The position numbers and the translations under genes are program-made. A DNA stretch of 64,000 nucleotides, taken from NCBI RefSeq assembly GCF_015550595.1, contig NZ_JADNBB010000002.1:124001-188000 (forward strand). The letters are read 5' to 3'. The notes under the pieces are model-generated. The model searched no databases. It was given only the letters and a program-made list of their open reading frames with translations, and was not told the origin of the DNA. Numbering within the stretch: the first letter of the stretch is position 1; every line of letters starts with the position of its first letter. Source of the stretch: Parabacteroides goldsteinii. Lineage in GTDB: Bacteria > Bacteroidota > Bacteroidia > Bacteroidales > Tannerellaceae. Below, piece after piece: positions 1-64,000 of this stretch.

Positions 1-2
1 TT

Positions 3-1892
3 CAGATCTCTCCGAACAAATACGGTGAAGTATTGGCTCTTGTTTCTGCTAAGTTCGATCCGAAAGATCGCGATGGCATTGCAATGACTATTGATACAAT
101 CACAAGTGGCTCTGAAAAGGGTATGTGGGCTCGCTACTATGCGAAAGACTCTATCCGTCTGGCTCCGCAACAGCATGCTTCTGACGTTGAAAGATGGAAT
201 CGCGTATACTTCTTCGACCTGGATGATTACAAACACATTCTGTCATTCGAAGATGAAAAGTGGAAGAAATTCGGTATCTGGGCTCCTTACGGTGTTAATA
301 TTACCGATACGCTGACTGCTTCTATCAAGGGTGACGTGAAAGTTCCTGAAGTATGGTATAGCTCTGACGCTGCTGGTAAGAACAAGATCGATGCATTCCA
401 GTTCGGTGTTGTAAATGGTGGTACTTCTAAAGACTCGGTATTCTATATCCAGGGTCGTGACCTGCCTCATTACGGTACTACTGTAAATGATACGGATCCT
501 AAGGTAGAACAGGAAATCAATGTATTGAGCACTTCTGACTTGTTCACATTCGGAACAAACAAAGCTAAAGAAGTGAAACTGTTCATCCGCGAAAAATCTA
601 TGGAACTGGCTGCTACGGCTGCTGATGCTCCTTACGAATTCAAGGGTGCTGAAGGTGACTTGGTGAACAATGTTCTTCGTGGGGACGTAGCTGCTAAGAT
701 CGCTGTTCGTGCAACTCCGAACGTAGAAGATCTGTGTGACGTAGAAAATGCACTGTCTCTGTCAGCTGTATGTGACGTTCAGAAGAATCTGCCGTTGGCA
801 TTCACTGCCGGTCTGGAAAAACCATATATCAAAGATATGGAACCGGGCGACGTAGGTGGTAGCGACGCTCGTATTAAGTGGACAGCCACTCCGGGTGCTC
901 AGTACTATCAGGTTGCCGTAGGTCGCTTCACTCCGAAGTTCACTTCTGAAGACGTATTTATGTCTGAAGTTCGTGCTGACGATGCAAGCAAGACTATCTG
1001 GGTTGAATTGTTCAACGCAACAGGAGATGTTATCCACCGTGATAATAAAGTTAACTACTGGTTGGAAGTAACTAAAGAATATACTGATGCTGCAGGTAAA
1101 CCTCAGAAAGAGGTAACTAAGGTAAGTGTAGACAACTTCGAACTGCAAGGTAATACGCAACCGATCGACAGAAACTGGGGGTATGCTCCGATTGCCCACC
1201 AGATGGACAACATGGATCTGACAACAGACATCACGAAACCGGTTAAATATACAATCCGCTTGATGGAAGGATTCCAGACAGACGAACACCAGATCGACAT
1301 TTATCTGTTCGATACTCCTGCAACATGGATGGTTAGAAAGCCTGTTAACGGTATGCCTATCAACGGTGGTGCATTTAACACAGGTGACTGGAGAACTGAA
1401 GTAGGTTCATTGCCTATGGCATATTACGAATGGCAGGATGATGTCAATTTCGACGGTGAAGAATCGTTCAAGGTTGCTGCAACATCCACATCGATAGCTG
1501 TTCATAACTTGATCCCGCAGACAGCTTACACTGCACGTGTTCGTGCATTCAATGAGTGTGTCGGTGGTGAAGAAATGATTCCGTCAGAAGACTTCTATGA
1601 CTTCGCTACATCTAAGACTGCTACCTCTACTGGTGACATCTACTTCGATGACGCAGAAGAAGTGGGCGTATCCAACGAATCTATCAATACAACTGCTGTA
1701 ACAGTTCTGGGTGGCCAGGGTAAGGTAACGATCCTGAATGCTGCTAACAAGAAAATTGTCATCAGCAATGTATTAGGTCAGACTATTGCCAACTCAGTAG
1801 TTACTTCCGACAATGTTACATTCGACGCTCCTGTTGGAATCGTAGTTGTAACAATCGAAGGTGAAACAGCTGTTAAGGCAGTCGTTAAGTAA
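3..1892 (+). CDS. DUF6383-type surface protein, C-terminal part (5' end outside window)
   Basis: The frame is open from base 3 with no convincing start, so this is the last ~629 residues of a longer protein cut by the window edge. The middle looks like beta-sandwich, fibronectin III-like repeats (an IKWTATPGAQYYQVAVG stretch, then AYTARVRAFNE further on). The last ~65 residues (NVLGQTIANSVV ... VKAVVK) closely match the C-termini of the genes at 13449 and 36958, which I recognise as the DUF6383 domain of Parabacteroides surface proteins. By analogy with T9SS tails (an 'SNVLGQ' strand, then a hydrophobic strand, then a basic end) this may be a secretion or anchoring tail. That role is inference. 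It is followed by the shared 3' element and a terminator. The family call is fairly sure; the function is unknown. Confidence 0.8.
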   Translation, partial: QISPNKYGEVLALVSAKFDPKDRDGIAMTIDTITSGSEKGMWARYYAKDSIRLAPQQHASDVERWNRVYFFDLDDYKHILSFEDEKWKKFGIWAPYGVNITDTLTASIKGDVKVPEVWYSSDAAGKNKIDAFQFGVVNGGTSKDSVFYIQGRDLPHYGTTVNDTDPKVEQEINVLSTSDLFTFGTNKAKEVKLFIREKSMELAATAADAPYEFKGAEGDLVNNVLRGDVAAKIAVRATPNVEDLCDVENALSLSAVCDVQKNLPLAFTAGLEKPYIKDMEPGDVGGSDARIKWTATPGAQYYQVAVGRFTPKFTSEDVFMSEVRADDASKTIWVELFNATGDVIHRDNKVNYWLEVTKEYTDAAGKPQKEVTKVSVDNFELQGNTQPIDRNWGYAPIAHQMDNMDLTTDITKPVKYTIRLMEGFQTDEHQIDIYLFDTPATWMVRKPVNGMPINGGAFNTGDWRTEVGSLPMAYYEWQDDVNFDGEESFKVAATSTSIAVHNLIPQTAYTARVRAFNECVGGEEMIPSEDFYDFATSKTATSTGDIYFDDAEEVGVSNESINTTAVTVLGGQGKVTILNAANKKIVISNVLGQTIANSVVTSDNVTFDAPVGIVVVTIEGETAVKAVVK

Positions 1893-1943
1893 GACAATGA
1901 ATAACTATTGATATAAAGAAGTTTATAATCAATAATTTCTAAT

Positions 1944-2124
1944 AACCGCGTGGCGGATGTAGAGACGTTGCTTGCAGCGTCTCTACCTAATACCAATTAA
2001 CCTGCGAAGGCGAAAAGGCGGGTATTAATACTAAAGTAATGAAATATAAATTCTTCCGCCTTAGCTCTGTGAAGAATGAAAGCGGATACAAACCCTGGCG
2101 GAGTTTTCTTTTGTCAGGGTTTGT
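1944..2124 (+). repeat. Conserved 3' element of DUF6383 genes, copy 1
   Basis: It starts about 50 nt after the stop codon. In order it holds an ACCGCGTG block, a perfect hairpin (1959-1986, GTAGAGACG ... CGTCTCTAC), a block CCAATTAACCTGCGAAGGCG, the string ATTAATACTAAAGTAATGAA (2022-2041), CTCTGTGAAG (2065-2074) and a terminator hairpin. The same order of blocks follows the genes ending at 16913 and, more diverged, at 40005. It fills most of the 309-bp gap before the next gene. Confidence 0.65.
2088..2124 (+). terminator. Terminator after the first DUF6383 gene
   Basis: Inverted repeat ACAAACCCTG / CAGGGTTTGT around a 17-nt loop. The T-run afterwards is weak (TATTATGTTTT). It sits at the end of the conserved 3' element. 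Confidence 0.55.
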
Positions 2125-2201
2125 ATTATGTTTTATACAGACTTGATTATAAGCACTTACTGTCTATTGATTGAAGTATTAACTAATTAAAAAAATTGCG
2201 C

Positions 2202-5200
2202 ATGAACAAAGTATACTTAATCGATGTGAGTAGGCGACTACTTATATTCGTTCTATTATTGGGAGGGTATATCACACAATCAGTTGCAGCAGACATTTAT
2301 GTCCCCGTGAAAGATGTCCTGTCGGTTTATGAAGGAACCAGTGACGCAAATGCAGAACAACTAAAAGCCCATATCCAAAGTTTATTGCAGGAAGTTGTTG
2401 ACCTTAGTGATCAGACAGCGACAATATCCGATGTTACTATCAGAGGAGCAGGTGGCGATCAGACCGGCGATTTAGTGGCCGGCAGCTATAACTACACTTT
2501 CAAAGTAACTTCTAGCAGTACTGTTACATTAAATTTTGAACGGGCGATCGGAACAGGGAATATTAACCCTGCCACTCTTTTCGGCATACTTGATCATGAG
2601 TCGGTTGTCGTAACAAATGCTATCGAGATCAAAGCCCGTCAGGCTGTCGGTAATCTGAATTTTCCGGCAAACTGGGGTAATTATGTGTATGGAACGCCTG
2701 TCAGTGACCTGAATACCAAAATACAGGTATCAGGTATGTCCGGAGTATCATTAACTGATGCTTCGGTTTTCCTGGTTAAAGACGGTGTGGAAACACTATA
2801 TACAGGCAATAATAGTCTGGAAGCGGGAGAATATGACGTAGTACTTACGTTCCCGCCGACTGAACAGTTTGCCTATTCTCCCTCTCTGAGTAACTGTGCC
2901 CAACAAGCTATCGGCTCTTACATTTCTACAGCAAAGTTGAAAGTAAAAGAGAAACCGATCAATAATACCGTATTTCCTGTATTTGCAGAAGGTGTAGGCG
3001 GCCTTGGCAAGATGGCTGCAAACACGAATCTGAACAGGGCGAAGAATCAGATCAATAACAACATTAATCCTTCCGACTTTATCTCTGAGATAAAGATCTA
3101 TTCCGATGCCAATTTCAGCAATGAAGTAACAGCGGGCAAACTGGCCCCTGGAGTTGTATACAGCTATCGCGTCGTGCTTCTGCCGAATTATGGTAAAGGA
3201 AATAATGTGTCGGCCAGTGTTGGAGGTAAAACGATCAACTTCAATACAGCACAGCATAGTTATGATATCGTAAATGCAATTTCGGTTGAGAAGAATACGT
3301 TGGCAGTAAAATTGCCGGACTTCATTTCCAGCCCGATCCGTATCGGCGACTATAGCGATAATGCTGCGATGGCAACGATGCTGAAACAACTGATCCAGGA
3401 TATCAATCCGGATATGGTCGACCAGAACCTTGTTCCGAAGGTGGATATCACCGACGGTACGGTTTCTTCTTCTATGCCGGACAATAGCCTATTGGGTTAC
3501 AAGGTCGCTGTACAAGGTGATCTGACAAAGACCGATTTGAATTTTGTAACGAATGGTAGTGTAGCGTCTACAAACCTGACTGTCAACGGAAATGTTTGTA
3601 CGTTCAAGAATTCACTGCTGTTCGTAACTACATTGCCTACAACCCATTCTTTGGCTTATCCTGGCAACTATCAGATCGACTACGAAAAAGATATGCTTCC
3701 GAATGCGGTTATCCGCCGTATCAAGAGCGACGTACTGGTTCGTAATGCAGGTGTATTAGGAAATGAAACATTCGTTGTTCGCCTGATCAATAATGACCTG
3801 AGCAATAAGAATGCGATAACTGAAACAGATGATTCGTTCGGCTATAAGATCATTATCACCAAGAGTGCTACTTTGCAGGAAATAGAAACACCGGCCAACC
3901 AACGGATCAACGTGGTTGATAAAGGTACGACTATTGAAATCACTTACTCGAGAAGTATCGCTATCGTTCCTCGTCCGACTATCGACTTCACGTTCGGCGA
4001 ATATACCGTTCAATATGTGAAAGGCATGACGCGTACACAAGTAGCAGATAAAGTACGAGACTTCATCTATCTGGCAAATCCGTTTATTGCAGAGTATATA
4101 ACTAATGTACAGATCACCAATAACCGGATCACGGAAAATATGGGTACGGCTACTTACCGGGTAACGTTAAGTTCTGACCTGGATGTTCTCTTCTCGGAAG
4201 TAACCGTGAACGGACAGCCGCATAGTTCGACAACATTTGAAGGTACTGTAAACATCACTCCGCGTCCGATCGCAAAAGTGAAACTTTATAAGTATGAGTT
4301 CAAGAAAGATGGTGCATCCGACGATATGATCGAAAAAGCGATCCTGGCTGACCTGCTTTTGAAGAACCCGGATATGAAGGGGGCCTATATCTCCAGCGTA
4401 ACATTAGTTCCTGCCATCGGCAGAGATCTTTATTCGTATACTGTCGTATTCAATCCGAATGACAATATCCGGAAGATCGAAGTATCTAATGAAGACGGAG
4501 GTCTAATCATTCCGATAGAATTATTCGGTTATACAACGGCTACTTACCTTCGCTCGGTACGATTAACCGACAACGGTCAGTCGCTGGCGGAATACCCGCT
4601 TCCGATCAATGTGCAACTGCCTCTGTGGGAACGTCCGTTCGGACAGACTGCCGACGAGTATGCACAAGACTTGTTGAATGATTTCAGACTGACTCCGGGT
4701 GCAGACCGCGTAACGGTTCCTGACCTGAATAACTGGGGTGTGAAAACATATCTGATCAACAACGAAACTTCTACGGGAGATGTTCCGGTGCGTATTGCCG
4801 GTGAAAGTTATCCGCAGGTATCCGACCTGTATGGTTACGAAGTGGTTGCAGGTGCTAATACCCAGTTCTCTGAATACTATACATTAAATTATACGGCACC
4901 ATCCAGCATTCACCTGACCAGGAACGGTAACGATGTGATTGCCAAATTGGCTCTCCGTATAGTAAAAGCAAAACGTACGCTTATTTTACCGGAAGTGAAT
5001 GTCACTTACAATGACATCAATACGAAAGTAGCTTTACTTGACTCCGTAAAGAAAGCAGTACTCGAAGATCCGGCTAATGTAGAATTCTTCGAACTGGTAG
5101 CTAAGACAGGTGTTAAACCTTTGAAGAGCTTTACAGTTACTATCAATAATATAGAAGAAGAAGGAACAACCGTTGCCAAGACTTATACTTATTCGGTAGC

Positions 5201-8200
5201 ATTCGTTCAAAAGGTAACGGATAATATCGAAATAAGAGAAACAGGTCCGAAGACACTGGTTGTCGGTCAGGCTCCGGTTGTCTTTACATTCCCGACAGAT
5301 ATTACATATCGTTATGGAAAACGTAAAGTGGCTATCGAAGCTGACATCCTCGGTCAGTTCCTGGCGGCTAACGAAGGTTTGTTAAGCGCATATGCTTGTT
5401 TCGAAAATCCGGCGGACCTGTTCAAGGTGATGTTGACTAATGCTGATTGTTCAGCTGAAGAAACAGAAACGTTGCCGAAGAACGGTGATTACGGTTACAG
5501 AGTAGATGTACTTGATCCGAACCTGTTGTCGAACTTCCTGCTTGACAACCAATTCGGCAGTAACTGCCATAATGTACAGAACTCTGTTCAGATCGGTCAG
5601 CGTAAACTGACTATCACACTGCCTACTTATCTGGCCGCTACAGCCGAAGAAGAAACAGCCGCGAAAGCTGCATTTACATTCGGTAAAGCGACAAAGGCAG
5701 AGATCGAGCAGATGATCTACGATGATATCGTTGCATTGAATGGTGCGAAGATCAAGAGTGATTATACATTGGTAGTCAGCCTGGTTGCTACCAAGGCGCA
5801 ATTGGATAAGAATAATCCTGTAATTGGCGACTACAACTATACCGTTGAACTGACCTCAGCCGATTATACTTTCGTTTATCAGATCGAAGGTGCTGAAGTG
5901 ACTGACGGACCGGGTATGGATGTCGTTACTGCTGTCAACGCAGTGAAGGTGGTTGCTCCGGGTGTCGTTGTGATATTCAGCGAAGAAAAACTCGAAGGTG
6001 TCTGGACGATCGTAGCCGGTAAGCCGGTATATGAACTGACCAACCTGACACTGGCAAGTGATGATTATGGATTTACTCTGATCTCTATTAAGGAAGATCC
6101 GGAGAATCCGACACCGGCCATGACGTCTGCACGTTGGAACCAGTTGTTTAAGAACAATAAGTTACATTGGGCACTGTACCGCAACAATAAACTTCAGTTC
6201 CACGGTAATACATTGAACAGTGTCCTGGTCGACTCTGTAAAGAACAATGTAACCCAGGGTAATTATAAACTTCGTATCGTAGATGCTTCGACATTGAAAG
6301 CGGCTATCGGTAACTTCGAAATCCAGTTGGATGCTGACCTGGCTAACCTGAAGGTGACTCCGGCAACAGTAGAAGTGAAAGCGGCTAAAGATGCTTATAC
6401 AAAAGTATATGGCACAGTCGTTACTAAAGATGCCGACCTGAATGCGAAACTTGTATTTGCAACAGAACCGAAGCTGAATGCAGCTAAACTGCTGGCAGAA
6501 AAGAATGTGATCGACTTGTTTGAAACGGTACATCCGCTCGATACAGACGTTTATGAAGCAACTGCCCCGATAGGCGACTACCAGATCCGTGCAATCGATG
6601 CAATGGTGAAAGAACTGTTTACTCCGGTTATCGGTGTTAAGTTTGCAGCAAGTGAAACGGAGGCTGAAGTAACTGTTACTCCGGCTCCGCTGACGGCAAC
6701 CGACTTAACGGTTAAAGTATCCGTTACACGCGAATATGGCGAAGAGGCAACAGATGCCGATGTATATGCAGAAGTTTCCGGCAACTTATCCGAAGCCTTC
6801 CAGGCTGAGATTACCCAATTGCTGAATGCAGATAAAGTAAACCGTACAAGCTGGCTCGACCTGTCGGGCGTAAACAAGAAGACAGACGTCGGTACATACG
6901 AGTTGCGCTTTACATCTTCGGCTGCTGCCCGGATCGCAGCCCTGCTTCCGAACTTCGATATCTCCGCTGCTACGCTTATTAATGCAGGCCTGACGGTAAC
7001 GCCGGCTCCGCTGACCGTACGTGCGAAGAGCTATAACCGTCCTTACGGTGGTGGTAACCCGGATCTTGAAATCGAATACATCGGTTTGAAGAATAATGAA
7101 TATGAAAACCTGGCGGATGTATTCTCTGTGATGCCGAAGATCGCGACAGATGCGAAATCCGACTCACGTGGTACATACGATATCTACTTCACGGTAAAAG
7201 GGGAAGCACGTAATTATACGGTAACCCACGAAAACGGAACCTTGTCGATCGATAAGATCCGCCGTACAATCATTTGGCCGGAAGATCAGCGCAACCTGGT
7301 AATCCCGGTAGGTGAAACAGTTGAATTATCAGCCTACCTGAAATCGGAAGCCGACGGCAAACCGTCTATCTATGATATCCGTTACGAACTGTCGGGCAAC
7401 GATCGCGAACGCGTGATCCTGTCTGAAACAGCAAGAGGCGTTTATGCTGTAACCGGTAATGTACGTACGGAAGGAGACAACTATGTGACCATCACAGTCT
7501 TTGCCGATGGCGATGATACCTACGAAGATGCAACACCTGTAACTGGAACGATCAAAGTAATCGCTCCGGAAGGTGATGCTGCCAAAGTAAATGTAATTGT
7601 TTCTAATGTAACCAGCATTTACGACAGCAACCCGAGAGCAGTAAGCGTGAAGGTAACCGACGTGGAAACTGGTGAGGCTGTGAAAGACTTCAGCATCTAT
7701 TACGAAGGTGACCAAATGGGTTCTGTTCCGACCCTGTATCCGTCTACCCAGGATGCTCCGACAGATGCCGGTGTATATATTGTAACGGTGAAGGCTACGC
7801 TCGGTTCTGTCACTTATTCTTACACAGCTAAGAACAAGATGGTGATCGCTCCGAAGCCGGTTGTGGTAACAGCCCGCAGCTTCAATATCCGGTACGGTAA
7901 TGAACAGCCCGCTTACGCGAATGCATACGATTATAATAAGAGTGACTTCCTGAACGGCGAAGACTTCCTGGTTGGCCAGGCTCCGGTTGTCCGTCTGATA
8001 GCATACAACGGTAAAGCCGGTTCATATAAGCTGACTCCGTATTCTGCTCAGGACTTCGGTCGTAACTATGTGATTACTTATGTGTCCGGACTGTTGAATG
8101 TTAGTAAAGCTGCCGTGACTATCCAGGCTGATAACAAAGAAACAGTTTATGGTAAGGATCTGGAAGAACTGACCTACACGGCTACCGGCTTCGTGAATGG

Positions 8201-8879
8201 TGAAACGCTGAAGGACCTCGGTTTTGCTCCGCGTATCAGTTCGACTGTAACACGTACATCGGATGCAGGTGTTTACCCGATCACTTTCTCTGATAATTAT
8301 ACATCTGATAACTATGAAGTCTCTTACGTAGACGGTAAATACAACTTGCAGGCTGCTTCACAGAAGATCAGCTGGAGCCCGGAAACTACAATAGATGTAG
8401 AAGGTGGTGATGTGGTTCTTACGGCTACTGCTTCAAGTAAACTTCCTGTTACTTTCAATTCGTCTAACGACGCAGTTGCTTATGTAAACCAGATTGGTGA
8501 CGCATGGATACTGACTCCGGTTACTTCCGGTACGGTAACGGTTACAGCTATGCAGCATGGTAATAAAAACTACAACGCTGCTGAACCTGTGGTGATAACA
8601 TTCCTTGTGGATGATGAATATCTCTCGGTAGGCAATGAAAACCTGGTCGTTGCAGACCGGATCGATGTATATCCGAGACTGTTTACCAACACTGTCACAG
8701 TTGCTGCTCCGTCTGAAATCAAGCAGGTTGAACTGCTGTCGATGAACGGAACATTACAGACAGTTATTCGCAAACCGGGATCTGTTATTGATCTGTCGAC
8801 ATTTGGATCAGGCATCTATCTGCTCAATGTAACATTGGAAGACGGAACCTTCAAATCAGTGAAGATCATTAAGAAGTAA
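2202..8879 (+). CDS. Giant secreted MBG-repeat protein with T9SS sorting domain
   Basis: Predicted 2225-aa secreted protein. The ATG at 2202 is chosen over an upstream TTG because it gives MNKVYLIDVSRRL plus a hydrophobic signal segment ending near VAA at about residue 30. Residues ~100-1350 contain several degenerate 150-200 aa modules, each with a helix of the type I..L...NP or close to it, then short beta-rich stretches. From ~1600 to ~2060 there are MBG-type domains, marked by RPYGGGNPDL, IRYGNEQPAY and TVYGKDLEEL. A bacterial Ig-like segment follows. The last ~80 residues (VGNENL ... IDVYPRLFTNTV ... GIYLLNV ... KIIKK) form a typical type A T9SS sorting domain. It is probably exported by T9SS and held at the surface as an adhesin or structural protein; ligand unknown. 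The next gene starts 19 nt downstream, so the two are likely one operon. Confidence 0.85.
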   Translation: MNKVYLIDVSRRLLIFVLLLGGYITQSVAADIYVPVKDVLSVYEGTSDANAEQLKAHIQSLLQEVVDLSDQTATISDVTIRGAGGDQTGDLVAGSYNYTFKVTSSSTVTLNFERAIGTGNINPATLFGILDHESVVVTNAIEIKARQAVGNLNFPANWGNYVYGTPVSDLNTKIQVSGMSGVSLTDASVFLVKDGVETLYTGNNSLEAGEYDVVLTFPPTEQFAYSPSLSNCAQQAIGSYISTAKLKVKEKPINNTVFPVFAEGVGGLGKMAANTNLNRAKNQINNNINPSDFISEIKIYSDANFSNEVTAGKLAPGVVYSYRVVLLPNYGKGNNVSASVGGKTINFNTAQHSYDIVNAISVEKNTLAVKLPDFISSPIRIGDYSDNAAMATMLKQLIQDINPDMVDQNLVPKVDITDGTVSSSMPDNSLLGYKVAVQGDLTKTDLNFVTNGSVASTNLTVNGNVCTFKNSLLFVTTLPTTHSLAYPGNYQIDYEKDMLPNAVIRRIKSDVLVRNAGVLGNETFVVRLINNDLSNKNAITETDDSFGYKIIITKSATLQEIETPANQRINVVDKGTTIEITYSRSIAIVPRPTIDFTFGEYTVQYVKGMTRTQVADKVRDFIYLANPFIAEYITNVQITNNRITENMGTATYRVTLSSDLDVLFSEVTVNGQPHSSTTFEGTVNITPRPIAKVKLYKYEFKKDGASDDMIEKAILADLLLKNPDMKGAYISSVTLVPAIGRDLYSYTVVFNPNDNIRKIEVSNEDGGLIIPIELFGYTTATYLRSVRLTDNGQSLAEYPLPINVQLPLWERPFGQTADEYAQDLLNDFRLTPGADRVTVPDLNNWGVKTYLINNETSTGDVPVRIAGESYPQVSDLYGYEVVAGANTQFSEYYTLNYTAPSSIHLTRNGNDVIAKLALRIVKAKRTLILPEVNVTYNDINTKVALLDSVKKAVLEDPANVEFFELVAKTGVKPLKSFTVTINNIEEEGTTVAKTYTYSVAFVQKVTDNIEIRETGPKTLVVGQAPVVFTFPTDITYRYGKRKVAIEADILGQFLAANEGLLSAYACFENPADLFKVMLTNADCSAEETETLPKNGDYGYRVDVLDPNLLSNFLLDNQFGSNCHNVQNSVQIGQRKLTITLPTYLAATAEEETAAKAAFTFGKATKAEIEQMIYDDIVALNGAKIKSDYTLVVSLVATKAQLDKNNPVIGDYNYTVELTSADYTFVYQIEGAEVTDGPGMDVVTAVNAVKVVAPGVVVIFSEEKLEGVWTIVAGKPVYELTNLTLASDDYGFTLISIKEDPENPTPAMTSARWNQLFKNNKLHWALYRNNKLQFHGNTLNSVLVDSVKNNVTQGNYKLRIVDASTLKAAIGNFEIQLDADLANLKVTPATVEVKAAKDAYTKVYGTVVTKDADLNAKLVFATEPKLNAAKLLAEKNVIDLFETVHPLDTDVYEATAPIGDYQIRAIDAMVKELFTPVIGVKFAASETEAEVTVTPAPLTATDLTVKVSVTREYGEEATDADVYAEVSGNLSEAFQAEITQLLNADKVNRTSWLDLSGVNKKTDVGTYELRFTSSAAARIAALLPNFDISAATLINAGLTVTPAPLTVRAKSYNRPYGGGNPDLEIEYIGLKNNEYENLADVFSVMPKIATDAKSDSRGTYDIYFTVKGEARNYTVTHENGTLSIDKIRRTIIWPEDQRNLVIPVGETVELSAYLKSEADGKPSIYDIRYELSGNDRERVILSETARGVYAVTGNVRTEGDNYVTITVFADGDDTYEDATPVTGTIKVIAPEGDAAKVNVIVSNVTSIYDSNPRAVSVKVTDVETGEAVKDFSIYYEGDQMGSVPTLYPSTQDAPTDAGVYIVTVKATLGSVTYSYTAKNKMVIAPKPVVVTARSFNIRYGNEQPAYANAYDYNKSDFLNGEDFLVGQAPVVRLIAYNGKAGSYKLTPYSAQDFGRNYVITYVSGLLNVSKAAVTIQADNKETVYGKDLEELTYTATGFVNGETLKDLGFAPRISSTVTRTSDAGVYPITFSDNYTSDNYEVSYVDGKYNLQAASQKISWSPETTIDVEGGDVVLTATASSKLPVTFNSSNDAVAYVNQIGDAWILTPVTSGTVTVTAMQHGNKNYNAAEPVVITFLVDDEYLSVGNENLVVADRIDVYPRLFTNTVTVAAPSEIKQVELLSMNGTLQTVIRKPGSVIDLSTFGSGIYLLNVTLEDGTFKSVKIIKK

Positions 8880-8898
8880 CCTGTAAAACTAATTTAGT

Positions 8899-11800
8899 AT
8901 GAAGAAATATATTAAATCAATATTCACATCGAGGAAGCAGCTTGTGCTGCTTCCCCTGATGCTTGTTTCAGGCGGTATCATGCAGGCGCAAACGGCTGCA
9001 CCCGATACTGTGTACGTAAGCTTCAATACGAATACTGCGCTGACGATGACTTATGGTGACAACCTGAGTACGGCTGCCGCGGGTATCAGTGGAGCCAGTT
9101 TCAACTATTTCTATGTGAATGGGGATGGAAGTGAATACGGAAGTATCGGCTCAGGAGTATCATTCAAGTCTCCGGCACAAGCGATCGACATCCTGAAGTT
9201 TTCGGCTACTCCGACAGTGAGCGGTGGCGAGACATTAGGTTTCGTGGCCAATAACCTGACTGAATATTTCCAATATACCAGTCCGAATGTAGTATTCTTT
9301 GTCAGCAACCGGGCCGGTGCTTTTACCAGCCTGCCTTTAACGGTGAATCCGGCTACATTGGATATCGCAGCCCGCGACACCAGCCGTTTCTACGGTGATG
9401 AGAACCCGGCAACGCCCTGGTCTGCCAAAGACTTTGTGTTCAGCGGTTTTGTGAATGGCGATACGGAAGCGATCTTTACCAATTCGCAGGTGAATGTTTT
9501 ACCGGACGTTACGTATGGCGGAGCAGATAAAAACTCGGCTCCCGGTACATTTGTAATCGGTATGACCGGAGGACAAGCAGCCAACTATACACTGAACCTG
9601 CAGGTCTGGTCGGATGCCTGGCCCGATGGTAGAGGGTTGCTGACAGTTAAGCAAGCCCCTCTTACCTTGGCTGTCCCCGACAGTGCCCGTCTGTATGACG
9701 ATGCAAATGTGAAGAATATCTCCGGAAAAGAACTTCTCATCACAGACGGAACTTTGAAGAACGACCAGACACTTGAGGCTTTGTTCGGTAATATCAAATT
9801 CCCGGTTACTCATACAGCAGTTTCCGGTGCATTGGGCACAACCAAAAGTGATGTAGGAACTTATAGTTATGAGTTGAATGCAAATGCAGCTAACACGGTT
9901 GCAACCACTCTTTCTAACTATGATATCCTGGCAATCACCGCCGGTAAATACGAAGTGAAGAAAGACACAATCACTATCACCGTATTCCCGGCAGAAGTAG
10001 AAGTCGTTATCAACGACAAGCCGGTTAAGGTGATGCAGAAGGTGTATGGTGAACCTAATCCGGATGGTTATTTCTATCTGACTAAACGTTTGGAAGAAGG
10101 TAGTGCTCCTTCGTATGCTTTCTCGAAAGCAGCTGAGGCAGTCGATTATATCTCCGCAACAGCCGAAGGCGACAAAGGTTTCAAAGTGGCTCCGCTTGCC
10201 GGATACTTCGATTATGAAGGACGCAAGGCTACTGAAAAGACCGAAGTAAACCTGAAGCGTGAGAAACCGAACCAGAAAGAAGACAGCCTGTATGTCGCCA
10301 AGGTGGACAATGCAGACAAAGTATCTTCTCTGAACTACGCTTTCAAAACAGTAGACGGAACCTTCCTGATCAACCAGCGTCCGTTGGCCATCTGGAAAGT
10401 GATCGTAGACCGCATATATGGTGAAGCCGATAAGGATACGACCTGGACTTTCGAACCGAACGATGCCGAAAAGAAACGCGGGCTCGCCAGCTTCGATGTT
10501 AAATATCAGACAACAACTACTCCTGACGACATTATCGACTTCATGCCGAAAGTAGTCGTTAAGCCGGTTGCTGCCGATAATACCCTGCACGCGGGTTCTT
10601 ACAACGACACCCTGCATATCAAGGTTATTACCGAAAATAAAACAATCCAACCGCCGTATGTGGCAAAGGATCGTAACTATAAGCTGATTATGAACACACT
10701 GGTTCCGGGCACAATGACAAACGACAGTGTACGTCTCGAAGTTGCCAAAGCTCCATTGATTATCCGTCTGGATACCATCAAGAGAGCATTCGGTTCGGCT
10801 GATCCTGAGTTCAACAAAGCGGAAGTCCAGAAAGAGTTTATCTCTTACGAAGGCTTCAAATTGGATGAATCGGCCAATAGCCTCGACTCGACGGCTACCG
10901 TTGCTGTCGGCAACCGTATCAAGAACCTGGTTATCAACAACCGTCCGGAAGGAATTCTGCCGGTAGGAACATACGAACTGACAGGTATTACCGAACTCAA
11001 CAAGGTAAATCCGAACTACGAAATCACCATCGTAGGCAAAGCCCGTTATCAGGTATATCCGGATAATAGCTATGTAATGGTTTGGACGCCGATACAGAAC
11101 GAACTGATCGTGGGCGACCTTGTACGTTTGAATGCAGTCGTTAAACAAGGATCGACCGTAATAGCCGAAGGTTCCCGGATCGTTTACGAATCATCCAACC
11201 CGGCTCTGATCCAGGTAGAAAAGGTAGAAAGTATCTGGTATCTGCGTGCGAAAGCATTGACAGGCGATGAAGGCGTAACGATCACTGCCCGCTACAATGC
11301 AGAGTCCGGACAGGAAGAAGCCTTGAAGTCGGAAGTGTTCAAAGTCTTGCGTCTGAAGAATGAAGCAGACTTCAACGTGATCCTGGGTAACATGGTATTC
11401 GATTACGACGGAACCGGCAAAGAAGCCGATGTGAAGCTGACTGACCTGAAGGGTATCCAGACATATACTCCTATCATTACTTATAACGGTGATCCTGAAC
11501 TGCCGGTTGCGGCAGGTATCTATAACATCTCCATCTTCGTGAAACATAACGGTTCCGACCTGCTTGTCCGCAAAGAAAAGATGCAGATCAAACCGCGCGA
11601 AGTAACCGTGAAACCGAAAGATGCTCTGGTTGCATTCGGTGAAGTAATGCCTGAATCATTCGAATATACCTATTCCGGATTTATCGGCAGCGACGATTTC
11701 AAAGCCGCTTCTGCTCCTACGGTAAAAGTGGCAGGAACAATAACCGGTGCAGGAAATTATACCCTGTATGTCGAAGGTGGCGATCCGGGTGACAACTACA

Positions 11801-12597
11801 CCCTAGTAGGTGGAACCGGAACCCTGACTGTTTCGAAAGCTACACTGACAATCAGTGCCGGTACGGTAGATATCGTTTACGGTGATGAGATACCTGAGCT
11901 GAAACCGGTATACACCGGCTTCGTAGGCAACGACAACCCGGATGCCCTCAACTTCATCTACACAGTGAAGACCAGGGTTAACCCTGTCAACGCAGGCTCT
12001 TACGATCTTATCATCGACTGTCTGAGCTCTGAAGAAGACAACTATGCCGTGACTTTGGTTCCTGGTAAGTTGAATATCGCAAAAGCAGCCGCCGGCCTTG
12101 AATGGTCTGTCGAGTCAACATCGATCACCGTTGGCGACTCTGTTCTGTTGTATGCTTCCTGCGAATCTCCGGCAACAATCTCTTACACAGTTGAAAACAT
12201 CGCTGTCGCAGGTACGAGAAACCATATCGAAGGTGTGCATGTGATCGGTAAGAACGAAGGTATAACGAAGTTGTACATCACAATTCCCGAGTCGACCAAC
12301 CACCTGTCACATCGTGACTCTGTCACCTTCAATGTGAAGCTGGGTACGGTAGGCAACGAATCGATCACCCTGCAGGGTGTAGGTCTGTATCCAACTTTGG
12401 TAGAGAATAATGCAACAGTAGTTTCCGAATCTCCTGTAGATGCCATCATCGTGATCGATGCAGCCGGTAGAGTACAGAAGGTAATCAACAAACCGGAACA
12501 GGTAGTCGACCTGAGCCGGTTGCGTAGCGGTTATTATCTGGTTCGTATCGTTCTGGATAACGGCGAAGCGAAGACTGTCCGTATTATTAAGAAATAA
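8899..12597 (+). CDS. Large secreted MBG-repeat protein with T9SS sorting domain
   Basis: 1232 aa. The N-terminus (MKKYIKSIFTSRKQ, then LVLLPLMLVSGGIMQAQ) is a signal peptide cleaved near residue 31. At least five MBG-like repeats are seen, each opening with a strand followed by a Y/F-G-x-x-x-P type turn: RFYGDENPATPW (~res 167), RIYGEADKDT (~510), AFGSADPEF (~630), AFGEVMPESF (~912) and VYGDEIPELK (~993). A Big-like segment precedes the C-terminus. The last ~80 residues (VGNESI ... VGLYPTLVENN ... GYYLVRI ... RIIKK) match the T9SS type A sorting domain. It follows the 2225-aa MBG gene by 19 nt and ends at a strong terminator. Likely surface adhesin or matrix protein; ligand unknown. Confidence 0.85.
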   Translation: MKKYIKSIFTSRKQLVLLPLMLVSGGIMQAQTAAPDTVYVSFNTNTALTMTYGDNLSTAAAGISGASFNYFYVNGDGSEYGSIGSGVSFKSPAQAIDILKFSATPTVSGGETLGFVANNLTEYFQYTSPNVVFFVSNRAGAFTSLPLTVNPATLDIAARDTSRFYGDENPATPWSAKDFVFSGFVNGDTEAIFTNSQVNVLPDVTYGGADKNSAPGTFVIGMTGGQAANYTLNLQVWSDAWPDGRGLLTVKQAPLTLAVPDSARLYDDANVKNISGKELLITDGTLKNDQTLEALFGNIKFPVTHTAVSGALGTTKSDVGTYSYELNANAANTVATTLSNYDILAITAGKYEVKKDTITITVFPAEVEVVINDKPVKVMQKVYGEPNPDGYFYLTKRLEEGSAPSYAFSKAAEAVDYISATAEGDKGFKVAPLAGYFDYEGRKATEKTEVNLKREKPNQKEDSLYVAKVDNADKVSSLNYAFKTVDGTFLINQRPLAIWKVIVDRIYGEADKDTTWTFEPNDAEKKRGLASFDVKYQTTTTPDDIIDFMPKVVVKPVAADNTLHAGSYNDTLHIKVITENKTIQPPYVAKDRNYKLIMNTLVPGTMTNDSVRLEVAKAPLIIRLDTIKRAFGSADPEFNKAEVQKEFISYEGFKLDESANSLDSTATVAVGNRIKNLVINNRPEGILPVGTYELTGITELNKVNPNYEITIVGKARYQVYPDNSYVMVWTPIQNELIVGDLVRLNAVVKQGSTVIAEGSRIVYESSNPALIQVEKVESIWYLRAKALTGDEGVTITARYNAESGQEEALKSEVFKVLRLKNEADFNVILGNMVFDYDGTGKEADVKLTDLKGIQTYTPIITYNGDPELPVAAGIYNISIFVKHNGSDLLVRKEKMQIKPREVTVKPKDALVAFGEVMPESFEYTYSGFIGSDDFKAASAPTVKVAGTITGAGNYTLYVEGGDPGDNYTLVGGTGTLTVSKATLTISAGTVDIVYGDEIPELKPVYTGFVGNDNPDALNFIYTVKTRVNPVNAGSYDLIIDCLSSEEDNYAVTLVPGKLNIAKAAAGLEWSVESTSITVGDSVLLYASCESPATISYTVENIAVAGTRNHIEGVHVIGKNEGITKLYITIPESTNHLSHRDSVTFNVKLGTVGNESITLQGVGLYPTLVENNATVVSESPVDAIIVIDAAGRVQKVINKPEQVVDLSRLRSGYYLVRIVLDNGEAKTVRIIKK

Positions 12598-12643
12598 TCC
12601 TGTTTTGTTCCCTTTTCCCCCTTAAGGGAATGAACTATAAGGA

Positions 12644-12682
12644 GAAGCTGTTCCAGGCATTGTCCTGGGACGGCTTCTTTTG
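12644..12682 (+). terminator. Rho-independent terminator of the MBG operon
   Basis: Long hairpin GAAGCTGTTCCAGG / CCTGGGACGGCTTC with a CATTGT loop, followed by TTTTGTTCTT. It closes the MBG pair. Confidence 0.8.
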
Positions 12683-12822
12683 TTCTTATAACCGGTGTAT
12701 GCATGCGTTGTATGGCGTCTTTCAACCCTCTTTCATTTAAGACTATGACAACTAAGCCGGAACATCACTACATGTAAGGTCTTTCTATATGATAGTTAAA
12801 CCCTAAGTAGCCTACATTAAAA

Positions 12823-12910
12823 AAAGTAAGGCACTAACTGCAAATATGCAAGGCATGCTCTACAAAAAAGTAAGGCTTGCCTTACATATTTGCAAAGCAT
12901 GCCTTACTTT
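12823..12910. repeat. Nested palindromic intergenic element (GTAAGGC type), copy 1
   Basis: Outer arms AAAGTAAGGC / GCCTTACTTT, inner arms TGCAAATATG / CATATTTGCA, and an embedded 16-bp palindrome GTAAGGCTTGCCTTAC at 12870-12885. The 16-bp core recurs, with AA instead of TT in its centre, at 36391-36406, again ~570 nt upstream of a DUF6383 gene. Confidence 0.7.
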
Positions 12911-13164
12911 ATTAAAAGTCCTAAGAAAAGCCATTAATTCCCACGTTCTCAAACCTTAAAGATAATGATGAAAATGCTTAGTTGTAACCATCTTCTGAAA
13001 ATAAGATAGGAAGTCGCTGGAAAACAGTTAGTATCGTACTGTGTAATATATTTAAATGTACGTGCGTACATTAATATATATACTTTGTTATTTTCCTATA
13101 ATATAATAAGTGATTGTTGATTGTTTACACCTTGAAAAGCAATATATTTATGAAATATATTAGG
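12911..13164. other. AT-rich intergenic DNA left of the invertible segment
   Basis: No plausible gene seen. It contains GTACGTGCGTAC (13058-13069) followed by ATTAATATATA, which is also present upstream of the gene at 36958 (36614-36623). It also holds a small inverted repeat AATATATTTATGAAATATATT next to the left arm. In the present orientation the promoter of the invertible segment would transcribe leftwards into this region. Confidence 0.6.
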
Positions 13165-13189
13165 TGACTAGAAAAAACGGTCGTTTATT
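13165..13189. repeat. Left 25-bp inverted repeat of invertible segment
   Basis: Begins TGACTAGAAAAAACGGTCGT and continues TTATT. Its exact reverse complement lies at 13345-13369. All 25 positions match, and the match stops at the next base on each side. Confidence 0.9.
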
Positions 13190-13344
13190 TCCGTCAACAA
13201 AAGTAAGCATAAGTTTTAAACCTGCAATTCTTTTGATAATTTTTTTTCCCTCTCTATATGCTTTCTTATCAATTGGATAGAAAGATAAGTATGAAATTAC
13301 TTCTTTTCATGACAAACTCAAATACCCCACCTGATGATGGCGAT
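13190..13344 (-). promoter_or_regulatory. Invertible promoter segment, present orientation OFF
   Basis: 155 bp between perfect 25-bp inverted repeats. On the minus strand it carries -7 box TACTTTTG (plus-strand 13198-13205), a TTG 19 nt upstream (13225-13227), and the string CAATTGATAAGAAAG further up. The same order and spacing occur on the PLUS strand before the gene at 36958, so in this sequence the promoter faces away from the gene at 13449. Inversion would put the -7 box at about 13329-13336, roughly 106 nt from the ATG after the expected start site. No recombinase gene is in the window. Confidence 0.8.
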
Positions 13345-13369
13345 AATAAACGACCGTTTTTTCTAGTCA
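13345..13369. repeat. Right 25-bp inverted repeat of invertible segment
   Basis: Exact reverse complement of 13165-13189. It lies 79 nt before the ATG at 13449. A small leader hairpin, GCCC / GGGC (13383-13399), sits between the arm and the gene. Confidence 0.9.
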
Positions 13370-13448
13370 TTATATATAATTCGCCCATAAAAGAAGGGCT
13401 GTAAAGGAGTTTTTAGTAACACTATTATTAATATTAAATTTATTGATT

Positions 13449-16400
13449 ATGAACAAAAAGTTTTCTACGCTAATGGCAACGGGCCTACTTCTGTCAGGTG
13501 CGTTGTGCGGTAATGTGAACGCGGCAAAAAAACATGTGATAAATGATGTTGCTGGTTTACAAACAATCGCTCCAGATCCAAGCAACGCTTCTAGAGTTTT
13601 AGGAAATGATGTTGCTGTAGGGGATACTATTTTCTTTGCAAAAGATATAGTATTTCCTAAATATACGATTAATGGAGATAAGAATCATGACTTTCTGAGA
13701 ATTAACAAGAAAGGAATTGTTGTTCTAGCTGACAAAGGTGTTAAAGTAACAGGGCACTTTGATATTGCCGCTGATGAGGTTACAATAAAGGGGCTGAATA
13801 TTGTAAATAACTCAATCGGTTATTTGGTTCAGCAGAAAACAGCTATTTATGTAAATGCAAGTGCTAAAATTCATGAAGGAGAGGGTGATGCTATTACTAA
13901 AGTAACTGTTGAAAATAATACTATTACTCAAGGAACCGTTATTGAAGATGGTATGACTTACGGTATTTTTGTTAATGCAAATAAAGCTCAAAAGGCCGCA
14001 TTCAATATTACAGGAAATACCATTACTGCTAATGCTTTCGCCAAGAATTCTAAGGATGCCAACGGCAAGGATGCTTCTTATAACTCAGCAGCTATCGCAT
14101 TTACAGAATTAGCTAGTACATCTCAGGATGTATCAAAAATCCTTGCAAAGAATACATATAAGGATTGTGCAATTGATTATTTGGATGAAAGACCAACTCT
14201 AACGAAGGCTGCTGCAACAACTTATGTGAATAAGGCACAAGTTACTTATGATGCAACTCGTCCGGAAGCAGTAGTTGAATTAGCTAGTTATTATTCAGAA
14301 AATAGTAAGTCATTGGTTGTTAAAGGCGCTAGTGCTTTAAATGTAGTTTCTGCGATTAATGCGGCTGATACAAAAACAGCTGTTCCAGAGGACTTTGCTG
14401 TTGTGGCAGGTAATGTAAATGTTATTGGTGGTACGGCTGCTGCATTAAATCCTTCATTGGAAAATGTTGTATTAACAGTAACAAGTGCTGGAAGTGCGAA
14501 TGCAACCGTAGCTGTTGATTATACTAAAACAGATGACAGTCTTGCAAAGGAATACACCGCAACAGAACTTAACAAAATTCTGGGCGATGGCTTCATCTTA
14601 ACATTAACTGATGTAGATGACAAAGCTATTGATAATGGCGATGTTATAAGTGAAAAGTTACTGACTGCAACAGGAACTACTAGTGAGTTTAAGTTGATGT
14701 CAGGTAAGAAATATTTGACTGTTGTTGCTGAACAATGGGGTAATATTACTGATGCTCCTTACAAAGTAAAATTTGTAGACAAAGAAGCTGATGCTACTGA
14801 ATTTAAAATTACAAATGTAGATGGTAAGTTAGCTATCAGCTCAAAAGTTGGTTCTGACAATGTTTATTTGACAGTCGTTTCTACAGATTTAGGCACAGTA
14901 TTGACTGCTGTTAAGTCTGATGTTGTTAAGACTGATTTGACTGCTGTTCTTAGCAAAACAAACATGGTTAACGGTAAGGTTGATGAAAAGAACAACCCGT
15001 TGTTAAACAAATATGTAACATTTACTTTCGCAACAGCAGACAAGAACATTGCTGCTAAAGACGGTAAAGTATTAGGTCTTGACAATAACGGTGGAAATGC
15101 AATGGATTTAGTTGCTGCCGACAGATATCTGCAATCTAAACCGGAAGGTCAGTGGGCTGTAACTCTGGAAAATGATTCAGAATACAACTTCAAGTTCACA
15201 AACCGTGAAAAGAATGTTTCTTTCTCTGCTTCTGCTCTGTATCTGATTGATGCTAAGACAAACAAATATGCAGTTGTTTATAATGGCGGAACTAGTACTT
15301 TCTCTGGTGGTGTAAGAGATACTTTCGTTATCAATGGTGTTGATTTGAAACTGGTTTCTAAAGATTACTATGTAAACTACAAGAACGACGAAATCAAAGA
15401 TACACAGTATAAGATGGCTATCGCTTCTACAGAAACAACAGACTTCTATGTAACTGAAAACCACGAAGGCAAACACTTGTTGGGTCTTACTAAAGAAACT
15501 GCTAATTCTGTAAACTGGAAAGTCGTTGCTACAAAAGATACAGTTCTTTTGATCAACAACTATGGTAAATATGACGAAGATGGCGACTATGTAGCTCAGC
15601 CTGATACAATGAAGATCCCGACTTATGCATTCCAGAATGTTGCTAACGATGAGTATATGACTTATGCTCCGGAAAAATTAGCTTTGGACGAAGATGCTAT
15701 GTATTGCGATCCTAACTCAGTTAAGTTGACAAATGAAAATGATCTGTCTGCTTATGCATTCGTACTGAAGAAAAGAGCTGACGGCTTGTTCAATATCATC
15801 GGTATCAAGAAAGATGGTGATAACTATGTATTAGATCTGAGCAAGAAACTGTTCGGTGCAACTACTGAAAAGAATGGCCAGGTTCAGGTTGAAGAATCAT
15901 GGGAACAGATCAACTCTAACGACTTGTTCAAATTGACACCTGTTGACGCTCCTGAATACCACTTCGTAGAAAATGGTTTCGGTGAAAAGGTTAGCATCTT
16001 CCGTGAAGAAAACGATGCTCAGGTATTGTATGAAAAACGTGATATTAAGTCTGTTGTAGACAACGATACATTGAGCTTCCTGAATATTGATAACGTTTAT
16101 CAGTTCGACAAGATCAATCCATCTATGTTTGTTGATACAGCTTATATCAACAGAGGTGAAAACACTCGTTGGCAGTATTTGTTGGCTGTAAATCCGGAAG
16201 TTCATAACCCTGATACTTGTACAATCCCGGGTCACCCGAGAAATGACCGTATGGTAACAGGCCGCTACTTGATCAACCTGATCGATACAGCTAACGTATA
16301 TGGTGCAACTCACCTGCATAACAACCCGTACATCAACAGAACAGAAGCTGGTGAATATTTGGCTAAACTTTCGTTCGTAGATGCAATGCATATTAACGAT

Positions 16401-16913
16401 ACTCTGATCATCAACCGTAAAGGTGGCGAAGCTGTAAAACTGTTTATGGATACTCCTGACTTCAATGTAGCTAAGTTTGCATTCCGTTATGTAAATCCTG
16501 CCAGCGAATCAGATAAGACATTCAAGATCCAGACTCAGTATAAAGATTATAAGAATGGTGATTTGACTGCTAAAGACAATGCATCTAACGAAGGTTACCT
16601 GAAATGGATCAACGGTACAGTAGTTGTTGTTAACGGTTATGCAAATGGTGATGTATTCGGTATCAACGAAAACGAAGACCGCGATGCAGTAGCTAACGAA
16701 GACGTTACAGTATCTTCAATTAGTGTTGTAGCAACAGACGGTGCAGTTATCATCAAGGGTGCTGAAGGCAAGAAAGTTGTAATCAGCAACGTACTTGGCC
16801 AGACAGTGGCTAATGCAGTAATTTCTTCTGACAACGCTACAATCTCTGCACCTGCCGGTGTAGTTGTAGTAGCTGTTGAAGGTGAAGCAGCTGTAAAAGC
16901 AATCGTAAAATAA
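13449..16913 (+). CDS. DUF6383-type surface protein behind an invertible promoter
   Basis: 1154 aa. The ATG at 13449 (MNKKFSTLMATGLLLSGALCG) matches the start of the paralogue at 36958; an in-frame TTG six bases earlier is not needed. A signal peptide ends near NVNA. Residues ~30-210 look like a right-handed beta-helix (KGIVVLADKGVKVTG, VTVENNTITQG, FNITGNTITANAF). Later parts hold repeated beta-trefoil-like segments (RYLQSKPEGQW, EYMTYAPEKLAL). The last ~65 residues (SNVLGQTVANAVISSDNA ... VKAIVK) are the DUF6383 tail. Several D-S/T-aliphatic motifs (DTI, DSL, DTV, DTM, DTL) fit the Bacteroidetes O-glycosylation consensus, so a surface glycoprotein is plausible. Expression is probably phase-variable because the promoter upstream is invertible and currently reversed. 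Confidence 0.85.
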   Translation: MNKKFSTLMATGLLLSGALCGNVNAAKKHVINDVAGLQTIAPDPSNASRVLGNDVAVGDTIFFAKDIVFPKYTINGDKNHDFLRINKKGIVVLADKGVKVTGHFDIAADEVTIKGLNIVNNSIGYLVQQKTAIYVNASAKIHEGEGDAITKVTVENNTITQGTVIEDGMTYGIFVNANKAQKAAFNITGNTITANAFAKNSKDANGKDASYNSAAIAFTELASTSQDVSKILAKNTYKDCAIDYLDERPTLTKAAATTYVNKAQVTYDATRPEAVVELASYYSENSKSLVVKGASALNVVSAINAADTKTAVPEDFAVVAGNVNVIGGTAAALNPSLENVVLTVTSAGSANATVAVDYTKTDDSLAKEYTATELNKILGDGFILTLTDVDDKAIDNGDVISEKLLTATGTTSEFKLMSGKKYLTVVAEQWGNITDAPYKVKFVDKEADATEFKITNVDGKLAISSKVGSDNVYLTVVSTDLGTVLTAVKSDVVKTDLTAVLSKTNMVNGKVDEKNNPLLNKYVTFTFATADKNIAAKDGKVLGLDNNGGNAMDLVAADRYLQSKPEGQWAVTLENDSEYNFKFTNREKNVSFSASALYLIDAKTNKYAVVYNGGTSTFSGGVRDTFVINGVDLKLVSKDYYVNYKNDEIKDTQYKMAIASTETTDFYVTENHEGKHLLGLTKETANSVNWKVVATKDTVLLINNYGKYDEDGDYVAQPDTMKIPTYAFQNVANDEYMTYAPEKLALDEDAMYCDPNSVKLTNENDLSAYAFVLKKRADGLFNIIGIKKDGDNYVLDLSKKLFGATTEKNGQVQVEESWEQINSNDLFKLTPVDAPEYHFVENGFGEKVSIFREENDAQVLYEKRDIKSVVDNDTLSFLNIDNVYQFDKINPSMFVDTAYINRGENTRWQYLLAVNPEVHNPDTCTIPGHPRNDRMVTGRYLINLIDTANVYGATHLHNNPYINRTEAGEYLAKLSFVDAMHINDTLIINRKGGEAVKLFMDTPDFNVAKFAFRYVNPASESDKTFKIQTQYKDYKNGDLTAKDNASNEGYLKWINGTVVVVNGYANGDVFGINENEDRDAVANEDVTVSSISVVATDGAVIIKGAEGKKVVISNVLGQTVANAVISSDNATISAPAGVVVVAVEGEAAVKAIVK

Positions 16914-16948
16914 GCAATTATTTAAAATCAAATAATTCTAAATTGTTT

Positions 16949-17122
16949 ACCGCGTGTCGTAGGGGCGGTTCGCGAATCGCCCTTACCCCAATTACCCTGC
17001 GACAGGCGAACAAGCGGTAGATATTAATACTAAAGTAATGAAATAAAGTTCTTCTGTTCTATCTCTGTGAAGAGCAAAGACAGACAAAAACAAACCTCCC
17101 TGGATTATCTCCGGGGAGGTTT
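16949..17122 (+). repeat. Conserved 3' element of DUF6383 genes, copy 2
   Basis: Same block order as copy 1: ACCGCGTG, a perfect-looking hairpin (16959-16986, GTAGGGGCG-type arms) with a different stem sequence, CCAATTACCCTGCGACAGGCG, ATTAATACTAAAGTAATGAA (17022-17041), CTCTGTGAAG (17063-17072), then a terminator. Different stem sequences with kept pairing suggest that structure matters, or that different REP-like palindromes occupy the same site. Together with the terminator it accounts for most of the 315-bp gap. Confidence 0.65.
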
Positions 17123-17126
17123 CTGT
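17092..17126 (+). terminator. Terminator after the gene ending at 16913
   Basis: Hairpin AAACCTCCC / GGGGAGGTTT followed by TCTGTTTAT. Confidence 0.7.
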
Positions 17127-17178
17127 TTATTAGCGCAATTTTATCTTAACGGACACAAATATTATTCAGAGAAAAGTG

Positions 17179-17186
17179 TATATTTG
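17179..17186 (+). promoter_or_regulatory. Bacteroidetes -7 box for the aldose epimerase gene
   Basis: TATATTTG matches TAnnTTTG, 42 nt before the ATG at 17229. Confidence 0.5.
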
Positions 17187-17228
17187 CCCTCATCTGTAAT
17201 GAAAACACTTTAAATTATTAATTTTCAA

Positions 17229-18353
17229 ATGAAGAGACTATGTATGGCTGTCATGGCAATGTGTTTATTGCTGTCGTGCGCCGAAAAGAAAGAAGAGGCT
17301 ACACTCTCCGGGTTATTGAAATCTGATTTCGTGTCAGAGGTAGAAGGAAAACCAACAGCATTGTATGTGTTGAAGAATAAAAACGGTGCCGAAGCGTGCA
17401 TTACCAATTATGGCGGACGTTTGGTTTCTGTCATGGTGCCCGACAAGAATGGGAAAATGACCGATGTGGTTTTAGGTTATGATAATGTGGATCAGTATGT
17501 GAAATCTGATGGTAACTATGGTGCGCTGATCGGACGTTACGGTAACCGTATCAATCAGGCTAAATTTTCTTTGGATGATACAGAGTATACGCTCCCTGCA
17601 AATGACGGCATGCATTGTCTGCACGGTGGTCCTCTGGGATATCATACCCGTATGTGGGATGCAAAACAGTTGAACGACCAGACTTTGGAATTAACTTATC
17701 TGTCGAAAGACGGAGAAGCAGGTTTCCCCGGAAACCTAGATATAAAGGTTACTTATACTTTGACAGATGATAACGCTGTCGGTATCAAATATGAAGCAAC
17801 TACCGATAAGAAAACAGTGGTGAACCTTACCAACCACAGCTATTTCAACCTGTCGGGCGTTCCCGGTTCCGATGTCCTGGATCAGGAGATCATGATCAAT
17901 GCCGACAATTATACTCCGGTTGACGAAACATTGATCCCGACAGGTATAAGCACTGTTGCTGAAACTCCGCTCGACCTGCGTACTCCGGTAGCTATCGGCC
18001 GGCATATCAATGAACCTTTCGATCAATTACAGAAAGGCCGCGGGTATGACCATAACTGGGTGTTGAACTCAAACGGTGATAAGAACGTACTGGCAGCAAA
18101 GGCCTATTCTCCAACTAGCGGTATAGCTTTGGAAGTATACACGAATGAACCGGGCATACAGTTCTATACAGGTAACTTCATGGATGGAAAAGATACCGGT
18201 AAACACGGTGTATTGTATCCCCACCGCGGTGCATTCTGTCTGGAAACCCAGCATTATCCCGACTCTCCAAATCATCCGGACTTCCCAAGTGTTGTGTTGA
18301 ATCCGGGAGAAAAGTATGTCAGCGAATGTATTTATAAGTTTACAGCAGAATAA
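17229..18353 (+). CDS. galM: Aldose 1-epimerase (mutarotase), lipoprotein form
   Basis: 374 aa. It interconverts the alpha and beta anomers of hexoses such as galactose at the start of the Leloir pathway. The N-terminus MKRLCMAVMAMCLLLSCAEKK has a lipobox (LLSC), so unlike cytosolic GalM this copy should be a lipoprotein outside the cytoplasm. Family motifs are clear: TNYGGRLVSV, LIGRYGNRI, MHCLHGG (substrate-binding His), NLTNHSYFNLSG (catalytic-region His) and a C-terminal FCLETQHYPDSPNHPDFP block with the Glu expected as catalytic base. The length fits the family. It is a single gene with its own -7 box and terminator. A role in sugar handling in the periplasm is inferred from the lipobox. 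Confidence 0.92.
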   Translation: MKRLCMAVMAMCLLLSCAEKKEEATLSGLLKSDFVSEVEGKPTALYVLKNKNGAEACITNYGGRLVSVMVPDKNGKMTDVVLGYDNVDQYVKSDGNYGALIGRYGNRINQAKFSLDDTEYTLPANDGMHCLHGGPLGYHTRMWDAKQLNDQTLELTYLSKDGEAGFPGNLDIKVTYTLTDDNAVGIKYEATTDKKTVVNLTNHSYFNLSGVPGSDVLDQEIMINADNYTPVDETLIPTGISTVAETPLDLRTPVAIGRHINEPFDQLQKGRGYDHNWVLNSNGDKNVLAAKAYSPTSGIALEVYTNEPGIQFYTGNFMDGKDTGKHGVLYPHRGAFCLETQHYPDSPNHPDFPSVVLNPGEKYVSECIYKFTAE

Positions 18354-18400
18354 CTCAGTTATAGGATATACGGATAGAACAAGTCTGTCTGTTGATGCAT

Positions 18401-18428
18401 AAAGGGTACCGTTTACGGTGCCCTTTTT
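18401..18428 (+). terminator. Terminator of the aldose epimerase gene
   Basis: AAAGGGTACCG / CGGTGCCCTTT hairpin with a GTTTA-type loop and a run of seven or more T. Confidence 0.85.
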
Positions 18429-18475
18429 TTGTAGTTAATAATTCTTTGCAATCAATATATTTTATTGCTTTTCGC

Positions 18476-18483
18476 TATCTTTG
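18476..18483 (+). promoter_or_regulatory. -7 box of the structured RNA region
   Basis: TATCTTTG matches TAnnTTTG. No good start codon follows for ~300 nt, which suggests an RNA gene or a long leader. Confidence 0.55.
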
Positions 18484-18489
18484 CTCCGA

Positions 18490-18785
18490 CAACATGTTGG
18501 CCGGACATTGAGTTTCGGCTCTTCATCAGTTGGCAACGTTAAGCGTTTAAGATATTATCTTTGGAACTGAAAATCGCCAAGTTTCAAGTCGAACAAGGAT
18601 AATAGGCAACTAAACGCTCACGCTTGTTATATATATTCATGTATATAATAGGGCGTGGGCTGTTGTCTTATTATTTGTTCGATGGGTGTTTGGCGATACC
18701 TCAGTTCTGAATAATAGATTAACAGTTTCCACGCTTCTTTATAATATAAAATGCCAAACGAGGGAAACGGGGCGGCACAGAGTTA
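18490..18785 (+). ncRNA. Long-hairpin structured RNA, candidate 6S RNA
   Basis: A near-continuous imperfect hairpin spans ~18563-18708. Successive pairings from base to tip are GAACTGA/TCAGTTC, ATCGCCAA/TTGGCGAT, TCGAAC/GTTCGA, AGGCAAC/GTTGTCT and GCTCACGC/GCGTGGGC. Small internal loops lie between them and an A/T-rich stem tops the structure. One long rod with internal bubbles is the architecture of 6S RNA, the RNA polymerase-binding regulator. A -7 box lies just upstream and no open frame explains the sequence. Further pairing (GTTGGCA with TGCCAA) may close the base. The identity as 6S is inference from shape. It could instead be a long structured leader of the gene starting at 18790. Confidence 0.5.
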
Positions 18786-18789
18786 GAAT

Positions 18790-19149
18790 ATGAATCCTAA
18801 AGAAAAAGAACGGATTGCTGTTTGCTGTGTTTTACTGGATATCGCCGAAAGTATAGGAGGCAGTGTTGCTATATCCGATTGTCCTCATTATAAACAGCTG
18901 AAGGATAGAATCGTCCTGACGGAACAGGATTTTGAAATGGCCCGCAACGCATCTGTGTTGACAAGTTTAGCGGTTTTGAAGAATGTACATTATAACACAA
19001 AGATGATGCTGGCCTTAGCTGTCTGCGACCTGTATTCCGAATACATGGTTGTTCCGTTCGACTATCGTGTTGCTTTCGAAACATTGATGAACGCGATAGA
19101 TTGGCCTATCTCATTCTCCGAAGTTCTGGCACGAAGCAGAACGGAATAA
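18790..19149 (+). CDS. Small helical protein of unknown function
   Basis: 119 aa, no signal peptide or membrane segment. The sequence looks all-helical (KERIAVCCVLLDIAES, LTSLAVLKNVHYNTKMMLALAVCDLYSEY). I do not recognise the family; a TerB-like helical fold is only a weak guess. It starts a few bases after the structured RNA region and shares its strand. It may be read from the same promoter at 18476. The downstream neighbour is convergent. Confidence 0.6.
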   Translation: MNPKEKERIAVCCVLLDIAESIGGSVAISDCPHYKQLKDRIVLTEQDFEMARNASVLTSLAVLKNVHYNTKMMLALAVCDLYSEYMVVPFDYRVAFETLMNAIDWPISFSEVLARSRTE

Positions 19150-19158
19150 CAATCGCAG

Positions 19159-21153
19159 TTAGAATAAATTATAGTTTGTTCGAAGTACCTTGAACTCTGT
19201 ACGACGGTTTATCTGATCGGCCATTTCCTGTTGTTCGGGAGTGAGCGTCAGGATAAACTCTTCCGTCAAAACATCCCCTTCTTTCAAAAAGTCGAAACTT
19301 TTTGCCAGTTTCTTATTGATTGTCTTCGGCACGCTTTCACCATATCCTTTGGCTTCCAGGCGTTCCTTGTCGATACCTCCGGCGATCAGATAATCGACAA
19401 CGGACTGGGCACGCCGCTGGGCGAGACGTTCGTTGTACTGGTCGGTTCCTTTACGGTCGGTATGTGCTCCTAATTCGATTGTCACATTCGGATTATCATT
19501 CAGCATCTTGATCATTTCATCCAATGCTTTTTGCGATTCGGGGCGCAGGGTCGCCTTGTCGAAGTCGTAGAAGATATTATCGATCACTACCGGTTTACTG
19601 ATCGGGGAGAGGTAGAAGTCGACGATATAGGTCTCGTTTTTTTCTTCCGGGCCTGTCTTCAATTCGAAATTCTGGTTGAGGTAACCGCGTGCACTGGCCA
19701 TCATTACGTAACGGATGTCGCGTTCCAGTTCTACCCGGTAGCTACCGTCTTTCTTTGCCGGAACTTTTACATTCAGGCCATCTTTACCGACAATGCGTAT
19801 GGTGGCGTCTTCGATCGGGTATTCATCCACGTCCGAAACGAGTCCTTCGATAAATATAGTGATGGTTGGCAGTTCGAATGAATAGAGGTGGTCGTAACCG
19901 CGTGCGTCGTTGCGGTTGGAGCTGAAGAAACCTCGTTCCTTGTTTCCTTCGAAGGTTATACCGAAATCATCACCCATTGAGTTGATCGGGGCTTTCAGGT
20001 TTTCCACATGCCACTTGCCGGTACTGTCCTGGGTGGCTTTGAAAAGATCGAGACCGCCCATACCCGGATGTCCGTTCGATGCAAAATAGAGCGTGACGGA
20101 GTCGCGGACATACGGGAACATTTCGTCACCGGGAGTATTGATCTCCGGTCCCAGGTTTTCCATCGGGCCGAAGTCGCTACCCACGAGTCTGGAACGGAAG
20201 ATATCTTTTCCCCCGAAACCTCCGACGGCATCGGATACATAATAAAGATATTTCCCGTCGGGAGAAACAGACGGATGTCCCAGGGCGGTTACGGAGTCTT
20301 TTACGATGGATGCGCGTGTTCCTTTTCCCCATTTGGCGCTGCTACGGGTGGATACGTATATTTCAGAGGTACGCGGTCCTTCCGGATCTTGTGCGCAGTA
20401 GGTGTAATACATGGTGTTTCCGTCTTTAGAGAAAGAAGGTGTTCCTTCATCAAATTCGGTGTTCACTTCATCTTCCAGTTCGATAGGAGCCAGCCAGTTA
20501 CCTTGTTCGTCTTTTTTGACCAGGAAGAAGTCATTATTTCTTATTCCGGTGATGGCACTGACCGTTTCCTCCTTATCTTTCCCGGCTCCTTTTGGGGTAC
20601 GGGAAGAGGTGAAATAAAGCTGATCGTAAGCCTCTCCGAATAGCATCGGGCAGAATTCACCGCGGCGGGAGTTGAACTTCTCCATACGTTTAACGGTGTA
20701 ACGGGTGGGGTTCTGTTTCCATTGCGGAGCCAATTCGCTTCCTTTGATACCGTTCAGGGCCAGTTCGCTTTCCGGGTTTAGTTTCAGAAACTCGTTATAG
20801 TAGCGGATTGCTTCGGCATACCTGCCGCTTCTCTGGTACATCTGTCCCAGGCGAAGGTTTACAATGCTGTCGGGATAGTCGTAGCGCAGTGCATTCATGT
20901 AGGCACTTGTCGCTCTCGGCGTATTGTTGATAAGCCGGTTACATTCAGCCATTCGATAGGCAATATATCCGCGTAGGTCCCGCTTCTGGGGAGAAGTTTT
21001 CGTATAAACTTTCCGGTAAATGGCTGCTGCTTCAAAGTATTCACCAATGCGTTGCTTCTCCTCCGCATCACTCAGTTTGGCTGATTTACAGGAAAACAAG
21101 AAGAAGAATGTAAAAAGCCCGAGTATATAATAGAATAATGTTTTCAGTTTCAT
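19159..21153 (-). CDS. porE: PorE-like T9SS-associated OmpA lipoprotein (TPR, beta-propeller, CRD, OmpA)
   Basis: 664 aa. The N-terminus MKLKTLFYYILGLFTFFFLFSC has a lipobox (FFSC-like LFSC). Domain order: TPR repeats (~25-140), a PD40/WD40-like propeller (~160-430, repeated 'YYTYC/YYVSD/YFASN/FFSSN' blades), a carboxypeptidase-regulatory-like domain (~435-520), then an OmpA_C peptidoglycan-binding domain (~530-664, with ELGAHTDRKGTDQYNERLAQRRA). This order and length match PorE of the Porphyromonas gingivalis type IX secretion system, thought to tie the secretion complex to peptidoglycan. The window also encodes T9SS-tailed proteins, so the context agrees. Other TPR-OmpA proteins share parts of this layout, so the exact orthology is not proven. 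Confidence 0.75.
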   Translation of the reverse strand: MKLKTLFYYILGLFTFFFLFSCKSAKLSDAEEKQRIGEYFEAAAIYRKVYTKTSPQKRDLRGYIAYRMAECNRLINNTPRATSAYMNALRYDYPDSIVNLRLGQMYQRSGRYAEAIRYYNEFLKLNPESELALNGIKGSELAPQWKQNPTRYTVKRMEKFNSRRGEFCPMLFGEAYDQLYFTSSRTPKGAGKDKEETVSAITGIRNNDFFLVKKDEQGNWLAPIELEDEVNTEFDEGTPSFSKDGNTMYYTYCAQDPEGPRTSEIYVSTRSSAKWGKGTRASIVKDSVTALGHPSVSPDGKYLYYVSDAVGGFGGKDIFRSRLVGSDFGPMENLGPEINTPGDEMFPYVRDSVTLYFASNGHPGMGGLDLFKATQDSTGKWHVENLKAPINSMGDDFGITFEGNKERGFFSSNRNDARGYDHLYSFELPTITIFIEGLVSDVDEYPIEDATIRIVGKDGLNVKVPAKKDGSYRVELERDIRYVMMASARGYLNQNFELKTGPEEKNETYIVDFYLSPISKPVVIDNIFYDFDKATLRPESQKALDEMIKMLNDNPNVTIELGAHTDRKGTDQYNERLAQRRAQSVVDYLIAGGIDKERLEAKGYGESVPKTINKKLAKSFDFLKEGDVLTEEFILTLTPEQQEMADQINRRTEFKVLRTNYNLF

Positions 21154-21231
21154 TGCTATATCTTACTTCTAAAAATAACGTAACAGAGTAAATCTTATTG
21201 CGTGAAAAGGTATATTTCATTTAAAAAGAAT

Positions 21232-21239
21232 TATATTTG
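21232..21239 (+). promoter_or_regulatory. -7 box of the toxin-antitoxin pair
   Basis: TATATTTG, 30 nt before the ATG at 21269. Confidence 0.5.
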
Positions 21240-21268
21240 TCTCTAATAAATTATTAAAACCAGATACT

Positions 21269-21445
21269 ATGTTGAATAATACAAATGAGATAAAAATGGA
21301 AAACCAGCCGGTAGACTGTGTTACCATAAAGAAAGAAGTTGATGCCGATTTTATTGAAAAGGTAAATACCGGATTATATGAATCTGCATTAGGATTAGTA
21401 AATACAAAAGAAGAAGCAAAGCAGAAATTATCCAAATGGTTGTAA
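21269..21445 (+). CDS. Small antitoxin-like protein of a RelE/ParE-type module
   Basis: 58 aa (MLNNTNEIKMENQPVD ... KQKLSKWL). It ends with the Lys/Trp/Leu pattern usual in short antitoxins that precede ParE toxins. An internal Met (residue 10) could also start it. It has its own -7 box and overlaps the toxin start by 10 nt, typical of translational coupling. It should bind and neutralise the ParE-like partner. The family is inferred from context; the sequence alone is too short for certainty. Confidence 0.6.
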   Translation: MLNNTNEIKMENQPVDCVTIKKEVDADFIEKVNTGLYESALGLVNTKEEAKQKLSKWL

Positions 21446-21758
21446 TAAAATGGACTAATTTTGCTATCCAAAACCTTAACGATATAGGAGACTACATTGA
21501 ACAGGATAGCTGTAGGCAGGCGGCTTTTGTTGTCAATTATTTATTTGATTCGGTTGATATTTTGGGGCATTATCCTTTTATTGGTCGAATGGTTCCTGAA
21601 TTTCAGGTAAAACAATCCGTGAACTTATTCGTTTGAAATATCGTATAGTTTATCTGGTTCTGAATGAAGAACGGATCGACATTCTTACCGTCCATCATTC
21701 AGCTAGATTATTGCCTGATTTACCGATACTTTATAGGAGAAGTGAACTATCCCCGTAA
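21436..21758 (+). pseudogene. RelE/ParE family toxin, frameshifted
   Basis: The first frame encodes MVVIKWTNFAIQNLNDIGDY ... IGRMVPEF, the N-terminal half of a ParE-like toxin, and stops at 21636. The missing half lies in the next frame from about 21603 (SGKTIRELIRLKYRIVYLVL, then DILTVHHSARLLPDLP), ending at TAA 21756-21758. The break is at GAATTTCAGG: one T lost from a T-run would explain it. Reassembled length (~107 aa) is normal for the family. It is either a disabled toxin, a sequencing error, or a slippage-controlled gene. The tail overlaps the 3' end of queA by 28 nt on the other strand. Confidence 0.75.
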
Positions 21759-22957
21759 CTCAGGAAACGGAAATCGTTAGCGAGTGCATAATCGTAGATA
21801 TTCTTCCAGTCGCCTTTGACAAAAGCGGAGATAAGCAGAAGCAAGGTGCTTTTGGGTTGGTGGAAGTTGGTGACGATACCTTTGACAATCTTGAATTCGT
21901 AGCCCGGGGCTATGATGATCTGGGTGGCGGTTACCAACGTATTCAATTGATGCTTATCCAGATAATCCAGGATGTTTTGCAATGCCTCGGCGGGTGTCAG
22001 CCGGTTATTGGATTCGTCGTATGGCATCCATTGTTTGACAACCAGTTCGTCGGAAGTAGCTTCCGGGTTAGATGCCAGTGCAACACCTATATAATACAGG
22101 CTTTCGAGCGTGCGGACAGAGGTCGTGCCGACGGCAATGATCTTACCGATATTCTGCATCACCCGTTCGATGGTGCTTCGGCGTACGGAAATGAACTCCG
22201 TATGCATCTCATGTCCTTCGATCGTCTCGCTTTTTACAGGCTTGAATGTTCCGGCACCCACATGCAACGTCAGTTCTTCGCGACCGAACCCTTTTGCATC
22301 CAGATCGGCCAACACCTCCGGTGTGAAATGCAGTCCTGCCGTCGGGGCTGCCACCGAACCTTTGATCTTGGAGTAGACTGTCTGGTAAGTTTTTAGGTCG
22401 CTCTCTTCTGTTCTCCTGTGAAGATAAGGAGGAATAGGTAACTCTCCCGCAGCATCGAGCACTTCGGCAAAGCTGAATCCACCATCCCACGTAAACCGTA
22501 TCTGATGCGTCTCTCCGTAACTCTGTACTTTTTCAGCACGTAGTGTCACCTTTTGTCCGTTGATCTCGATCTCCCGGCTGAGGCAAGGCTCTTTCCACTT
22601 CTTCGCATTCCCGATCAGGCAGATCCAGCAACAAGTTTCCGTCTCCAGGAAGATCCGTTCATAATCGTGCGGCTCGGAAGGATCGAGACAGAAAACTTCT
22701 ATCTGCGCTCCCGTTGCACGTTGGAACAGTAGTCGGGCTTGTATTACGCGGGTATTGTTGAAGACCATCAGTGAACCTTCCGGAAGATAATCCGTGATCT
22801 GTTTGAAGATACTTTCGCTGACCTCTCCGTTGCGGTAGAGTAACAATTTAGACTCATCCCGTTTCGGCAGCGGGAACTTGGCGATTCGCTCGTCGGGCAA
22901 CGAATAATTGTAATCTTCGATACTTATCTGTTGAGTTTTTGTGACCATTGCATTCAT
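21731..22957 (-). CDS. queA: S-adenosylmethionine:tRNA ribosyltransferase-isomerase
   Basis: 408 aa. It transfers and isomerises the ribose of SAM onto 7-aminomethyl-deazaguanine at the tRNA wobble position, giving epoxyqueuosine. The frame stays open far upstream, but the protein begins at MNAMVTKTQQISIEDYNYSL or at the second Met (22948). Family blocks are PDERIAKFPLPKRDESKLL, SLMVFNNTRVIQARL, AAPTAGLHFTPEVL, LHVGAGTFKPV, and GTTSVRTLES; the C-terminus is FLSYGDSSLLL. A -7 box lies at 22991-22998, giving a short leader and supporting this start. It diverges from the Smr-domain gene. Confidence 0.93.
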   Translation of the reverse strand: MNAMVTKTQQISIEDYNYSLPDERIAKFPLPKRDESKLLLYRNGEVSESIFKQITDYLPEGSLMVFNNTRVIQARLLFQRATGAQIEVFCLDPSEPHDYERIFLETETCCWICLIGNAKKWKEPCLSREIEINGQKVTLRAEKVQSYGETHQIRFTWDGGFSFAEVLDAAGELPIPPYLHRRTEESDLKTYQTVYSKIKGSVAAPTAGLHFTPEVLADLDAKGFGREELTLHVGAGTFKPVKSETIEGHEMHTEFISVRRSTIERVMQNIGKIIAVGTTSVRTLESLYYIGVALASNPEATSDELVVKQWMPYDESNNRLTPAEALQNILDYLDKHQLNTLVTATQIIIAPGYEFKIVKGIVTNFHQPKSTLLLLISAFVKGDWKNIYDYALANDFRFLSYGDSSLLL

Positions 22958-22990
22958 TATTACGGGGTACGATCTTACCGAACCCGGCTG

Positions 22991-22998
22991 CAAAAGTA
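22991..22998 (-). promoter_or_regulatory. -7 box for queA
   Basis: TACTTTTG on the minus strand, 33 nt before the ATG at 22957. Confidence 0.5.
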
Positions 22999-23002
22999 CA
23001 AA

Positions 23003-23037
23003 TTTGTATGATATTATGGTATAATGAAGTATCTTTG
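23003..23037 (+). promoter_or_regulatory. Promoter of the DUF2027-Smr gene
   Basis: TTTG at 23003-23006 and TATCTTTG at 23030-23037, spacer 23 nt, close to the Bacteroidetes consensus. The ATG at 23066 lies 28 nt downstream. Confidence 0.6.
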
Positions 23038-23065
23038 TCGACACGAATATAAAGATAAAATAAGT

Positions 23066-24136
23066 ATGAATATAAAGGTTGGTGATAAGGTGCGTTTCCT
23101 GAATACGACAGGAGGCGGCATTGTACGTAGTTTTAAAGGGAAAGATCAGGTATTGGTGGAAGACGAAGACGGCTTTGAAGTTCCGGCCCTGATCCGGGAA
23201 TGTGTTGTTGTCGGCGGCGATAACGAGATGCAGGTGCATAGCTCTAACCGTCCGCGTGTGCAGCCTCAGCCCCAGGTTCAGCAACCGATGCCGAAACCCC
23301 AGTCCAAAGAGGAAGAGGTGAAGGTGGAAGAAACAGCTGAAGGCGAACGCCTGAACATCCATCTGGCTTATTTGCCGGTTGAACCATCGAAAGTTATACA
23401 GGATAGCGGCTATGAAGCTTATTTTATAAACGATAGCAACTACTATCTGTTCTTCAATTATATGAACCGTCATAACAATAGCTGGATAAGCCGTTACAAC
23501 GGTCTGGTTGAACCGAACACAAAGATATTTATAGAAGAATTCGGCAAAGAAGAGTTGAACGACCTCGAACGCATATGTGTGCAGCTGATCGCTTTCAAGA
23601 AAGATAAACCTTACTCGCTGAAGAATTCCATCTCGGTTGAATTGCATCTCGATACGGTCAAGTTCTACAAGCAACATTGCTTTATGGAAAATGATTTCTT
23701 TGAAGAAGACGCTATGGTTTATTCCATCGTACGTAACGACGTTCCGGAAAAGGAATTGCTTATCTCTGCAGCAGAGTTGAAAGAGGCTATGTTTCAGAAA
23801 GCCCGTGAAGATCGTCATGCTCCGCAGCCGATCGTTAAGAAGAAGTCTGACGGTGCCATCCTGGAAGTCGACCTGCATATCACTGAACTGTTGGATAATA
23901 CAAACGGACTGAGTAACGCGGACATGCTGACTTATCAGCTGGATAAGTTCCATGAAATTCTCGGTAAGTACGCAAACCATAAAGGGCAGAAGATTGTCTT
24001 TATCCACGGTAAAGGCGACGGAGTACTTCGTAAGGCTATCGAAAAAGAGTTGAAAACGAGATACAAACAGCACTATTATCAGGATGCTTCTTTCCGCGAA
24101 TACGGTTTTGGTGCCACTATGGTAACGATCAAATAA
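23066..24136 (+). CDS. DUF2027 and Smr domain protein
   Basis: 356 aa from the ATG at 23066 (MNIKVGDKVRFLNTTGGGIV). The longer frame starting at 23024 overlaps the promoter and is rejected. Residues ~1-55 form a small beta-barrel-like start. A Pro/Gln/Glu-rich linker follows (~60-100), then the DUF2027 body (~105-260). The C-terminal ~80 residues are an Smr domain with VDLHITELLD (the D-x-H motif) and IVFIHGKGDGVLRKAI (the HGKG motif) of the MutS2-type nucleases. Bacteroidetes proteins of this kind have unknown function; nucleic-acid nicking or binding is inferred from the Smr motifs. Confidence 0.85.
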   Translation: MNIKVGDKVRFLNTTGGGIVRSFKGKDQVLVEDEDGFEVPALIRECVVVGGDNEMQVHSSNRPRVQPQPQVQQPMPKPQSKEEEVKVEETAEGERLNIHLAYLPVEPSKVIQDSGYEAYFINDSNYYLFFNYMNRHNNSWISRYNGLVEPNTKIFIEEFGKEELNDLERICVQLIAFKKDKPYSLKNSISVELHLDTVKFYKQHCFMENDFFEEDAMVYSIVRNDVPEKELLISAAELKEAMFQKAREDRHAPQPIVKKKSDGAILEVDLHITELLDNTNGLSNADMLTYQLDKFHEILGKYANHKGQKIVFIHGKGDGVLRKAIEKELKTRYKQHYYQDASFREYGFGATMVTIK

Positions 24137-24171
24137 GGATTTGCTCCTGATTAATAAGAAATAAGTACCGT

Positions 24172-24309
24172 ATGAATACTGTTTTCCTTTGCAGAAAATC
24201 TGTTGCCGACGCCCTCGACAGCTTTGCCGACGTCGTCGACAATATTGCTGACGCCCTCGACAATGTTGCCGACGCTGTCGGCAACAACTTTCCTGCAAGG
24301 GAAAACTGA
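24172..24309 (+). CDS. Possible 45-aa heptad-repeat peptide
   Basis: ORF MNTVFLCRKSVADALDSFAD... to ...GNNFPAREN, encoded by the 21-bp repeats. The core reads ADALDSF / ADVVDNI / ADALDNV / ADAVGNN, an acidic amphipathic heptad pattern. It starts 36 nt after the Smr gene and ends 49 nt before the CYTH gene on the same strand. Whether it is translated is unknown; the opposite strand is also open, so this may be a non-coding repeat. Confidence 0.3.
   Translation: MNTVFLCRKSVADALDSFADVVDNIADALDNVADAVGNNFPAREN
24181..24306. repeat. Intergenic palindromic element with four 21-bp tandem units
   Basis: Four 21-bp units at 24205, 24226, 24247 and 24268, based on GCCGACGCCCTCGACAATGTT with substitutions. 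They are flanked by inverted arms: GTTTTCCTTTGCAGAAAA (24181-24198) against the reverse complement of the right end (CTGCAAGGGAAAAC). GTTGCCGAC also pairs with GTCGGCAAC. The GC-rich repeat stands out from the AT-rich surroundings. Confidence 0.8.
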
Positions 24310-24357
24310 AACAGGTGCTGTCCCAATACAGCTAACAACCGGATAAACGAGAATGAT

Positions 24358-24834
24358 ATGGCTACTGAAATAGAAAGAAAGTTTATTGTAAGAGGAGACT
24401 TCTCAGCCGATGTATTCAATTCGCAACGTATTGTGCAGGGATATATCTGTGCAGTGCCCGGACGTACGGTGCGTGTACGGATCCGTGGGGAGAAAGGTTT
24501 TCTGACTATCAAAGGCCCTTCGGACGAAAAAGGGCTGAGCCGTTACGAGTTCGAACAGGAAGTGCCGCTTGCGGATGCCGAACAGTTATTGAAGTTATGC
24601 GAACCGGGAGCCATCGATAAAGTGCGCCACCTTGTCCGTGCAGGGAAGCATATCTGGGAAGTGGATGTCTTTCACGGAGCCAACGAAGGTTTGGTTATGG
24701 CCGAAATAGAACTGGCTTCCGAAGACGAAGTATTTGAGAAACCGGAATGGATAGGGGAAGAGGTAAGCGGTGACAGGAGATATTACAACTCGATGCTTAC
24801 CAAAGAACCTTATACCGGATGGGCAAAGAAATAA
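24358..24834 (+). CDS. CYTH domain protein (triphosphate tunnel metalloenzyme family)
   Basis: 158 aa. It starts with the family signature EIERKF (residues 4-9). Alternating charged strands follow: RTVRVRIRGEKGFLTIKG, RYEFEQEVPL, WEVDVFHGANEGLVMAEIEL. These line the triphosphate-binding tunnel of CYTH proteins. Family members hydrolyse inorganic triphosphate or similar compounds; the substrate here is not known. It is cytoplasmic, with no signal peptide, and probably cotranscribed with the S46 peptidase gene 24 nt downstream. Confidence 0.9.
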   Translation: MATEIERKFIVRGDFSADVFNSQRIVQGYICAVPGRTVRVRIRGEKGFLTIKGPSDEKGLSRYEFEQEVPLADAEQLLKLCEPGAIDKVRHLVRAGKHIWEVDVFHGANEGLVMAEIELASEDEVFEKPEWIGEEVSGDRRYYNSMLTKEPYTGWAKK

Positions 24835-24858
24835 TACTAATTTAAACGATAAAACACT

Positions 24859-27018
24859 ATGAAGAGAATCTTATTATCCCTTTTGGCTGCCGCTCTGTCA
24901 TTGCCGGCCGTAGCCGACGAAGGAATGTGGTTGCTTCCTTTACTTAAACAACAGAAATTTCCGGAGATGCAGGCACTGGGCCTGAAGTTGCAGGATTACG
25001 ACATTTATAGTCCCGACTCTGCCTCGCTGAAAGATGCCGTTGTCATCTTCGGTGGCGGTTGTACCGGTGAGATCGTATCGCCGGACGGTTTGTTATTGAC
25101 CAACCATCACTGCGGATACGGTCAGATACAGCAACACAGTACGCTGGAGCACGACTACCTGACCGATGGTTTCTGGGCAACCACTCGCGACCAGGAACTT
25201 CCCAATCCGGGACTGACCGTGACCTTCATTGACAAAATAGAAGATGTCACCGACTACGTGAAAGCGGAACTCGAGAAAGATACCGATCCGAACAGTATGA
25301 ACTTTCTTTCTCCCAAATACCTGAACGGACTGGCTAAAGCCCGGGTAGGAGAAAAGTTCCTGCAGGATAACCCCGGAACGGAAGTGGAGATCAAAGCCTT
25401 CTACGGCGGTAACGTATATTATATGTTCACGAAGAAGATCTATTCGGATATCCGCCTGGTCGGAGCTCCCCCTTCTTCTATCGGTAAGTTCGGTGCGGAT
25501 ACCGACAACTGGATGTGGCCGCGTCATACGGGCGACTTCTCTGTCTTCCGTGTTTATGCCGATGCCAATGGTAACCCGGCTGAATATGCCGAAACCAATG
25601 TTCCCCTTCATCCGAAACGCTGGTTTAAGATATCTATAAAAGGAGTGGAGGAAGACGATTACGCCATGATGATGGGATTTCCGGGACGTACGAACAAGTA
25701 TTATACTTCCTGGGAAGTAGCCGAACGTCGTGATATCGACAATGCAGTCCGTATCAATGTCCGCAACCTTCGTCAGGAAGTGATGCTGGACGAGATGCTC
25801 AAAGATCCGTCTGTACGTATTCAGTACGCCAGCAAATATGCCGGATCGACTAATGCTTACAAAAATGCTATCGGTAGCAATTGGGCGATAAAAAAACGTA
25901 ACTTCGAACAGGTAAAGAAGGAAGAGCAGGATCGCCTGGTTGCCTGGTCGCTGGATAATGACGAGTCTGATTACCCGGAAGCCTTATCGACGATCGAACA
26001 GATCGTTTCCGATCGCAAAGACCTTCGCTTTCGCAACTGGATGCTGGATGAAGCAATCCTGCGCGGTATTGAATTTACAAAAGTGCCTTCGGATATTCAA
26101 GCTATCAGCGAAGCCCTGAAAGGTAAAGACCGCAGCGAACAACAGAAGCAGGTGCGTATGTTGGAAATGGCCTACCATCGTTTTGCCGATAAGGATTACG
26201 CACCCGAAGTGGACAAGAAGATAGCCAAAGTGATGTTGAAGGAATATCGCCGGCTGGTTCCGGCTAAGTCACAACCGGCTTACTTTGCCCTGATCGACAA
26301 GAAGTTCAAAGGTGATGTAGACCGTTTTGTGGATTATCTGTTCGACAAATCTATCTATGGAAGTGAAGAAAACTTCGATAAATTTAAAACGCGCCCGTCC
26401 GTTAAAGCACTGGAAGAAGACCCGATGATCCTGTTTGCTAAATCTGTGCAGGAAGAAAAGTCTAACCTGAATGCTGCCCTGGCGGATTTTGATGCCGGTT
26501 ATGCCATCGCTCACCGGATGTATGTAAAAGGGCTATTGGCCATGTATCAGGATAAAGCCAATTTCCCCGATGCCAATTTCTCCCTGCGTCTGACTTACGG
26601 CCAGGTGAAGGGATACAGTCCGCGGGATGCCGATTATTACAGTTGCCAGACTACGCTTGACGGTGTGATGGAAAAAGAAGACTCGACCAACTGGGAGTTT
26701 GTTGTTCCTGCCCGCCTGAAAGAATTGTATGCCGCAAAAGACTTTGGCCGTTATGGTATGGCGAATGGTAAGATGCCTGTTGCTTTCAGTGCGACGACGC
26801 ATAGTACCGGAGGAAACTCGGGTAGCCCTGTTTTGAATGCAAACGGAGAACTGATCGGTATTAACTTCGACCGTAATTGGGAAGGTGTAGGAGGCGATAT
26901 ACAATACCTGCCGGATTACCAGCGCAGTATTATCGTAGATATCCGCTACGTCCTGTTCCTGATCGATAAATATGCCGGTGCCGGCTACCTGTTGGAGGAA
27001 ATGGATCTGGTGGAATAA
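24859..27018 (+). CDS. S46 family dipeptidyl-peptidase, DPP11-like (Asp/Glu-specific)
   Basis: 719 aa with a signal peptide ending near residue 19 (LPAVADEGMW). It is a periplasmic serine exopeptidase that removes dipeptides from oligopeptides. Catalytic residues are visible: His84 in LTNHHCGYG, Asp226 in PRHTGDFSVF and Ser654 in GGNSGSPVL. Eighteen residues after the Ser lies Arg672 (INFDRNW). In Porphyromonas enzymes an Arg here marks DPP11, which prefers Asp/Glu at P1, while DPP7 has Gly. So an acidic-residue-specific DPP11 is the best call. It would feed peptide catabolism. It follows the CYTH gene by 24 nt and ends at a terminator. Confidence 0.9.
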   Translation: MKRILLSLLAAALSLPAVADEGMWLLPLLKQQKFPEMQALGLKLQDYDIYSPDSASLKDAVVIFGGGCTGEIVSPDGLLLTNHHCGYGQIQQHSTLEHDYLTDGFWATTRDQELPNPGLTVTFIDKIEDVTDYVKAELEKDTDPNSMNFLSPKYLNGLAKARVGEKFLQDNPGTEVEIKAFYGGNVYYMFTKKIYSDIRLVGAPPSSIGKFGADTDNWMWPRHTGDFSVFRVYADANGNPAEYAETNVPLHPKRWFKISIKGVEEDDYAMMMGFPGRTNKYYTSWEVAERRDIDNAVRINVRNLRQEVMLDEMLKDPSVRIQYASKYAGSTNAYKNAIGSNWAIKKRNFEQVKKEEQDRLVAWSLDNDESDYPEALSTIEQIVSDRKDLRFRNWMLDEAILRGIEFTKVPSDIQAISEALKGKDRSEQQKQVRMLEMAYHRFADKDYAPEVDKKIAKVMLKEYRRLVPAKSQPAYFALIDKKFKGDVDRFVDYLFDKSIYGSEENFDKFKTRPSVKALEEDPMILFAKSVQEEKSNLNAALADFDAGYAIAHRMYVKGLLAMYQDKANFPDANFSLRLTYGQVKGYSPRDADYYSCQTTLDGVMEKEDSTNWEFVVPARLKELYAAKDFGRYGMANGKMPVAFSATTHSTGGNSGSPVLNANGELIGINFDRNWEGVGGDIQYLPDYQRSIIVDIRYVLFLIDKYAGAGYLLEEMDLVE

Positions 27019-27042
27019 TCGAATAATGGAAGTTACTACCAT

Positions 27043-27081
27043 AAAAAAAGCGAATGATCTTTCGATCACTCGCTCTTTTTA
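27043..27081. terminator. Bidirectional terminator between the S46 peptidase and the small antitoxin-like gene
   Basis: A-run, hairpin AGCGA-TGATC / GATCA-TCGCT with a TTTC loop, then a T-run (CTCTTTTTAT). It is placed between convergent genes. Confidence 0.75.
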
Positions 27082-27093
27082 TATCTGATATAA

Positions 27094-27264
27094 TTAAAAT
27101 ATGCCTTTTTCCAAGTCAGCTGCCTTTACGCGGAAAATATATCCGTTACGAGAGAAGACTAATTCTCCGTCTTCTTTCTTTTTCTGGTTAACTAAGCGTT
27201 GAAAAGCTATATTGGCACCTTTAACTATATTCTCTTCAAATTCTCTTACTTCTTGTTCACTCAT
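27094..27264 (-). CDS. Small protein paired with zeta-like kinase
   Basis: 56 aa from ATG 27264 (MSEQEVREFEENIVKGANIA). A longer frame reaches upstream, but this Met overlaps the stop of the preceding gene by 8 nt, which is the usual coupled arrangement. Charged and helical, with a C-terminal beta hairpin (GELVFSRNGYIFRVKA). It is a candidate antitoxin or accessory of the adjacent ATPase; I do not recognise a named family. Confidence 0.6.
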   Translation of the reverse strand: MSEQEVREFEENIVKGANIAFQRLVNQKKKEDGELVFSRNGYIFRVKAADLEKGIF

Positions 27265-27832
27265 GATGTTCAAGTTTAGTGTAAATATCCGAATTATATA
27301 TCTCTTTTTTATCATTCCTGAATCCTTTGGCAATTACTTCCATCGGAGACATAGAATTGTCTGTTACCATCCAATAATCACTAATGGGGATATATAGTTC
27401 AAAAAGATTGTGAATACCCGCTTCATATCTACGACGGATAGTACTCTCCGGTATGTTATGACCACCGGCTGCCACTCTCATTTTTACCCGTTCCACTGCC
27501 AAATCCGGCGTATTCAGCCAGAAATACAACAATGTAACATAATATCCTTCCCTTTGTGCTTCCCTGATCAGGTTTGCGACTGACCGGGTGGCAAGCGTAG
27601 TTTCCATTGCAAAAGTCTCACCGGCTGCGATGAGTTCTTTAATGCGCTTATACATAATTCGGCTTGCTTCTACAGCTACGGCGATGCTATCTGCGTTAAA
27701 AGGGGAAAGCCCCTTGGCTATCTCGTCGGAGTTCACAAACTCTTTACACTTCAACATCTCTGGAAGAATTGTAAATGAAGCTGTGGTCTTCCCTGCTCCG
27801 TTGCAACCTGATATTATATATAAATATGGCAC
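27257..27832 (-). CDS. Zeta toxin-like P-loop kinase
   Basis: 191 aa. Walker A GCNGAGKTT at residues 9-17, then FVNSDEIAKGLSPF with the Asp typical of zeta-like kinases, and AMETTLATR. A lid region IRRRYEAGIHNLFELY follows. This is the COG4185/zeta-toxin type; zeta toxins phosphorylate UDP-amino sugars and block wall synthesis. Many such chromosomal genes form toxin-antitoxin pairs. Here the partner would be the 56-aa gene overlapping the 3' end, although classical epsilon antitoxins precede zeta. The function as a toxin is inferred. Confidence 0.8.
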   Translation of the reverse strand: MPYLYIISGCNGAGKTTASFTILPEMLKCKEFVNSDEIAKGLSPFNADSIAVAVEASRIMYKRIKELIAAGETFAMETTLATRSVANLIREAQREGYYVTLLYFWLNTPDLAVERVKMRVAAGGHNIPESTIRRRYEAGIHNLFELYIPISDYWMVTDNSMSPMEVIAKGFRNDKKEIYNSDIYTKLEHHE

Positions 27833-27854
27833 TATTTGCTGCTTTTTGACAGGG

Positions 27855-27862
27855 CAAATATA
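27855..27862 (-). promoter_or_regulatory. -7 box for the zeta-like kinase gene
   Basis: TATATTTG on the minus strand, 22 nt before the ATG at 27832. Confidence 0.5.
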
Positions 27863-27972
27863 GATAATAGTTTTATATGTTGTACTATTTATTTCTCAAA
27901 AATCGTGAAAATGTGCAGAATTTGTACGAATAACCCCCTGTTTCGTTGTTTCGGAGGCCTGTTTTGTTAATT

Positions 27973-29100
27973 TTAGACCCATAAAAGGTCGCTCATTATA
28001 CTATCTGATATGAAAATTCCGTTGCGGGAAAGCGTTAGGGTTTCGTCTTTTTCGATAAGAAGTCCTTGCTTGAGGTAAGGGGCGGCCTGCTTTTGGCAAT
28101 AGATTAATTTGTCTTTTCCGAACTGTCCTTGAATTTCGGTTAAATTGACGCCCCACATAGTACGAAGCCCGGTAATAATGAAATCGTTATAACGGGTGCT
28201 TATATCCAGCTCTTCCACCTCTATCTCTGGTGATCCGCTTTCAATCCCCCGGATATAGGCCGGAAGGGAAGAAACATTCCATTGACGGCTTTCCCCATTG
28301 TAGGAGTGAGCGGACGGACCTGCTCCCAGGTATTTCTTCCCGGTCCAGTAGGAACTGTTATGACGGGAGATCATTCCGGGACGTGCGAAGTTCGATATTT
28401 CGTAATGAAGATAGCCGTTTGCCGTTAGCCGGTCGATCAGAGAGGTGAACAGAGATACGCTGACCTCTTCTTCGACAGGAGATATCTTTCCGGCTTCCTT
28501 TAATTTATATAAGGCGGTTCCTTCTTCATATATTAAATGGTAGGCTGAGATATGGGGAATATCCAGGTGGATAGCCCTGTCGAGGTTCGACTCCCATTCT
28601 TTCAATGTCTGTCCGGGGAGACCGTAGATCAGGTCGATACTTATATTCGAGAGGTCATTTTCTTTACATAACTCAACGGCCCGCAAGGCTTGTTCCCGGT
28701 CGTGCCGGCGGTTGAGGAAGCGCAGGTCTTCCGCCTTGAAACTTTGTACCCCCATGCTGATACGGTTGAAAGGAAATGTACGAAGGCTGGCAACGTACTC
28801 GGGTGTCATATCATCCGGATTGGCTTCGAGTGTGACCTCTTTGCAACCGGATATGTCGAATAAGCGTTGTATGGCATCAAATATGCGTTCGAAGTCAGTG
28901 GCTTGTAATTGGGAGGGAGTTCCTCCTCCGAAGTAGATCGTTTCCAACGGTTCATTGCCGATGTAATCCTTTCTTATTTCCAGTTCTCGAATAAGGGCAG
29001 TCACATACGGTTCTTTGTATTTCATTTCCGTGTTGGAAAAAAAATCGCAATACAAACATCGTTTGGCACAGAATGGAACGTGTATATAAAGACCTGCCAT
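27973..29100 (-). CDS. hemW: HemW-type radical SAM protein (heme chaperone)
   Basis: 375 aa. The radical SAM motif CAKRCLYCDF (residues 11-20) has the C-x3-C-x2-C-x-F spacing of HemW; true HemN coproporphyrinogen dehydrogenases have a further Cys in place of the Phe. Further blocks: IYFGGGTPSQL, NPDDMTPEY, NRISMGVQSF, and SIDLIYGLPGQT, all usual for HemN/HemW. The C-terminal HemN domain follows (ISRHNSSYWTGKKYLGAGPSA). HemW is thought to hand heme to target proteins rather than oxidise coproporphyrinogen. It is cytoplasmic with its own -7 box. Confidence 0.92.
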   Translation of the reverse strand: MAGLYIHVPFCAKRCLYCDFFSNTEMKYKEPYVTALIRELEIRKDYIGNEPLETIYFGGGTPSQLQATDFERIFDAIQRLFDISGCKEVTLEANPDDMTPEYVASLRTFPFNRISMGVQSFKAEDLRFLNRRHDREQALRAVELCKENDLSNISIDLIYGLPGQTLKEWESNLDRAIHLDIPHISAYHLIYEEGTALYKLKEAGKISPVEEEVSVSLFTSLIDRLTANGYLHYEISNFARPGMISRHNSSYWTGKKYLGAGPSAHSYNGESRQWNVSSLPAYIRGIESGSPEIEVEELDISTRYNDFIITGLRTMWGVNLTEIQGQFGKDKLIYCQKQAAPYLKQGLLIEKDETLTLSRNGIFISDSIMSDLLWV

Positions 29101-29127
29101 ATCGCACTGATTTAGTTATTTCGATAA

Positions 29128-29135
29128 CAAATGTA
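29128..29135 (-). promoter_or_regulatory. -7 box for hemW
   Basis: TACATTTG on the minus strand, 27 nt before the ATG at 29100. Confidence 0.5.
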
Positions 29136-29152
29136 TATAAAAAAGCTGCTTA

Positions 29153-29596
29153 TCAAAAACTCCGGAATGTTAACGTTGCATAGTCCGACCGGAGAATTAA
29201 AGATTTACCGTCTGCTTTGATTACGTCGAATACTGTTTCCGTACTGTCCATGCCAAAAGGCAGGAGCTGCTCCCCGGTAGCCATTACATTTTCATTGTAG
29301 GGAACATTAAACTCTTTTACTGTAATCTTTTCGGCCTCCTGGTCGTAGTTGAAACGGCCGACGAAAGTACCGTATTTGTTCTCACTTTTATCTCTGATTT
29401 CCACCAACTGTAATTGTATGGCATAATATATCCGTTCGCACGGGTGAATGGTTCCGTCCGCCGTTTCGAAATGTATCAACTGCCATTGTCCATCTGCATT
29501 GCCGTTCATAGGCGCTTTCTCGCAGCCGCTTGAAAAGATCATGCAGCAAAGAAGCATGATAAGTATATTTAGGTTCTTATTTATTCTTGCTTTCAT
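29153..29596 (-). CDS. Small lipoprotein, lipocalin-like
   Basis: 147 aa. The signal ends in a lipobox (IFSSGC, Cys at ~25). The body looks like a small beta-barrel: DGQWQLIHFETADG, YYAIQLQLVEIRD, GTFVGRFNYD, SLILRSDYATLTF. This resembles lipocalin-like DUFs of Bacteroidales lipoproteins (possibly DUF4847). It starts 5 nt after the Wzi-like gene ends, so both are one transcript and a joint outer-membrane role is likely. Ligand unknown. Confidence 0.75.
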   Translation of the reverse strand: MKARINKNLNILIMLLCCMIFSSGCEKAPMNGNADGQWQLIHFETADGTIHPCERIYYAIQLQLVEIRDKSENKYGTFVGRFNYDQEAEKITVKEFNVPYNENVMATGEQLLPFGMDSTETVFDVIKADGKSLILRSDYATLTFRSF

Positions 29597-29601
29597 ATGT
29601 C

Positions 29602-31092
29602 TTATTTCAGGATGATCCCTTCTTTTTTGATTACTAACATGCCGCCGGTGTTGTTCCCCAGATAAGTACCGTGGTCGAGTCCCAGTGCAGCAGAGATAGA
29701 CCAGCCCCGGAGTTTCCGTGGACTGTATGTGACTTCATACAGGGAGTTGAATTGTTTGCGAACTTCATCCAAAGGATTATCGTATGTCCCCCAATGTCTG
29801 GTGTAACTCATCAGTACGCGGTAGCTTATTTCTTTCGAGGGATTTCCGTTGAAGCCGATATGTTGTGACAATATGCGGTTACTCTTAAACAGTAAACTTC
29901 CGTCTTCATTATAAAGAGGTGCCGGAAGGAGAGGGTTCCCCATTCCCATACCCCAGTGCTGCCAGCTTTGGTAATAGTAATTATTGTAATAGTTGTCTTT
30001 CGCGCTGATCTGGTATTCGCTGAAGTGGCCGGCAAACCCGTCGTACAACATCGGACCTGTCTGGTCTTTGGTGGCCAGGCCTTCCCATACGAACGTACTG
30101 ACCCACCGGTTATGAGGCAAGGTTACTTCCAGGCCGATATGTCCGTCCTTCCACCGTCCGTATTCAAAGAACATCTGTGAATGGTCGTCGAAGAAATGTT
30201 CGTAATATCCTCTCAGTACCCAGTTGTCCAGATAGTAACTCAATGAAAGGTTCCAGCTGCCCACATGGTTACCCTGGATATTGACCTGGTCTCCCCAGGG
30301 CGAATCATCGCCTCCCTTTCCGGGTATAAATACATCGAAAAACTCCTTTATCCCATTCGGCATGGTGTAGATTTGTTTGGGATGCCGGTTGGCATCATAT
30401 TCGTAGACCTTGCCGCCGAACTGTGCTGCCATGATCATACCGAAATCGAGTTCGAGAGGAAATTTCTCTTTTTTACCGATACGGAATAATAGAGACTTAC
30501 TGTGATATAATATATCTTCTACATATTGCTTGTTGACAGCCACATAATCACGTTGCCAACGGTCGTCGGTAAAACGTCCGTAGGCTATGTGTCCTTTCAC
30601 TTTCAACCAGGCGTTGGTAAAAGGCACATCGGTGAATTCCTCAATGCCGACTCTTACCTGGGGAACGGGGCGGGTATTATTCCCTTCTACCATTCCTCCG
30701 CTGCTTAATTGCGGATTTTTCCCAAAAGGATTGCGTTCCTTACTGCCGACACTCATATTTAGGCATTGCCAGGATATATCAGCATAAGCCTGCTGAATAA
30801 TAAATGCAGAAGTGTTGTTTGCCGCTGTTGCCAGATCGAGTCCGGCTTGTAGGTTCCAGTGATGCTTCAGCTTTCTATTAAAGGTAAGTCCGGCTTCCAG
30901 ATAGGCACTGTTAGGTTCAATACTGGACAGACCGTTCCTGTTGGCGGTAAACCAGAGTGGGGCATAATTGCCTCTCCCCGCAGTGGCTCCTGTTTCTACA
31001 TGATAGGTAAGAGACGGATCTGTTGTTTGTCCATATAAGAATGTAGTGTGACAACAGATAGTCAGTAACACTGTTCGTAATTTGTATATCAT
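29602..31092 (-). CDS. Capsule assembly Wzi family outer-membrane protein
   Basis: 496 aa with a signal peptide (LLTICCHTTFLYGQ). Repeated amphipathic strands fit a beta-barrel of the Wzi family, which anchors capsule polysaccharide at the cell surface in enteric bacteria. Family-like blocks are GRGNYAPLWFTANRNGLSS, GSKERNPFGKNPQLSSGGM and NTRPVPQVRVGIEEFTDVP. No capsule genes are nearby, so the link to capsule is by family only. First gene of a two-gene operon with the lipoprotein. Confidence 0.85.
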   Translation of the reverse strand: MIYKLRTVLLTICCHTTFLYGQTTDPSLTYHVETGATAGRGNYAPLWFTANRNGLSSIEPNSAYLEAGLTFNRKLKHHWNLQAGLDLATAANNTSAFIIQQAYADISWQCLNMSVGSKERNPFGKNPQLSSGGMVEGNNTRPVPQVRVGIEEFTDVPFTNAWLKVKGHIAYGRFTDDRWQRDYVAVNKQYVEDILYHSKSLLFRIGKKEKFPLELDFGMIMAAQFGGKVYEYDANRHPKQIYTMPNGIKEFFDVFIPGKGGDDSPWGDQVNIQGNHVGSWNLSLSYYLDNWVLRGYYEHFFDDHSQMFFEYGRWKDGHIGLEVTLPHNRWVSTFVWEGLATKDQTGPMLYDGFAGHFSEYQISAKDNYYNNYYYQSWQHWGMGMGNPLLPAPLYNEDGSLLFKSNRILSQHIGFNGNPSKEISYRVLMSYTRHWGTYDNPLDEVRKQFNSLYEVTYSPRKLRGWSISAALGLDHGTYLGNNTGGMLVIKKEGIILK

Positions 31093-31198
31093 TAAATACT
31101 TGTTATAGATATTTACTTCAGAATATAGCTATTCTGTTTAGTAAATTCATGTACATAAAATAAGTAGAGTGCGAGCCTCCGCAATAAAAACAAGAGGA

Positions 31199-31206
31199 CA
31201 AAGATA
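31199..31206 (-). promoter_or_regulatory. -7 box for the Wzi-like operon
   Basis: TATCTTTG on the minus strand, 106 nt before the ATG at 31092. Confidence 0.45.
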
Positions 31207-31463
31207 GGAAATATTCAATAATGACTTTCCTGTAATCCGCTAAATTTAATTCTAGCCTTGTAACCAGTTTGCCGTGTTAGTCAATCGGATATGTGGCATA
31301 GTGGGTAAGGCCGGATCTATGTAATAAGCATAGTCTGCTGCATAACATAGTTCTCAAACACCGGGCGATAATTGCATTTTTCCTGTACATTCTCTAATTT
31401 GCGGCCTCGTGAGTAATTCACGTGGTTGATATTTATTGTTAAACTCAATTAATACCTGATATC
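31207..31463. other. Divergent intergenic region upstream of fusA2
   Basis: No ORF of note. It holds a palindrome CGTGAGTAATTCACG (31408-31422), with 5-bp arms around 5 bp, 42 nt before the fusA2 ATG. The form resembles a CRP-type operator half-site pair. No clean TAnnTTTG box faces fusA2; the nearest is TAATTTG at 31395-31401. Confidence 0.4.
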
Positions 31464-33620
31464 ATGAAAGTATACCAAACAAACGAAATTAAGAACATCT
31501 CTATCCTGGGAAGTTCGGGCTCTGGGAAAACCACTCTCGCTGAAGCTATGCTTTACGAGGGTGGAGTTATAAAACGTCGCGGTACTGTAGACGCAGGAAA
31601 TACGGTGAGCGATTATTTCCCGGTTGAGAAAGAGTATGGTTACTCAGTGTTCTCGACCGTTTTCAGTGTTGAATGGCAAGACAGGAAGTTGAACTTTATC
31701 GATTGTCCGGGTTCGGATGACTTTATCGGTGGAGCAGTTTCAGCCCTGAACGTAACCGATACGGCACTGATGGTATTGAATGCCCAGTATGGTGTGGAAG
31801 TGGGAACAATGAACCAGTTCCGGTATACAGAACAATTTCATAAACCCGTTATTTTTGTTGTAAACCAGTTGGATAACGACAAGGCGGACTTCGATGGTAC
31901 TATTGCCCAGCTGAAAGATCAGTTCGGTAGCAAGATCGTCCAGATCCAGTATCCGGTCAGTACCGGTTCTTCATTCAATGCTATTGTCGACGTTTTGAAG
32001 ATGAAGATGTATCGTTGGAAGCCGGAAGGTGGCGTACCTGATGTATTGGAAATTCCTGAAGAGGAAATGGACAAAGCGATGGAACTTCACAAGGCCCTTG
32101 TGGAGGCTGCTGCCGAGAACGACGATATGCTGATGGAAAAGTTCTTTGAAGAAGGTACTTTGAGCGAAGACGATATGCGTGCAGGTATCCGTGCCGGTTT
32201 GGTCATTCGCGGTATGTTCCCTGTCTTCTGTGTATGTGCAGGACGCGATATGTGTGTGCGTCGTACGTTGGAATTCCTTGGAAATGTAGTTCCTTGTACA
32301 GATAAGATGCCTCGTCCGGTGACAACCGAAGGTGTGGAAGTTACTCCCGAATCGAGTGGACCGACCAGCCTGTTCTTTTTTAAGACGACTGTAGAACCGC
32401 ATATCGGCCAGGTTTCCTATTTTAAAGTGATATCAGGAAAAGTAAAAGAAGGAGATGATTTGCTGAATGCCGATCGTGGATCGAAAGAACGTATCGCTCA
32501 GTTATTCTCTGTTGCAGGTCAGACCCGTAATGCTGTGACTGAAATGGTTGCCGGTGATATCGGTGCGACCGTGAAACTGAAGGATGTACGTCGCGGTAAT
32601 ACATTGAACGGAAAGGGTTGCGACTACAAGTTCGACTTTATCAAATATCCGGATCCTAAATATCGTCGTGCCGTGAAACCGGTTAACGAAGCCGATTCGG
32701 AAAAGATGATGGAGATCCTGAACCGTATGCGTGAGGAAGACCCGACATGGGTGATCGAACAATCCAAGGAGTTGAAACAAACGATTGTTTCCGGACAGGG
32801 AGAATTCCACCTGCGCACATTGAAGTGGAGAATTGAAAATAATGATAAGTTGCCGATCGAATATATCGAACCGAAGATTCCGTATCGTGAAACAATCACG
32901 AAGGCGGCCCGTGCGGACTATCGTCATAAGAAACAGTCCGGTGGTGCTGGCCAGTTCGGTGAAGTTCACCTGATCGTGGAACCGTATTACGAAGGTATGC
33001 CGGCTCCGGATATGTATCGTTTCGGCGGACAGGAATTTAAAATTAGCGTACGTGATACGCAAACTATTGATTTGGACTGGGGTGGTAAGCTGGTATTTAT
33101 TAACAGTATCGTTGGTGGAGCCATCGATGCACGTTTCTTGCCGGCTATTCTGAAAGGTATTATGGCACGTATGGAACAGGGACCGTTGACCGGTTCGTAC
33201 GCCCGTGACGTGCGCATCATTGTTTATGATGGCAAGATGCACCCGGTAGACAGTAATGAAATTTCTTTCATGCTGGCCGGTCGTAATGCCTTCAGTGCTG
33301 CCTTTAAAGAAGCAGGACCTAAGATCCTGGAACCGGTTTATGACGTAGAAGTATCCGTTCCGGGTGATTATCTGGGTGATGTAATGAGTGACCTGCAAGG
33401 TCGTCGTGCCATCATTATGGGTATGAACAGTGAAAAGGGATTTGAAAAGTTGTTGGCCAAAGTTCCTTTGAAGGAAATGGCAAGCTATTCAACTTCTTTG
33501 AGTTCTATTACTGGTGGCCGTGCTTCATTTACAATGAAGTTTGCCGCTTACGAACTTGTTCCTTCCGATGTACAGGATAAACTGTTGAAGGCTTACGAAG
33601 CTACTCAGGCGGAAGAATAA
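31464..33620 (+). CDS. fusA2: Elongation factor G paralogue EF-G2
   Basis: 718 aa with all five EF-G domains by length. The P-loop GSSGSGKTT (16-24) is intact, but switch II reads DCPGSDDF (80-87) where EF-G has DTPGHxDF. The catalytic His is therefore Ser84, and the G4 motif is NQLD, not NKxD. The switch I GITI motif reads GYSV. These changes fit the Bacteroides EF-G2 paralogue reported to translocate without GTP hydrolysis and to be needed in carbon starvation and gut colonisation. It is a single gene, ending at a strong terminator. Not a tetracycline-resistance Tet protein by these motifs, although that family is related. Confidence 0.9.
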   Translation: MKVYQTNEIKNISILGSSGSGKTTLAEAMLYEGGVIKRRGTVDAGNTVSDYFPVEKEYGYSVFSTVFSVEWQDRKLNFIDCPGSDDFIGGAVSALNVTDTALMVLNAQYGVEVGTMNQFRYTEQFHKPVIFVVNQLDNDKADFDGTIAQLKDQFGSKIVQIQYPVSTGSSFNAIVDVLKMKMYRWKPEGGVPDVLEIPEEEMDKAMELHKALVEAAAENDDMLMEKFFEEGTLSEDDMRAGIRAGLVIRGMFPVFCVCAGRDMCVRRTLEFLGNVVPCTDKMPRPVTTEGVEVTPESSGPTSLFFFKTTVEPHIGQVSYFKVISGKVKEGDDLLNADRGSKERIAQLFSVAGQTRNAVTEMVAGDIGATVKLKDVRRGNTLNGKGCDYKFDFIKYPDPKYRRAVKPVNEADSEKMMEILNRMREEDPTWVIEQSKELKQTIVSGQGEFHLRTLKWRIENNDKLPIEYIEPKIPYRETITKAARADYRHKKQSGGAGQFGEVHLIVEPYYEGMPAPDMYRFGGQEFKISVRDTQTIDLDWGGKLVFINSIVGGAIDARFLPAILKGIMARMEQGPLTGSYARDVRIIVYDGKMHPVDSNEISFMLAGRNAFSAAFKEAGPKILEPVYDVEVSVPGDYLGDVMSDLQGRRAIIMGMNSEKGFEKLLAKVPLKEMASYSTSLSSITGGRASFTMKFAAYELVPSDVQDKLLKAYEATQAEE

Positions 33621-33642
33621 TCAAAAAAGAATCTCTAACCAT

Positions 33643-33676
33643 AAGGCAGCCCTTGTTTCAAGCGGCTGCCTTTTTT
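33643..33676 (+). terminator. Terminator of fusA2
   Basis: AAGGCAGCCC / GCGGCTGCCTT hairpin with a T-run. It is only 4 nt from the convergent gene, so it may serve both directions. Confidence 0.8.
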
Positions 33677-33680
33677 CTTC

Positions 33681-34163
33681 CTAAAGCTCCCTCTTCAACT
33701 GCTCCAACACCTCAAAAACACCCGGACAAGTTTGCGCATTCTTAATCGTCAGTGCATGTATCTGATAAAACTTCTTCCTGTCCGTATGCGGATACTCGCG
33801 GCAAGCTTTCGGCCTGTCCTCATAAATACTGCAATAGTTATCCGCCCCCAGAAACGGGCAGGGCATCGACCGGAACACATAGTCCTTATCTTCGTCTATA
33901 TGCAAATGGCGTGTTACTACTTCATGTGGTTTGATGCGGAGCGCCTGTGCAATCCGTTCGATGTCGCGATCTGTGATACGCGGTCCCAGCGTACGGCAGC
34001 AATTCCCGCATTCCAGGCAATCGATCGAGTCGAATACCTCTTCGTGGATGGCATGAACCGTATCGTCCAGTACCCGCAAACGATTCTTCTTAATTGATTT
34101 GAAAAAGGCTTTTGTCTCTTTTTCTACTTTCTTAGCTCTCTCCGGGAGGGAGTTAATATCCAT
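33681..34163 (-). CDS. YkgJ family cysteine-cluster protein
   Basis: 160 aa from ATG 34163 (MDINSLPERAKKVEKETKAF). The longer frame upstream crosses the promoter, so it is rejected. Cys cluster: CLECGNCC near residue 52-59, MPCPFLGADNYCSIYEDRPKAC further on, matching the Zn/Fe-chelating CxxCxxCC-type family (UPF0153). Family function is unknown; metal binding is expected from the cysteines. Cytoplasmic. Confidence 0.88.
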   Translation of the reverse strand: MDINSLPERAKKVEKETKAFFKSIKKNRLRVLDDTVHAIHEEVFDSIDCLECGNCCRTLGPRITDRDIERIAQALRIKPHEVVTRHLHIDEDKDYVFRSMPCPFLGADNYCSIYEDRPKACREYPHTDRKKFYQIHALTIKNAQTCPGVFEVLEQLKREL

Positions 34164-34191
34164 AAAACGATTGGGTTTTAATTTGAGGGAA

Positions 34192-34199
34192 CAAATGTA
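34192..34199 (-). promoter_or_regulatory. -7 box for the YkgJ-family gene
   Basis: TACATTTG on the minus strand, 28 nt before ATG 34163. It supports the short start. Confidence 0.5.
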
Positions 34200-34295
34200 A
34201 TCATTTGCAACGGAAAAAGAAAAAGCATCTTCACACGGTTGTTGCATCCCTGTAATAGTAAACCGCTTCTTTTGTACAGTGTAAATCTCTTACGT

Positions 34296-35099
34296 ATGAA
34301 ATTAAGAAAATATTATCCGACCGTTGTGCTTTCTGACATTCATTTGGGTTCCGAGCACTCAAAGACAAAAGAAGTAACCAATTTCCTTAAATATATCGAC
34401 TGCGACTGCCTGATACTGAACGGCGACATCATCGATGGTTGGCAACTCCAGAAGTCAGGCAAACGATGGAAGCAGGCACAGACCGACTTCTTCAAAGTCC
34501 TGATGAAGATGATGGAAAAGAAAGGAACAAAGATCATTTATGTACGTGGTAATCACGATGATTTCCTGGATAAACTGGTCCCGTTCCAGTTTTCCAATAT
34601 CTCTATCGTCAAAGATTATCTGCTGAACAGTCACGGGAAGCGTTACTTGGTGACTCACGGTGATGTCTTCGATACAGTGACCACCCACATGCGCTGGCTT
34701 GCCATGCTGGGCGACATAGGATATACCTTCCTGTTATGGCTGAATAAAATCTATAACAAGAACCGGGAAAAACAGGGTAAACCTTATTTCTCCCTTTCCC
34801 AACATGTGAAGCATCGGGTAAAAAGTGCCGTCTCTTACATCTCCGACTTCGAAAAGGAACTGGTGAAGCTGGCTTTATCCAGAAAACTGGACGGTATTAT
34901 CTGCGGACATATCCATCAGGCGGCCAATGTCCGGTATGACAATGTGCACTATCTCAATTCCGGCGACTGGGTGGAGAGTATGACTGCCCTGGTTGAAAAC
35001 GAGCAAGGCGAATGGAGCATTCTCACTTATAACAAGGCTGAATATGAGGCCGATGAGGAAAAGATTTCGAAAACTGTATTATACGCAGAAGTGATATGA
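34296..35099 (+). CDS. LpxH-like metallophosphoesterase
   Basis: 267 aa from ATG 34296 (MKLRKYYPTVVLSDIHLGSE). The calcineurin-type motifs are all present: DIHLG (metal 1), LNGDIIDGW, YVRGNHDD, THGDVFD and CGHIHQA. This is the UDP-2,3-diacylglucosamine diphosphatase (LpxH-like) family of Bacteroidetes, which would make lipid X in lipid A synthesis. It could also be a paralogue with another phosphoester substrate. Its stop overlaps the start of the glycosyltransferase (ATGA at 35096-35099), so the two are translationally coupled and probably act on one envelope lipid or glycan. Confidence 0.85.
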   Translation: MKLRKYYPTVVLSDIHLGSEHSKTKEVTNFLKYIDCDCLILNGDIIDGWQLQKSGKRWKQAQTDFFKVLMKMMEKKGTKIIYVRGNHDDFLDKLVPFQFSNISIVKDYLLNSHGKRYLVTHGDVFDTVTTHMRWLAMLGDIGYTFLLWLNKIYNKNREKQGKPYFSLSQHVKHRVKSAVSYISDFEKELVKLALSRKLDGIICGHIHQAANVRYDNVHYLNSGDWVESMTALVENEQGEWSILTYNKAEYEADEEKISKTVLYAEVI

Positions 35100-36250
35100 A
35101 GATACTGTTTGTCATACAAGGAGAGGGAAGGGGCCACCTGACCCAAGCCTTATCTCTTCGCCAGAAGTTGACCGACGAAGGTCATCAGGTAGTTGGCGTA
35201 CTTGTCGGGAAAAGTCCGGTCCGCCGTATCCCGTCGTTTTTTACAGAGAAGATCAATGTGCCGGTCTATCACTTCGAAAGTCCGAACTTTCTGCCTACGG
35301 CTAAGAACAAGCAGGTGAACCTATTGAGTAGTATCGGTTATAATCTGCTGCGTTTACATAAATATGCCGGTAGCATCCGTTACATCGACCGGATGATCCG
35401 GGAGACGGAAGCCGATGTGGTGGTCAACTTTTACGAATTACTGACGGGACTCGCTTATCTGTTTACCCGTCCGAAAGCCGTTATGATTTGTGTCGCTCAC
35501 CAATATCTTTTCCTCCATCCCGACTTCTCTTTTCCGAAGTTGAATAGCGTTTCTTTATCCCTGTTGAAATTCTTTACCCGTGTGACGGCTATCGGTGCGA
35601 CGAAGAAGCTGGCTTTGTCTTTCAGAAAAATGCGTGAAGTGCCCAATGATAAGATCGTTGTAGTTCCTCCATTGTTGCGTAAGGAGATAATAAATAAAAC
35701 CTCGCGTAAGGGCAACTACCTGCATGGCTATTTATTGAACAGCGGTTTCAGTGAAGAAGTAAAAGCTTGGCACGCCAGGCATCCAGACGTTCCGATGCAT
35801 ATTTTCTGGGATAAGAAAGATGCAGGAGAAACAACCCGGATAGACGATACCCTTTCCTTCCATCAACTCAGCGACATCCGCTTCGTTAAATATATGGCAG
35901 GAGCGAAAGCTTATGCGACGACTGCCGGTTTCGAGTCTGTTTGTGAAGCAATGTATCTGAATAAACCCGTTCTGATGGTTCCTACTCATATCGAACAGGC
36001 TTGTAATGCCTATGATGCCTCTTTGTCGGGAGCCGGGGTAGTTGCCGGCCGTTTCGATTTGGATGCTTTATTACATCTGTCCGAAACTCACCAGCCGAAC
36101 CCGTCTTTTCGTCATTGGGTGAAACAGGCGGATTGGTTGATCCTGCGTGAGTTCCGAGAAGATTTGTTGATGGAGGAGATGCCTTCTTCCGTATGGCATC
36201 GTTTCTCGATGCACTGGGTGTATAGGCTGGCGAAGAACTTCTCGTTGTAG
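35096..36250 (+). CDS. Glycosyltransferase, MurG/GT-B-like
   Basis: 384 aa. The N-terminus MKILFVIQGEGRGHLTQALSL carries the Gly-rich GHLTQA motif of GT-B enzymes such as MurG and UDP-GlcNAc-type glycosyltransferases. The C-terminal half has the donor-site pattern ATTAGFESVCEAMYLNKPVLMVP. No signal peptide; a peripheral inner-membrane role is usual. It overlaps the LpxH-like gene by 4 nt. Donor and acceptor are not known; the pairing suggests lipid A or glycolipid modification. Confidence 0.85.
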   Translation: MKILFVIQGEGRGHLTQALSLRQKLTDEGHQVVGVLVGKSPVRRIPSFFTEKINVPVYHFESPNFLPTAKNKQVNLLSSIGYNLLRLHKYAGSIRYIDRMIRETEADVVVNFYELLTGLAYLFTRPKAVMICVAHQYLFLHPDFSFPKLNSVSLSLLKFFTRVTAIGATKKLALSFRKMREVPNDKIVVVPPLLRKEIINKTSRKGNYLHGYLLNSGFSEEVKAWHARHPDVPMHIFWDKKDAGETTRIDDTLSFHQLSDIRFVKYMAGAKAYATTAGFESVCEAMYLNKPVLMVPTHIEQACNAYDASLSGAGVVAGRFDLDALLHLSETHQPNPSFRHWVKQADWLILREFREDLLMEEMPSSVWHRFSMHWVYRLAKNFSL

Positions 36251-36824
36251 CACACCGGATAGTTCCCGACAGATAAGCCTTTTACTCAGGATATCTAACA
36301 TTGTAGCTCAGGAGTATTAAGCTCTTAATATCCTTCTTTCAACTATGTAATGTATGCTTTTCAAAAAAGTAATGCCTGCCTTGCATAAAAGTAAGGCAAG
36401 CCTTACGTATCTGTAAGCTAGGCCTTTCTTATTTTAAATAAGGGAGTCTGATGATTAATCATGGTATGCCGGAAGTTTAGCTCCCGGTAGCTGATCGCTT
36501 AATGGTAGGCAGCTGCCGACGGGGATCGTGTCATGCAATATACACCAGAATTCATGTTGTGTCAAGCATTTGCGATTAAAAATGTATGAATGAATCCGGA
36601 TTATATATATAAAGTACGCGTACATTAATATATGCATATTCTTTTGACATTATTATCGACAGTCTTCTGTCCTTTTATATTATCAAAATAACTTTCCCCT
36701 CTCTGGGAGGGGGTAGGGGATGTGTGAATTTCTTCTTTGTAACCCTAACTCCCCCTTTCGTACAGAGTACTGTATTCAATTGATAAGAAAGGATATGATG
36801 ATGTAAAAAAATCAATGAAAATAA
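36251..36824. other. Long intergenic region upstream of the third DUF6383 gene
   Basis: No plausible gene. It is collinear in part with the region before the gene at 13449. It shares the 16-bp palindrome core (36391-36406), GTACGCGTAC plus ATTAATATAT (36614-36633), and CAATTGATAAGAAAG (36777-36791). A GC-rich hairpin CCCCTCTCTGGGAGGGG lies near 36697-36713. Confidence 0.6.
36391..36406. repeat. GTAAGGC palindrome, copy 2
   Basis: GTAAGGCAAGCCTTAC, 567 nt before the ATG at 36958. Copy 1 is 579 nt before the ATG at 13449. Confidence 0.7.
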
Positions 36825-36854
36825 TTGCGGATAAAAAACTATTGCTTACTTTTG
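36825..36854 (+). promoter_or_regulatory. Promoter of the third DUF6383 gene, productive orientation
   Basis: TTG (36825-36827), 19-nt spacer, TACTTTTG (36847-36854). Order, spacing and flanking bases match the minus strand of the invertible segment at 13190-13344 (ATTGC, then a 19-nt run, then GCTTACTTTTG). The start site should be near 36861, followed by a leader hairpin GCCGAT / ATCGGC (36883-36903). No inverted arms of 10 bp or more were found around it. Confidence 0.65.
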
Positions 36855-36957
36855 CTGATGTATTTGACGATCGTACAAGCAAGCCGATAGAAGATAGATC
36901 GGCATTATTATAGAATAGAACTTAGAATTACTTAGTATTAATATTAAATTTTTGATT

Positions 36958-39900
36958 ATGAACAAAAAGTTTTCTACTTTTTTGGCAGGTGCTGCGCTTT
37001 TGAGTGCAATGTCTGTTTCTGCTGCTCCTGGTGATGCAGTTCAGTCATTGATCTTAGGTCAAAATGCTGGCTTATATCAATTGGCTGCAGAAAATGGTAA
37101 AGTGCTTTCTATGGACAATGAAGGTAATTTAACTGTTGTAACTGCTCCTACTAATTCTACTGGTTTAGCGAACACTCTGTGGTGTGTTGAGGTTGCAACA
37201 CAAGTTCAAGGTCAGGCTCCTAAGTTTGATTTTGTCAATAAAGGAACAGAACGTCGTTTGGATATAACTATGGCTGGTTTGGAAGGATTGGTAAAATATA
37301 CTGCTTCTGATGCTCCAGTTCAAGTTGGTGGAGAAATTTCTGGTTGGGCATTTTCTAAAACTTATGAAAATATAGTAGAAGAAGAAAAGCCGCTTTTTTC
37401 CTATTTTAAGACTGACTCTGTTATTGGATTTGTTTTGACTGGGGATGATGTTGCTGTTGCTAAATGTGGAGCGAATGAAGATGGTGTAACTGTTGCTAAT
37501 TTTGAGAAGTTTACTTTGAAGACATCTGATCTCGTTACTCTAAATGCAAATGAATTGAATACAATTTTAGGTGTTCAAGATGCAGATAAGGGTGTTAAGC
37601 TAACTTTCAAGCCGGATACATTGGGTACTACTTTGGAAAACCCGTTCAGCTCACAAAAATTTGTTGCAGAAGAATCTGGTGATGCTGGTTATCTGAATGT
37701 AAAGAGAGGTGATACTTATTTAAGAGTAGATACTACTTTTACAAATGATAAGGGTGCTCGCTTCCTTGCTTATAAATGGACTTCAGCTGATGACAAGACT
37801 GCTTCAACTATTGGTGAACAGTATAAGTTTAAGTTTACTTACAGCCCTTCAAATGATAGTTTGACTATTCAGGTTAAACAAGCTACATTTGATAATGGTC
37901 GTGTTCTTGAAGCATTTGTTTCATTACAGGATTTGATCAAGGATGAAGCTCGTATCTTAACAGTTGATACATTGGCTCAGAATACAATGATCTCTTTAGG
38001 TTATAAAGGTTGTAATGCTGTTTCAAACAGAACATCTATTGCTTCTGACTTATATGTAATTAAAAATGCTGATAATAAATATTTAGCAGTTCCTTTGTAT
38101 GGTGATAGCACTGCTCAATGGGTTACTCTTGACAAAAATATGGATCCTTGGCATATGCCTGCATTCCAATGGGTTGTAGAGAAAACTCGTACAGCGGCAG
38201 AAATGGAAGCTACTTCCCCTATCAAAATTACAAACCGTGAATTTGGTGTAGTTGTTAATGCTTCTCTGCAATTGTATACTGATGGTACATCTTCAGTGGT
38301 TGGATCTGATATTTCTGCATCTAACTTTATTGCTGACCCTGCAAATGTTAAAGCTAATCCTTATGTGGGTTATAGATATCTGGATTTCGACTCATTGACT
38401 GTAACTACTTATAAATTGAAATATCTACATGAATTTGCAGACGATAAATACATGGGTACTTCAAGTGATGCTACTGATTCTGTATTATATGTAGGTGCTA
38501 AGTCTTCTTTCGAATTAGCAGGTATGGATACATTAGGTGTAAACTATGGTTATACTACAAACGCTATTGCTTCAATGAAACAGCTTGTTAGAAAAGCTTA
38601 TACATTGAAACTGAAATCTACAGATAAATATGTTATGGCTGATGCAGAAAAGAGATATGCTGTATCTGCTACAGGAAAACCAGCTGTGTTCTATCTGAAA
38701 GAAAACAATGATAAGGCAAATACTCACTATTTCGCTTTAATTGATACAGCTTCTTACGCAGATGTTCGTAAGGTCGGTGTTGATGATAACAACGTTTACT
38801 TGAAAGTTCAGAATTTGAAAGAAACTCGTACTTCTGCGTTCTCGGTAGAAATAGATGATGCTCCTCTTTACCGTCGTTTCAACAATGCTGTATTAAATGA
38901 AAGCGCTGTTGATGCTGCTGATAGCTTAAGATTCTTTGAAAATATTCGTCATGAATATTTGATGGATGAAACTAATAAAGAACTGCAGAATGATGGTGTT
39001 AATTACTTAGGTATCTGGACAAAAGATAAAGCTAAAGCCGGTTTGTCATTCCGTATTGATACAGCTTGGGTTACACGTGGTCTTGGCTTTGTTAAACCTC
39101 AGTATTTGATTTCTGTATCTCGTCAGGATCAGGCTGCTATTGCTGGTACTCCTTGTACAGAAAATTCTCATCACGTAGATGCTGAAGGAAATCCGACAGA
39201 TGCTGAACATTGTGTTCACGCTACACCTGGAAGAGATGGTTTCAACTATGGTAAATATCTGGTAAGCTTTGCTGACTCTGTAACATATGTTGGAAAGGAT
39301 AAACCTTATACTGATGTTAAGGATGGTTATACTCGCGTAGGTTTTGTAAAGGCAATTCAAACTGGCGATAGCTTGATCGTATTGGTTAATGGTTATGAAA
39401 ACATGGATCCGAAAGATCTGAATGTAGAAGAAATTATTAAAGCATATACTAAAGCTGGTATTAATGGTAAGTATATCAATGACTTGAGAGGTGATAATCA
39501 CAAAAACTATACTTGGTCATTCCGTTATACAAATCCGGACGTTGCAGTAGGTGTAAGTGAAGAAGGTGCTGAAAACTCATTCTTGATCGAATCTATGGCT
39601 TATGCAGAAGGAACTCCTGCTACAAAGAAAGCTATTGCTCCTGAAAAAGCAGCATGGATCAAGATGCAGAATGGTTGTATTGTATTAACAGATGAAAAAT
39701 CTGAATTCAATAATGCTAAGACTGGTGGTGACGGTGCTTTGGTTTTCAATGTAGAAAACATTGAAAACGATGAAATGGCTACAGATACTAAGGATATCAC
39801 AACTAACACTGTTAGCGTAATTGCTGGTAACGGTACAGTTATTATCAAGGGTGCTGCTAACAAGACTGTTACTATCTCTAACGTTCTTGGTCAGACAATC

Positions 39901-40005
39901 GCTAACACAGTTCTTTCTTCTGACGATGCTACAATCTCTGCTCCTGCTGGTGTAGTTGTAGTAGCTGTTGAAGGCGAAGCTGCTGTTAAAGCAATCGTTA
40001 AATAA
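36958..40005 (+). CDS. DUF6383-type surface protein with a promoter in the productive orientation
   Basis: 1015 aa. The ATG at 36958 gives MNKKFSTFLAGAALLSAMSVSAAPG, a clear signal peptide nearly identical at its start to the gene at 13449. The first half holds trefoil-like segments (LYQLAAENGKVLSMDNEG, GYLNVKRGDTYLRVDT, KYLAVPLYGDS). The region YGKYLVSFADSV onwards aligns with the paralogue's GRYLINLIDTA. The last ~65 residues (SNVLGQTIANTVLSSDDA ... VKAIVK) are the DUF6383 tail. D-S/T-aliphatic motifs (DSV, DTL, DSL, DTA) fit O-glycosylation. It is likely a surface glycoprotein; ligand unknown. Confidence 0.85.
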   Translation: MNKKFSTFLAGAALLSAMSVSAAPGDAVQSLILGQNAGLYQLAAENGKVLSMDNEGNLTVVTAPTNSTGLANTLWCVEVATQVQGQAPKFDFVNKGTERRLDITMAGLEGLVKYTASDAPVQVGGEISGWAFSKTYENIVEEEKPLFSYFKTDSVIGFVLTGDDVAVAKCGANEDGVTVANFEKFTLKTSDLVTLNANELNTILGVQDADKGVKLTFKPDTLGTTLENPFSSQKFVAEESGDAGYLNVKRGDTYLRVDTTFTNDKGARFLAYKWTSADDKTASTIGEQYKFKFTYSPSNDSLTIQVKQATFDNGRVLEAFVSLQDLIKDEARILTVDTLAQNTMISLGYKGCNAVSNRTSIASDLYVIKNADNKYLAVPLYGDSTAQWVTLDKNMDPWHMPAFQWVVEKTRTAAEMEATSPIKITNREFGVVVNASLQLYTDGTSSVVGSDISASNFIADPANVKANPYVGYRYLDFDSLTVTTYKLKYLHEFADDKYMGTSSDATDSVLYVGAKSSFELAGMDTLGVNYGYTTNAIASMKQLVRKAYTLKLKSTDKYVMADAEKRYAVSATGKPAVFYLKENNDKANTHYFALIDTASYADVRKVGVDDNNVYLKVQNLKETRTSAFSVEIDDAPLYRRFNNAVLNESAVDAADSLRFFENIRHEYLMDETNKELQNDGVNYLGIWTKDKAKAGLSFRIDTAWVTRGLGFVKPQYLISVSRQDQAAIAGTPCTENSHHVDAEGNPTDAEHCVHATPGRDGFNYGKYLVSFADSVTYVGKDKPYTDVKDGYTRVGFVKAIQTGDSLIVLVNGYENMDPKDLNVEEIIKAYTKAGINGKYINDLRGDNHKNYTWSFRYTNPDVAVGVSEEGAENSFLIESMAYAEGTPATKKAIAPEKAAWIKMQNGCIVLTDEKSEFNNAKTGGDGALVFNVENIENDEMATDTKDITTNTVSVIAGNGTVIIKGAANKTVTISNVLGQTIANTVLSSDDATISAPAGVVVVAVEGEAAVKAIVK

Positions 40006-40023
40006 GAAATAAATAATAATTAA

Positions 40024-40196
40024 ATGAATGCTTCTCTACTCTTCCCTTCGGGGAAGGGTGAGTAGCCTGTGAAGGTGAACAGATTGGAAGCGCAATTTTA
40101 GTAATAAAAATAAAATAAAGTTCATCCATGAGTACCACTGTGAAGTGAGGAAATGGACAAAAAACAACCCCGTCGATATTTATTATCGATGGGGTT
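40024..40196 (+). repeat. Conserved 3' element of DUF6383 genes, copy 3
   Basis: Hairpin at 40036-40065 (CTACT...CTTCCC/GGGAAG...AGTAG), then CCTGTGAAGGTGAAC, AATAAAATAAAGTTCATCC (cf. AAATAAAGTTCTTC in copy 2), CACTGTGAAG (40136-40145) and a terminator. It is more diverged than copies 1 and 2 but has the same order and spacing. It fills most of the gap to 40324. Confidence 0.55.
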
Positions 40197-40203
40197 TTGT
40201 TTT
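40166..40203 (+). terminator. Terminator of the third DUF6383 gene
   Basis: AACCCCGTCGATA / TTATCGATGGGGTT hairpin and a T-rich tail. Confidence 0.8.
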
Positions 40204-40241
40204 TAAAGAGCTCCAGGAAACAGAGTCTATTATGTTAAATA

Positions 40242-40302
40242 GAAAAACCGTATTATATAGAAGACGATTCCTGACGGAAAGCATCTTTCACATAATACGG
40301 TT
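40242..40302 (-). terminator. Likely terminator of the sulfhydrylase gene
   Basis: 11-bp arms AACCGTATTAT / ATAATACGGTT with a long loop. On the minus strand the second arm runs into TTTTTCTA. Confidence 0.5.
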
Positions 40303-40324
40303 ATCTTCTATGAACTAATAATTT

Positions 40325-41605
40325 TTACTGCTTCAAAGCCTGTTCAATATCAGCAATGATATCGTCCGCACATTCGATACCGACAGAGAAACGGATCAGA
40401 TCCGGAGCAATACCGGCTTCCTTCAACTGTTCGTCCGTCAATTGACGGTGAGTATGACTTGCCGGGTGAAGCACACAAGTACGGGCGTCTGCTACGTGAG
40501 TAACAATAGCTGCCAGCTTCAGGCTATCCATAAACTTGATAGAAACATCACGTCCACCCTTCAGACCGAATGACAACACGCCACATGAACCGTTCGGGAG
40601 ATATTTCTTTGTCAGGTCATAATACTTATTCCCTTCCAGATCCGGATAGTTCACCCAAGCAACCTTATCGCAGTTCTGCAACCATTTAGCAACAGCTAAT
40701 GCATTTTTACAATGCTGTGGCATACGTAAATGCAATGTTTCCAGACCCAAATTCAACAGGAATGCATTCTGCGGAGACTGGATAGAACCCAGGTCACGCA
40801 TCAGCTGGCTGGTTGCTTTCGTGATATAAGCCATTTTGCCGAATGTCTTTGTATAAGTCAGTCCGTGATAAGATTCGTCCGGCTGGCAAAGACCCGGATA
40901 TTTGTCGGCATGTGCTTCCCAGTCGAAGTTACCGCTGTCGACGATACAGCCACCGACTGCAGTAGCGTGTCCGTCCATGTATTTGGTGGTAGAATGTGTT
41001 ACGATATCTGCACCCCATTCGAACGGACGGCAGTTGATCGGTGTGGCAAATGTGTTGTCGACAATCAAAGGTACACCATGCTTGTGGGCGATGTGGGCAA
41101 ACTTTTCGATGTCCAATACCATTACTCCCGGATTGGAGATCGTTTCGCCGAACAATAACTTTGTATTCGGGCGGAAAGCCTTACTGATCTCTTCTTCGCT
41201 GGCATCCTGATCGATGAAAGTACATTCGATACCCAGCTTTTTCAGTGTAACGGACAACAAGTTGTATGTACCTCCATAGATACCGGTTGCACTTACAATA
41301 TGATCGCCGGCTTCGCAAATATTGAAACAGGCAAAGAAGTTAGCAGCTTGTCCCGATGAAGTCAACATGGCTGCAACGCCACCTTCCAACGCAGCAATTT
41401 TGGATGCTACGGCATCGTTTGTCGGATTCTGCAGACGAGTATAAAAATAACCACTCTCTTCCAAGTCGAACAATTTAGCCATCTGTTCGCTGGTTTCATA
41501 CTTGAATGTAGTACTCTGATAGATAGGGAGCACACGCGGTTCTCCCTTTTTCGGTTGCCAGCCACCTTGCACACACAAAGTTGCCGGCTTGAATGAATTG
41601 CTCAT
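40325..41605 (-). CDS. metY: O-acetylhomoserine sulfhydrylase (aminocarboxypropyltransferase)
   Basis: 426 aa from ATG 41605 (MSNSFKPATLCVQGGWQPKK); an upstream in-frame Met is likely not used, since the -7 box lies at 41642. It is a PLP enzyme of the Cys/Met metabolism family that makes homocysteine from O-acetylhomoserine and sulfide. Visible motifs: LPIYQSTTFKYE, TRLQNPTNDAVASKIAALEG, SSGQAANFF, and the PLP-lysine region THSTTKYMDGHATAVGG. The N-terminal GGWQP and length ~426 favour the sulfhydrylase over cystathionine gamma-synthase (~380). It is a single gene. It stands divergent to the B12 operon, which is apt because B12-dependent methionine synthase uses its product. Confidence 0.92.
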   Translation of the reverse strand: MSNSFKPATLCVQGGWQPKKGEPRVLPIYQSTTFKYETSEQMAKLFDLEESGYFYTRLQNPTNDAVASKIAALEGGVAAMLTSSGQAANFFACFNICEAGDHIVSATGIYGGTYNLLSVTLKKLGIECTFIDQDASEEEISKAFRPNTKLLFGETISNPGVMVLDIEKFAHIAHKHGVPLIVDNTFATPINCRPFEWGADIVTHSTTKYMDGHATAVGGCIVDSGNFDWEAHADKYPGLCQPDESYHGLTYTKTFGKMAYITKATSQLMRDLGSIQSPQNAFLLNLGLETLHLRMPQHCKNALAVAKWLQNCDKVAWVNYPDLEGNKYYDLTKKYLPNGSCGVLSFGLKGGRDVSIKFMDSLKLAAIVTHVADARTCVLHPASHTHRQLTDEQLKEAGIAPDLIRFSVGIECADDIIADIEQALKQ

Positions 41606-41641
41606 ATTTTTTATGTTTGCTATGTAATTATATTCTGCAGA

Positions 41642-41649
41642 CAAAAGTA
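41642..41649 (-). promoter_or_regulatory. -7 box for the sulfhydrylase gene
   Basis: TACTTTTG on the minus strand, 36 nt before ATG 41605. Confidence 0.5.
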
Positions 41650-41723
41650 AAGAATAGTTCGTTCTATTTACACAAATCTTTGATCAATTATAAAAAATAC
41701 ACTATTGTTTCAAAATAATCGTG

Positions 41724-41731
41724 TACCTTTG
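41724..41731 (+). promoter_or_regulatory. -7 box for the B12 operon
   Basis: TACCTTTG, directly upstream of the riboswitch. Confidence 0.55.
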
Positions 41732-41740
41732 TACCCGATT

Positions 41741-41914
41741 TTGGTGTCACGCTTCCAATTCCACGGAAAAGTGATGAAAAGGGAATCAGGTGTAAATCCT
41801 GAACAGACCCGCTGCTGTAAGCTCCGCCAAAGTCTTTGAGCACGACTCAATCCACTGTTCGCAATGAATGGGAAGGACGCTCAAAGATGGAGTAAGTCAG
41901 AAGACCTGCCAAGA
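41741..41914 (+). promoter_or_regulatory. Cobalamin riboswitch
   Basis: The conserved core is present: GGGAATCAGGTGTAAATCCT, then GAACAGACCCGCTGCTGTAA (41781-41820), and the B12 box AAGTCAGAAGACCTGCC (41894-41910). The element ends ~145 nt before the TonB receptor ATG, and an expression platform hairpin may lie between. It should shut off the receptor operon when cobalamin is plentiful. Confidence 0.92.
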
Positions 41915-42059
41915 TAAGAAGTTTAAAGCTTTCGGGAGATAAGGCTAAAAACATATGAGAAAGAACATTCATCTACTTTACCGGAGGTTCTGCCTGTTCA
42001 TGTGTTCTATTGTTTCTTTCATCGAAAGCATGTAAAAAACAATTAATGAATTTGGTGAA

Positions 42060-44411
42060 ATGAGAGGTTTCATACATGTATTTCTTTTATTGAGTTGTTT
42101 GTTTCCAGTAAGTCTGGCGGCACAGAATAAAGTGATTCTATCCGGCGAAGTGAAAGAGAAGGATGGGACACCGCTTCCGTTGGCTACTGTCGCTATAGAA
42201 AATACGATTTCGGGAACGTATACAGACGACCGGGGACGTTATTCACTGTCGGTAATCCCCGGCAAACGCACTCTTATAATTACCCTGTTAGGTTACAACA
42301 CCATAAAGACCGTTGTCGATATCCGTAAAAATATGACAATGAATTTCACGATGGAAGAAAACTCCATAACCCTGAATTCGGTTGAAGTATACGGTAAAAC
42401 GAAAACCCAACAGGTGAAAGAAAGTGCTTTTGCAGTCAATGCGTTGGATGTTAAACCACAGATCAACACTCTGAAGAATCTGAATGATATGGTGAACCGT
42501 ACAACCGGTATTAAGATTCGGGAAGAGGGTGGAGTCGGTTCAGACTTCGACTTGTCTATCAATGGATTATCAGGAAATTCCGTTCGTTACTTTATTGATG
42601 GGATGCCTCTGGATACAAAAGGAAGCGGTGTCTCGCTGGCAAATCTTCCTGTCAATATCATTGACAGGGTGGAAATATATAAAGGGGTAGTTCCTGCCAG
42701 CTTGGGAGCAGATGCTTTGGGGGGGGCTATCAATATTATTACCAGTCAGGAAAAAAAGAATTACCTGGATGTTTCTTATGGTACAGGTTCTTTCCATACG
42801 CATAGAACTGACCTGAATGCCCAATTCGTAGAACCGAAGACCGGATTGATCATCAAGCCGACTATCGGAGTCAATTATTCGAAGAACGATTATAAGATGA
42901 AAGGCGTTGAGGTATGGGATGAAGATAGCCGTAAATATATTGAAGTCAACCGTAAACGGTTCCATGACGATTATTTTTCCTTGTTGGGCCAATTGGAAGC
43001 CGGCTTTGTCGATAAAGCGTGGGCAGATGCTTTCTTTGTTTCCGGGTCTTATTCCAAAATAGATAAAGAAATACAGACAGGGTCTATCCAGACAAAGGTG
43101 ATCGGTAATGCGGAGCGTCATTCCGATGCATGGAATGTATCAGCCCGTTATCAAAAGCGGTTTGAGAAAATTAATACAAATGCATCGCTTTCCCATACCT
43201 GGGACGCATCGCTTACTGTCGATACGGCTTATCGTATCTATGATTGGAACGGAGATTTTACTCCTTCATCCCGTAATGAGCTTAATGGCCGTGGGCGTTC
43301 CATACGTCATTACAACCGCCCTATGACTATTTTTCGAGGAGGCGTCGATTATGCGATCAACCGGCATCATTCAGTCAGTTTGAACTATCTGCTTAACCGT
43401 ACCGGAAATAAACGTCGTGATGATGTCGACGAAACTTTTGAGCCAACCAATGATGTGCTGACCAAGCATATTCTCGGATTGACTTATAATCAGTCTTTTT
43501 TCGACGGAAGATGGGAGAGTACCGTTTTTATTAAAGATTATATCAATGCCACCTCTATCGAACAAAACGATCTTGCCTGGATAACCGGCTCGGAAAATCT
43601 CAAAGGACATTTTTCGAAGAGTTATTGGGGAGGTGGTTTGGGGCTGCGCTATACCATTTGGGATGTACTGGCGGGAAAGGTTTCTTATGAACATAGTGTG
43701 CGCCTTCCTTTGTCGCGTGAACTGCTTGGAAACGGAACGACTATCTATCCGAATCTCGCCCTTCATCCCGAAAGCAGTGATAATATAAACCTGGGTCTTT
43801 TTGGTAACTGGTATCCTTCTTACGGTCATTCCTTCTATTATGAGGTTAACGGATTTCTTCGGTTTGTCGACGATTATATTCAGGCAACCGTATCGGAAAA
43901 AGAAGGTATGATGCAATACGAGAATATTCCGGCTGTACATGTGAAAGGTATTGAAGGGGAGATGCGCTACAATTGGAAAAATAGCTTTCAGATAATGGTC
44001 AACTGTAGTTATAATGAAGCACGTGACCAAAAGAAATATAAAACCGACGGTAAGCCTTCGGCTACTTATAATAACCGTGTACCTAACCGTCCCTGGGTGT
44101 ATAGCAATGCTGATGTAAGCTATACATTTCATGATCTGGCACAGAAGGAAGATGATCTTCGCATCGGATATTCCTGGCAATGGATACACTGGTTTTACTT
44201 ATCGTGGGAAGCATACGGAGCCCTTGAAAGTAAGTCGCGTATACCGACTCAGAATGTATCGAATCTTAATGTGAGCTATTCATGGATGAAAAGACGCTAT
44301 AATGTGTCATTGGAATGTAGTAACCTGTTTGACGCTACGGTTTATGACAATTATAAACTCCAGAAGCCCGGTCGTGCATTCTTCGCTAAATTCAGATTAT
44401 TCATTAATTAA
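42060..44411 (+). CDS. btuB: TonB-dependent receptor for cobalamin (BtuB-like)
   Basis: 783 aa. Signal peptide to residue ~21 (LFPVSLAAQN). A carboxypeptidase-regulatory-like domain follows (~27-105, SGEVKEKDGTPLPLATVAI), then a plug (~115-225, with VRYFIDGMPLDTKGSGVSLA and VPASLGADALGGAINI), then a beta-barrel ending in FRLFIN with a terminal aromatic pattern. It takes up vitamin B12 or a related corrinoid at the outer membrane, powered by TonB. The substrate call rests on the riboswitch directly upstream. It is the first gene of the operon with the DUF4374 lipoprotein 18 nt downstream. Confidence 0.88.
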   Translation: MRGFIHVFLLLSCLFPVSLAAQNKVILSGEVKEKDGTPLPLATVAIENTISGTYTDDRGRYSLSVIPGKRTLIITLLGYNTIKTVVDIRKNMTMNFTMEENSITLNSVEVYGKTKTQQVKESAFAVNALDVKPQINTLKNLNDMVNRTTGIKIREEGGVGSDFDLSINGLSGNSVRYFIDGMPLDTKGSGVSLANLPVNIIDRVEIYKGVVPASLGADALGGAINIITSQEKKNYLDVSYGTGSFHTHRTDLNAQFVEPKTGLIIKPTIGVNYSKNDYKMKGVEVWDEDSRKYIEVNRKRFHDDYFSLLGQLEAGFVDKAWADAFFVSGSYSKIDKEIQTGSIQTKVIGNAERHSDAWNVSARYQKRFEKINTNASLSHTWDASLTVDTAYRIYDWNGDFTPSSRNELNGRGRSIRHYNRPMTIFRGGVDYAINRHHSVSLNYLLNRTGNKRRDDVDETFEPTNDVLTKHILGLTYNQSFFDGRWESTVFIKDYINATSIEQNDLAWITGSENLKGHFSKSYWGGGLGLRYTIWDVLAGKVSYEHSVRLPLSRELLGNGTTIYPNLALHPESSDNINLGLFGNWYPSYGHSFYYEVNGFLRFVDDYIQATVSEKEGMMQYENIPAVHVKGIEGEMRYNWKNSFQIMVNCSYNEARDQKKYKTDGKPSATYNNRVPNRPWVYSNADVSYTFHDLAQKEDDLRIGYSWQWIHWFYLSWEAYGALESKSRIPTQNVSNLNVSYSWMKRRYNVSLECSNLFDATVYDNYKLQKPGRAFFAKFRLFIN

Positions 44412-44429
44412 TAATTTAAAGATTATCAA

Positions 44430-45704
44430 ATGAAAAAGTTTCAATTACTATTTTGGGCATTATTAACGGCATTGCTTACCTTGTCTTTTAGTGCTTGTTC
44501 CGACGACGATGAGCCTACTCCCGGACCGGAGCCTGCTCCAGAAGCACAAACCTATCACTTCGACATCTGGATTGCTCTGGATAAACACGGTGGTATGGGA
44601 CGTGACGTACAAACTCTTGTCAAGAGCATCGACTCTCTGAAGGCTGGTTCGGAAAAGATCAGTTTTGAAGGAGATGGAACAGAAGTTCATAGTGTTATGT
44701 CTTTGGAAAGTATTATCAAAGGGAAATACTACTATCAGGTTCCTGTATCGGGGGATCGTTTTTCCAAGTATACGCTGTCGAATAATAAGATCAATGTTAT
44801 TCAAGAGCAGAAATTCGGCACAAATACGTACGATACCCGTAAGTATACACATGCCTGGATCGATGATAATACGCTTGTGATCATGGCTTCTAACGGGGAT
44901 GGAGATAAAATTATCTGGACGAAACTGAATGCGACCGATATGAGTATTATCAAGGAAGGCGTTCTTGATATTCCTCTTCCTGAAGGAGATAAATTATTCT
45001 CTACTTCAGGTATTCTGAACTATCGTAAAAGCGATAATAAACTTATTTATTTCTATTTGGGGAAGAAAAGTAAACGTGGAGATACAACACCTTTCTTCTT
45101 TACAACTGTAATCAATGCTGAAACAATGGCCGTTGAAAGTAATATACGTAATACGATGGCTCATCAGATGGTTGGTAGTGCTTATGGTGAATTGTTACAG
45201 AAATGTACGCTGGTTGACGAGAGTGGAAATCTTTATCTTGCAGGTTTCTCCGAAAATGAAGATGGAACGGAGAAGAGCCATCTGATTCGTATCAAAGCCG
45301 GTGAGAAAGATTTTGATCCTAGTTACGATGCTTTCACTAATACAGGAAAACTTGTTTCTCTCGAATATCTGGGTGATGGTAAAGTTCTTGCATATGCACG
45401 TCAGGATGAACTAGGTATGGAAATTGATAGTTACAGCCATTATTATACGATCATCGACCTCAATAGTAAAACCAGCAGCCGTGTAAAATACAATGGACAG
45501 GATCTCCCGTACAGCGGTGGCCGCTTCTCTCAGCGTACTGCAGTGGTTGATGGTAAGGCTTATATCGGTGTTAATCCGGAAAGTTCAAATCCTTGTGTCT
45601 ACATTTATGATATAAAGACAGGCAATATAGAGAAGGGTGCTGATATTAAAGAAGGCTACTACTTCGAGCAGATACGTGTACTTGATAACGAAGATGCTGA
45701 ATAA
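44430..45704 (+). CDS. DUF4374 beta-propeller lipoprotein in the B12 operon
   Basis: 424 aa. A lipobox (SFSAC, Cys at ~23) is followed by an acidic/Pro-rich stretch (SDDDEPTPGPEPAPEA), the usual lipoprotein export signal for the Bacteroidetes surface. The body is a repeating strand pattern (YYQVPVSGDRFSKYTLS, THAWIDDNTLVIMAS, SGNLYLAGFSEN, GKAYIGVNPES) fitting the DUF4374 propeller family. Related lipoproteins sit by TonB receptors for iron siderophores. In this operon, under a B12 riboswitch, it likely binds cobalamin on the cell surface and passes it to the receptor, as BtuG does. That role is inferred. Confidence 0.82.
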   Translation: MKKFQLLFWALLTALLTLSFSACSDDDEPTPGPEPAPEAQTYHFDIWIALDKHGGMGRDVQTLVKSIDSLKAGSEKISFEGDGTEVHSVMSLESIIKGKYYYQVPVSGDRFSKYTLSNNKINVIQEQKFGTNTYDTRKYTHAWIDDNTLVIMASNGDGDKIIWTKLNATDMSIIKEGVLDIPLPEGDKLFSTSGILNYRKSDNKLIYFYLGKKSKRGDTTPFFFTTVINAETMAVESNIRNTMAHQMVGSAYGELLQKCTLVDESGNLYLAGFSENEDGTEKSHLIRIKAGEKDFDPSYDAFTNTGKLVSLEYLGDGKVLAYARQDELGMEIDSYSHYYTIIDLNSKTSSRVKYNGQDLPYSGGRFSQRTAVVDGKAYIGVNPESSNPCVYIYDIKTGNIEKGADIKEGYYFEQIRVLDNEDAE

Positions 45705-45735
45705 GAACCTTTCAGGTTCCAGTCGAAATGTAAAT

Positions 45736-45780
45736 TGAAGTGCACTCCTTTGGTTGAGTCCAACTTTTGGGGGCACTTCA
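45736..45780. terminator. Hairpin between convergent genes
   Basis: Arms TTGAAGTGC / GCACTTCA, 8 bp, around a ~29-nt loop. There is no strong T-run on either strand, so its terminator role is likely but not certain. Confidence 0.5.
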
Positions 45781-45787
45781 GTTTGAC

Positions 45788-47677
45788 TTATAATCTTCCG
45801 GAGGTTTTGCTCATTATCAATACCGGTTTCCCTAACGGAGGATATGACTTTTGAGATTTTGTTTTTGTCTCAGTCCAGGGAGCTACATTATCAGACTGCA
45901 TAAAGTCTTCAAACGTATATGGTTCTCCTGCAAGCCTCCTGATTCTGTCAACAATCGCCCAGCGGCTGGGAGCATTGTAATATGGAATGTTAATATCCAT
46001 ACAGCTGACCTTTTCAGGACGCCAAATTCCTGATTGATAAAGAAAAGCACCTTCATAAGCTCCTACATAAGTATACTTTTCTTTTCCTATAAAATCACTC
46101 CAGGGAACCCGGGATAAATCATTTGTCAAAGAGATATTCCGATAACAACCGAATTTTTGCCAAAGGAACACTTCGGCCTTTACATCTTCTGAAGCTTCAC
46201 CTCCATAAATATATTCATCTGCTAAAAGTCCGAAAGCGTGTCCTCCCGCTTCGTGATGCACTAATCCTTCAAAATCATAAGGAGGTGCCTCTTTACTGAT
46301 TGGACAGGCTGCAATACAAAATCCGCTTGAATAGAGACGGGCTGTTCCGGCATATTTACTGCTGTTCAGGAAGAGGATCGTGGTCATTTCTACGACATCT
46401 CTTAATTCCGGGATCAAATTTAGATAAACTTCGCAAATGCTATCGCTCCAATCAATATTAGTGCCTTCTCCATATATCGATCCGAAGCGGTTATTGATCG
46501 TAATACCCGGTATCTCTCCGTTTACGCCGGCTTCTTCCGATTGAGCAAAGATCATATAAACATTAAAATATTTTCGGTTTGATTTATAGGGTTCTATGTT
46601 GAAAAAATGTTCCATCGTTTGGTTTGCCAAATTCTCATATCGTCCGTCTTTCAACAAGTCTGCTTTGGTGAATCCATCTCCCATAATTGCTACATTTACG
46701 CCTTTACCGGCTGATGCCGTCTGCAAACGTACATATTCACCATCTGCGTAATAGGTCAGTCCGTCTTCTTGTTGTATGACACGGACTGTTGTTGTTAGAA
46801 CGGAGGATCTTATGTTGATTTTTGCTTCACGTCCTACCTTTGTATCATTAGCAGAGACTGAAACAAACAGCAGTTTTGAGTCTTCGCTTTTTTTTACTTG
46901 ACACCAGGACGCTACTTCCGGTTCAATGGTATACGTATATTCAGGATTATAATCGTGGTCGGTATGTGTTGAATTGACTGCTATTATTCCACTGCCACCC
47001 TCGGAGGTGAAATCAAGTTGTTCGGTGGACACCGTAAATTGAAGAGCCTCCTGTAAAACTAAAATCGTATCGGCAGCAGAGATATTTGTTGCTTTGATAT
47101 AGATAGCTCCTTTACGCATTTCAGGCTCCGGGTTCTCGCTGATCGTTAAATATAATGTATCTGTCGTTACGGCTTTTGTTTCAGAGATTTGGAGCCAATT
47201 CCGGGCTTCCGGAGATATGCTGACTGTATAGTCTACATTCCGGTCTATCGGAAATGGCCATTTACCTCCGGGTTGTCCTATGTACCATTCCCTATCGGTC
47301 GCAACAAGTGTCGTTTTTTCCTTTTGAGTGACCTTTAAACTCTGAGCAACCTTGCCTGCACGAAACCGAATTTCGGCTGTACGTTCTTTATCTGTATCAT
47401 TTTCAGCGAACATAATACGTACCGAGGAGGTATTTACATCCCCCGATATTGTACTTAAGGTTACCCACGAAGAATTCCCTGTCGGAATTACCTCTGCAAA
47501 CCATACCGAATTTGTATTGATCTCAATAGATTGTTCTTCTCCTTTAGCCGGTATGTTCAATTCTGAAACAGAGATTGTCAGATATTCTTCTTCATCTTTG
47601 CAACCTGCTAGAAATAGTAATGACCAGAAAATGAAAAAGAAAATATTTGTGCAATAATAAGATTTGCAGATATTCAT
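45788..47677 (-). CDS. M64 family metallopeptidase lipoprotein with BACON-like domains
   Basis: 629 aa. Lipobox FLAGC at residue ~26. Residues ~35-305 hold three BACON-type Ig-like modules (SVSELNIPAKGEEQSIEI, FTVSTEQLDFTSEGGSGII). The C-terminal half is an M64 (IgA peptidase type) catalytic domain: VNVAIMGDGFTKADL, then GLVHHEAGGHAFGLLADEY, with the HExxH zinc motif and a downstream Asp/Glu ligand. It is probably surface-exposed. BACON domains are thought to bind carbohydrate or mucin, so a host glycoprotein is a plausible substrate; true IgA cleavage is not shown. Confidence 0.88.
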   Translation of the reverse strand: MNICKSYYCTNIFFFIFWSLLFLAGCKDEEEYLTISVSELNIPAKGEEQSIEINTNSVWFAEVIPTGNSSWVTLSTISGDVNTSSVRIMFAENDTDKERTAEIRFRAGKVAQSLKVTQKEKTTLVATDREWYIGQPGGKWPFPIDRNVDYTVSISPEARNWLQISETKAVTTDTLYLTISENPEPEMRKGAIYIKATNISAADTILVLQEALQFTVSTEQLDFTSEGGSGIIAVNSTHTDHDYNPEYTYTIEPEVASWCQVKKSEDSKLLFVSVSANDTKVGREAKINIRSSVLTTTVRVIQQEDGLTYYADGEYVRLQTASAGKGVNVAIMGDGFTKADLLKDGRYENLANQTMEHFFNIEPYKSNRKYFNVYMIFAQSEEAGVNGEIPGITINNRFGSIYGEGTNIDWSDSICEVYLNLIPELRDVVEMTTILFLNSSKYAGTARLYSSGFCIAACPISKEAPPYDFEGLVHHEAGGHAFGLLADEYIYGGEASEDVKAEVFLWQKFGCYRNISLTNDLSRVPWSDFIGKEKYTYVGAYEGAFLYQSGIWRPEKVSCMDINIPYYNAPSRWAIVDRIRRLAGEPYTFEDFMQSDNVAPWTETKTKSQKSYPPLGKPVLIMSKTSGRL

Positions 47678-47701
47678 ATTGATGGTGTTTTCAATTATTT
47701 A

Positions 47702-47709
47702 CAAAGGTA
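47702..47709 (-). promoter_or_regulatory. -7 box for the M64 peptidase gene
   Basis: TACCTTTG on the minus strand, 24 nt before ATG 47677. Confidence 0.5.
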
Positions 47710-47790
47710 CACTATTTTCCTGATTGTACAAGAATGGTATATAATTCAACCTTACCCTTTAGGGCTGTCTAAGACATTGTAAACACAAAC

Positions 47791-49128
47791 TTATTTTAAT
47801 ATTTTTTTCTGCAATGCCCGGAACCAGATAAACGAAACAACCCCTTTCAACATACTCGATATACTGATCGCCCACCATACACCGATAATCCCTAATCCCA
47901 TTGCAGACAAAACGATCGCCATCGGGATACGCAGCGAGTTGAAAGTAATGCTGATGATCGCAGGCGGAACCGTACGTCCTGTCCCGTAGAACAGACCTTG
48001 CATAGTGATCTCAAGCATCATGAACAGCATTGAATATCCGTCTATCCGCAGGAAAATACCTCCGGCCTCAAATGCTTCCTTCTGGGGAACGATCAGTGAG
48101 AAGACTTCGCTACCATAAAAGACGAATAATAAAGTGCACAGAGTACCGAATATGGCCGTCATTTTTAACGTCGTGTGATAGGCCTCCAATACCCTATTCT
48201 TTTCGGAGGCCGCATAGTTCTGGGCAACGAAGGCGCTTAATGCCGTACTGAATCCCTGGGAGGTGTTCCAGGCAATCGCTTCAATCTGCCCTCCGGCCGT
48301 AAGCGTCATCAAGCCGATATGCCCTCCGTAAGTGGAGGCAGTCCGTGCCATAAAAATATTGATAATGGCAAATAGTGTATTCAGCATGGCAACCGGTAAT
48401 CCCAGTTGCAGTATCCTTCGTGAATAGTTTTTCTTTAGTTTGACGAAGAATGAGAATCCTCCCAATAACCTGCTTTTCCATTTTAGTTGATATACGAATA
48501 TGGCGCATACTGTTGCTTGCGACAGCCAGGTTGCCCAGGCTGCTCCGGCTGTTCCCATGTCGAATACAAAAATAAATACCGGGTCGAGTATCATATTAAT
48601 GATAAGTCCTGTTCCGCTGATGTAAAACGGTATTTTACTTAGCCCTGCTGCATTGTGGATGCCGGTGAAGGCTGCCGACAGGAATATAAAAGGGAAGGCT
48701 GTCGATACGATCCGTAAATACTCCACGGCATTAGCAGCAATAGGTGCTTCCAGTTTATAGACTCCGATGATAGGGGTTGCAAAGACGAACAATAATAATC
48801 CCCAACAGACGGAAATGATCAGGGCGATGGTAAGATTATGGGAAGAATAATTTCTTGCATCTTCTTCGTTGCGTGCACCGATGCTTTGTCCGACGCTTAC
48901 TTCCGAACCTACTTTGTTCAATAAGGAGATCGAGTTGGTCATCCAGGTCAGGATACCGACGGCCCCGATGGCGGCAACAGCCTCGCTTCCCAAGCGCCCA
49001 ACCCAGGCCATATCGGTAATGCTATAAGCCATCTGAATAAAAGAAGTTCCCATGATCGGTAATGCCAGATTGAATAATTGGCGTTTGATGGGACCTTGTG
49101 TCAGGTTCTTTGTTCCTTGCATGTTCAT
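47791..49128 (-). CDS. MATE family efflux transporter
   Basis: 445 aa with ~12 hydrophobic segments, in the inner membrane. Typical MATE beginning: GPIKRQLFNLALPIMGTSFI, then the QMAYSITDMAWVGRLGSEAVAAIGA stretch; the second half repeats the fold (LQLGLPVAMLNTLFAI, then GQIEAIAWNTSQGFSTALSA). These proteins export cationic drugs or metabolites in exchange for Na+ or H+; substrate unknown. It is a single gene with its own -7 box. Confidence 0.92.
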   Translation of the reverse strand: MNMQGTKNLTQGPIKRQLFNLALPIMGTSFIQMAYSITDMAWVGRLGSEAVAAIGAVGILTWMTNSISLLNKVGSEVSVGQSIGARNEEDARNYSSHNLTIALIISVCWGLLLFVFATPIIGVYKLEAPIAANAVEYLRIVSTAFPFIFLSAAFTGIHNAAGLSKIPFYISGTGLIINMILDPVFIFVFDMGTAGAAWATWLSQATVCAIFVYQLKWKSRLLGGFSFFVKLKKNYSRRILQLGLPVAMLNTLFAIINIFMARTASTYGGHIGLMTLTAGGQIEAIAWNTSQGFSTALSAFVAQNYAASEKNRVLEAYHTTLKMTAIFGTLCTLLFVFYGSEVFSLIVPQKEAFEAGGIFLRIDGYSMLFMMLEITMQGLFYGTGRTVPPAIISITFNSLRIPMAIVLSAMGLGIIGVWWAISISSMLKGVVSFIWFRALQKKILK

Positions 49129-49139
49129 CTAATTTGCTG

Positions 49140-49147
49140 CAAAAGTA
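49140..49147 (-). promoter_or_regulatory. -7 box for the MATE transporter
   Basis: TACTTTTG on the minus strand, 11 nt before ATG 49128. The spacing is short; ATG at 49122 (MQGTKNL) may be the real start. Confidence 0.45.
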
Positions 49148-49259
49148 GGAATAATCGTGCAGTTTATATTACTTTAAACTAGTTTGTGGCTTTAGATTGA
49201 TTAATATTTGTAATGATTCTTGCGCTATAGAAGCAATTTTTGTGTTGTTTCTAATAGAG

Positions 49260-49295
49260 AAAGCCGTACTATAATTTGCTTATAGTACGGCTTTC
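49260..49295 (-). terminator. Terminator of the TPR/outer-membrane operon
   Basis: AAAGCCGTACTATA / TATAGTACGGCTTT, a 14-bp perfect hairpin, 16 nt after the stop at 49312. Confidence 0.8.
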
Positions 49296-49311
49296 TTATT
49301 GAGTGGGGGAT

Positions 49312-51111
49312 TTAGAAATTAATATTAACTCCAATCATAGCACTGAACTTCTGTAACGGGTAACCGCTGTAAAGTTCGTATTTCTGGAATAATACATTGT
49401 TCAACTTCAGATACAGACCGAAAGTATCGTTAAAGTTGTATGCTCCGGTCAGGTCCAGTTCGTTGATATTTTTCATCTTGTTATCATTGATATGATCCAT
49501 CGTTGTTTTACGTCCTGTGGCCAGATAGTAATCCAATGATGCTGACAAATTTTTGATCGGTCTGACAGTTACACCGGCTGTGATCTCCATTTCAGGCATA
49601 CCGTATGCTTCCGGCTCTTTCAGGTTCATAAAACCATTTCTCCGATCTTTAGAGTATTCAACGTTCCAGTTATTGTAAACTCCTTTTAAAGATATTTCAA
49701 ATAATTGCTGGTAACTGTATTTCAGGTTGGCTCCGACAAATAATTGTTTGGAGTCCACAAGGTTTAACGGGTCACTAAAGTTTCCGAAATGATCTTTTGT
49801 ATTGTTTAGGCTTGGGATAAAGAAATAATCATCACTTGTAATTCTATATCCTCCGAAAATATCAAACCAGAAACCTGGAGCTACCCCGCTCTTAATCCCC
49901 AGTATTCCATCTAACCAGTTGCGTGAAGGAGTTATTCTGGATATAGGAGAAGTATAACGGTTTACCTGGAACAAGTCATACATGCTATTTGATTTTAACT
50001 TACCATTAGCATTCAGGTACAATACAGTCTTGTCTGCCACTTCAACGTCTGCTGAGATATTGGGTGATGCCATGAATTCTTTATGTTCTCCGCTGAAGAA
50101 CATTGCGTTTACTCCTAGTTTGACATGCCAGTTATCGCCTTCTACCTTATAATAAGGACTTAATGTGGCAGCAGCAAAATTGTCGAAGTAATATGCGTAC
50201 CCGGCTTTTTCTCCATCCGGTATCTTCATTTCATTTGGTAAGCTATAGTTGAAGTATTGGAAGTTTCCATCTAATCCCACTCTTTGGTTGCCTCCAAAAC
50301 CTGCATTTAATCCAAAATTAAGATTGAATGTTCCTTCTGTCGGTCCATCTAAAGGTTTGCCAGTAGCATATTTATAGGAGAAATTGGTATAACCTAAATC
50401 TAACAGATAACCGACAGGCGCGTCTTCTTTTGATTCAACACCTACATTAGCTTTGACCGTTTGGGCTACCTGGTTGGTTTCCACATCGCTTACTAAGTCG
50501 GGAGCTACACTCGAGGCCGGATCTAAATCAACTGGGATCCCGTAATAATTAAATCCGGAATAACCATATTTAATACCCATCTTCAATGCCAGCTTATCGA
50601 AGTTGTGCTTGAAGTTAAGGCCTCCCATATTATCGTTCAGTTTGGCTTTCACCTTTTCATCTATCTGAAGATATTTCACCTTCCCATTCGTGGAGCGGTG
50701 GGAGAACCAGATATTCAGCTGATCTTTGTCGGTGCTGAGGATGTGATATCCCAGGTCGCCATTCAGATTAAGATAAGTTCCGGCACCGAAGTTGAAATAA
50801 CCACGGCGTTTGTTGTACTGGATATCCGTCATGATGTTGCCTGAAGGAAGCAGACTGATCTCTTTCGCCGGGTCGGCTGGCACCGTAAAGTTGGCATAGT
50901 CTATCGGCATCTTCTTTACCACCGGTTCTTTGATGACCGGCAGGGTGTTGACTTTACTTGCGTCCTGTACCGAAGGATCATATTCGCGTTCGAGCGTCAT
51001 TTCCCGGTCCAGATTCTGTTTCTTCGAAGTATCTTCCTGTGCATTGACTGTGGCTGCTGTTCCCAACAGAGCAACGACACACAGTGTTTTTACATTATAT
51101 ATAGTCTTCAT
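49312..51111 (-). CDS. Outer-membrane beta-barrel protein, TonB-receptor-like
   Basis: 599 aa from ATG 51111 (MKTIYNVKTLCVVALLGTAATVNAQ); an in-frame TTG 9 nt earlier is not needed. Signal cleavage near residue 25. A short periplasmic N-terminus (REYDPSVQDASKVNTLPVI) is followed by ~20 amphipathic strands and a C-terminal aromatic (VNINF). No plug or TonB box is seen, so it differs from true TonB receptors. It starts 9 nt after the TPR gene ends. The partner TPR protein suggests an outer-membrane assembly or transport complex; the cargo is not known. Confidence 0.8.
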   Translation of the reverse strand: MKTIYNVKTLCVVALLGTAATVNAQEDTSKKQNLDREMTLEREYDPSVQDASKVNTLPVIKEPVVKKMPIDYANFTVPADPAKEISLLPSGNIMTDIQYNKRRGYFNFGAGTYLNLNGDLGYHILSTDKDQLNIWFSHRSTNGKVKYLQIDEKVKAKLNDNMGGLNFKHNFDKLALKMGIKYGYSGFNYYGIPVDLDPASSVAPDLVSDVETNQVAQTVKANVGVESKEDAPVGYLLDLGYTNFSYKYATGKPLDGPTEGTFNLNFGLNAGFGGNQRVGLDGNFQYFNYSLPNEMKIPDGEKAGYAYYFDNFAAATLSPYYKVEGDNWHVKLGVNAMFFSGEHKEFMASPNISADVEVADKTVLYLNANGKLKSNSMYDLFQVNRYTSPISRITPSRNWLDGILGIKSGVAPGFWFDIFGGYRITSDDYFFIPSLNNTKDHFGNFSDPLNLVDSKQLFVGANLKYSYQQLFEISLKGVYNNWNVEYSKDRRNGFMNLKEPEAYGMPEMEITAGVTVRPIKNLSASLDYYLATGRKTTMDHINDNKMKNINELDLTGAYNFNDTFGLYLKLNNVLFQKYELYSGYPLQKFSAMIGVNINF

Positions 51112-51120
51112 TGTATTCAA

Positions 51121-54120
51121 TTATTGCTTTAGTTTACCTAATCTATCTTCTATCATGCCGGCAATTTCGTCGTCACCTTTATAGTTATTCTTCAGGTTGT
51201 TCAAATAAGCACGAGCCTGAAGGTCGTCTCCCTGGCGGATATAAATATCAGCCCACAGGATAAAGCCACGTGCCAACCAGTACTGGTGAGGTGTACCGTT
51301 CTTGGCAAAATCTTCCAGAACCTTTTCGGCATTCTTATCGTCTTTGGTATCGTAGAAGTATTGAGCCAACAGATATTTGGCTTCGGCTCCGTGAACCGTA
51401 CGGGTATCTTTACTAAGAACCTTCAGGTCTTCCAGCGCTTTCGCCGGCTGCTTATGGTCGATATAAGCCTTAGCGCGGATATAGCGGGCTTCGGCTTCTA
51501 CCTCAGGAGACAGTTTCGGATCTTTCAGCAATTCGTTGGCAGCGAGTTGTGCTTCTTCCTGTTGTCCGGTCTGTAAAGCGCAACGCATGATACCCAAGCG
51601 GGCTGCTTGTTTGTTTTCCGGATTTTCTGCGATTACCTGTAAGCGTTTGAAGGTTTCCAGTGCCGAAGCGAAATCCTGGGTGAGATATTGCATTTCTGCT
51701 GTACGTGCCACCGACTCTTCAAGGAATTTAGTATCGCCGTTATCGATAACCGATTTGAAGCGTTGCAGGGCTTCATCATATTCTTTCTTTGTAAAAGCAA
51801 TGCTTCCCAGGTAATAATTGGCATTCGAACTGAATGCTCCTTCCGGGAATGTCTGCAGATAATTGATCAGGCTGCGACGTGCTTCTTCGTTATTACCCCG
51901 GTTGAATAGTTTCTCGGCAGCAATATAAGTCAGTGAATCCTGTTCTCCCACTTCCAGACGAACGTTGCCGCCTATCGAATTTACATAGTTGGCATAAGCA
52001 TTGATATCGTTCAAGTCGATGTAAACAGACTTTAAGTCTTGCAGAGCTACTCTTGCTTCTTCGCTTCCCGGATAGTTGCTGATCACCTTTTTATAGGCTT
52101 CGGCTGCTTTCTCCGGCTGGTTGTCGTTGAAGTAAAGCAGACCTAGCTGGATGCCGGCTTTACGTGCCAGGCTGCTTTGCGGGAATCGCTGAACTAATGA
52201 CTCGAAAGCCTGGGCGGCCTGCGAACTGTTATCCAGTAATACATAGGAACGTCCTTTTTCGAAAAGGGCATCGTCTACATATTGTGATTCAGGATAGTCG
52301 CGGATCAGGCGGTCCATCATATTGATCTTCCCTTTATAATCTTTCTGCAATCCCAACAGGAATCCTTTCTGGTAAACTGAATAGTCTCCGGCAGAAGGTT
52401 GTAGTTGTGCAGCGCGAGAATAGTTTTCTTCGGCTTGTGCAAACTGGCGGTTCTGATACTGACAGTCGCCGATACGGTTGTAGGCATCTGCCAAGGCCGG
52501 AGCATTTTGGTTACCTTCAAGGTCGACATACTGGCGGAAGCGATTTTGTGCCTCTCCGTATTCTTTCAGTTTAAAGTAGCAGTATCCCAGATTATAATGA
52601 GCCAGTGCGTACATGTCAGTATTGCGTTGGCGGGTATTGTTCAGGTAGGTGCGGTAATCGGAAATCGCTTTCTGGTATTCTCCGAGTCGGTAATAAGACT
52701 CTCCACGCCAGAAGTAAGCATCGTTACGTGACTCCATGTTATAAGAGCCCAGATTGATAGCCTGGCCGAACAGGTCGACCGCTTCATCCAGCTTCATATT
52801 GGTAAATGCCTGTGTACCGAGCTGGAACAGGATATCCTGTTTAGCTTCCAATATCTTTGTACTCGGACGGTTGATCTTGTTGATCGAACTGAGGGCGGCC
52901 TGATAGTTCTTTGTTGTCAGATAGACTTCCACCAGATAATCGTTAACCTTATCGGCATATTGGGAATTAGGGAAGTCATTCAGGAAATCTTCGAAGATGG
53001 TAACCGACTCGCCGAATCCGGTAAAGGCCGTTTCGTGGATCAGGAGAGCGTAGTTAAACATGGCCGTTTCCTTTATTTGTTTGTCGAACGAAGAGGTTGC
53101 TGCCGCTTCGAATGCCATGCGGGCATTGTTCTTGTCGTTCAGCTTCAGATAGCTTTGTCCGAGATAGAGGTAAGCATTCTGTGAAAGTGCGTCGTCTTCA
53201 CGAACGGTCTGCGACAGGGCATTGACAGCACTGTTATAGTTACCTTTATTATAATAGCAAACTCCGAGGATATACAGGTCACCTCTTAGCGGACTGTCGG
53301 TAGACGATACGTATTTGCTTAGCATATTGATCGCCTTGTCCTGATTACCCAGGTGATAATAGGAATTACCTAAGACACGGTATATTTCGCTATTATTTTT
53401 ACTGTTAGGGTAGGAGGATAGGAGTTCTTCTCCTTCGCTGATAACCTTTTCGTATTTATTTTGTATAAAATAGATCTGTGTGATGTAATATAACGATTGT
53501 TCGCGGTAGTCCGGCATCTCTTTCAAACGACTGAATTCTACTAGTGCGTTATTATATTTGCCGGTAGCGTAATCGATATAGGCTACATAATAAGTAGCTG
53601 CTTCACGATACTGTGTTCCGATCTGTTGGATACGTGCAAAATATCCGCGTGCCTTATCCATTTCTCCTGTTTGTAACAGAGAGTAGGCCAGACGGAAGCT
53701 GTAAGTCTCCTGTTGTTCCGGACTAAGCATGTCGATATTCGACTCGTTGAACCAGAAAATAGCTTTCTGATATTCGCCACGTCCGAAATGAACCGAACCG
53801 ATCAGGAAGTTTACCTCATCACTGTGGCGTGAAGCCGGATAGTTTTCCAGGTAATCTTTCAATAGTTGGTCGGCATTGGGTCGTCCTTGCTCATAAGCCG
53901 CATATACGATCATATAGTTGGCTTCCTGGATCAGATCGGCATCTTTCGAGTGCTGTTTGTAAGCTTCCAGCTTATCGATACAACCCGGATAATTCTTTAA
54001 ACTAAACAATTCTTTACCTTCTATGAACAAACGGTCCGGTGCCTCAAACTGGTACGACCGTTGCCCGCTAGCCACATGACTTCCTACCACCAGGCACAGT
54101 GGAATAAGTATTCTTTTCAT
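51121..54120 (-). CDS. Large periplasmic TPR-repeat protein
   Basis: 999 aa from ATG 54120 (MKRILIPLCLVVGSHVASGQ), with a signal peptide. Almost the whole length is tetratricopeptide repeats, e.g. EIYRVLGNSYYHLGNQDKAI, AYFWRGESYYRLGEYQKAI, HYNLGYCYFKLKEYGEAQ, AYNRIGDCQYQNRQFAQAEE. About 25 repeats would form a superhelix for protein binding. It is in an operon with an outer-membrane barrel gene, so the pair probably forms an envelope complex. No specific function can be named. Confidence 0.85.
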   Translation of the reverse strand: MKRILIPLCLVVGSHVASGQRSYQFEAPDRLFIEGKELFSLKNYPGCIDKLEAYKQHSKDADLIQEANYMIVYAAYEQGRPNADQLLKDYLENYPASRHSDEVNFLIGSVHFGRGEYQKAIFWFNESNIDMLSPEQQETYSFRLAYSLLQTGEMDKARGYFARIQQIGTQYREAATYYVAYIDYATGKYNNALVEFSRLKEMPDYREQSLYYITQIYFIQNKYEKVISEGEELLSSYPNSKNNSEIYRVLGNSYYHLGNQDKAINMLSKYVSSTDSPLRGDLYILGVCYYNKGNYNSAVNALSQTVREDDALSQNAYLYLGQSYLKLNDKNNARMAFEAAATSSFDKQIKETAMFNYALLIHETAFTGFGESVTIFEDFLNDFPNSQYADKVNDYLVEVYLTTKNYQAALSSINKINRPSTKILEAKQDILFQLGTQAFTNMKLDEAVDLFGQAINLGSYNMESRNDAYFWRGESYYRLGEYQKAISDYRTYLNNTRQRNTDMYALAHYNLGYCYFKLKEYGEAQNRFRQYVDLEGNQNAPALADAYNRIGDCQYQNRQFAQAEENYSRAAQLQPSAGDYSVYQKGFLLGLQKDYKGKINMMDRLIRDYPESQYVDDALFEKGRSYVLLDNSSQAAQAFESLVQRFPQSSLARKAGIQLGLLYFNDNQPEKAAEAYKKVISNYPGSEEARVALQDLKSVYIDLNDINAYANYVNSIGGNVRLEVGEQDSLTYIAAEKLFNRGNNEEARRSLINYLQTFPEGAFSSNANYYLGSIAFTKKEYDEALQRFKSVIDNGDTKFLEESVARTAEMQYLTQDFASALETFKRLQVIAENPENKQAARLGIMRCALQTGQQEEAQLAANELLKDPKLSPEVEAEARYIRAKAYIDHKQPAKALEDLKVLSKDTRTVHGAEAKYLLAQYFYDTKDDKNAEKVLEDFAKNGTPHQYWLARGFILWADIYIRQGDDLQARAYLNNLKNNYKGDDEIAGMIEDRLGKLKQ

Positions 54121-54174
54121 CACTCCTTCGCTTTAATGTACAGATATTAAACAGTCTCTGTTAGTTCTAAGTTG

Positions 54175-54182
54175 CAAATATA
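54175..54182 (-). promoter_or_regulatory. -7 box for the TPR operon
   Basis: TATATTTG on the minus strand, 54 nt before ATG 54120. Confidence 0.5.
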
Positions 54183-54332
54183 AAGAATAACATACAAATG
54201 CTAAGTAAGTTATTAACAAAAAGAATTAATATTTGGAATCATAAACAAACGTGTCAAAACAAAAAGTGATGGTATCGGTCATGGTTTCGTTTAAAAATGT
54301 CTTATATTTACACTCTCTTCATACAGCAAAAG

Positions 54333-54920
54333 ATGGGTGGATCGGAAGACATAAAAGAATTAAGCAGGTTGTTGGAAAGCTATAAAGGCCGTTTTATCAG
54401 CTTTGCAAATTCCTATGTGCAGGAATTTTCCGTAGCGGAAGATTTCACGATGGAGGCTTTTATGGATTATTGGGAAATGCGGGAAATGCTGCAGCCTGAT
54501 TCGAATGTGCCGGCCTATATCCTGACTTTGATTAAGCACAAATGTCTGAATCACTTGAAAAGAAGACAATTGCAGGAAGATGTCTCTCAAAGGTTACGAG
54601 CGGTTGCCGAATGGGAGCTGAATCTGCAAATATCCTCTTTGGAAGTCTGCGAACCCACAGAGCTTTTCACTACAGAAATAAAAGAGATAGTAAACCGAAC
54701 CCTTCAGCAATTACCCGAACAGACACGGCGTGTTTTCCTGATGAGCCGTTTTGAGAATAAAACCCGTAAAGAGATTGCCGACGAATTGAATATGACTTCG
54801 AAAGGCGTAGAATACCATATAGCCAAAGCTCTGGCTGCCCTTCGTGTGAATTTGAAAGACTATTATACGATCCTTCCCTTTTTATTTTATAATCTGAAAT
54901 TTTTAACTTTTTTAAACTAG
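54333..54920 (+). CDS. ECF RNA polymerase sigma factor of the fucose locus
   Basis: 195 aa from ATG 54333 (MGGSEDIKELSRLLESYKGR). The frame also allows an ATG at 54297, but a TATATTTA box at 54304-54311 lies inside that extension, so the shorter start is preferred. Sigma2 region: FANSYVQEFSVAEDFTMEAFMDYWE and ALIKH-like LTLIKHKCLNHLKRRQ. Sigma4: LPEQTRRVFLMSRFENKTRK, then a helix-turn-helix EIADELNMTSKGVEYHIAKAL. It is paired with a FecR-type anti-sigma factor 43 nt downstream. It should turn on the SusC/SusD operon when the receptor is occupied. Confidence 0.9.
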   Translation: MGGSEDIKELSRLLESYKGRFISFANSYVQEFSVAEDFTMEAFMDYWEMREMLQPDSNVPAYILTLIKHKCLNHLKRRQLQEDVSQRLRAVAEWELNLQISSLEVCEPTELFTTEIKEIVNRTLQQLPEQTRRVFLMSRFENKTRKEIADELNMTSKGVEYHIAKALAALRVNLKDYYTILPFLFYNLKFLTFLN

Positions 54921-54963
54921 GCGCTTGCTTCTCCCGATTTCTATATATACAGAAGATAGAAAT

Positions 54964-55905
54964 ATGGAGAAAGAATTACTATATAAGTTTTTTGCAGGAA
55001 CTGCTACACTGGAAGAAAAAGAGTGCATTATGCGTTGGATACAAGTATCTCCGGATAATAAAGCAACTTTTCTGAAAGAAAGGAAATTGTATAATGCGAT
55101 GCTGTTGAATGCTGAACCGGAGAATACATCGGTTGCCGGGAACAAAAAACAACATTGGTTGCATTCAGGTTTCATGAAATTCCTGCGGATAGCGGCAATG
55201 ATCGTCATCGCTTTCGGATTAGGGTATTTCGCTCAGGACAGAGACGACAAGGGACAGGTAGCTATGCAGACTATAGCCGTTCCTGCCGGCCAATGCGTCA
55301 ATATCACGTTGCCTGACGGCAGTAACATCTGGCTGAATGCGCAGACAACTATACAATATCCGGTTTCGTTCAACAAACATGAACGTAAGATCAAGCTGGA
55401 TGGCGAAGCTTACTTTGAAGTGGCGAAAGATAAGAAACGGCCTTTTATCGTCAATACAAAAGAATGTAGTGTGGAGGTCTTGGGAACGAAATTCAATGTG
55501 GATGCCTATTCCAGCCGGGATAAATTTGAAACGGTGCTGATGGAAGGAAGCGTCAAGGTATCCATGCATAATAGTCCTTCGGAAACAATTTCACTAAAAC
55601 CCAATAATAAGGTGTATCGTTCGAATGGTAAACTGTTGACACAGAAAATTGATAATTATGAAAGATACCGCTGGAAAGAAGGGTTGATCTGCTTCCAGGA
55701 TGAACCGTTCAGACTGGTGATGGAAGACTTTGAGAAATTCTATGGGGTGAAGATAATTGTGAACAACCAGAAAGTGACAAAGTATTTGTACACAGGGAAA
55801 TTTAAGCAAACAGATGGTATTGACTATGCGCTTAGCCTGCTGCAAAAAAATATCCACTTTGCCTATCAGCGTGACCGCGAAAATCATGTGGTGTATATTA
55901 ATTAA
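54964..55905 (+). CDS. FecR-type anti-sigma factor with DUF4974
   Basis: 313 aa from ATG 54964 (MEKELLYKFFAGTATLEEKE); upstream in-frame starts overlap the sigma gene region. The cytoplasmic N-terminus (~1-75) should hold the sigma factor. One membrane helix follows (~75-95, FLRIAAMIVIAFGLGYFAQD), then the periplasmic FecR domain (VPAGQCVNITLPDGSNIWL, GEAYFEVAKDKKRPFIV) and a C-terminal DUF4974 fold (~240-313). It receives the signal from the STN domain of the SusC-like receptor and releases the sigma factor. Confidence 0.92.
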   Translation: MEKELLYKFFAGTATLEEKECIMRWIQVSPDNKATFLKERKLYNAMLLNAEPENTSVAGNKKQHWLHSGFMKFLRIAAMIVIAFGLGYFAQDRDDKGQVAMQTIAVPAGQCVNITLPDGSNIWLNAQTTIQYPVSFNKHERKIKLDGEAYFEVAKDKKRPFIVNTKECSVEVLGTKFNVDAYSSRDKFETVLMEGSVKVSMHNSPSETISLKPNNKVYRSNGKLLTQKIDNYERYRWKEGLICFQDEPFRLVMEDFEKFYGVKIIVNNQKVTKYLYTGKFKQTDGIDYALSLLQKNIHFAYQRDRENHVVYIN

Positions 55906-55973
55906 ATAAAATAATAACCTTTTTAAATCTGACTGCCTATGGTATAGTAAAAAATGTTTTTGTTAACGAAAAA

Positions 55974-56001
55974 GCCGGTTGATGGTGACGCATCAACCGG
56001 C
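55974..56001 (+). promoter_or_regulatory. Leader hairpin before the SusC gene
   Basis: GCCGGTTGATG / CATCAACCGGC, 11 perfect pairs with a small loop, 54 nt before the ATG. No T-run follows, so it may be a leader structure or a processing or attenuation site rather than a terminator. A related hairpin (GCCGGTT/AACCGGC) precedes the fucosidase gene. Confidence 0.6.
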
Positions 56002-56054
56002 AGGAATCTCAATCACAATTAATTAAATTGTATTATTTTGAAACACACAAATGT

Positions 56055-59000
56055 ATGAAAAAAAATACTTTACAGGGACATTATTGCCTAAAAAGTCCCA
56101 ACCTTAAACAACTCTTTAGAATTATGCGAATAACTACATTCTTGTTATTGGTCTGTATCTTTTGTTCGTTTGCCTCTACTTCCCATTCACAAAATATGCG
56201 GGTGAGCATAAGTAAATCAAGCACACAGTTAAACAAAATTTTCTCTGAAATAGAGAAACAGACGGAGTATCTGTTTGTTTATAACAACCAGATAGATGTG
56301 AATCGAAAAGTTTCTGTTAATGTAAAGGAGAAACAAGTTGTCCAGGTATTGGATGAGTTGTTCCGCGATACCAATATCGAGTATATGATCCAGGGTAATC
56401 ATATCGTTTTGTCCTCCAAAGAAAATAAACAGGAGACACAGCAGCAGTCGAGACGTCAGATCTCCGGAGTTGTTGTAGATGATAATGGTGATCCGGTTAT
56501 CGGAGCCAATGTGCTGGTAAAAGGAACAACGACCGGGAATATAACGGATGTGGATGGTAAATTCTCTTTCGAAGTGCCGGATAATGCCGTGCTGGAAGTA
56601 TCCTATATTGGTTATTTGACGCAGGAAGTTAGTACAAAGAATAAATCGATTCTGAAGATTATTTTGTATGAAGACACTCAGAATCTGGAAGAGGTCGTGA
56701 TTGTAGGTTACGGTACGATGAAGAAAAGTGACCTGACAGGTGCTTCCGGTTCTGTAAAAGAAGATGCGTTGGCACAACGGACAGTTACTTCTTTCGGACA
56801 GGCTTTGTCGGGACGCGTATCCGGTGTGAATATCTCGACTAATTCAGGTCGTCCGGGCGGACGCGCTTCCATCCGTATCCGTGGTAACTCTTCTATCAGT
56901 GTAACGAATGATCCTCTTTATGTGGTGGACGGTGTGATCCTGAATGTAAGTACATTGACCAACGGAACATCTCCGATCGACTATCTGAACCCGAACGATA
57001 TCAAGTCGGTGGAGGTATTGAAAGATGCGTCGGCAACAGCCATCTACGGTGCCCGCGGTGCGAATGGTGTTATTTTGGTTACAACCAAGAAAGGTGAAGG
57101 TGTGGGTACAAGTATTCGTTACGATACCGACTTCGGTATAGGTGTTCTTCCTAAAAAACTGGATGTACTGAATGCTGCCGAGTTCCTGCAACTGGAAGAT
57201 CTGGCCTATGCGAATGCTCAGAAGTTCGATCCGGAAGGATGGCAGAATGGAAACTATAAAGATCCGAAACTGAAAAGAACTGACTCTCGGTTGTTCGACT
57301 CTAATGGCCAACCGTTGTACGATACAGATTGGCAGGATGAAACCATCCGTAATGCTTTTTCGCAGACACACCAGATATCCGTGTCCAATACAAAAGGTGG
57401 CGACAGTTACGGGTTGTCTGTCGGATTCAGAGGCGAGGATGGTCTGATCATCGAATCTTACCTGAAACGTTATTCCGCCCGTTTCTTTATGGATAGCGAG
57501 TTGACCAAATGGTTGAAAGTGGGAGGTAGCCTGAGCTATGCTTACCAGAAAGAACGCCAGACCGACTCAATGGGTGATGGCGGTATCACGGTAGGACGTC
57601 AGATCGTGGAGGCATTGCCTTTCCTGCCTGTCCGTTATGAGGACGGAACTTTTGCCGGAAACAACGATTATCCGGGGATGGAAGGCGGTAACAGTCCGGT
57701 GCAGGTTGCTAAAGATCGTAACTATACATTGGAAACACAGACTATGTTGGGTAATGTATATGCGAACATCACTATTCTTCCGGGACTGGAGTTCCGTTCC
57801 GTATTGGGAGCCAATATCATCAATCAGAAATCGAATTATTATGGAGGTCGTCAGTTGATCTGGATCTCTTCTCCGAACGGCAGTGCATCCATAAATAATA
57901 ACCGGAATAACTCCTGGCAGTTTGAAAATTATGTGACTTATCATAAAGATTTTGCCCGGGCACATTCATTTACCGGTATGGTCGGTTTATCCTGGCAGCA
58001 TGTGGATAACTCTTCGTCCACAGCATCGGCTACAGGTTTCGAAGATGATTTCTTCCAGTATAACAACCTGGGGATCGGAACTTCTCCTACGGCAGCATCG
58101 AGTGCCAATGCGTATGGTTTGAATTCTTATTTCGCCCGTGTCAATTATGGCTATAAGAGTAAATATTTATTGACGGCAACAGCCCGTTTGGACGGATCGT
58201 CTAAATTCGGCCAGTCAAACAGATATGCATTCTTCCCGTCTGTAGGTGCTGCGTGGCGTATCTCGGAAGAGAGCTTTATGAAACCGGCTACTGCTGTCTC
58301 TAATTTGAAGTTGAGAGCCAGCTACGGTTTGACAGGTAACTCGGAAACAGGTGCTTATGCTTCACAGGGTAGTTTGGGTAATTATACGACTGTTTTCGGC
58401 AGTTCGAAAGCATCCGGTATCGGTGTTTCCTCTTTGGCTAACCCTGACCTGAAATGGGAAAAGACTTCTCAGGTAAATGCCGGATTGGACATCGGTCTGT
58501 TCAACAACCGTGTAAATCTGGAAATGGATGTATATTATAAAAAGACGACAGATATGTTGCTGAGTGCTCCGGTACCGGCTTCCAGCGGTTTCACATCGAT
58601 TACGAAGAATGTCGGAAGTATGAGCAATAAAGGTTTCGAGTTTTCTATCAATACGGTAAATATTACCAATGAAAATTTCTCATGGGAAACGACGTTCAAT
58701 ATCTCATTCAATAAGAACAAGGTGCTGGCATTAAGTGAGGGAGACGATGATATTTATCCGGGACCGGATATTTTGTCTTCAAGCAATAACATCATCCGCG
58801 TTGGTGAACCGGTAGGTTCTTTCTACGGTTACAAACGTCTGGGAACCTGGGGTACGGATGAAGCGGAAGAAGCAGCCAAATATAACTTGCGTCCGGGTGA
58901 CCTGAAACTTTGGGACCGTAACAATGACGGACAGATCAATGATATGGACCGTCTGATCATCGGTAAAGGTATTCCTGACGGTTACGGAACACTTTCCAAC

Positions 59001-59471
59001 TCATTCCGTTATAAGAACTTCGACTTGGTTGTCGATCTGCAGTATATGTTCGGCAACGATGTACTGGATATTTCCAAACACTCGGCAGAAGACCGTACCG
59101 GTATAGCAAACAGTTATAAGACGGTACTGAATGCATGGACTCCAGAAAACCAGAATACGATGATCGCACAGATCAGACCGACCGGTGCGGGATATACGAC
59201 GAACATCGATTCTCATTTCGTGGAAGACGGTTCGTTCCTGCGTGGAAAGAATCTGGTTTTGGGATATACTTTCCCGTCTGAATTGACAAAGAAGATCTCG
59301 ATCAAGTATCTGAGAGTATACGGTAGTGTTCAGAACTTCTTCCTGATCACTAAATATAACGGTTATGACCCGGAAGTGTCGGATGCGACACAGACGTTTG
59401 CTCAAGGTATCACCGTATTCGGTTATCCGAAACCGCGTACGTTTACGATTGGTCTGAATGTTAGTTTTTAA
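56055..59471 (+). CDS. SusC-like TonB-dependent receptor with STN signalling domain
   Basis: 1138 aa. The ATG at 56055 (MKKNTLQGHYCLKSPNLKQL) gives the usual long SusC leader ending near SHSQ. Domain order: STN/secretin-like (~50-115, FSEIEKQTEYLFVYNNQIDV), CarboxypepD-reg-like (~125-210, GVVVDDNGDPVIGANVLVKG), TonB box/plug (EEVVIVGYGTMKKSDLTGAS and GRASIRIRGNSSI), then a ~700-residue barrel ending in a terminal Phe (GLNVSF). It imports glycan fragments with its SusD partner 21 nt downstream. The STN domain implies transduction to the FecR/sigma pair upstream. Confidence 0.95.
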   Translation: MKKNTLQGHYCLKSPNLKQLFRIMRITTFLLLVCIFCSFASTSHSQNMRVSISKSSTQLNKIFSEIEKQTEYLFVYNNQIDVNRKVSVNVKEKQVVQVLDELFRDTNIEYMIQGNHIVLSSKENKQETQQQSRRQISGVVVDDNGDPVIGANVLVKGTTTGNITDVDGKFSFEVPDNAVLEVSYIGYLTQEVSTKNKSILKIILYEDTQNLEEVVIVGYGTMKKSDLTGASGSVKEDALAQRTVTSFGQALSGRVSGVNISTNSGRPGGRASIRIRGNSSISVTNDPLYVVDGVILNVSTLTNGTSPIDYLNPNDIKSVEVLKDASATAIYGARGANGVILVTTKKGEGVGTSIRYDTDFGIGVLPKKLDVLNAAEFLQLEDLAYANAQKFDPEGWQNGNYKDPKLKRTDSRLFDSNGQPLYDTDWQDETIRNAFSQTHQISVSNTKGGDSYGLSVGFRGEDGLIIESYLKRYSARFFMDSELTKWLKVGGSLSYAYQKERQTDSMGDGGITVGRQIVEALPFLPVRYEDGTFAGNNDYPGMEGGNSPVQVAKDRNYTLETQTMLGNVYANITILPGLEFRSVLGANIINQKSNYYGGRQLIWISSPNGSASINNNRNNSWQFENYVTYHKDFARAHSFTGMVGLSWQHVDNSSSTASATGFEDDFFQYNNLGIGTSPTAASSANAYGLNSYFARVNYGYKSKYLLTATARLDGSSKFGQSNRYAFFPSVGAAWRISEESFMKPATAVSNLKLRASYGLTGNSETGAYASQGSLGNYTTVFGSSKASGIGVSSLANPDLKWEKTSQVNAGLDIGLFNNRVNLEMDVYYKKTTDMLLSAPVPASSGFTSITKNVGSMSNKGFEFSINTVNITNENFSWETTFNISFNKNKVLALSEGDDDIYPGPDILSSSNNIIRVGEPVGSFYGYKRLGTWGTDEAEEAAKYNLRPGDLKLWDRNNDGQINDMDRLIIGKGIPDGYGTLSNSFRYKNFDLVVDLQYMFGNDVLDISKHSAEDRTGIANSYKTVLNAWTPENQNTMIAQIRPTGAGYTTNIDSHFVEDGSFLRGKNLVLGYTFPSELTKKISIKYLRVYGSVQNFFLITKYNGYDPEVSDATQTFAQGITVFGYPKPRTFTIGLNVSF

Positions 59472-59492
59472 CTCTTAATACTATTATTAAAT

Positions 59493-60983
59493 ATGAAGAC
59501 AAAATATGCTTTATTGATATTATCACTGGTGCTCGGTTGTAGTTGTACTGACTTTCTGGACGAATCGAATCCGTCTAACTTTACTCAGCAAAACTATTTT
59601 AAGACAGCGGAGCATGCGCGTAGCGTGGTTAATTCTATCTATGCAGATCTGCGGTATTCGGCAAACGGCGACTATGGTGGCAATCCGTATTTTATGACCG
59701 ATTTCCTGACCGGGCTGGCAGGAACGAAAGTAAGCCAGAACGTCAACATCAATAATATCCGTTTGGTCGTGAATAATTCGGACAACGAGTATAGTAAGAG
59801 TTGGTGGAACTATGCATACCGTGCTATTGCCAATGCAAACCTGGCAATCACTTACATACCGGGAATCGAGATGGATAAATCGATCAAAAGTAAATGTTTG
59901 GGCGAAGCCTATTTCCTTCGTGCCTATAATTATTTCAACCTGGTACGTTTGTTTGGTTCTGTTCCATTGGTATTGGTGCCGGTGGATGCTTCTTCCCCCG
60001 AATTGTATCCGCAACAGGCTTCTACGGAAGAAGTGTATAACTCGATCCTTTCGGACCTGAAACAGGCGGAAGAATCTGATCTGGGCTGGACGGATGAAAC
60101 CGGACGTGTGACAAAAGCGACAGTGAAATCTTTGCTGGCAAGCGTTTATCTGACAATGGCGGGATATCCGATGGAAAAAGGAAAGGAATATTATGCGCTG
60201 GCTGCATCCAAGGCAAAAGAGGTGATCGATAACGGTAGTTATAAACTTTTTTCTTCTTACAGCGACCTGCATAATATTGAAATGGAGAATAAAGGGGAGC
60301 ATCTGTTCATGATACAGTATCAGTCCGGTATCGTAGAGAATCCGTTCCAGAGCTTGCTTTTGCCTTATAATATGGACGTTTCTTATTATTCGACGGAAAC
60401 AGGTTCTGTATATGCACTGGATGAATTTATCAATACCTATGAAGAAGGGGATAAGCGTACTGAAGAAGGTGAGTTTTATTATACACAATTCACATCGAAT
60501 GCCAATCGTGAAGAAGTTGTGAAATTCGGCGGTTATTACATCTATAAGTTCTTCGATATGGATGCTCATTTGAATACGGCTAAGAGTAGTCTTAATTATC
60601 CGTTGCTTCGTTATGCCGATCTTCTGTTGATGTATGCGGAAGCTCAGAATGAAGCGGAGGGCAGTCCTTCGGCTGCTGCTTATGCTTGTGTCAATCAGAT
60701 CAGGCAACGTGCAAATCTGAAAGATTTGAGCGGATTATCGCAGGAAGATTTCCGTTATGCAGTCTGGAAAGAACGTTACCATGAACTGGCTTTCGAGAAT
60801 AAGATTTGGTTTGATATGGCACGTACCCGTAAGGTGTTGAATCTAGCGACCGGTAAGTTTGATGACTATGTCGGACATAAGTTTGCATATGGTCCTACAT
60901 TGAGTTCACGGGAATTATTGTTCCCGATCCCGACGAACGAGATCAAGAACAATAAGAACCTGAAACAGAACGACGGTTATTAA
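59493..60983 (+). CDS. SusD/RagB family surface glycan-binding lipoprotein
   Basis: 496 aa. Lipobox VLGCSC, Cys at ~16-18, then the classic SusD start DFLDESNPSNFTQQNYFKT. TPR-like helices follow (EAYFLRAYNYFNLVRLFGSV), and the C-terminal SusD domain includes LLRYADLLLMYAEAQNEAEG, RQRANLKDL, KERYHELAFENKIWFDMART. It caps the SusC barrel and captures ligand. Ligand type is inferred from the GH29 gene downstream. Confidence 0.94.
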   Translation: MKTKYALLILSLVLGCSCTDFLDESNPSNFTQQNYFKTAEHARSVVNSIYADLRYSANGDYGGNPYFMTDFLTGLAGTKVSQNVNINNIRLVVNNSDNEYSKSWWNYAYRAIANANLAITYIPGIEMDKSIKSKCLGEAYFLRAYNYFNLVRLFGSVPLVLVPVDASSPELYPQQASTEEVYNSILSDLKQAEESDLGWTDETGRVTKATVKSLLASVYLTMAGYPMEKGKEYYALAASKAKEVIDNGSYKLFSSYSDLHNIEMENKGEHLFMIQYQSGIVENPFQSLLLPYNMDVSYYSTETGSVYALDEFINTYEEGDKRTEEGEFYYTQFTSNANREEVVKFGGYYIYKFFDMDAHLNTAKSSLNYPLLRYADLLLMYAEAQNEAEGSPSAAAYACVNQIRQRANLKDLSGLSQEDFRYAVWKERYHELAFENKIWFDMARTRKVLNLATGKFDDYVGHKFAYGPTLSSRELLFPIPTNEIKNNKNLKQNDGY

Positions 60984-61014
60984 AAGAATGGTTATTTAAG
61001 TAGAATAAAAAAGG

Positions 61015-61048
61015 TATATTTGCCGGTTGACTTTTCAGAGGAACCGGC
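61015..61048 (+). promoter_or_regulatory. -7 box and leader hairpin for the fucosidase gene
   Basis: TATATTTG (61015-61022) followed at once by a hairpin GCCGGTT / AACCGGC (61022-61048), 24 nt before the ATG. The box suggests that the fucosidase can be expressed apart from the SusC/D operon. Confidence 0.5.
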
Positions 61049-61071
61049 AAATATTTTAATAAGGAACAGTT

Positions 61072-62475
61072 ATGAGAAAAAATGTATCAATTCTTTTGTG
61101 TCTTACCTTTTTATGTTGCCTGGCGGTACAGGGTAAAACACAACCGACAAATGGAACTTCGGATCTGCGTACTTTGCAGCAGCAATTTGTCGATCTGAAA
61201 TTCGGGATGTTTATACACTTTAATATTCCGACTTTTATGAGTGACGACTGGGCTGATCCCGATGCCAGTCCGGCTATCTTTAGTCCTATGAAACTGGATT
61301 GTAACCAGTGGGCGGAAGCAGCCAAAGCGGCCAAGATGCGTTATGGTTGTCTGACGACCAAACATCACAGCGGTTTTTGTATATGGGATACAAAAACGAC
61401 TGGTTATAATGTTATGAACAGTCCGCTCAAGCGGGATGTAGTAAAAGAATATGTGGAGGCTTTCCGGAAGCAGGGACTTAAAACGATGCTTTATTATTCT
61501 ATACTGGATACGCATCATAAATTGCGTCCCGGATTTATCACGAAAGAGCATATCGACATGGTGAAGGCACAGTTGACGGAACTTCTCTCTAACTATGGCG
61601 AGATAACCGCGATCATCATCGACGGCTGGGATGCTCCCTGGTCGAGAATATCTTATGAAGATGTTCCTTTCCAGGAAATATACCGCCTGATTAAAAGGCT
61701 TCAGCCCAACTGTCTGGTGATGGATCTGAATGCTGCCAAATATCCGAAAGATGCCTTGTTTTACACAGATATAAAGTCGTATGAACAGAATGCCGGGCAG
61801 CATATCTCGAAAGAGTCGAACCGACTTCCTGCTTTGTCTTGCTTACCGATCAATAAAAGCTGGTTCTGGAAAGAGTCTTTCCCGGTATCGCCTGTAAAAG
61901 ATCCCGTTGCGATCGTTAAGGATAATCTGGAACCCTTCAATCAGGCTTATTGCAATTTTATATTGAATGTGGCTCCTAACCGTGACGGTCTGATCGACCC
62001 GAATGCCGTTGAGGGATTGAAGAAGATCGGAGAGCTTTGGAAAGACGATGTAGCCGTACCCCGACTTCCGGCCTATGATGCCCCGATAATTGCAACGAAC
62101 ATAGCCAAACATAAACCGGCCAATTCCAGTTGGAGTGAGGATATGATGATCATGGATTTTGGTAATGATGACGACTTTACAACCAGTTGGCTCTCGAACA
62201 AGGCTGTAGCAAAGCCCTGGTTTGAAGTGGATCTGGATAAATGCCATTCTTTTAATATGATAACAATAACCGACCTTAAGGGAAGTATACAACGGTATCG
62301 CTTGCTATATGAAGCTGATGGTATCTGGAAAGAGATCTGTTCGGGCGATAAAGCTGATAAAGTTAAAGTACATCGTTTCGACCGTGTCTGGGGAAACAAA
62401 GTCAAAATAGAAATAGATAGCACCAATGGGCAGGCTTCAATTGCTGAGTTCGGGGTGTATGATGAACAACGCTGA
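61072..62475 (+). CDS. GH29 alpha-L-fucosidase with C-terminal discoidin-like domain
   Basis: 467 aa, signal peptide ending near residue 21 (CLAVQGK). GH29 barrel: LKFGMFIHFNIPTF, MRYGCLTTKHHSGFCIWD, YYSILDTHHKLRPGF, and TAIIIDGWDAPW with the likely nucleophile Asp184. The acid/base residue cannot be placed safely. Residues ~345-465 look like an F5/8 type C (CBM32-like) module (WFEVDLDKCHSFNMITITD). It removes terminal alpha-L-fucose from glycans. It lies 88 nt after susD in the same direction and gives the locus its likely target, fucosylated host mucin or milk-type glycans. Confidence 0.9.
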   Translation: MRKNVSILLCLTFLCCLAVQGKTQPTNGTSDLRTLQQQFVDLKFGMFIHFNIPTFMSDDWADPDASPAIFSPMKLDCNQWAEAAKAAKMRYGCLTTKHHSGFCIWDTKTTGYNVMNSPLKRDVVKEYVEAFRKQGLKTMLYYSILDTHHKLRPGFITKEHIDMVKAQLTELLSNYGEITAIIIDGWDAPWSRISYEDVPFQEIYRLIKRLQPNCLVMDLNAAKYPKDALFYTDIKSYEQNAGQHISKESNRLPALSCLPINKSWFWKESFPVSPVKDPVAIVKDNLEPFNQAYCNFILNVAPNRDGLIDPNAVEGLKKIGELWKDDVAVPRLPAYDAPIIATNIAKHKPANSSWSEDMMIMDFGNDDDFTTSWLSNKAVAKPWFEVDLDKCHSFNMITITDLKGSIQRYRLLYEADGIWKEICSGDKADKVKVHRFDRVWGNKVKIEIDSTNGQASIAEFGVYDEQR

Positions 62476-62491
62476 TATAGTATATAAAGTA

Positions 62492-62525
62492 AAACCGCCG
62501 CGAATCACTTCGGGGCGGTTTCAGT
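62492..62525 (+). terminator. Terminator of the fucosidase gene
   Basis: AAACCGCC / GGCGGTTT hairpin with a 14-nt loop. Confidence 0.65.
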
Positions 62526-62581
62526 CTCCACATTTACCATCAATTATGTTTTATTTAATTGTTGTGGAAGTATCGTTATTT

Positions 62582-62923
62582 CTAGATAAATTGTATTCGT
62601 ATATAGCAATTGACTACACTGCCATTATTTTCAACTTGAATAGGCAGATCGTAGTAGCCTTTTTGCTTATTTTTAAAATAAAGCATTTCAATTTCTCCAT
62701 CCGAAATAGTCATACTTTGGGTGTAACCATTTACAATAGTAGGTGTTACAAATGCACAATATATAGGTAGGACATGACTGATAGGAAAATTATAAAATAA
62801 ACCTTGTGTCGGATCTTGTCGGATGACATCAATACATGAACCTTCGAAAACAGGACCCTTTTGTGCTTTTGCTTGTATCCCTACCATTAAGATAAGAGAA
62901 AGGATAAAAATGATTCTTTTCAT
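62582..62923 (-). CDS. Small secreted protein of unknown function
   Basis: 113 aa with a signal peptide (MKRIIFILSLILMVGIQAKAQ). The mature ~92 residues look beta-rich (FPISHVLPIYCAFVT, QSMTISDGEIEMLYF, YDLPIQVENNGSVV) and hold two Cys. This is the size and layout of small secreted Bacteroidales beta-sandwich proteins (DUF3244-like), but I see no firm match. It lies downstream of the SusD-like gene on the same strand. Confidence 0.7.
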   Translation of the reverse strand: MKRIIFILSLILMVGIQAKAQKGPVFEGSCIDVIRQDPTQGLFYNFPISHVLPIYCAFVTPTIVNGYTQSMTISDGEIEMLYFKNKQKGYYDLPIQVENNGSVVNCYIRIQFI

Positions 62924-63017
62924 GACTAATTAGATTTAATGTGTTAATAAATTCTTTGTAATTGAGTGTGGCAACATTCATTATTGCCACACTCATTATT
63001 ATAAATAAGTTTATTGA

Positions 63018-64000
63018 TTATCTAACCATTTTGTAATACTCTTTCTTAGCCCAGAACAGGTTGGTATAATAACCACTTGGCTCTTCGTAATTCTTGGCGA
63101 TCGCTGCCTGGCAGTTGTCACTGTTGTATGTCAACTCATCGTTCGGATAGGGCAGACGGTTAGGAGGAGTCGGGTAATTAGATACCTGGTTGTCTGTTGC
63201 AAATTCTACAACAGGATAACCGGTACGACGTACTACATTCCATGCTTCCAGCTTGTTCATGAAGCCGAAGTCTAACCATAGTTGTGTGCAGATTGCTTCC
63301 TGTGTCGGTTTCCAGATACTTTCAGCGTATGTTGTGATTGCGTCGTCTGTCGGTCTGACCAGCGGACGGAATCCTCTGTAGCTGTCATTACCTGCCTTGT
63401 GAAGTGAACTTGTCTCTTTCATATCCCAATAATATTGGGTAGATAGTTTCACACCTTCAACGAAGTGAGCTTTTGCCTTGTTGACATCGGCTGCCACGCC
63501 ATACCCCATCAAATAGGCTTCTGCCTTGCTGAGACTAACCTCTGCAGCACTCAGCCATAGACCGAATATGTTTTCATTTCCCTGATATGTATCCCAGCCA
63601 GCGGCAGCGATGGTGTCGATTTCACAAAAATAGTTGGCTTGTGACATACCTCTGTTTACATATTCCTGATGCTTTTTGTTTGAAAGATTCGTGATTTCAA
63701 CATCAGTCATCATAACATCGTAAGCAATGTATTCCCCATCGGGATTACAATCGTACATAACTTCCAGACGTGGGTCAGTATTTTTGCCGGGTATACCGTT
63801 TGCAGGTACATTCATCGCATTCAGAACTGTTTGTGAACAAGCTGCCATACCACTTGAGCGAAGTGCTTGAGAGAATGACTTACCGAAGTTAAATTCATCC
63901 TTTTGGGTGTCGGCTGTTACTCCCATATTTTCCGTATTGTTGTCAATCAGCGGATACTTGCCCGGATTATTCAGGATTTCGGCAATGGCAGCATGTGCTT
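63018..64000 (-). CDS. SusD/RagB-like outer-membrane lipoprotein, C-terminal part (continues beyond window)
   Basis: The last ~327 residues are seen, and the frame runs on past base 64000 (AHAAIAEILNNPGKYPLI upstream of the first internal Met at 63926). It resembles the SusD-like nutrient-binding lipoprotein subfamily: NIFGLWLSAAEVSLSKAEAY, then KLEAWNVVRRTGYPV and PNRLPYPNDELTYNSDN, ending near KEEYYKMVR-type. Its SusC partner should lie outside the window. It is a second, separate uptake system on the opposite strand from the fucose locus. Ligand unknown. Confidence 0.85.
   Translation of the reverse strand, partial: AHAAIAEILNNPGKYPLIDNNTENMGVTADTQKDEFNFGKSFSQALRSSGMAACSQTVLNAMNVPANGIPGKNTDPRLEVMYDCNPDGEYIAYDVMMTDVEITNLSNKKHQEYVNRGMSQANYFCEIDTIAAAGWDTYQGNENIFGLWLSAAEVSLSKAEAYLMGYGVAADVNKAKAHFVEGVKLSTQYYWDMKETSSLHKAGNDSYRGFRPLVRPTDDAITTYAESIWKPTQEAICTQLWLDFGFMNKLEAWNVVRRTGYPVVEFATDNQVSNYPTPPNRLPYPNDELTYNSDNCQAAIAKNYEEPSGYYTNLFWAKKEYYKMVR

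Follow-up and report, generated by a model that had tools for sequence, protein, structure and literature searches.

The window analysed here, the whole stretch of 64 kb, corresponds to C22:124001-188000 of its own genome (G000; 6.53 Mb, 85 contigs) and contains two genes, starting at 13449 and 36958, that both terminate in a DUF6383 domain, together with the 3' part of another DUF6383 gene at its left end (Table 1). Upstream of the 13449 gene the arm TGACTAGAAAAAACGGTCGTTTATT at 13165-13189 is followed by its exact reverse complement at 13345-13369, with 155 bp separating both, and this is the sole perfect 25-mer inverted repeat in the 64-kb window with copies not more than 1 kb apart. The original prediction had claimed perfect 25-bp arms bounding these 155 bp and a promoter TTG-N19-TACTTTTG on the minus strand directed away from the 13449 gene; the arm coordinates are exact, the pair is unique in the window and the promoter positions were reproduced. 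Scanning the plus strand of the 13165-13369 segment yielded no TTG-N19-TAnnTTTG, and this strict motif occurs four times on both strands of the 64 kb, two of the occurrences being the promoters at 13198-13227 and 36825-36854. The element at 13165-13369 shows the Mpi/fin arrangement, i.e., inverted repeats around a segment of 100–200 bp with a single promoter. Rather than the 25-bp arms, two 32-bp dyads at 13165-13196 and 13338-13369, located 173 bp apart, probably serve as functional sites.

Directly 5' of the inverton, positions 8899-12597 encode a protein of 1232 aa that contains three stretches of MBG domain as well as a T9SS sorting tail (TIGR04183). Between this upstream gene and the inverton, imperfect 22-nt repeats (AAAAAAGTAAGGC..TTGCCTTAC) occur at 12814-12919 as overlapping direct and inverted copies, and one hairpin among them is terminator-like on the minus strand. 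A leftward transcript from the OFF-orientation promoter could end at the hairpin at 12870-12885. The 5' untranslated region of the 13449 gene lies outside the invertible segment, and its last ~26 nt are common across the DUF6383 family. Sigma-70-like sites are found 11 times near the inverton, an AT-rich stretch, with 3.8 expected; those on the plus strand towards the 13449 gene (13132-13161, 13233-13262, and 13309-13338) are not of the Bacteroides type and are compatible with some expression of this gene even in the OFF state.

Table 1. Features at the invertible segment and at the always-facing promoter (positions in the window).
Feature	Positions	Strand	Remarks
3' part of another DUF6383 gene	1..1892	+	start at ~C22:120772, outside the window
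Terminator-like hairpin	12870..12885	-	consensus match only
Left recombination site, 32-bp imperfect dyad	13165..13196	+	earlier 25-bp arm: 13165-13189
Spacer between the 25-bp arms, within the invertible segment	13190..13344		
OFF-orientation promoter	13198..13227	-	TTG 13227-13225, 19-nt spacer, -7 box TACTTTTG 13205-13198
Right recombination site, 32-bp imperfect dyad	13338..13369	-	earlier 25-bp arm: 13345-13369
5' untranslated region of the 13449 gene, outside the invertible segment	13370..13448	+	
DUF6383 protein gene	13449..16913	+	1154 aa with leader MNKKFSTLMATGLL and C-terminus VEGEAAVKAIVK; predicted to be silent in present orientation
DUF6383 domain, probable T9SS sorting domain	16689..16907	+	within the conserved 3' end, the cassette joint in the first clade
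Armless homologous promoter	36825..36854	+	TTG 36825-36827, 19-nt spacer, TACTTTTG 36847-36854, towards the 36958 gene
Possible remnant right-hand site, CGATCG	36868..36873		roughly where the right-hand core would sit
DUF6383 gene at the always-facing site	36958..40005	+	1015 aa; coding middle unalignable with the same-site gene of G037

An alignment of 15 DUF6383 C-termini agrees best over the last ~70 residues. The structure model of the 13449 protein (mean pLDDT 68.7, pTM 0.40) is confident solely in the last ~60 residues, which form a seven-stranded domain with a pLDDT of ~90. Foldseek with this C-terminal model returned the RgpB CTD (twice), a T9SS translocon chain and a T9SS cargo CTD at ranks 1, 2, 3, and 5, and a biofilm protein at rank 4, no match being at E 0.001 or better; the 13449 protein compared with the Por_Secre_tail model likewise gave no match at 0.001. 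Going by the modeled fold, the C-terminus of the protein is probably a sorting domain for type IX secretion, and a T9SS component, GldK, is encoded in the same genome (551 bits, C11:104527-105897). The 13449 protein shows no enrichment of the O-glycosylation motif (8 compared with 5.4 expected), while 179 motifs were counted across a family of 20 where 99.5 are expected. Two DUF6383 frames of another genome (L276 and L277 on G037:C7) seem interrupted, the longest leader frame stopping before the sorting domain. In Parabacteroides distasonis, phase-variable Dgp glycoproteins were reportedly described by Fletcher et al. in 2007, as the title of that work has it. The Dgp promoters of this species invert. 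DgpA and DgpC of P. distasonis are tabulated as glycoproteins in a table of PMC2943079, and a passage of PMC4030854 describes the T. forsythia S-layer proteins as CTD proteins whose C-terminal regions resemble putative B. distasonis S-layer glycoproteins; the DUF6383 alignment itself matches two T. forsythia loci, L240 (41%) and L262 (39%). The original prediction had called the 13449 gene surface glycoprotein-like. Its place in the DUF6383 family can now be added, and it is probably of the P. distasonis Dgp kind when compared by description rather than by sequence; we infer that the protein would be surface-exposed and glycosylated.

Taking the 205-bp element as query against its own genome resulted in 25 matches, which were merged by hand to 19 places including itself, leaving similar elements at 18 other places; the original prediction had suggested a genome search for the arm sequence. 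A DUF6383 search of the same genome gave 24 matches, of which 23 were classified (one of two C29 pieces was dropped): 16 are OFF, none is ON, and seven are without arms. The full domain is encoded by 20 genes; in 16 of these a promoter lies between two dyad sites, and all 16 promoters point away from the gene. The dyads of these invertons are mostly 163–174 bp apart, the promoter adjoins the distal site, and its spacer measures 19 nt in 15 cases and 16 nt in one. The gene ending at position 1892 of the window has its own OFF inverton outside the window, at ~C22:120388-120592, and the inverton at C11:115107 has an extra site between promoter and gene. Two adjacent DUF6383 genes with similar invertons, one of which has such an additional recombination site, lie at G000:C11:108000-127000 (L018). 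Among the places listed, at least five further invertons with dyad sites were found, at a DUF3575/fimbrillin cluster (one), DUF6261 genes (two), and capsule loci (two), and in all five the promoter points away from the target as chosen by the analyst; at one of them (L025) it is a MarR-type gene, not the DUF6261 target, that lies ahead of the promoter scored as OFF. A sixth candidate, L028, is without an arm pair. The invertons with like sites that adjoin DUF6261 genes are situated at 8529-8716 of L024 and 7370-7584 of L025, and in the latter locus the DUF6261 gene is followed on its own strand by one for a 1232-aa protein with Ig-like repeats. All 21 switches examined in this genome are OFF in the assembly, for five of them only if the targets are rightly assigned.

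The classification was extended to seven genomes, G001, G017, G021, and G023 of the ten genomes searched being left out, and comprises 114 rows, namely the 23 of the own genome and 91 of the 119 matches in six other genomes, the remaining matches being weak or unlisted. Seventy rows are OFF, three are ON (one each in G037, G013, and G014) and in 41 no arm pair reaches the score threshold; eight of these 41 have a promoter facing away at the usual place and weaker arms. Compared with equal odds, 16 OFF out of 16 corresponds to p = 3e-5 and 70 out of 73 to 1e-17, orthologues in the latter figure being non-independent. In other named genomes, which were kept apart from the main count, 57 of 77 loci, largely fragments, were classified (20 of P. 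gordonii, which is G009, were omitted): 11 OFF, one ON, one with boxes both ways, 27 without arms and 17 cut by a contig end or without usable start. ON invertons were also detected in G011, G017, and probably G026 in a scan for the ON pattern; L081, L192, and L097 were excluded from the OFF/ON count because they had been selected as ON. Assemblies display majority states, and the count therefore reflects an OFF bias in the sequenced populations, which may arise through switching rates or selection; presumably each of the 21 switches is ON in a minority of cells.

The dyad sites are 32 bp long with a consensus close to TGACTAGAAAAAACGATCGTTTTTTCTAGTCA. The left site and the right site were each chosen independently from the outer 12+12 bases, and in three related genomes a pair was obtained for 52 of 75 genes. 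In 44 of these 52 invertons both sites have a matching central hexamer, a number inflated by common ancestry of orthologous pairs; the shuffled mean is 17.5, and none of 10,000 shuffles reaches 44. In G000 alone the cores agree in 15 of 16 invertons (shuffled mean 5.7; 0 of 5,000 shuffles), and the sole miss (C11:115107) is due to a distal site beyond the search range, which led to picking the wrong pair; in most other misses one or two bases differ. The core types comprise CGTTCC, CGATCG, GGATCG, CGACCG, and CGGTCG, plus rarer ones. Two orthologous pairs are found in opposite orientation between species. The OFF inverton at C4:161010 of G000 and the ON inverton L147 of G037 have like-oriented flanks of 95% and 98% identity, whereas the 131-bp spacer is 95% identical when reversed and 63% identical when compared directly. 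In the pair L161 of G012 and L172 of G014 the flanks are 82% and 100% identical, the spacer 78% reversed and 48% direct. Such segments therefore flip, and by extension the 13165-13369 segment itself would do so as well. Its own orthologues in G037 and G009 are OFF in the same orientation as in the window, the spacer 13190-13344 being 95% identical to that of L139 (G037) and 83% identical to that of L121 (G009). For P. distasonis, PMC5903667 reports inversion sites detected from reads. The original view of the element as a likely inverton in the OFF state is hence upheld by the arms, the promoter, the 18 similar places in the genome, and the two inverted orthologous pairs.

A recombinase search, likewise proposed in the original prediction, identified a serine invertase of the Mpi family at G000:C3:53776-54369 (L030; NCBIfam NF009949, 323 bits, cut-off 272) and 48 integrase-domain matches in the genome. 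Six places carry a resolvase domain, two of them further members of the Mpi family (~180 bits) that stay under the cut-off; across the genus, the family is found above the cut-off in 31 of 38 genomes. The 64-kb window is without any of the listed resolvase or integrase matches. Short dyad-symmetric sites fit Hin-type serine invertases, and the repeats of B. fragilis have reportedly been likened to hin repeats, as in the title of a work by Patrick from 2003 that is among the references of PMC3090145. Because of its family, the shape of the sites, and the B. fragilis precedent (PMC4747536), we infer by analogy that the Mpi-family enzyme at C3 most likely acts on these sites.

The homologous promoter that had been noted in front of the 36958 gene faces this gene with the same spacing, its box lying at -111. 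An ON inverton was considered for this promoter and rejected, as the 480 bp upstream contain no arm pair at threshold. Among the rows examined, exactly one armless promoter at -108 to -115 exists per genome in all seven genomes (36958 in the window, L117, L135, L155, L167, L173, and L183), and the sequence upstream of 36958 is 97% identical to L135 over 224 nt and 91% identical to L117 over 203 nt. Judged from its sequence, the 36958 promoter is an armless, conserved, always-facing member of the same promoter family. Other armless DUF6383 members have promoters at ~-384 to -390, at -133/-134 or at -50, and the 36958 site is therefore not the sole constitutive candidate. The armless promoters at ~-384 to -390 precede a long leader in L101, L105, L119 (G009), L143 (G037), L208, L226, L228, L245, and L247, and this leader looks conserved between L101 and L143. 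These genes were rejected as distant ON invertons, the inverted repeats present up to 900 bp upstream (774 bp in L226 and 431 bp in L247) not being of the dyad-site kind. A search of the long leaders of L101, L119, and L143 against Rfam at the gathering score gave no match.

The content of the loci was compared between species, with one genome per species, using 22 genes of G000, 24 of G037, and 26 of G009 with up to 1.1 kb upstream and up to 1.9 kb downstream. Cross-genome pairs matching in both flanks were taken as positional orthologues, and 19 pairs qualify; the coverage of the coding middle is 0.00 in seven, 0.45 in one and 0.83–1.00 in 11 of them. The seven replaced pairs stem from four locus groups and are therefore non-independent. 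The 5' junctions of the replaced cassettes fall within the first ~50 nt of the gene. The 36958 gene and L280 of G037 are aligned to +21 nt and again from 203 nt before the stop, followed by 1.9 kb at 94%; the junctions are at +33 and -215 for C4:10718 and L282, at +49 and -185 for C6:86408 and L275, a pair below the downstream threshold, and at +27 and -152 for the 13449 gene and L302 of G009. Compared with L284 of G037 the 13449 gene is an ordinary orthologue save for a gap at ~59-322, and the 36958 gene is 69% identical over 432 nt inside the gene to the P. gordonii site L301, which is therefore not a clean case. Two pairs serve as contiguous controls, C22:125668 and L291, itself behind an inverton (93.5% over 8.1 kb), and C22:339297 and L294 (94% over 6.5 kb).

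Cassettes that occupy the always-facing site of one species have relatives at inverton-type loci of a different species. The armless-site gene L280 of G037 aligns with L300 of G009 from -25 to stop+15 (89% and 77%), L300 being of the inverton type with two sites of matching cores and a box facing away, its arms under the threshold and its box without well-placed TTG, and the armless loci L280 and L301 have common flanks and a different coding middle. In a second clade the inverton gene L307 of G012 can be aligned with the armless-site genes L304 of G014 and L305 of G013 from ~-38 to the stop (79–80%); the flanks of L307 match those of L308 of G014 (83–92%), the gene of which is similar to the one at the armless site of P. 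gordonii, L301 (73% to +2540). The 3' junction is not at the extreme end in this clade, as the final ~1.2 kb of the gene are common to L307 and L308 and likewise to the armless pair L304 and L306. Moreover, C84:44864 has the flanks of L286 of G037, but the promoter and gene of L289 (95.5% over 3.6 kb). These patterns suggest that homologous recombination would exchange cassettes via the ends they have in common, be it between loci of one genome or following import.

Taken together, we consider it highly probable that 13165-13369 is an Mpi/fin-type phase-variable promoter switch caught OFF, one of 16 such switches at DUF6383 genes and at least five others. The two dyad sites would be brought together by a serine invertase, most likely the Mpi-family one whose gene lies outside the window at C3, and inversion of the ~173 bp between the dyad centres would leave the one TTG-N19-TAnnTTTG promoter pointing either at the gene or away from it. 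The product of this gene is a large protein of the Dgp or S-layer-glycoprotein kind, probably with a sorting domain for type IX secretion; transcription of the 13449 gene would follow the orientation of the segment. A tentative extension, which we place slightly short of probable, is a two-layer system of many OFF-biased invertible sockets and one conserved always-on socket, in which cassettes recombine among sockets via the common leader/5' UTR and the common 3' part of the gene. Inversion would then select the active socket and recombination would alter the content of each socket, including the permanently expressed one.

Several other explanations have to be weighed against this. The element might be a relic in which the arms persist and the segment is locked OFF in the lineage, the gene being merely silent; all 21 switches of the genome are OFF by the analyst's target assignment and so are the orthologues of the window element in G037 and G009, but perfect arms, cores that match in 44 of 52 pairs, an open Mpi equivalog in the genome, and two orthologous pairs with such sites that flipped between species make this highly improbable. 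The OFF bias could also reflect coordinated switching with at most one member ON per cell, in line with not more than one ON inverton per genome in seven genomes (0, 0, 0, 0, 1, 1, 1). However, an independent ON frequency of ~4% (3/73) predicts nearly the same pattern, and minority states are hidden in consensus assemblies, so that we regard mutual exclusion as unlikely compared with an independent OFF bias.

With respect to the enzyme, a tyrosine recombinase working on the sites instead of an Mpi-type serine invertase is distinctly unlikely: the short dyad-symmetric sites suit invertases of the Hin type, and none of the integrases listed is near an inverton, the closest among them, at C22:91506, being ~29 kb from C22:120388, although action at a distance is possible. 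The 48 integrase-domain matches provide candidates for it, and tyrosine recombinases invert other Bacteroides promoters according to PMC4747536. Fast coding divergence instead of cassette replacement, finally, could lead to loss of similarity between conserved flanks, since surface proteins evolve quickly, the 13449 gene is alignable with L284 of G037 across most of its length and one pair is intermediate (0.45); yet coverage values for the coding middle fall into two nearly separate classes in the 19 positional pairs, and close relatives of some cassettes occur at different loci, such as L280 of G037 and L300 of G009 from -25 to stop+15, which renders this explanation very unlikely.

Returning to the promoter switch with exchangeable cassettes, several known systems are similar in part. 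The Dgp system of P. distasonis has the genus and a gene family behind invertible promoters in common with the loci described here, which differ in belonging to genomes near P. gordonii and in comprising 16 invertons before DUF6383 genes. Hin/hix of Salmonella also combines short dyad-symmetric sites with a serine invertase, whereas many separate segments are present here. Expression-site cassette variation is known from trypanosome VSG, Borrelia vlsE, and Neisseria pilE, and the DUF6383 loci may be likened to these by one presumably always-on site, a largely silent repertoire and a variable middle between conserved ends; in contrast, the repertoire genes here have their own leaders and flippable promoters, and replacement is observed between species only. 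In B. fragilis, Mpi controls 13 promoter regions, seven of which are capsule promoters (PMC4747536). One global serine invertase, many distant promoter segments, TAnnTTTG promoters, and capsule targets are shared with that system, while the targets here are mostly DUF6383 genes and all are OFF in the assembly. In a literature search that left subscription papers mostly outside, none of the papers joins Parabacteroides with gene conversion and antigenic variation, or Parabacteroides with surface glycoproteins and DNA inversion; DUF6383 occurs in two. The inverton structure itself, here in OFF orientation, is of a known kind; apparently new, the Dgp work of 2007 aside, are an OFF state across the whole genome, an always-facing site that is conserved, and the cassette turnover.

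Phase-variable surface proteins affect the encounters of gut Bacteroidales with phages, immunity, and neighbours. If OFF is the default state and cassettes move back and forth between sites with a switch and the always-on one, these species would alter their surface repertoire on two time scales by two mechanisms, which raises the testable questions whether a silent cassette enters the always-on site within a strain and whether more than one switch is ON per cell.

Two minor observations concern other places. For the upstream flank of C22:15781 (94%) and for the gene and downstream flank of C84:168187 (92–97%) the best match is the same locus, L281 of G037, as if flanks had been exchanged between loci near the inverton. 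In the window, a cobalamin riboswitch (Rfam RF00174, 103 bits) is located on the plus strand at 41725-41927, 5' of an ORF at 42060.
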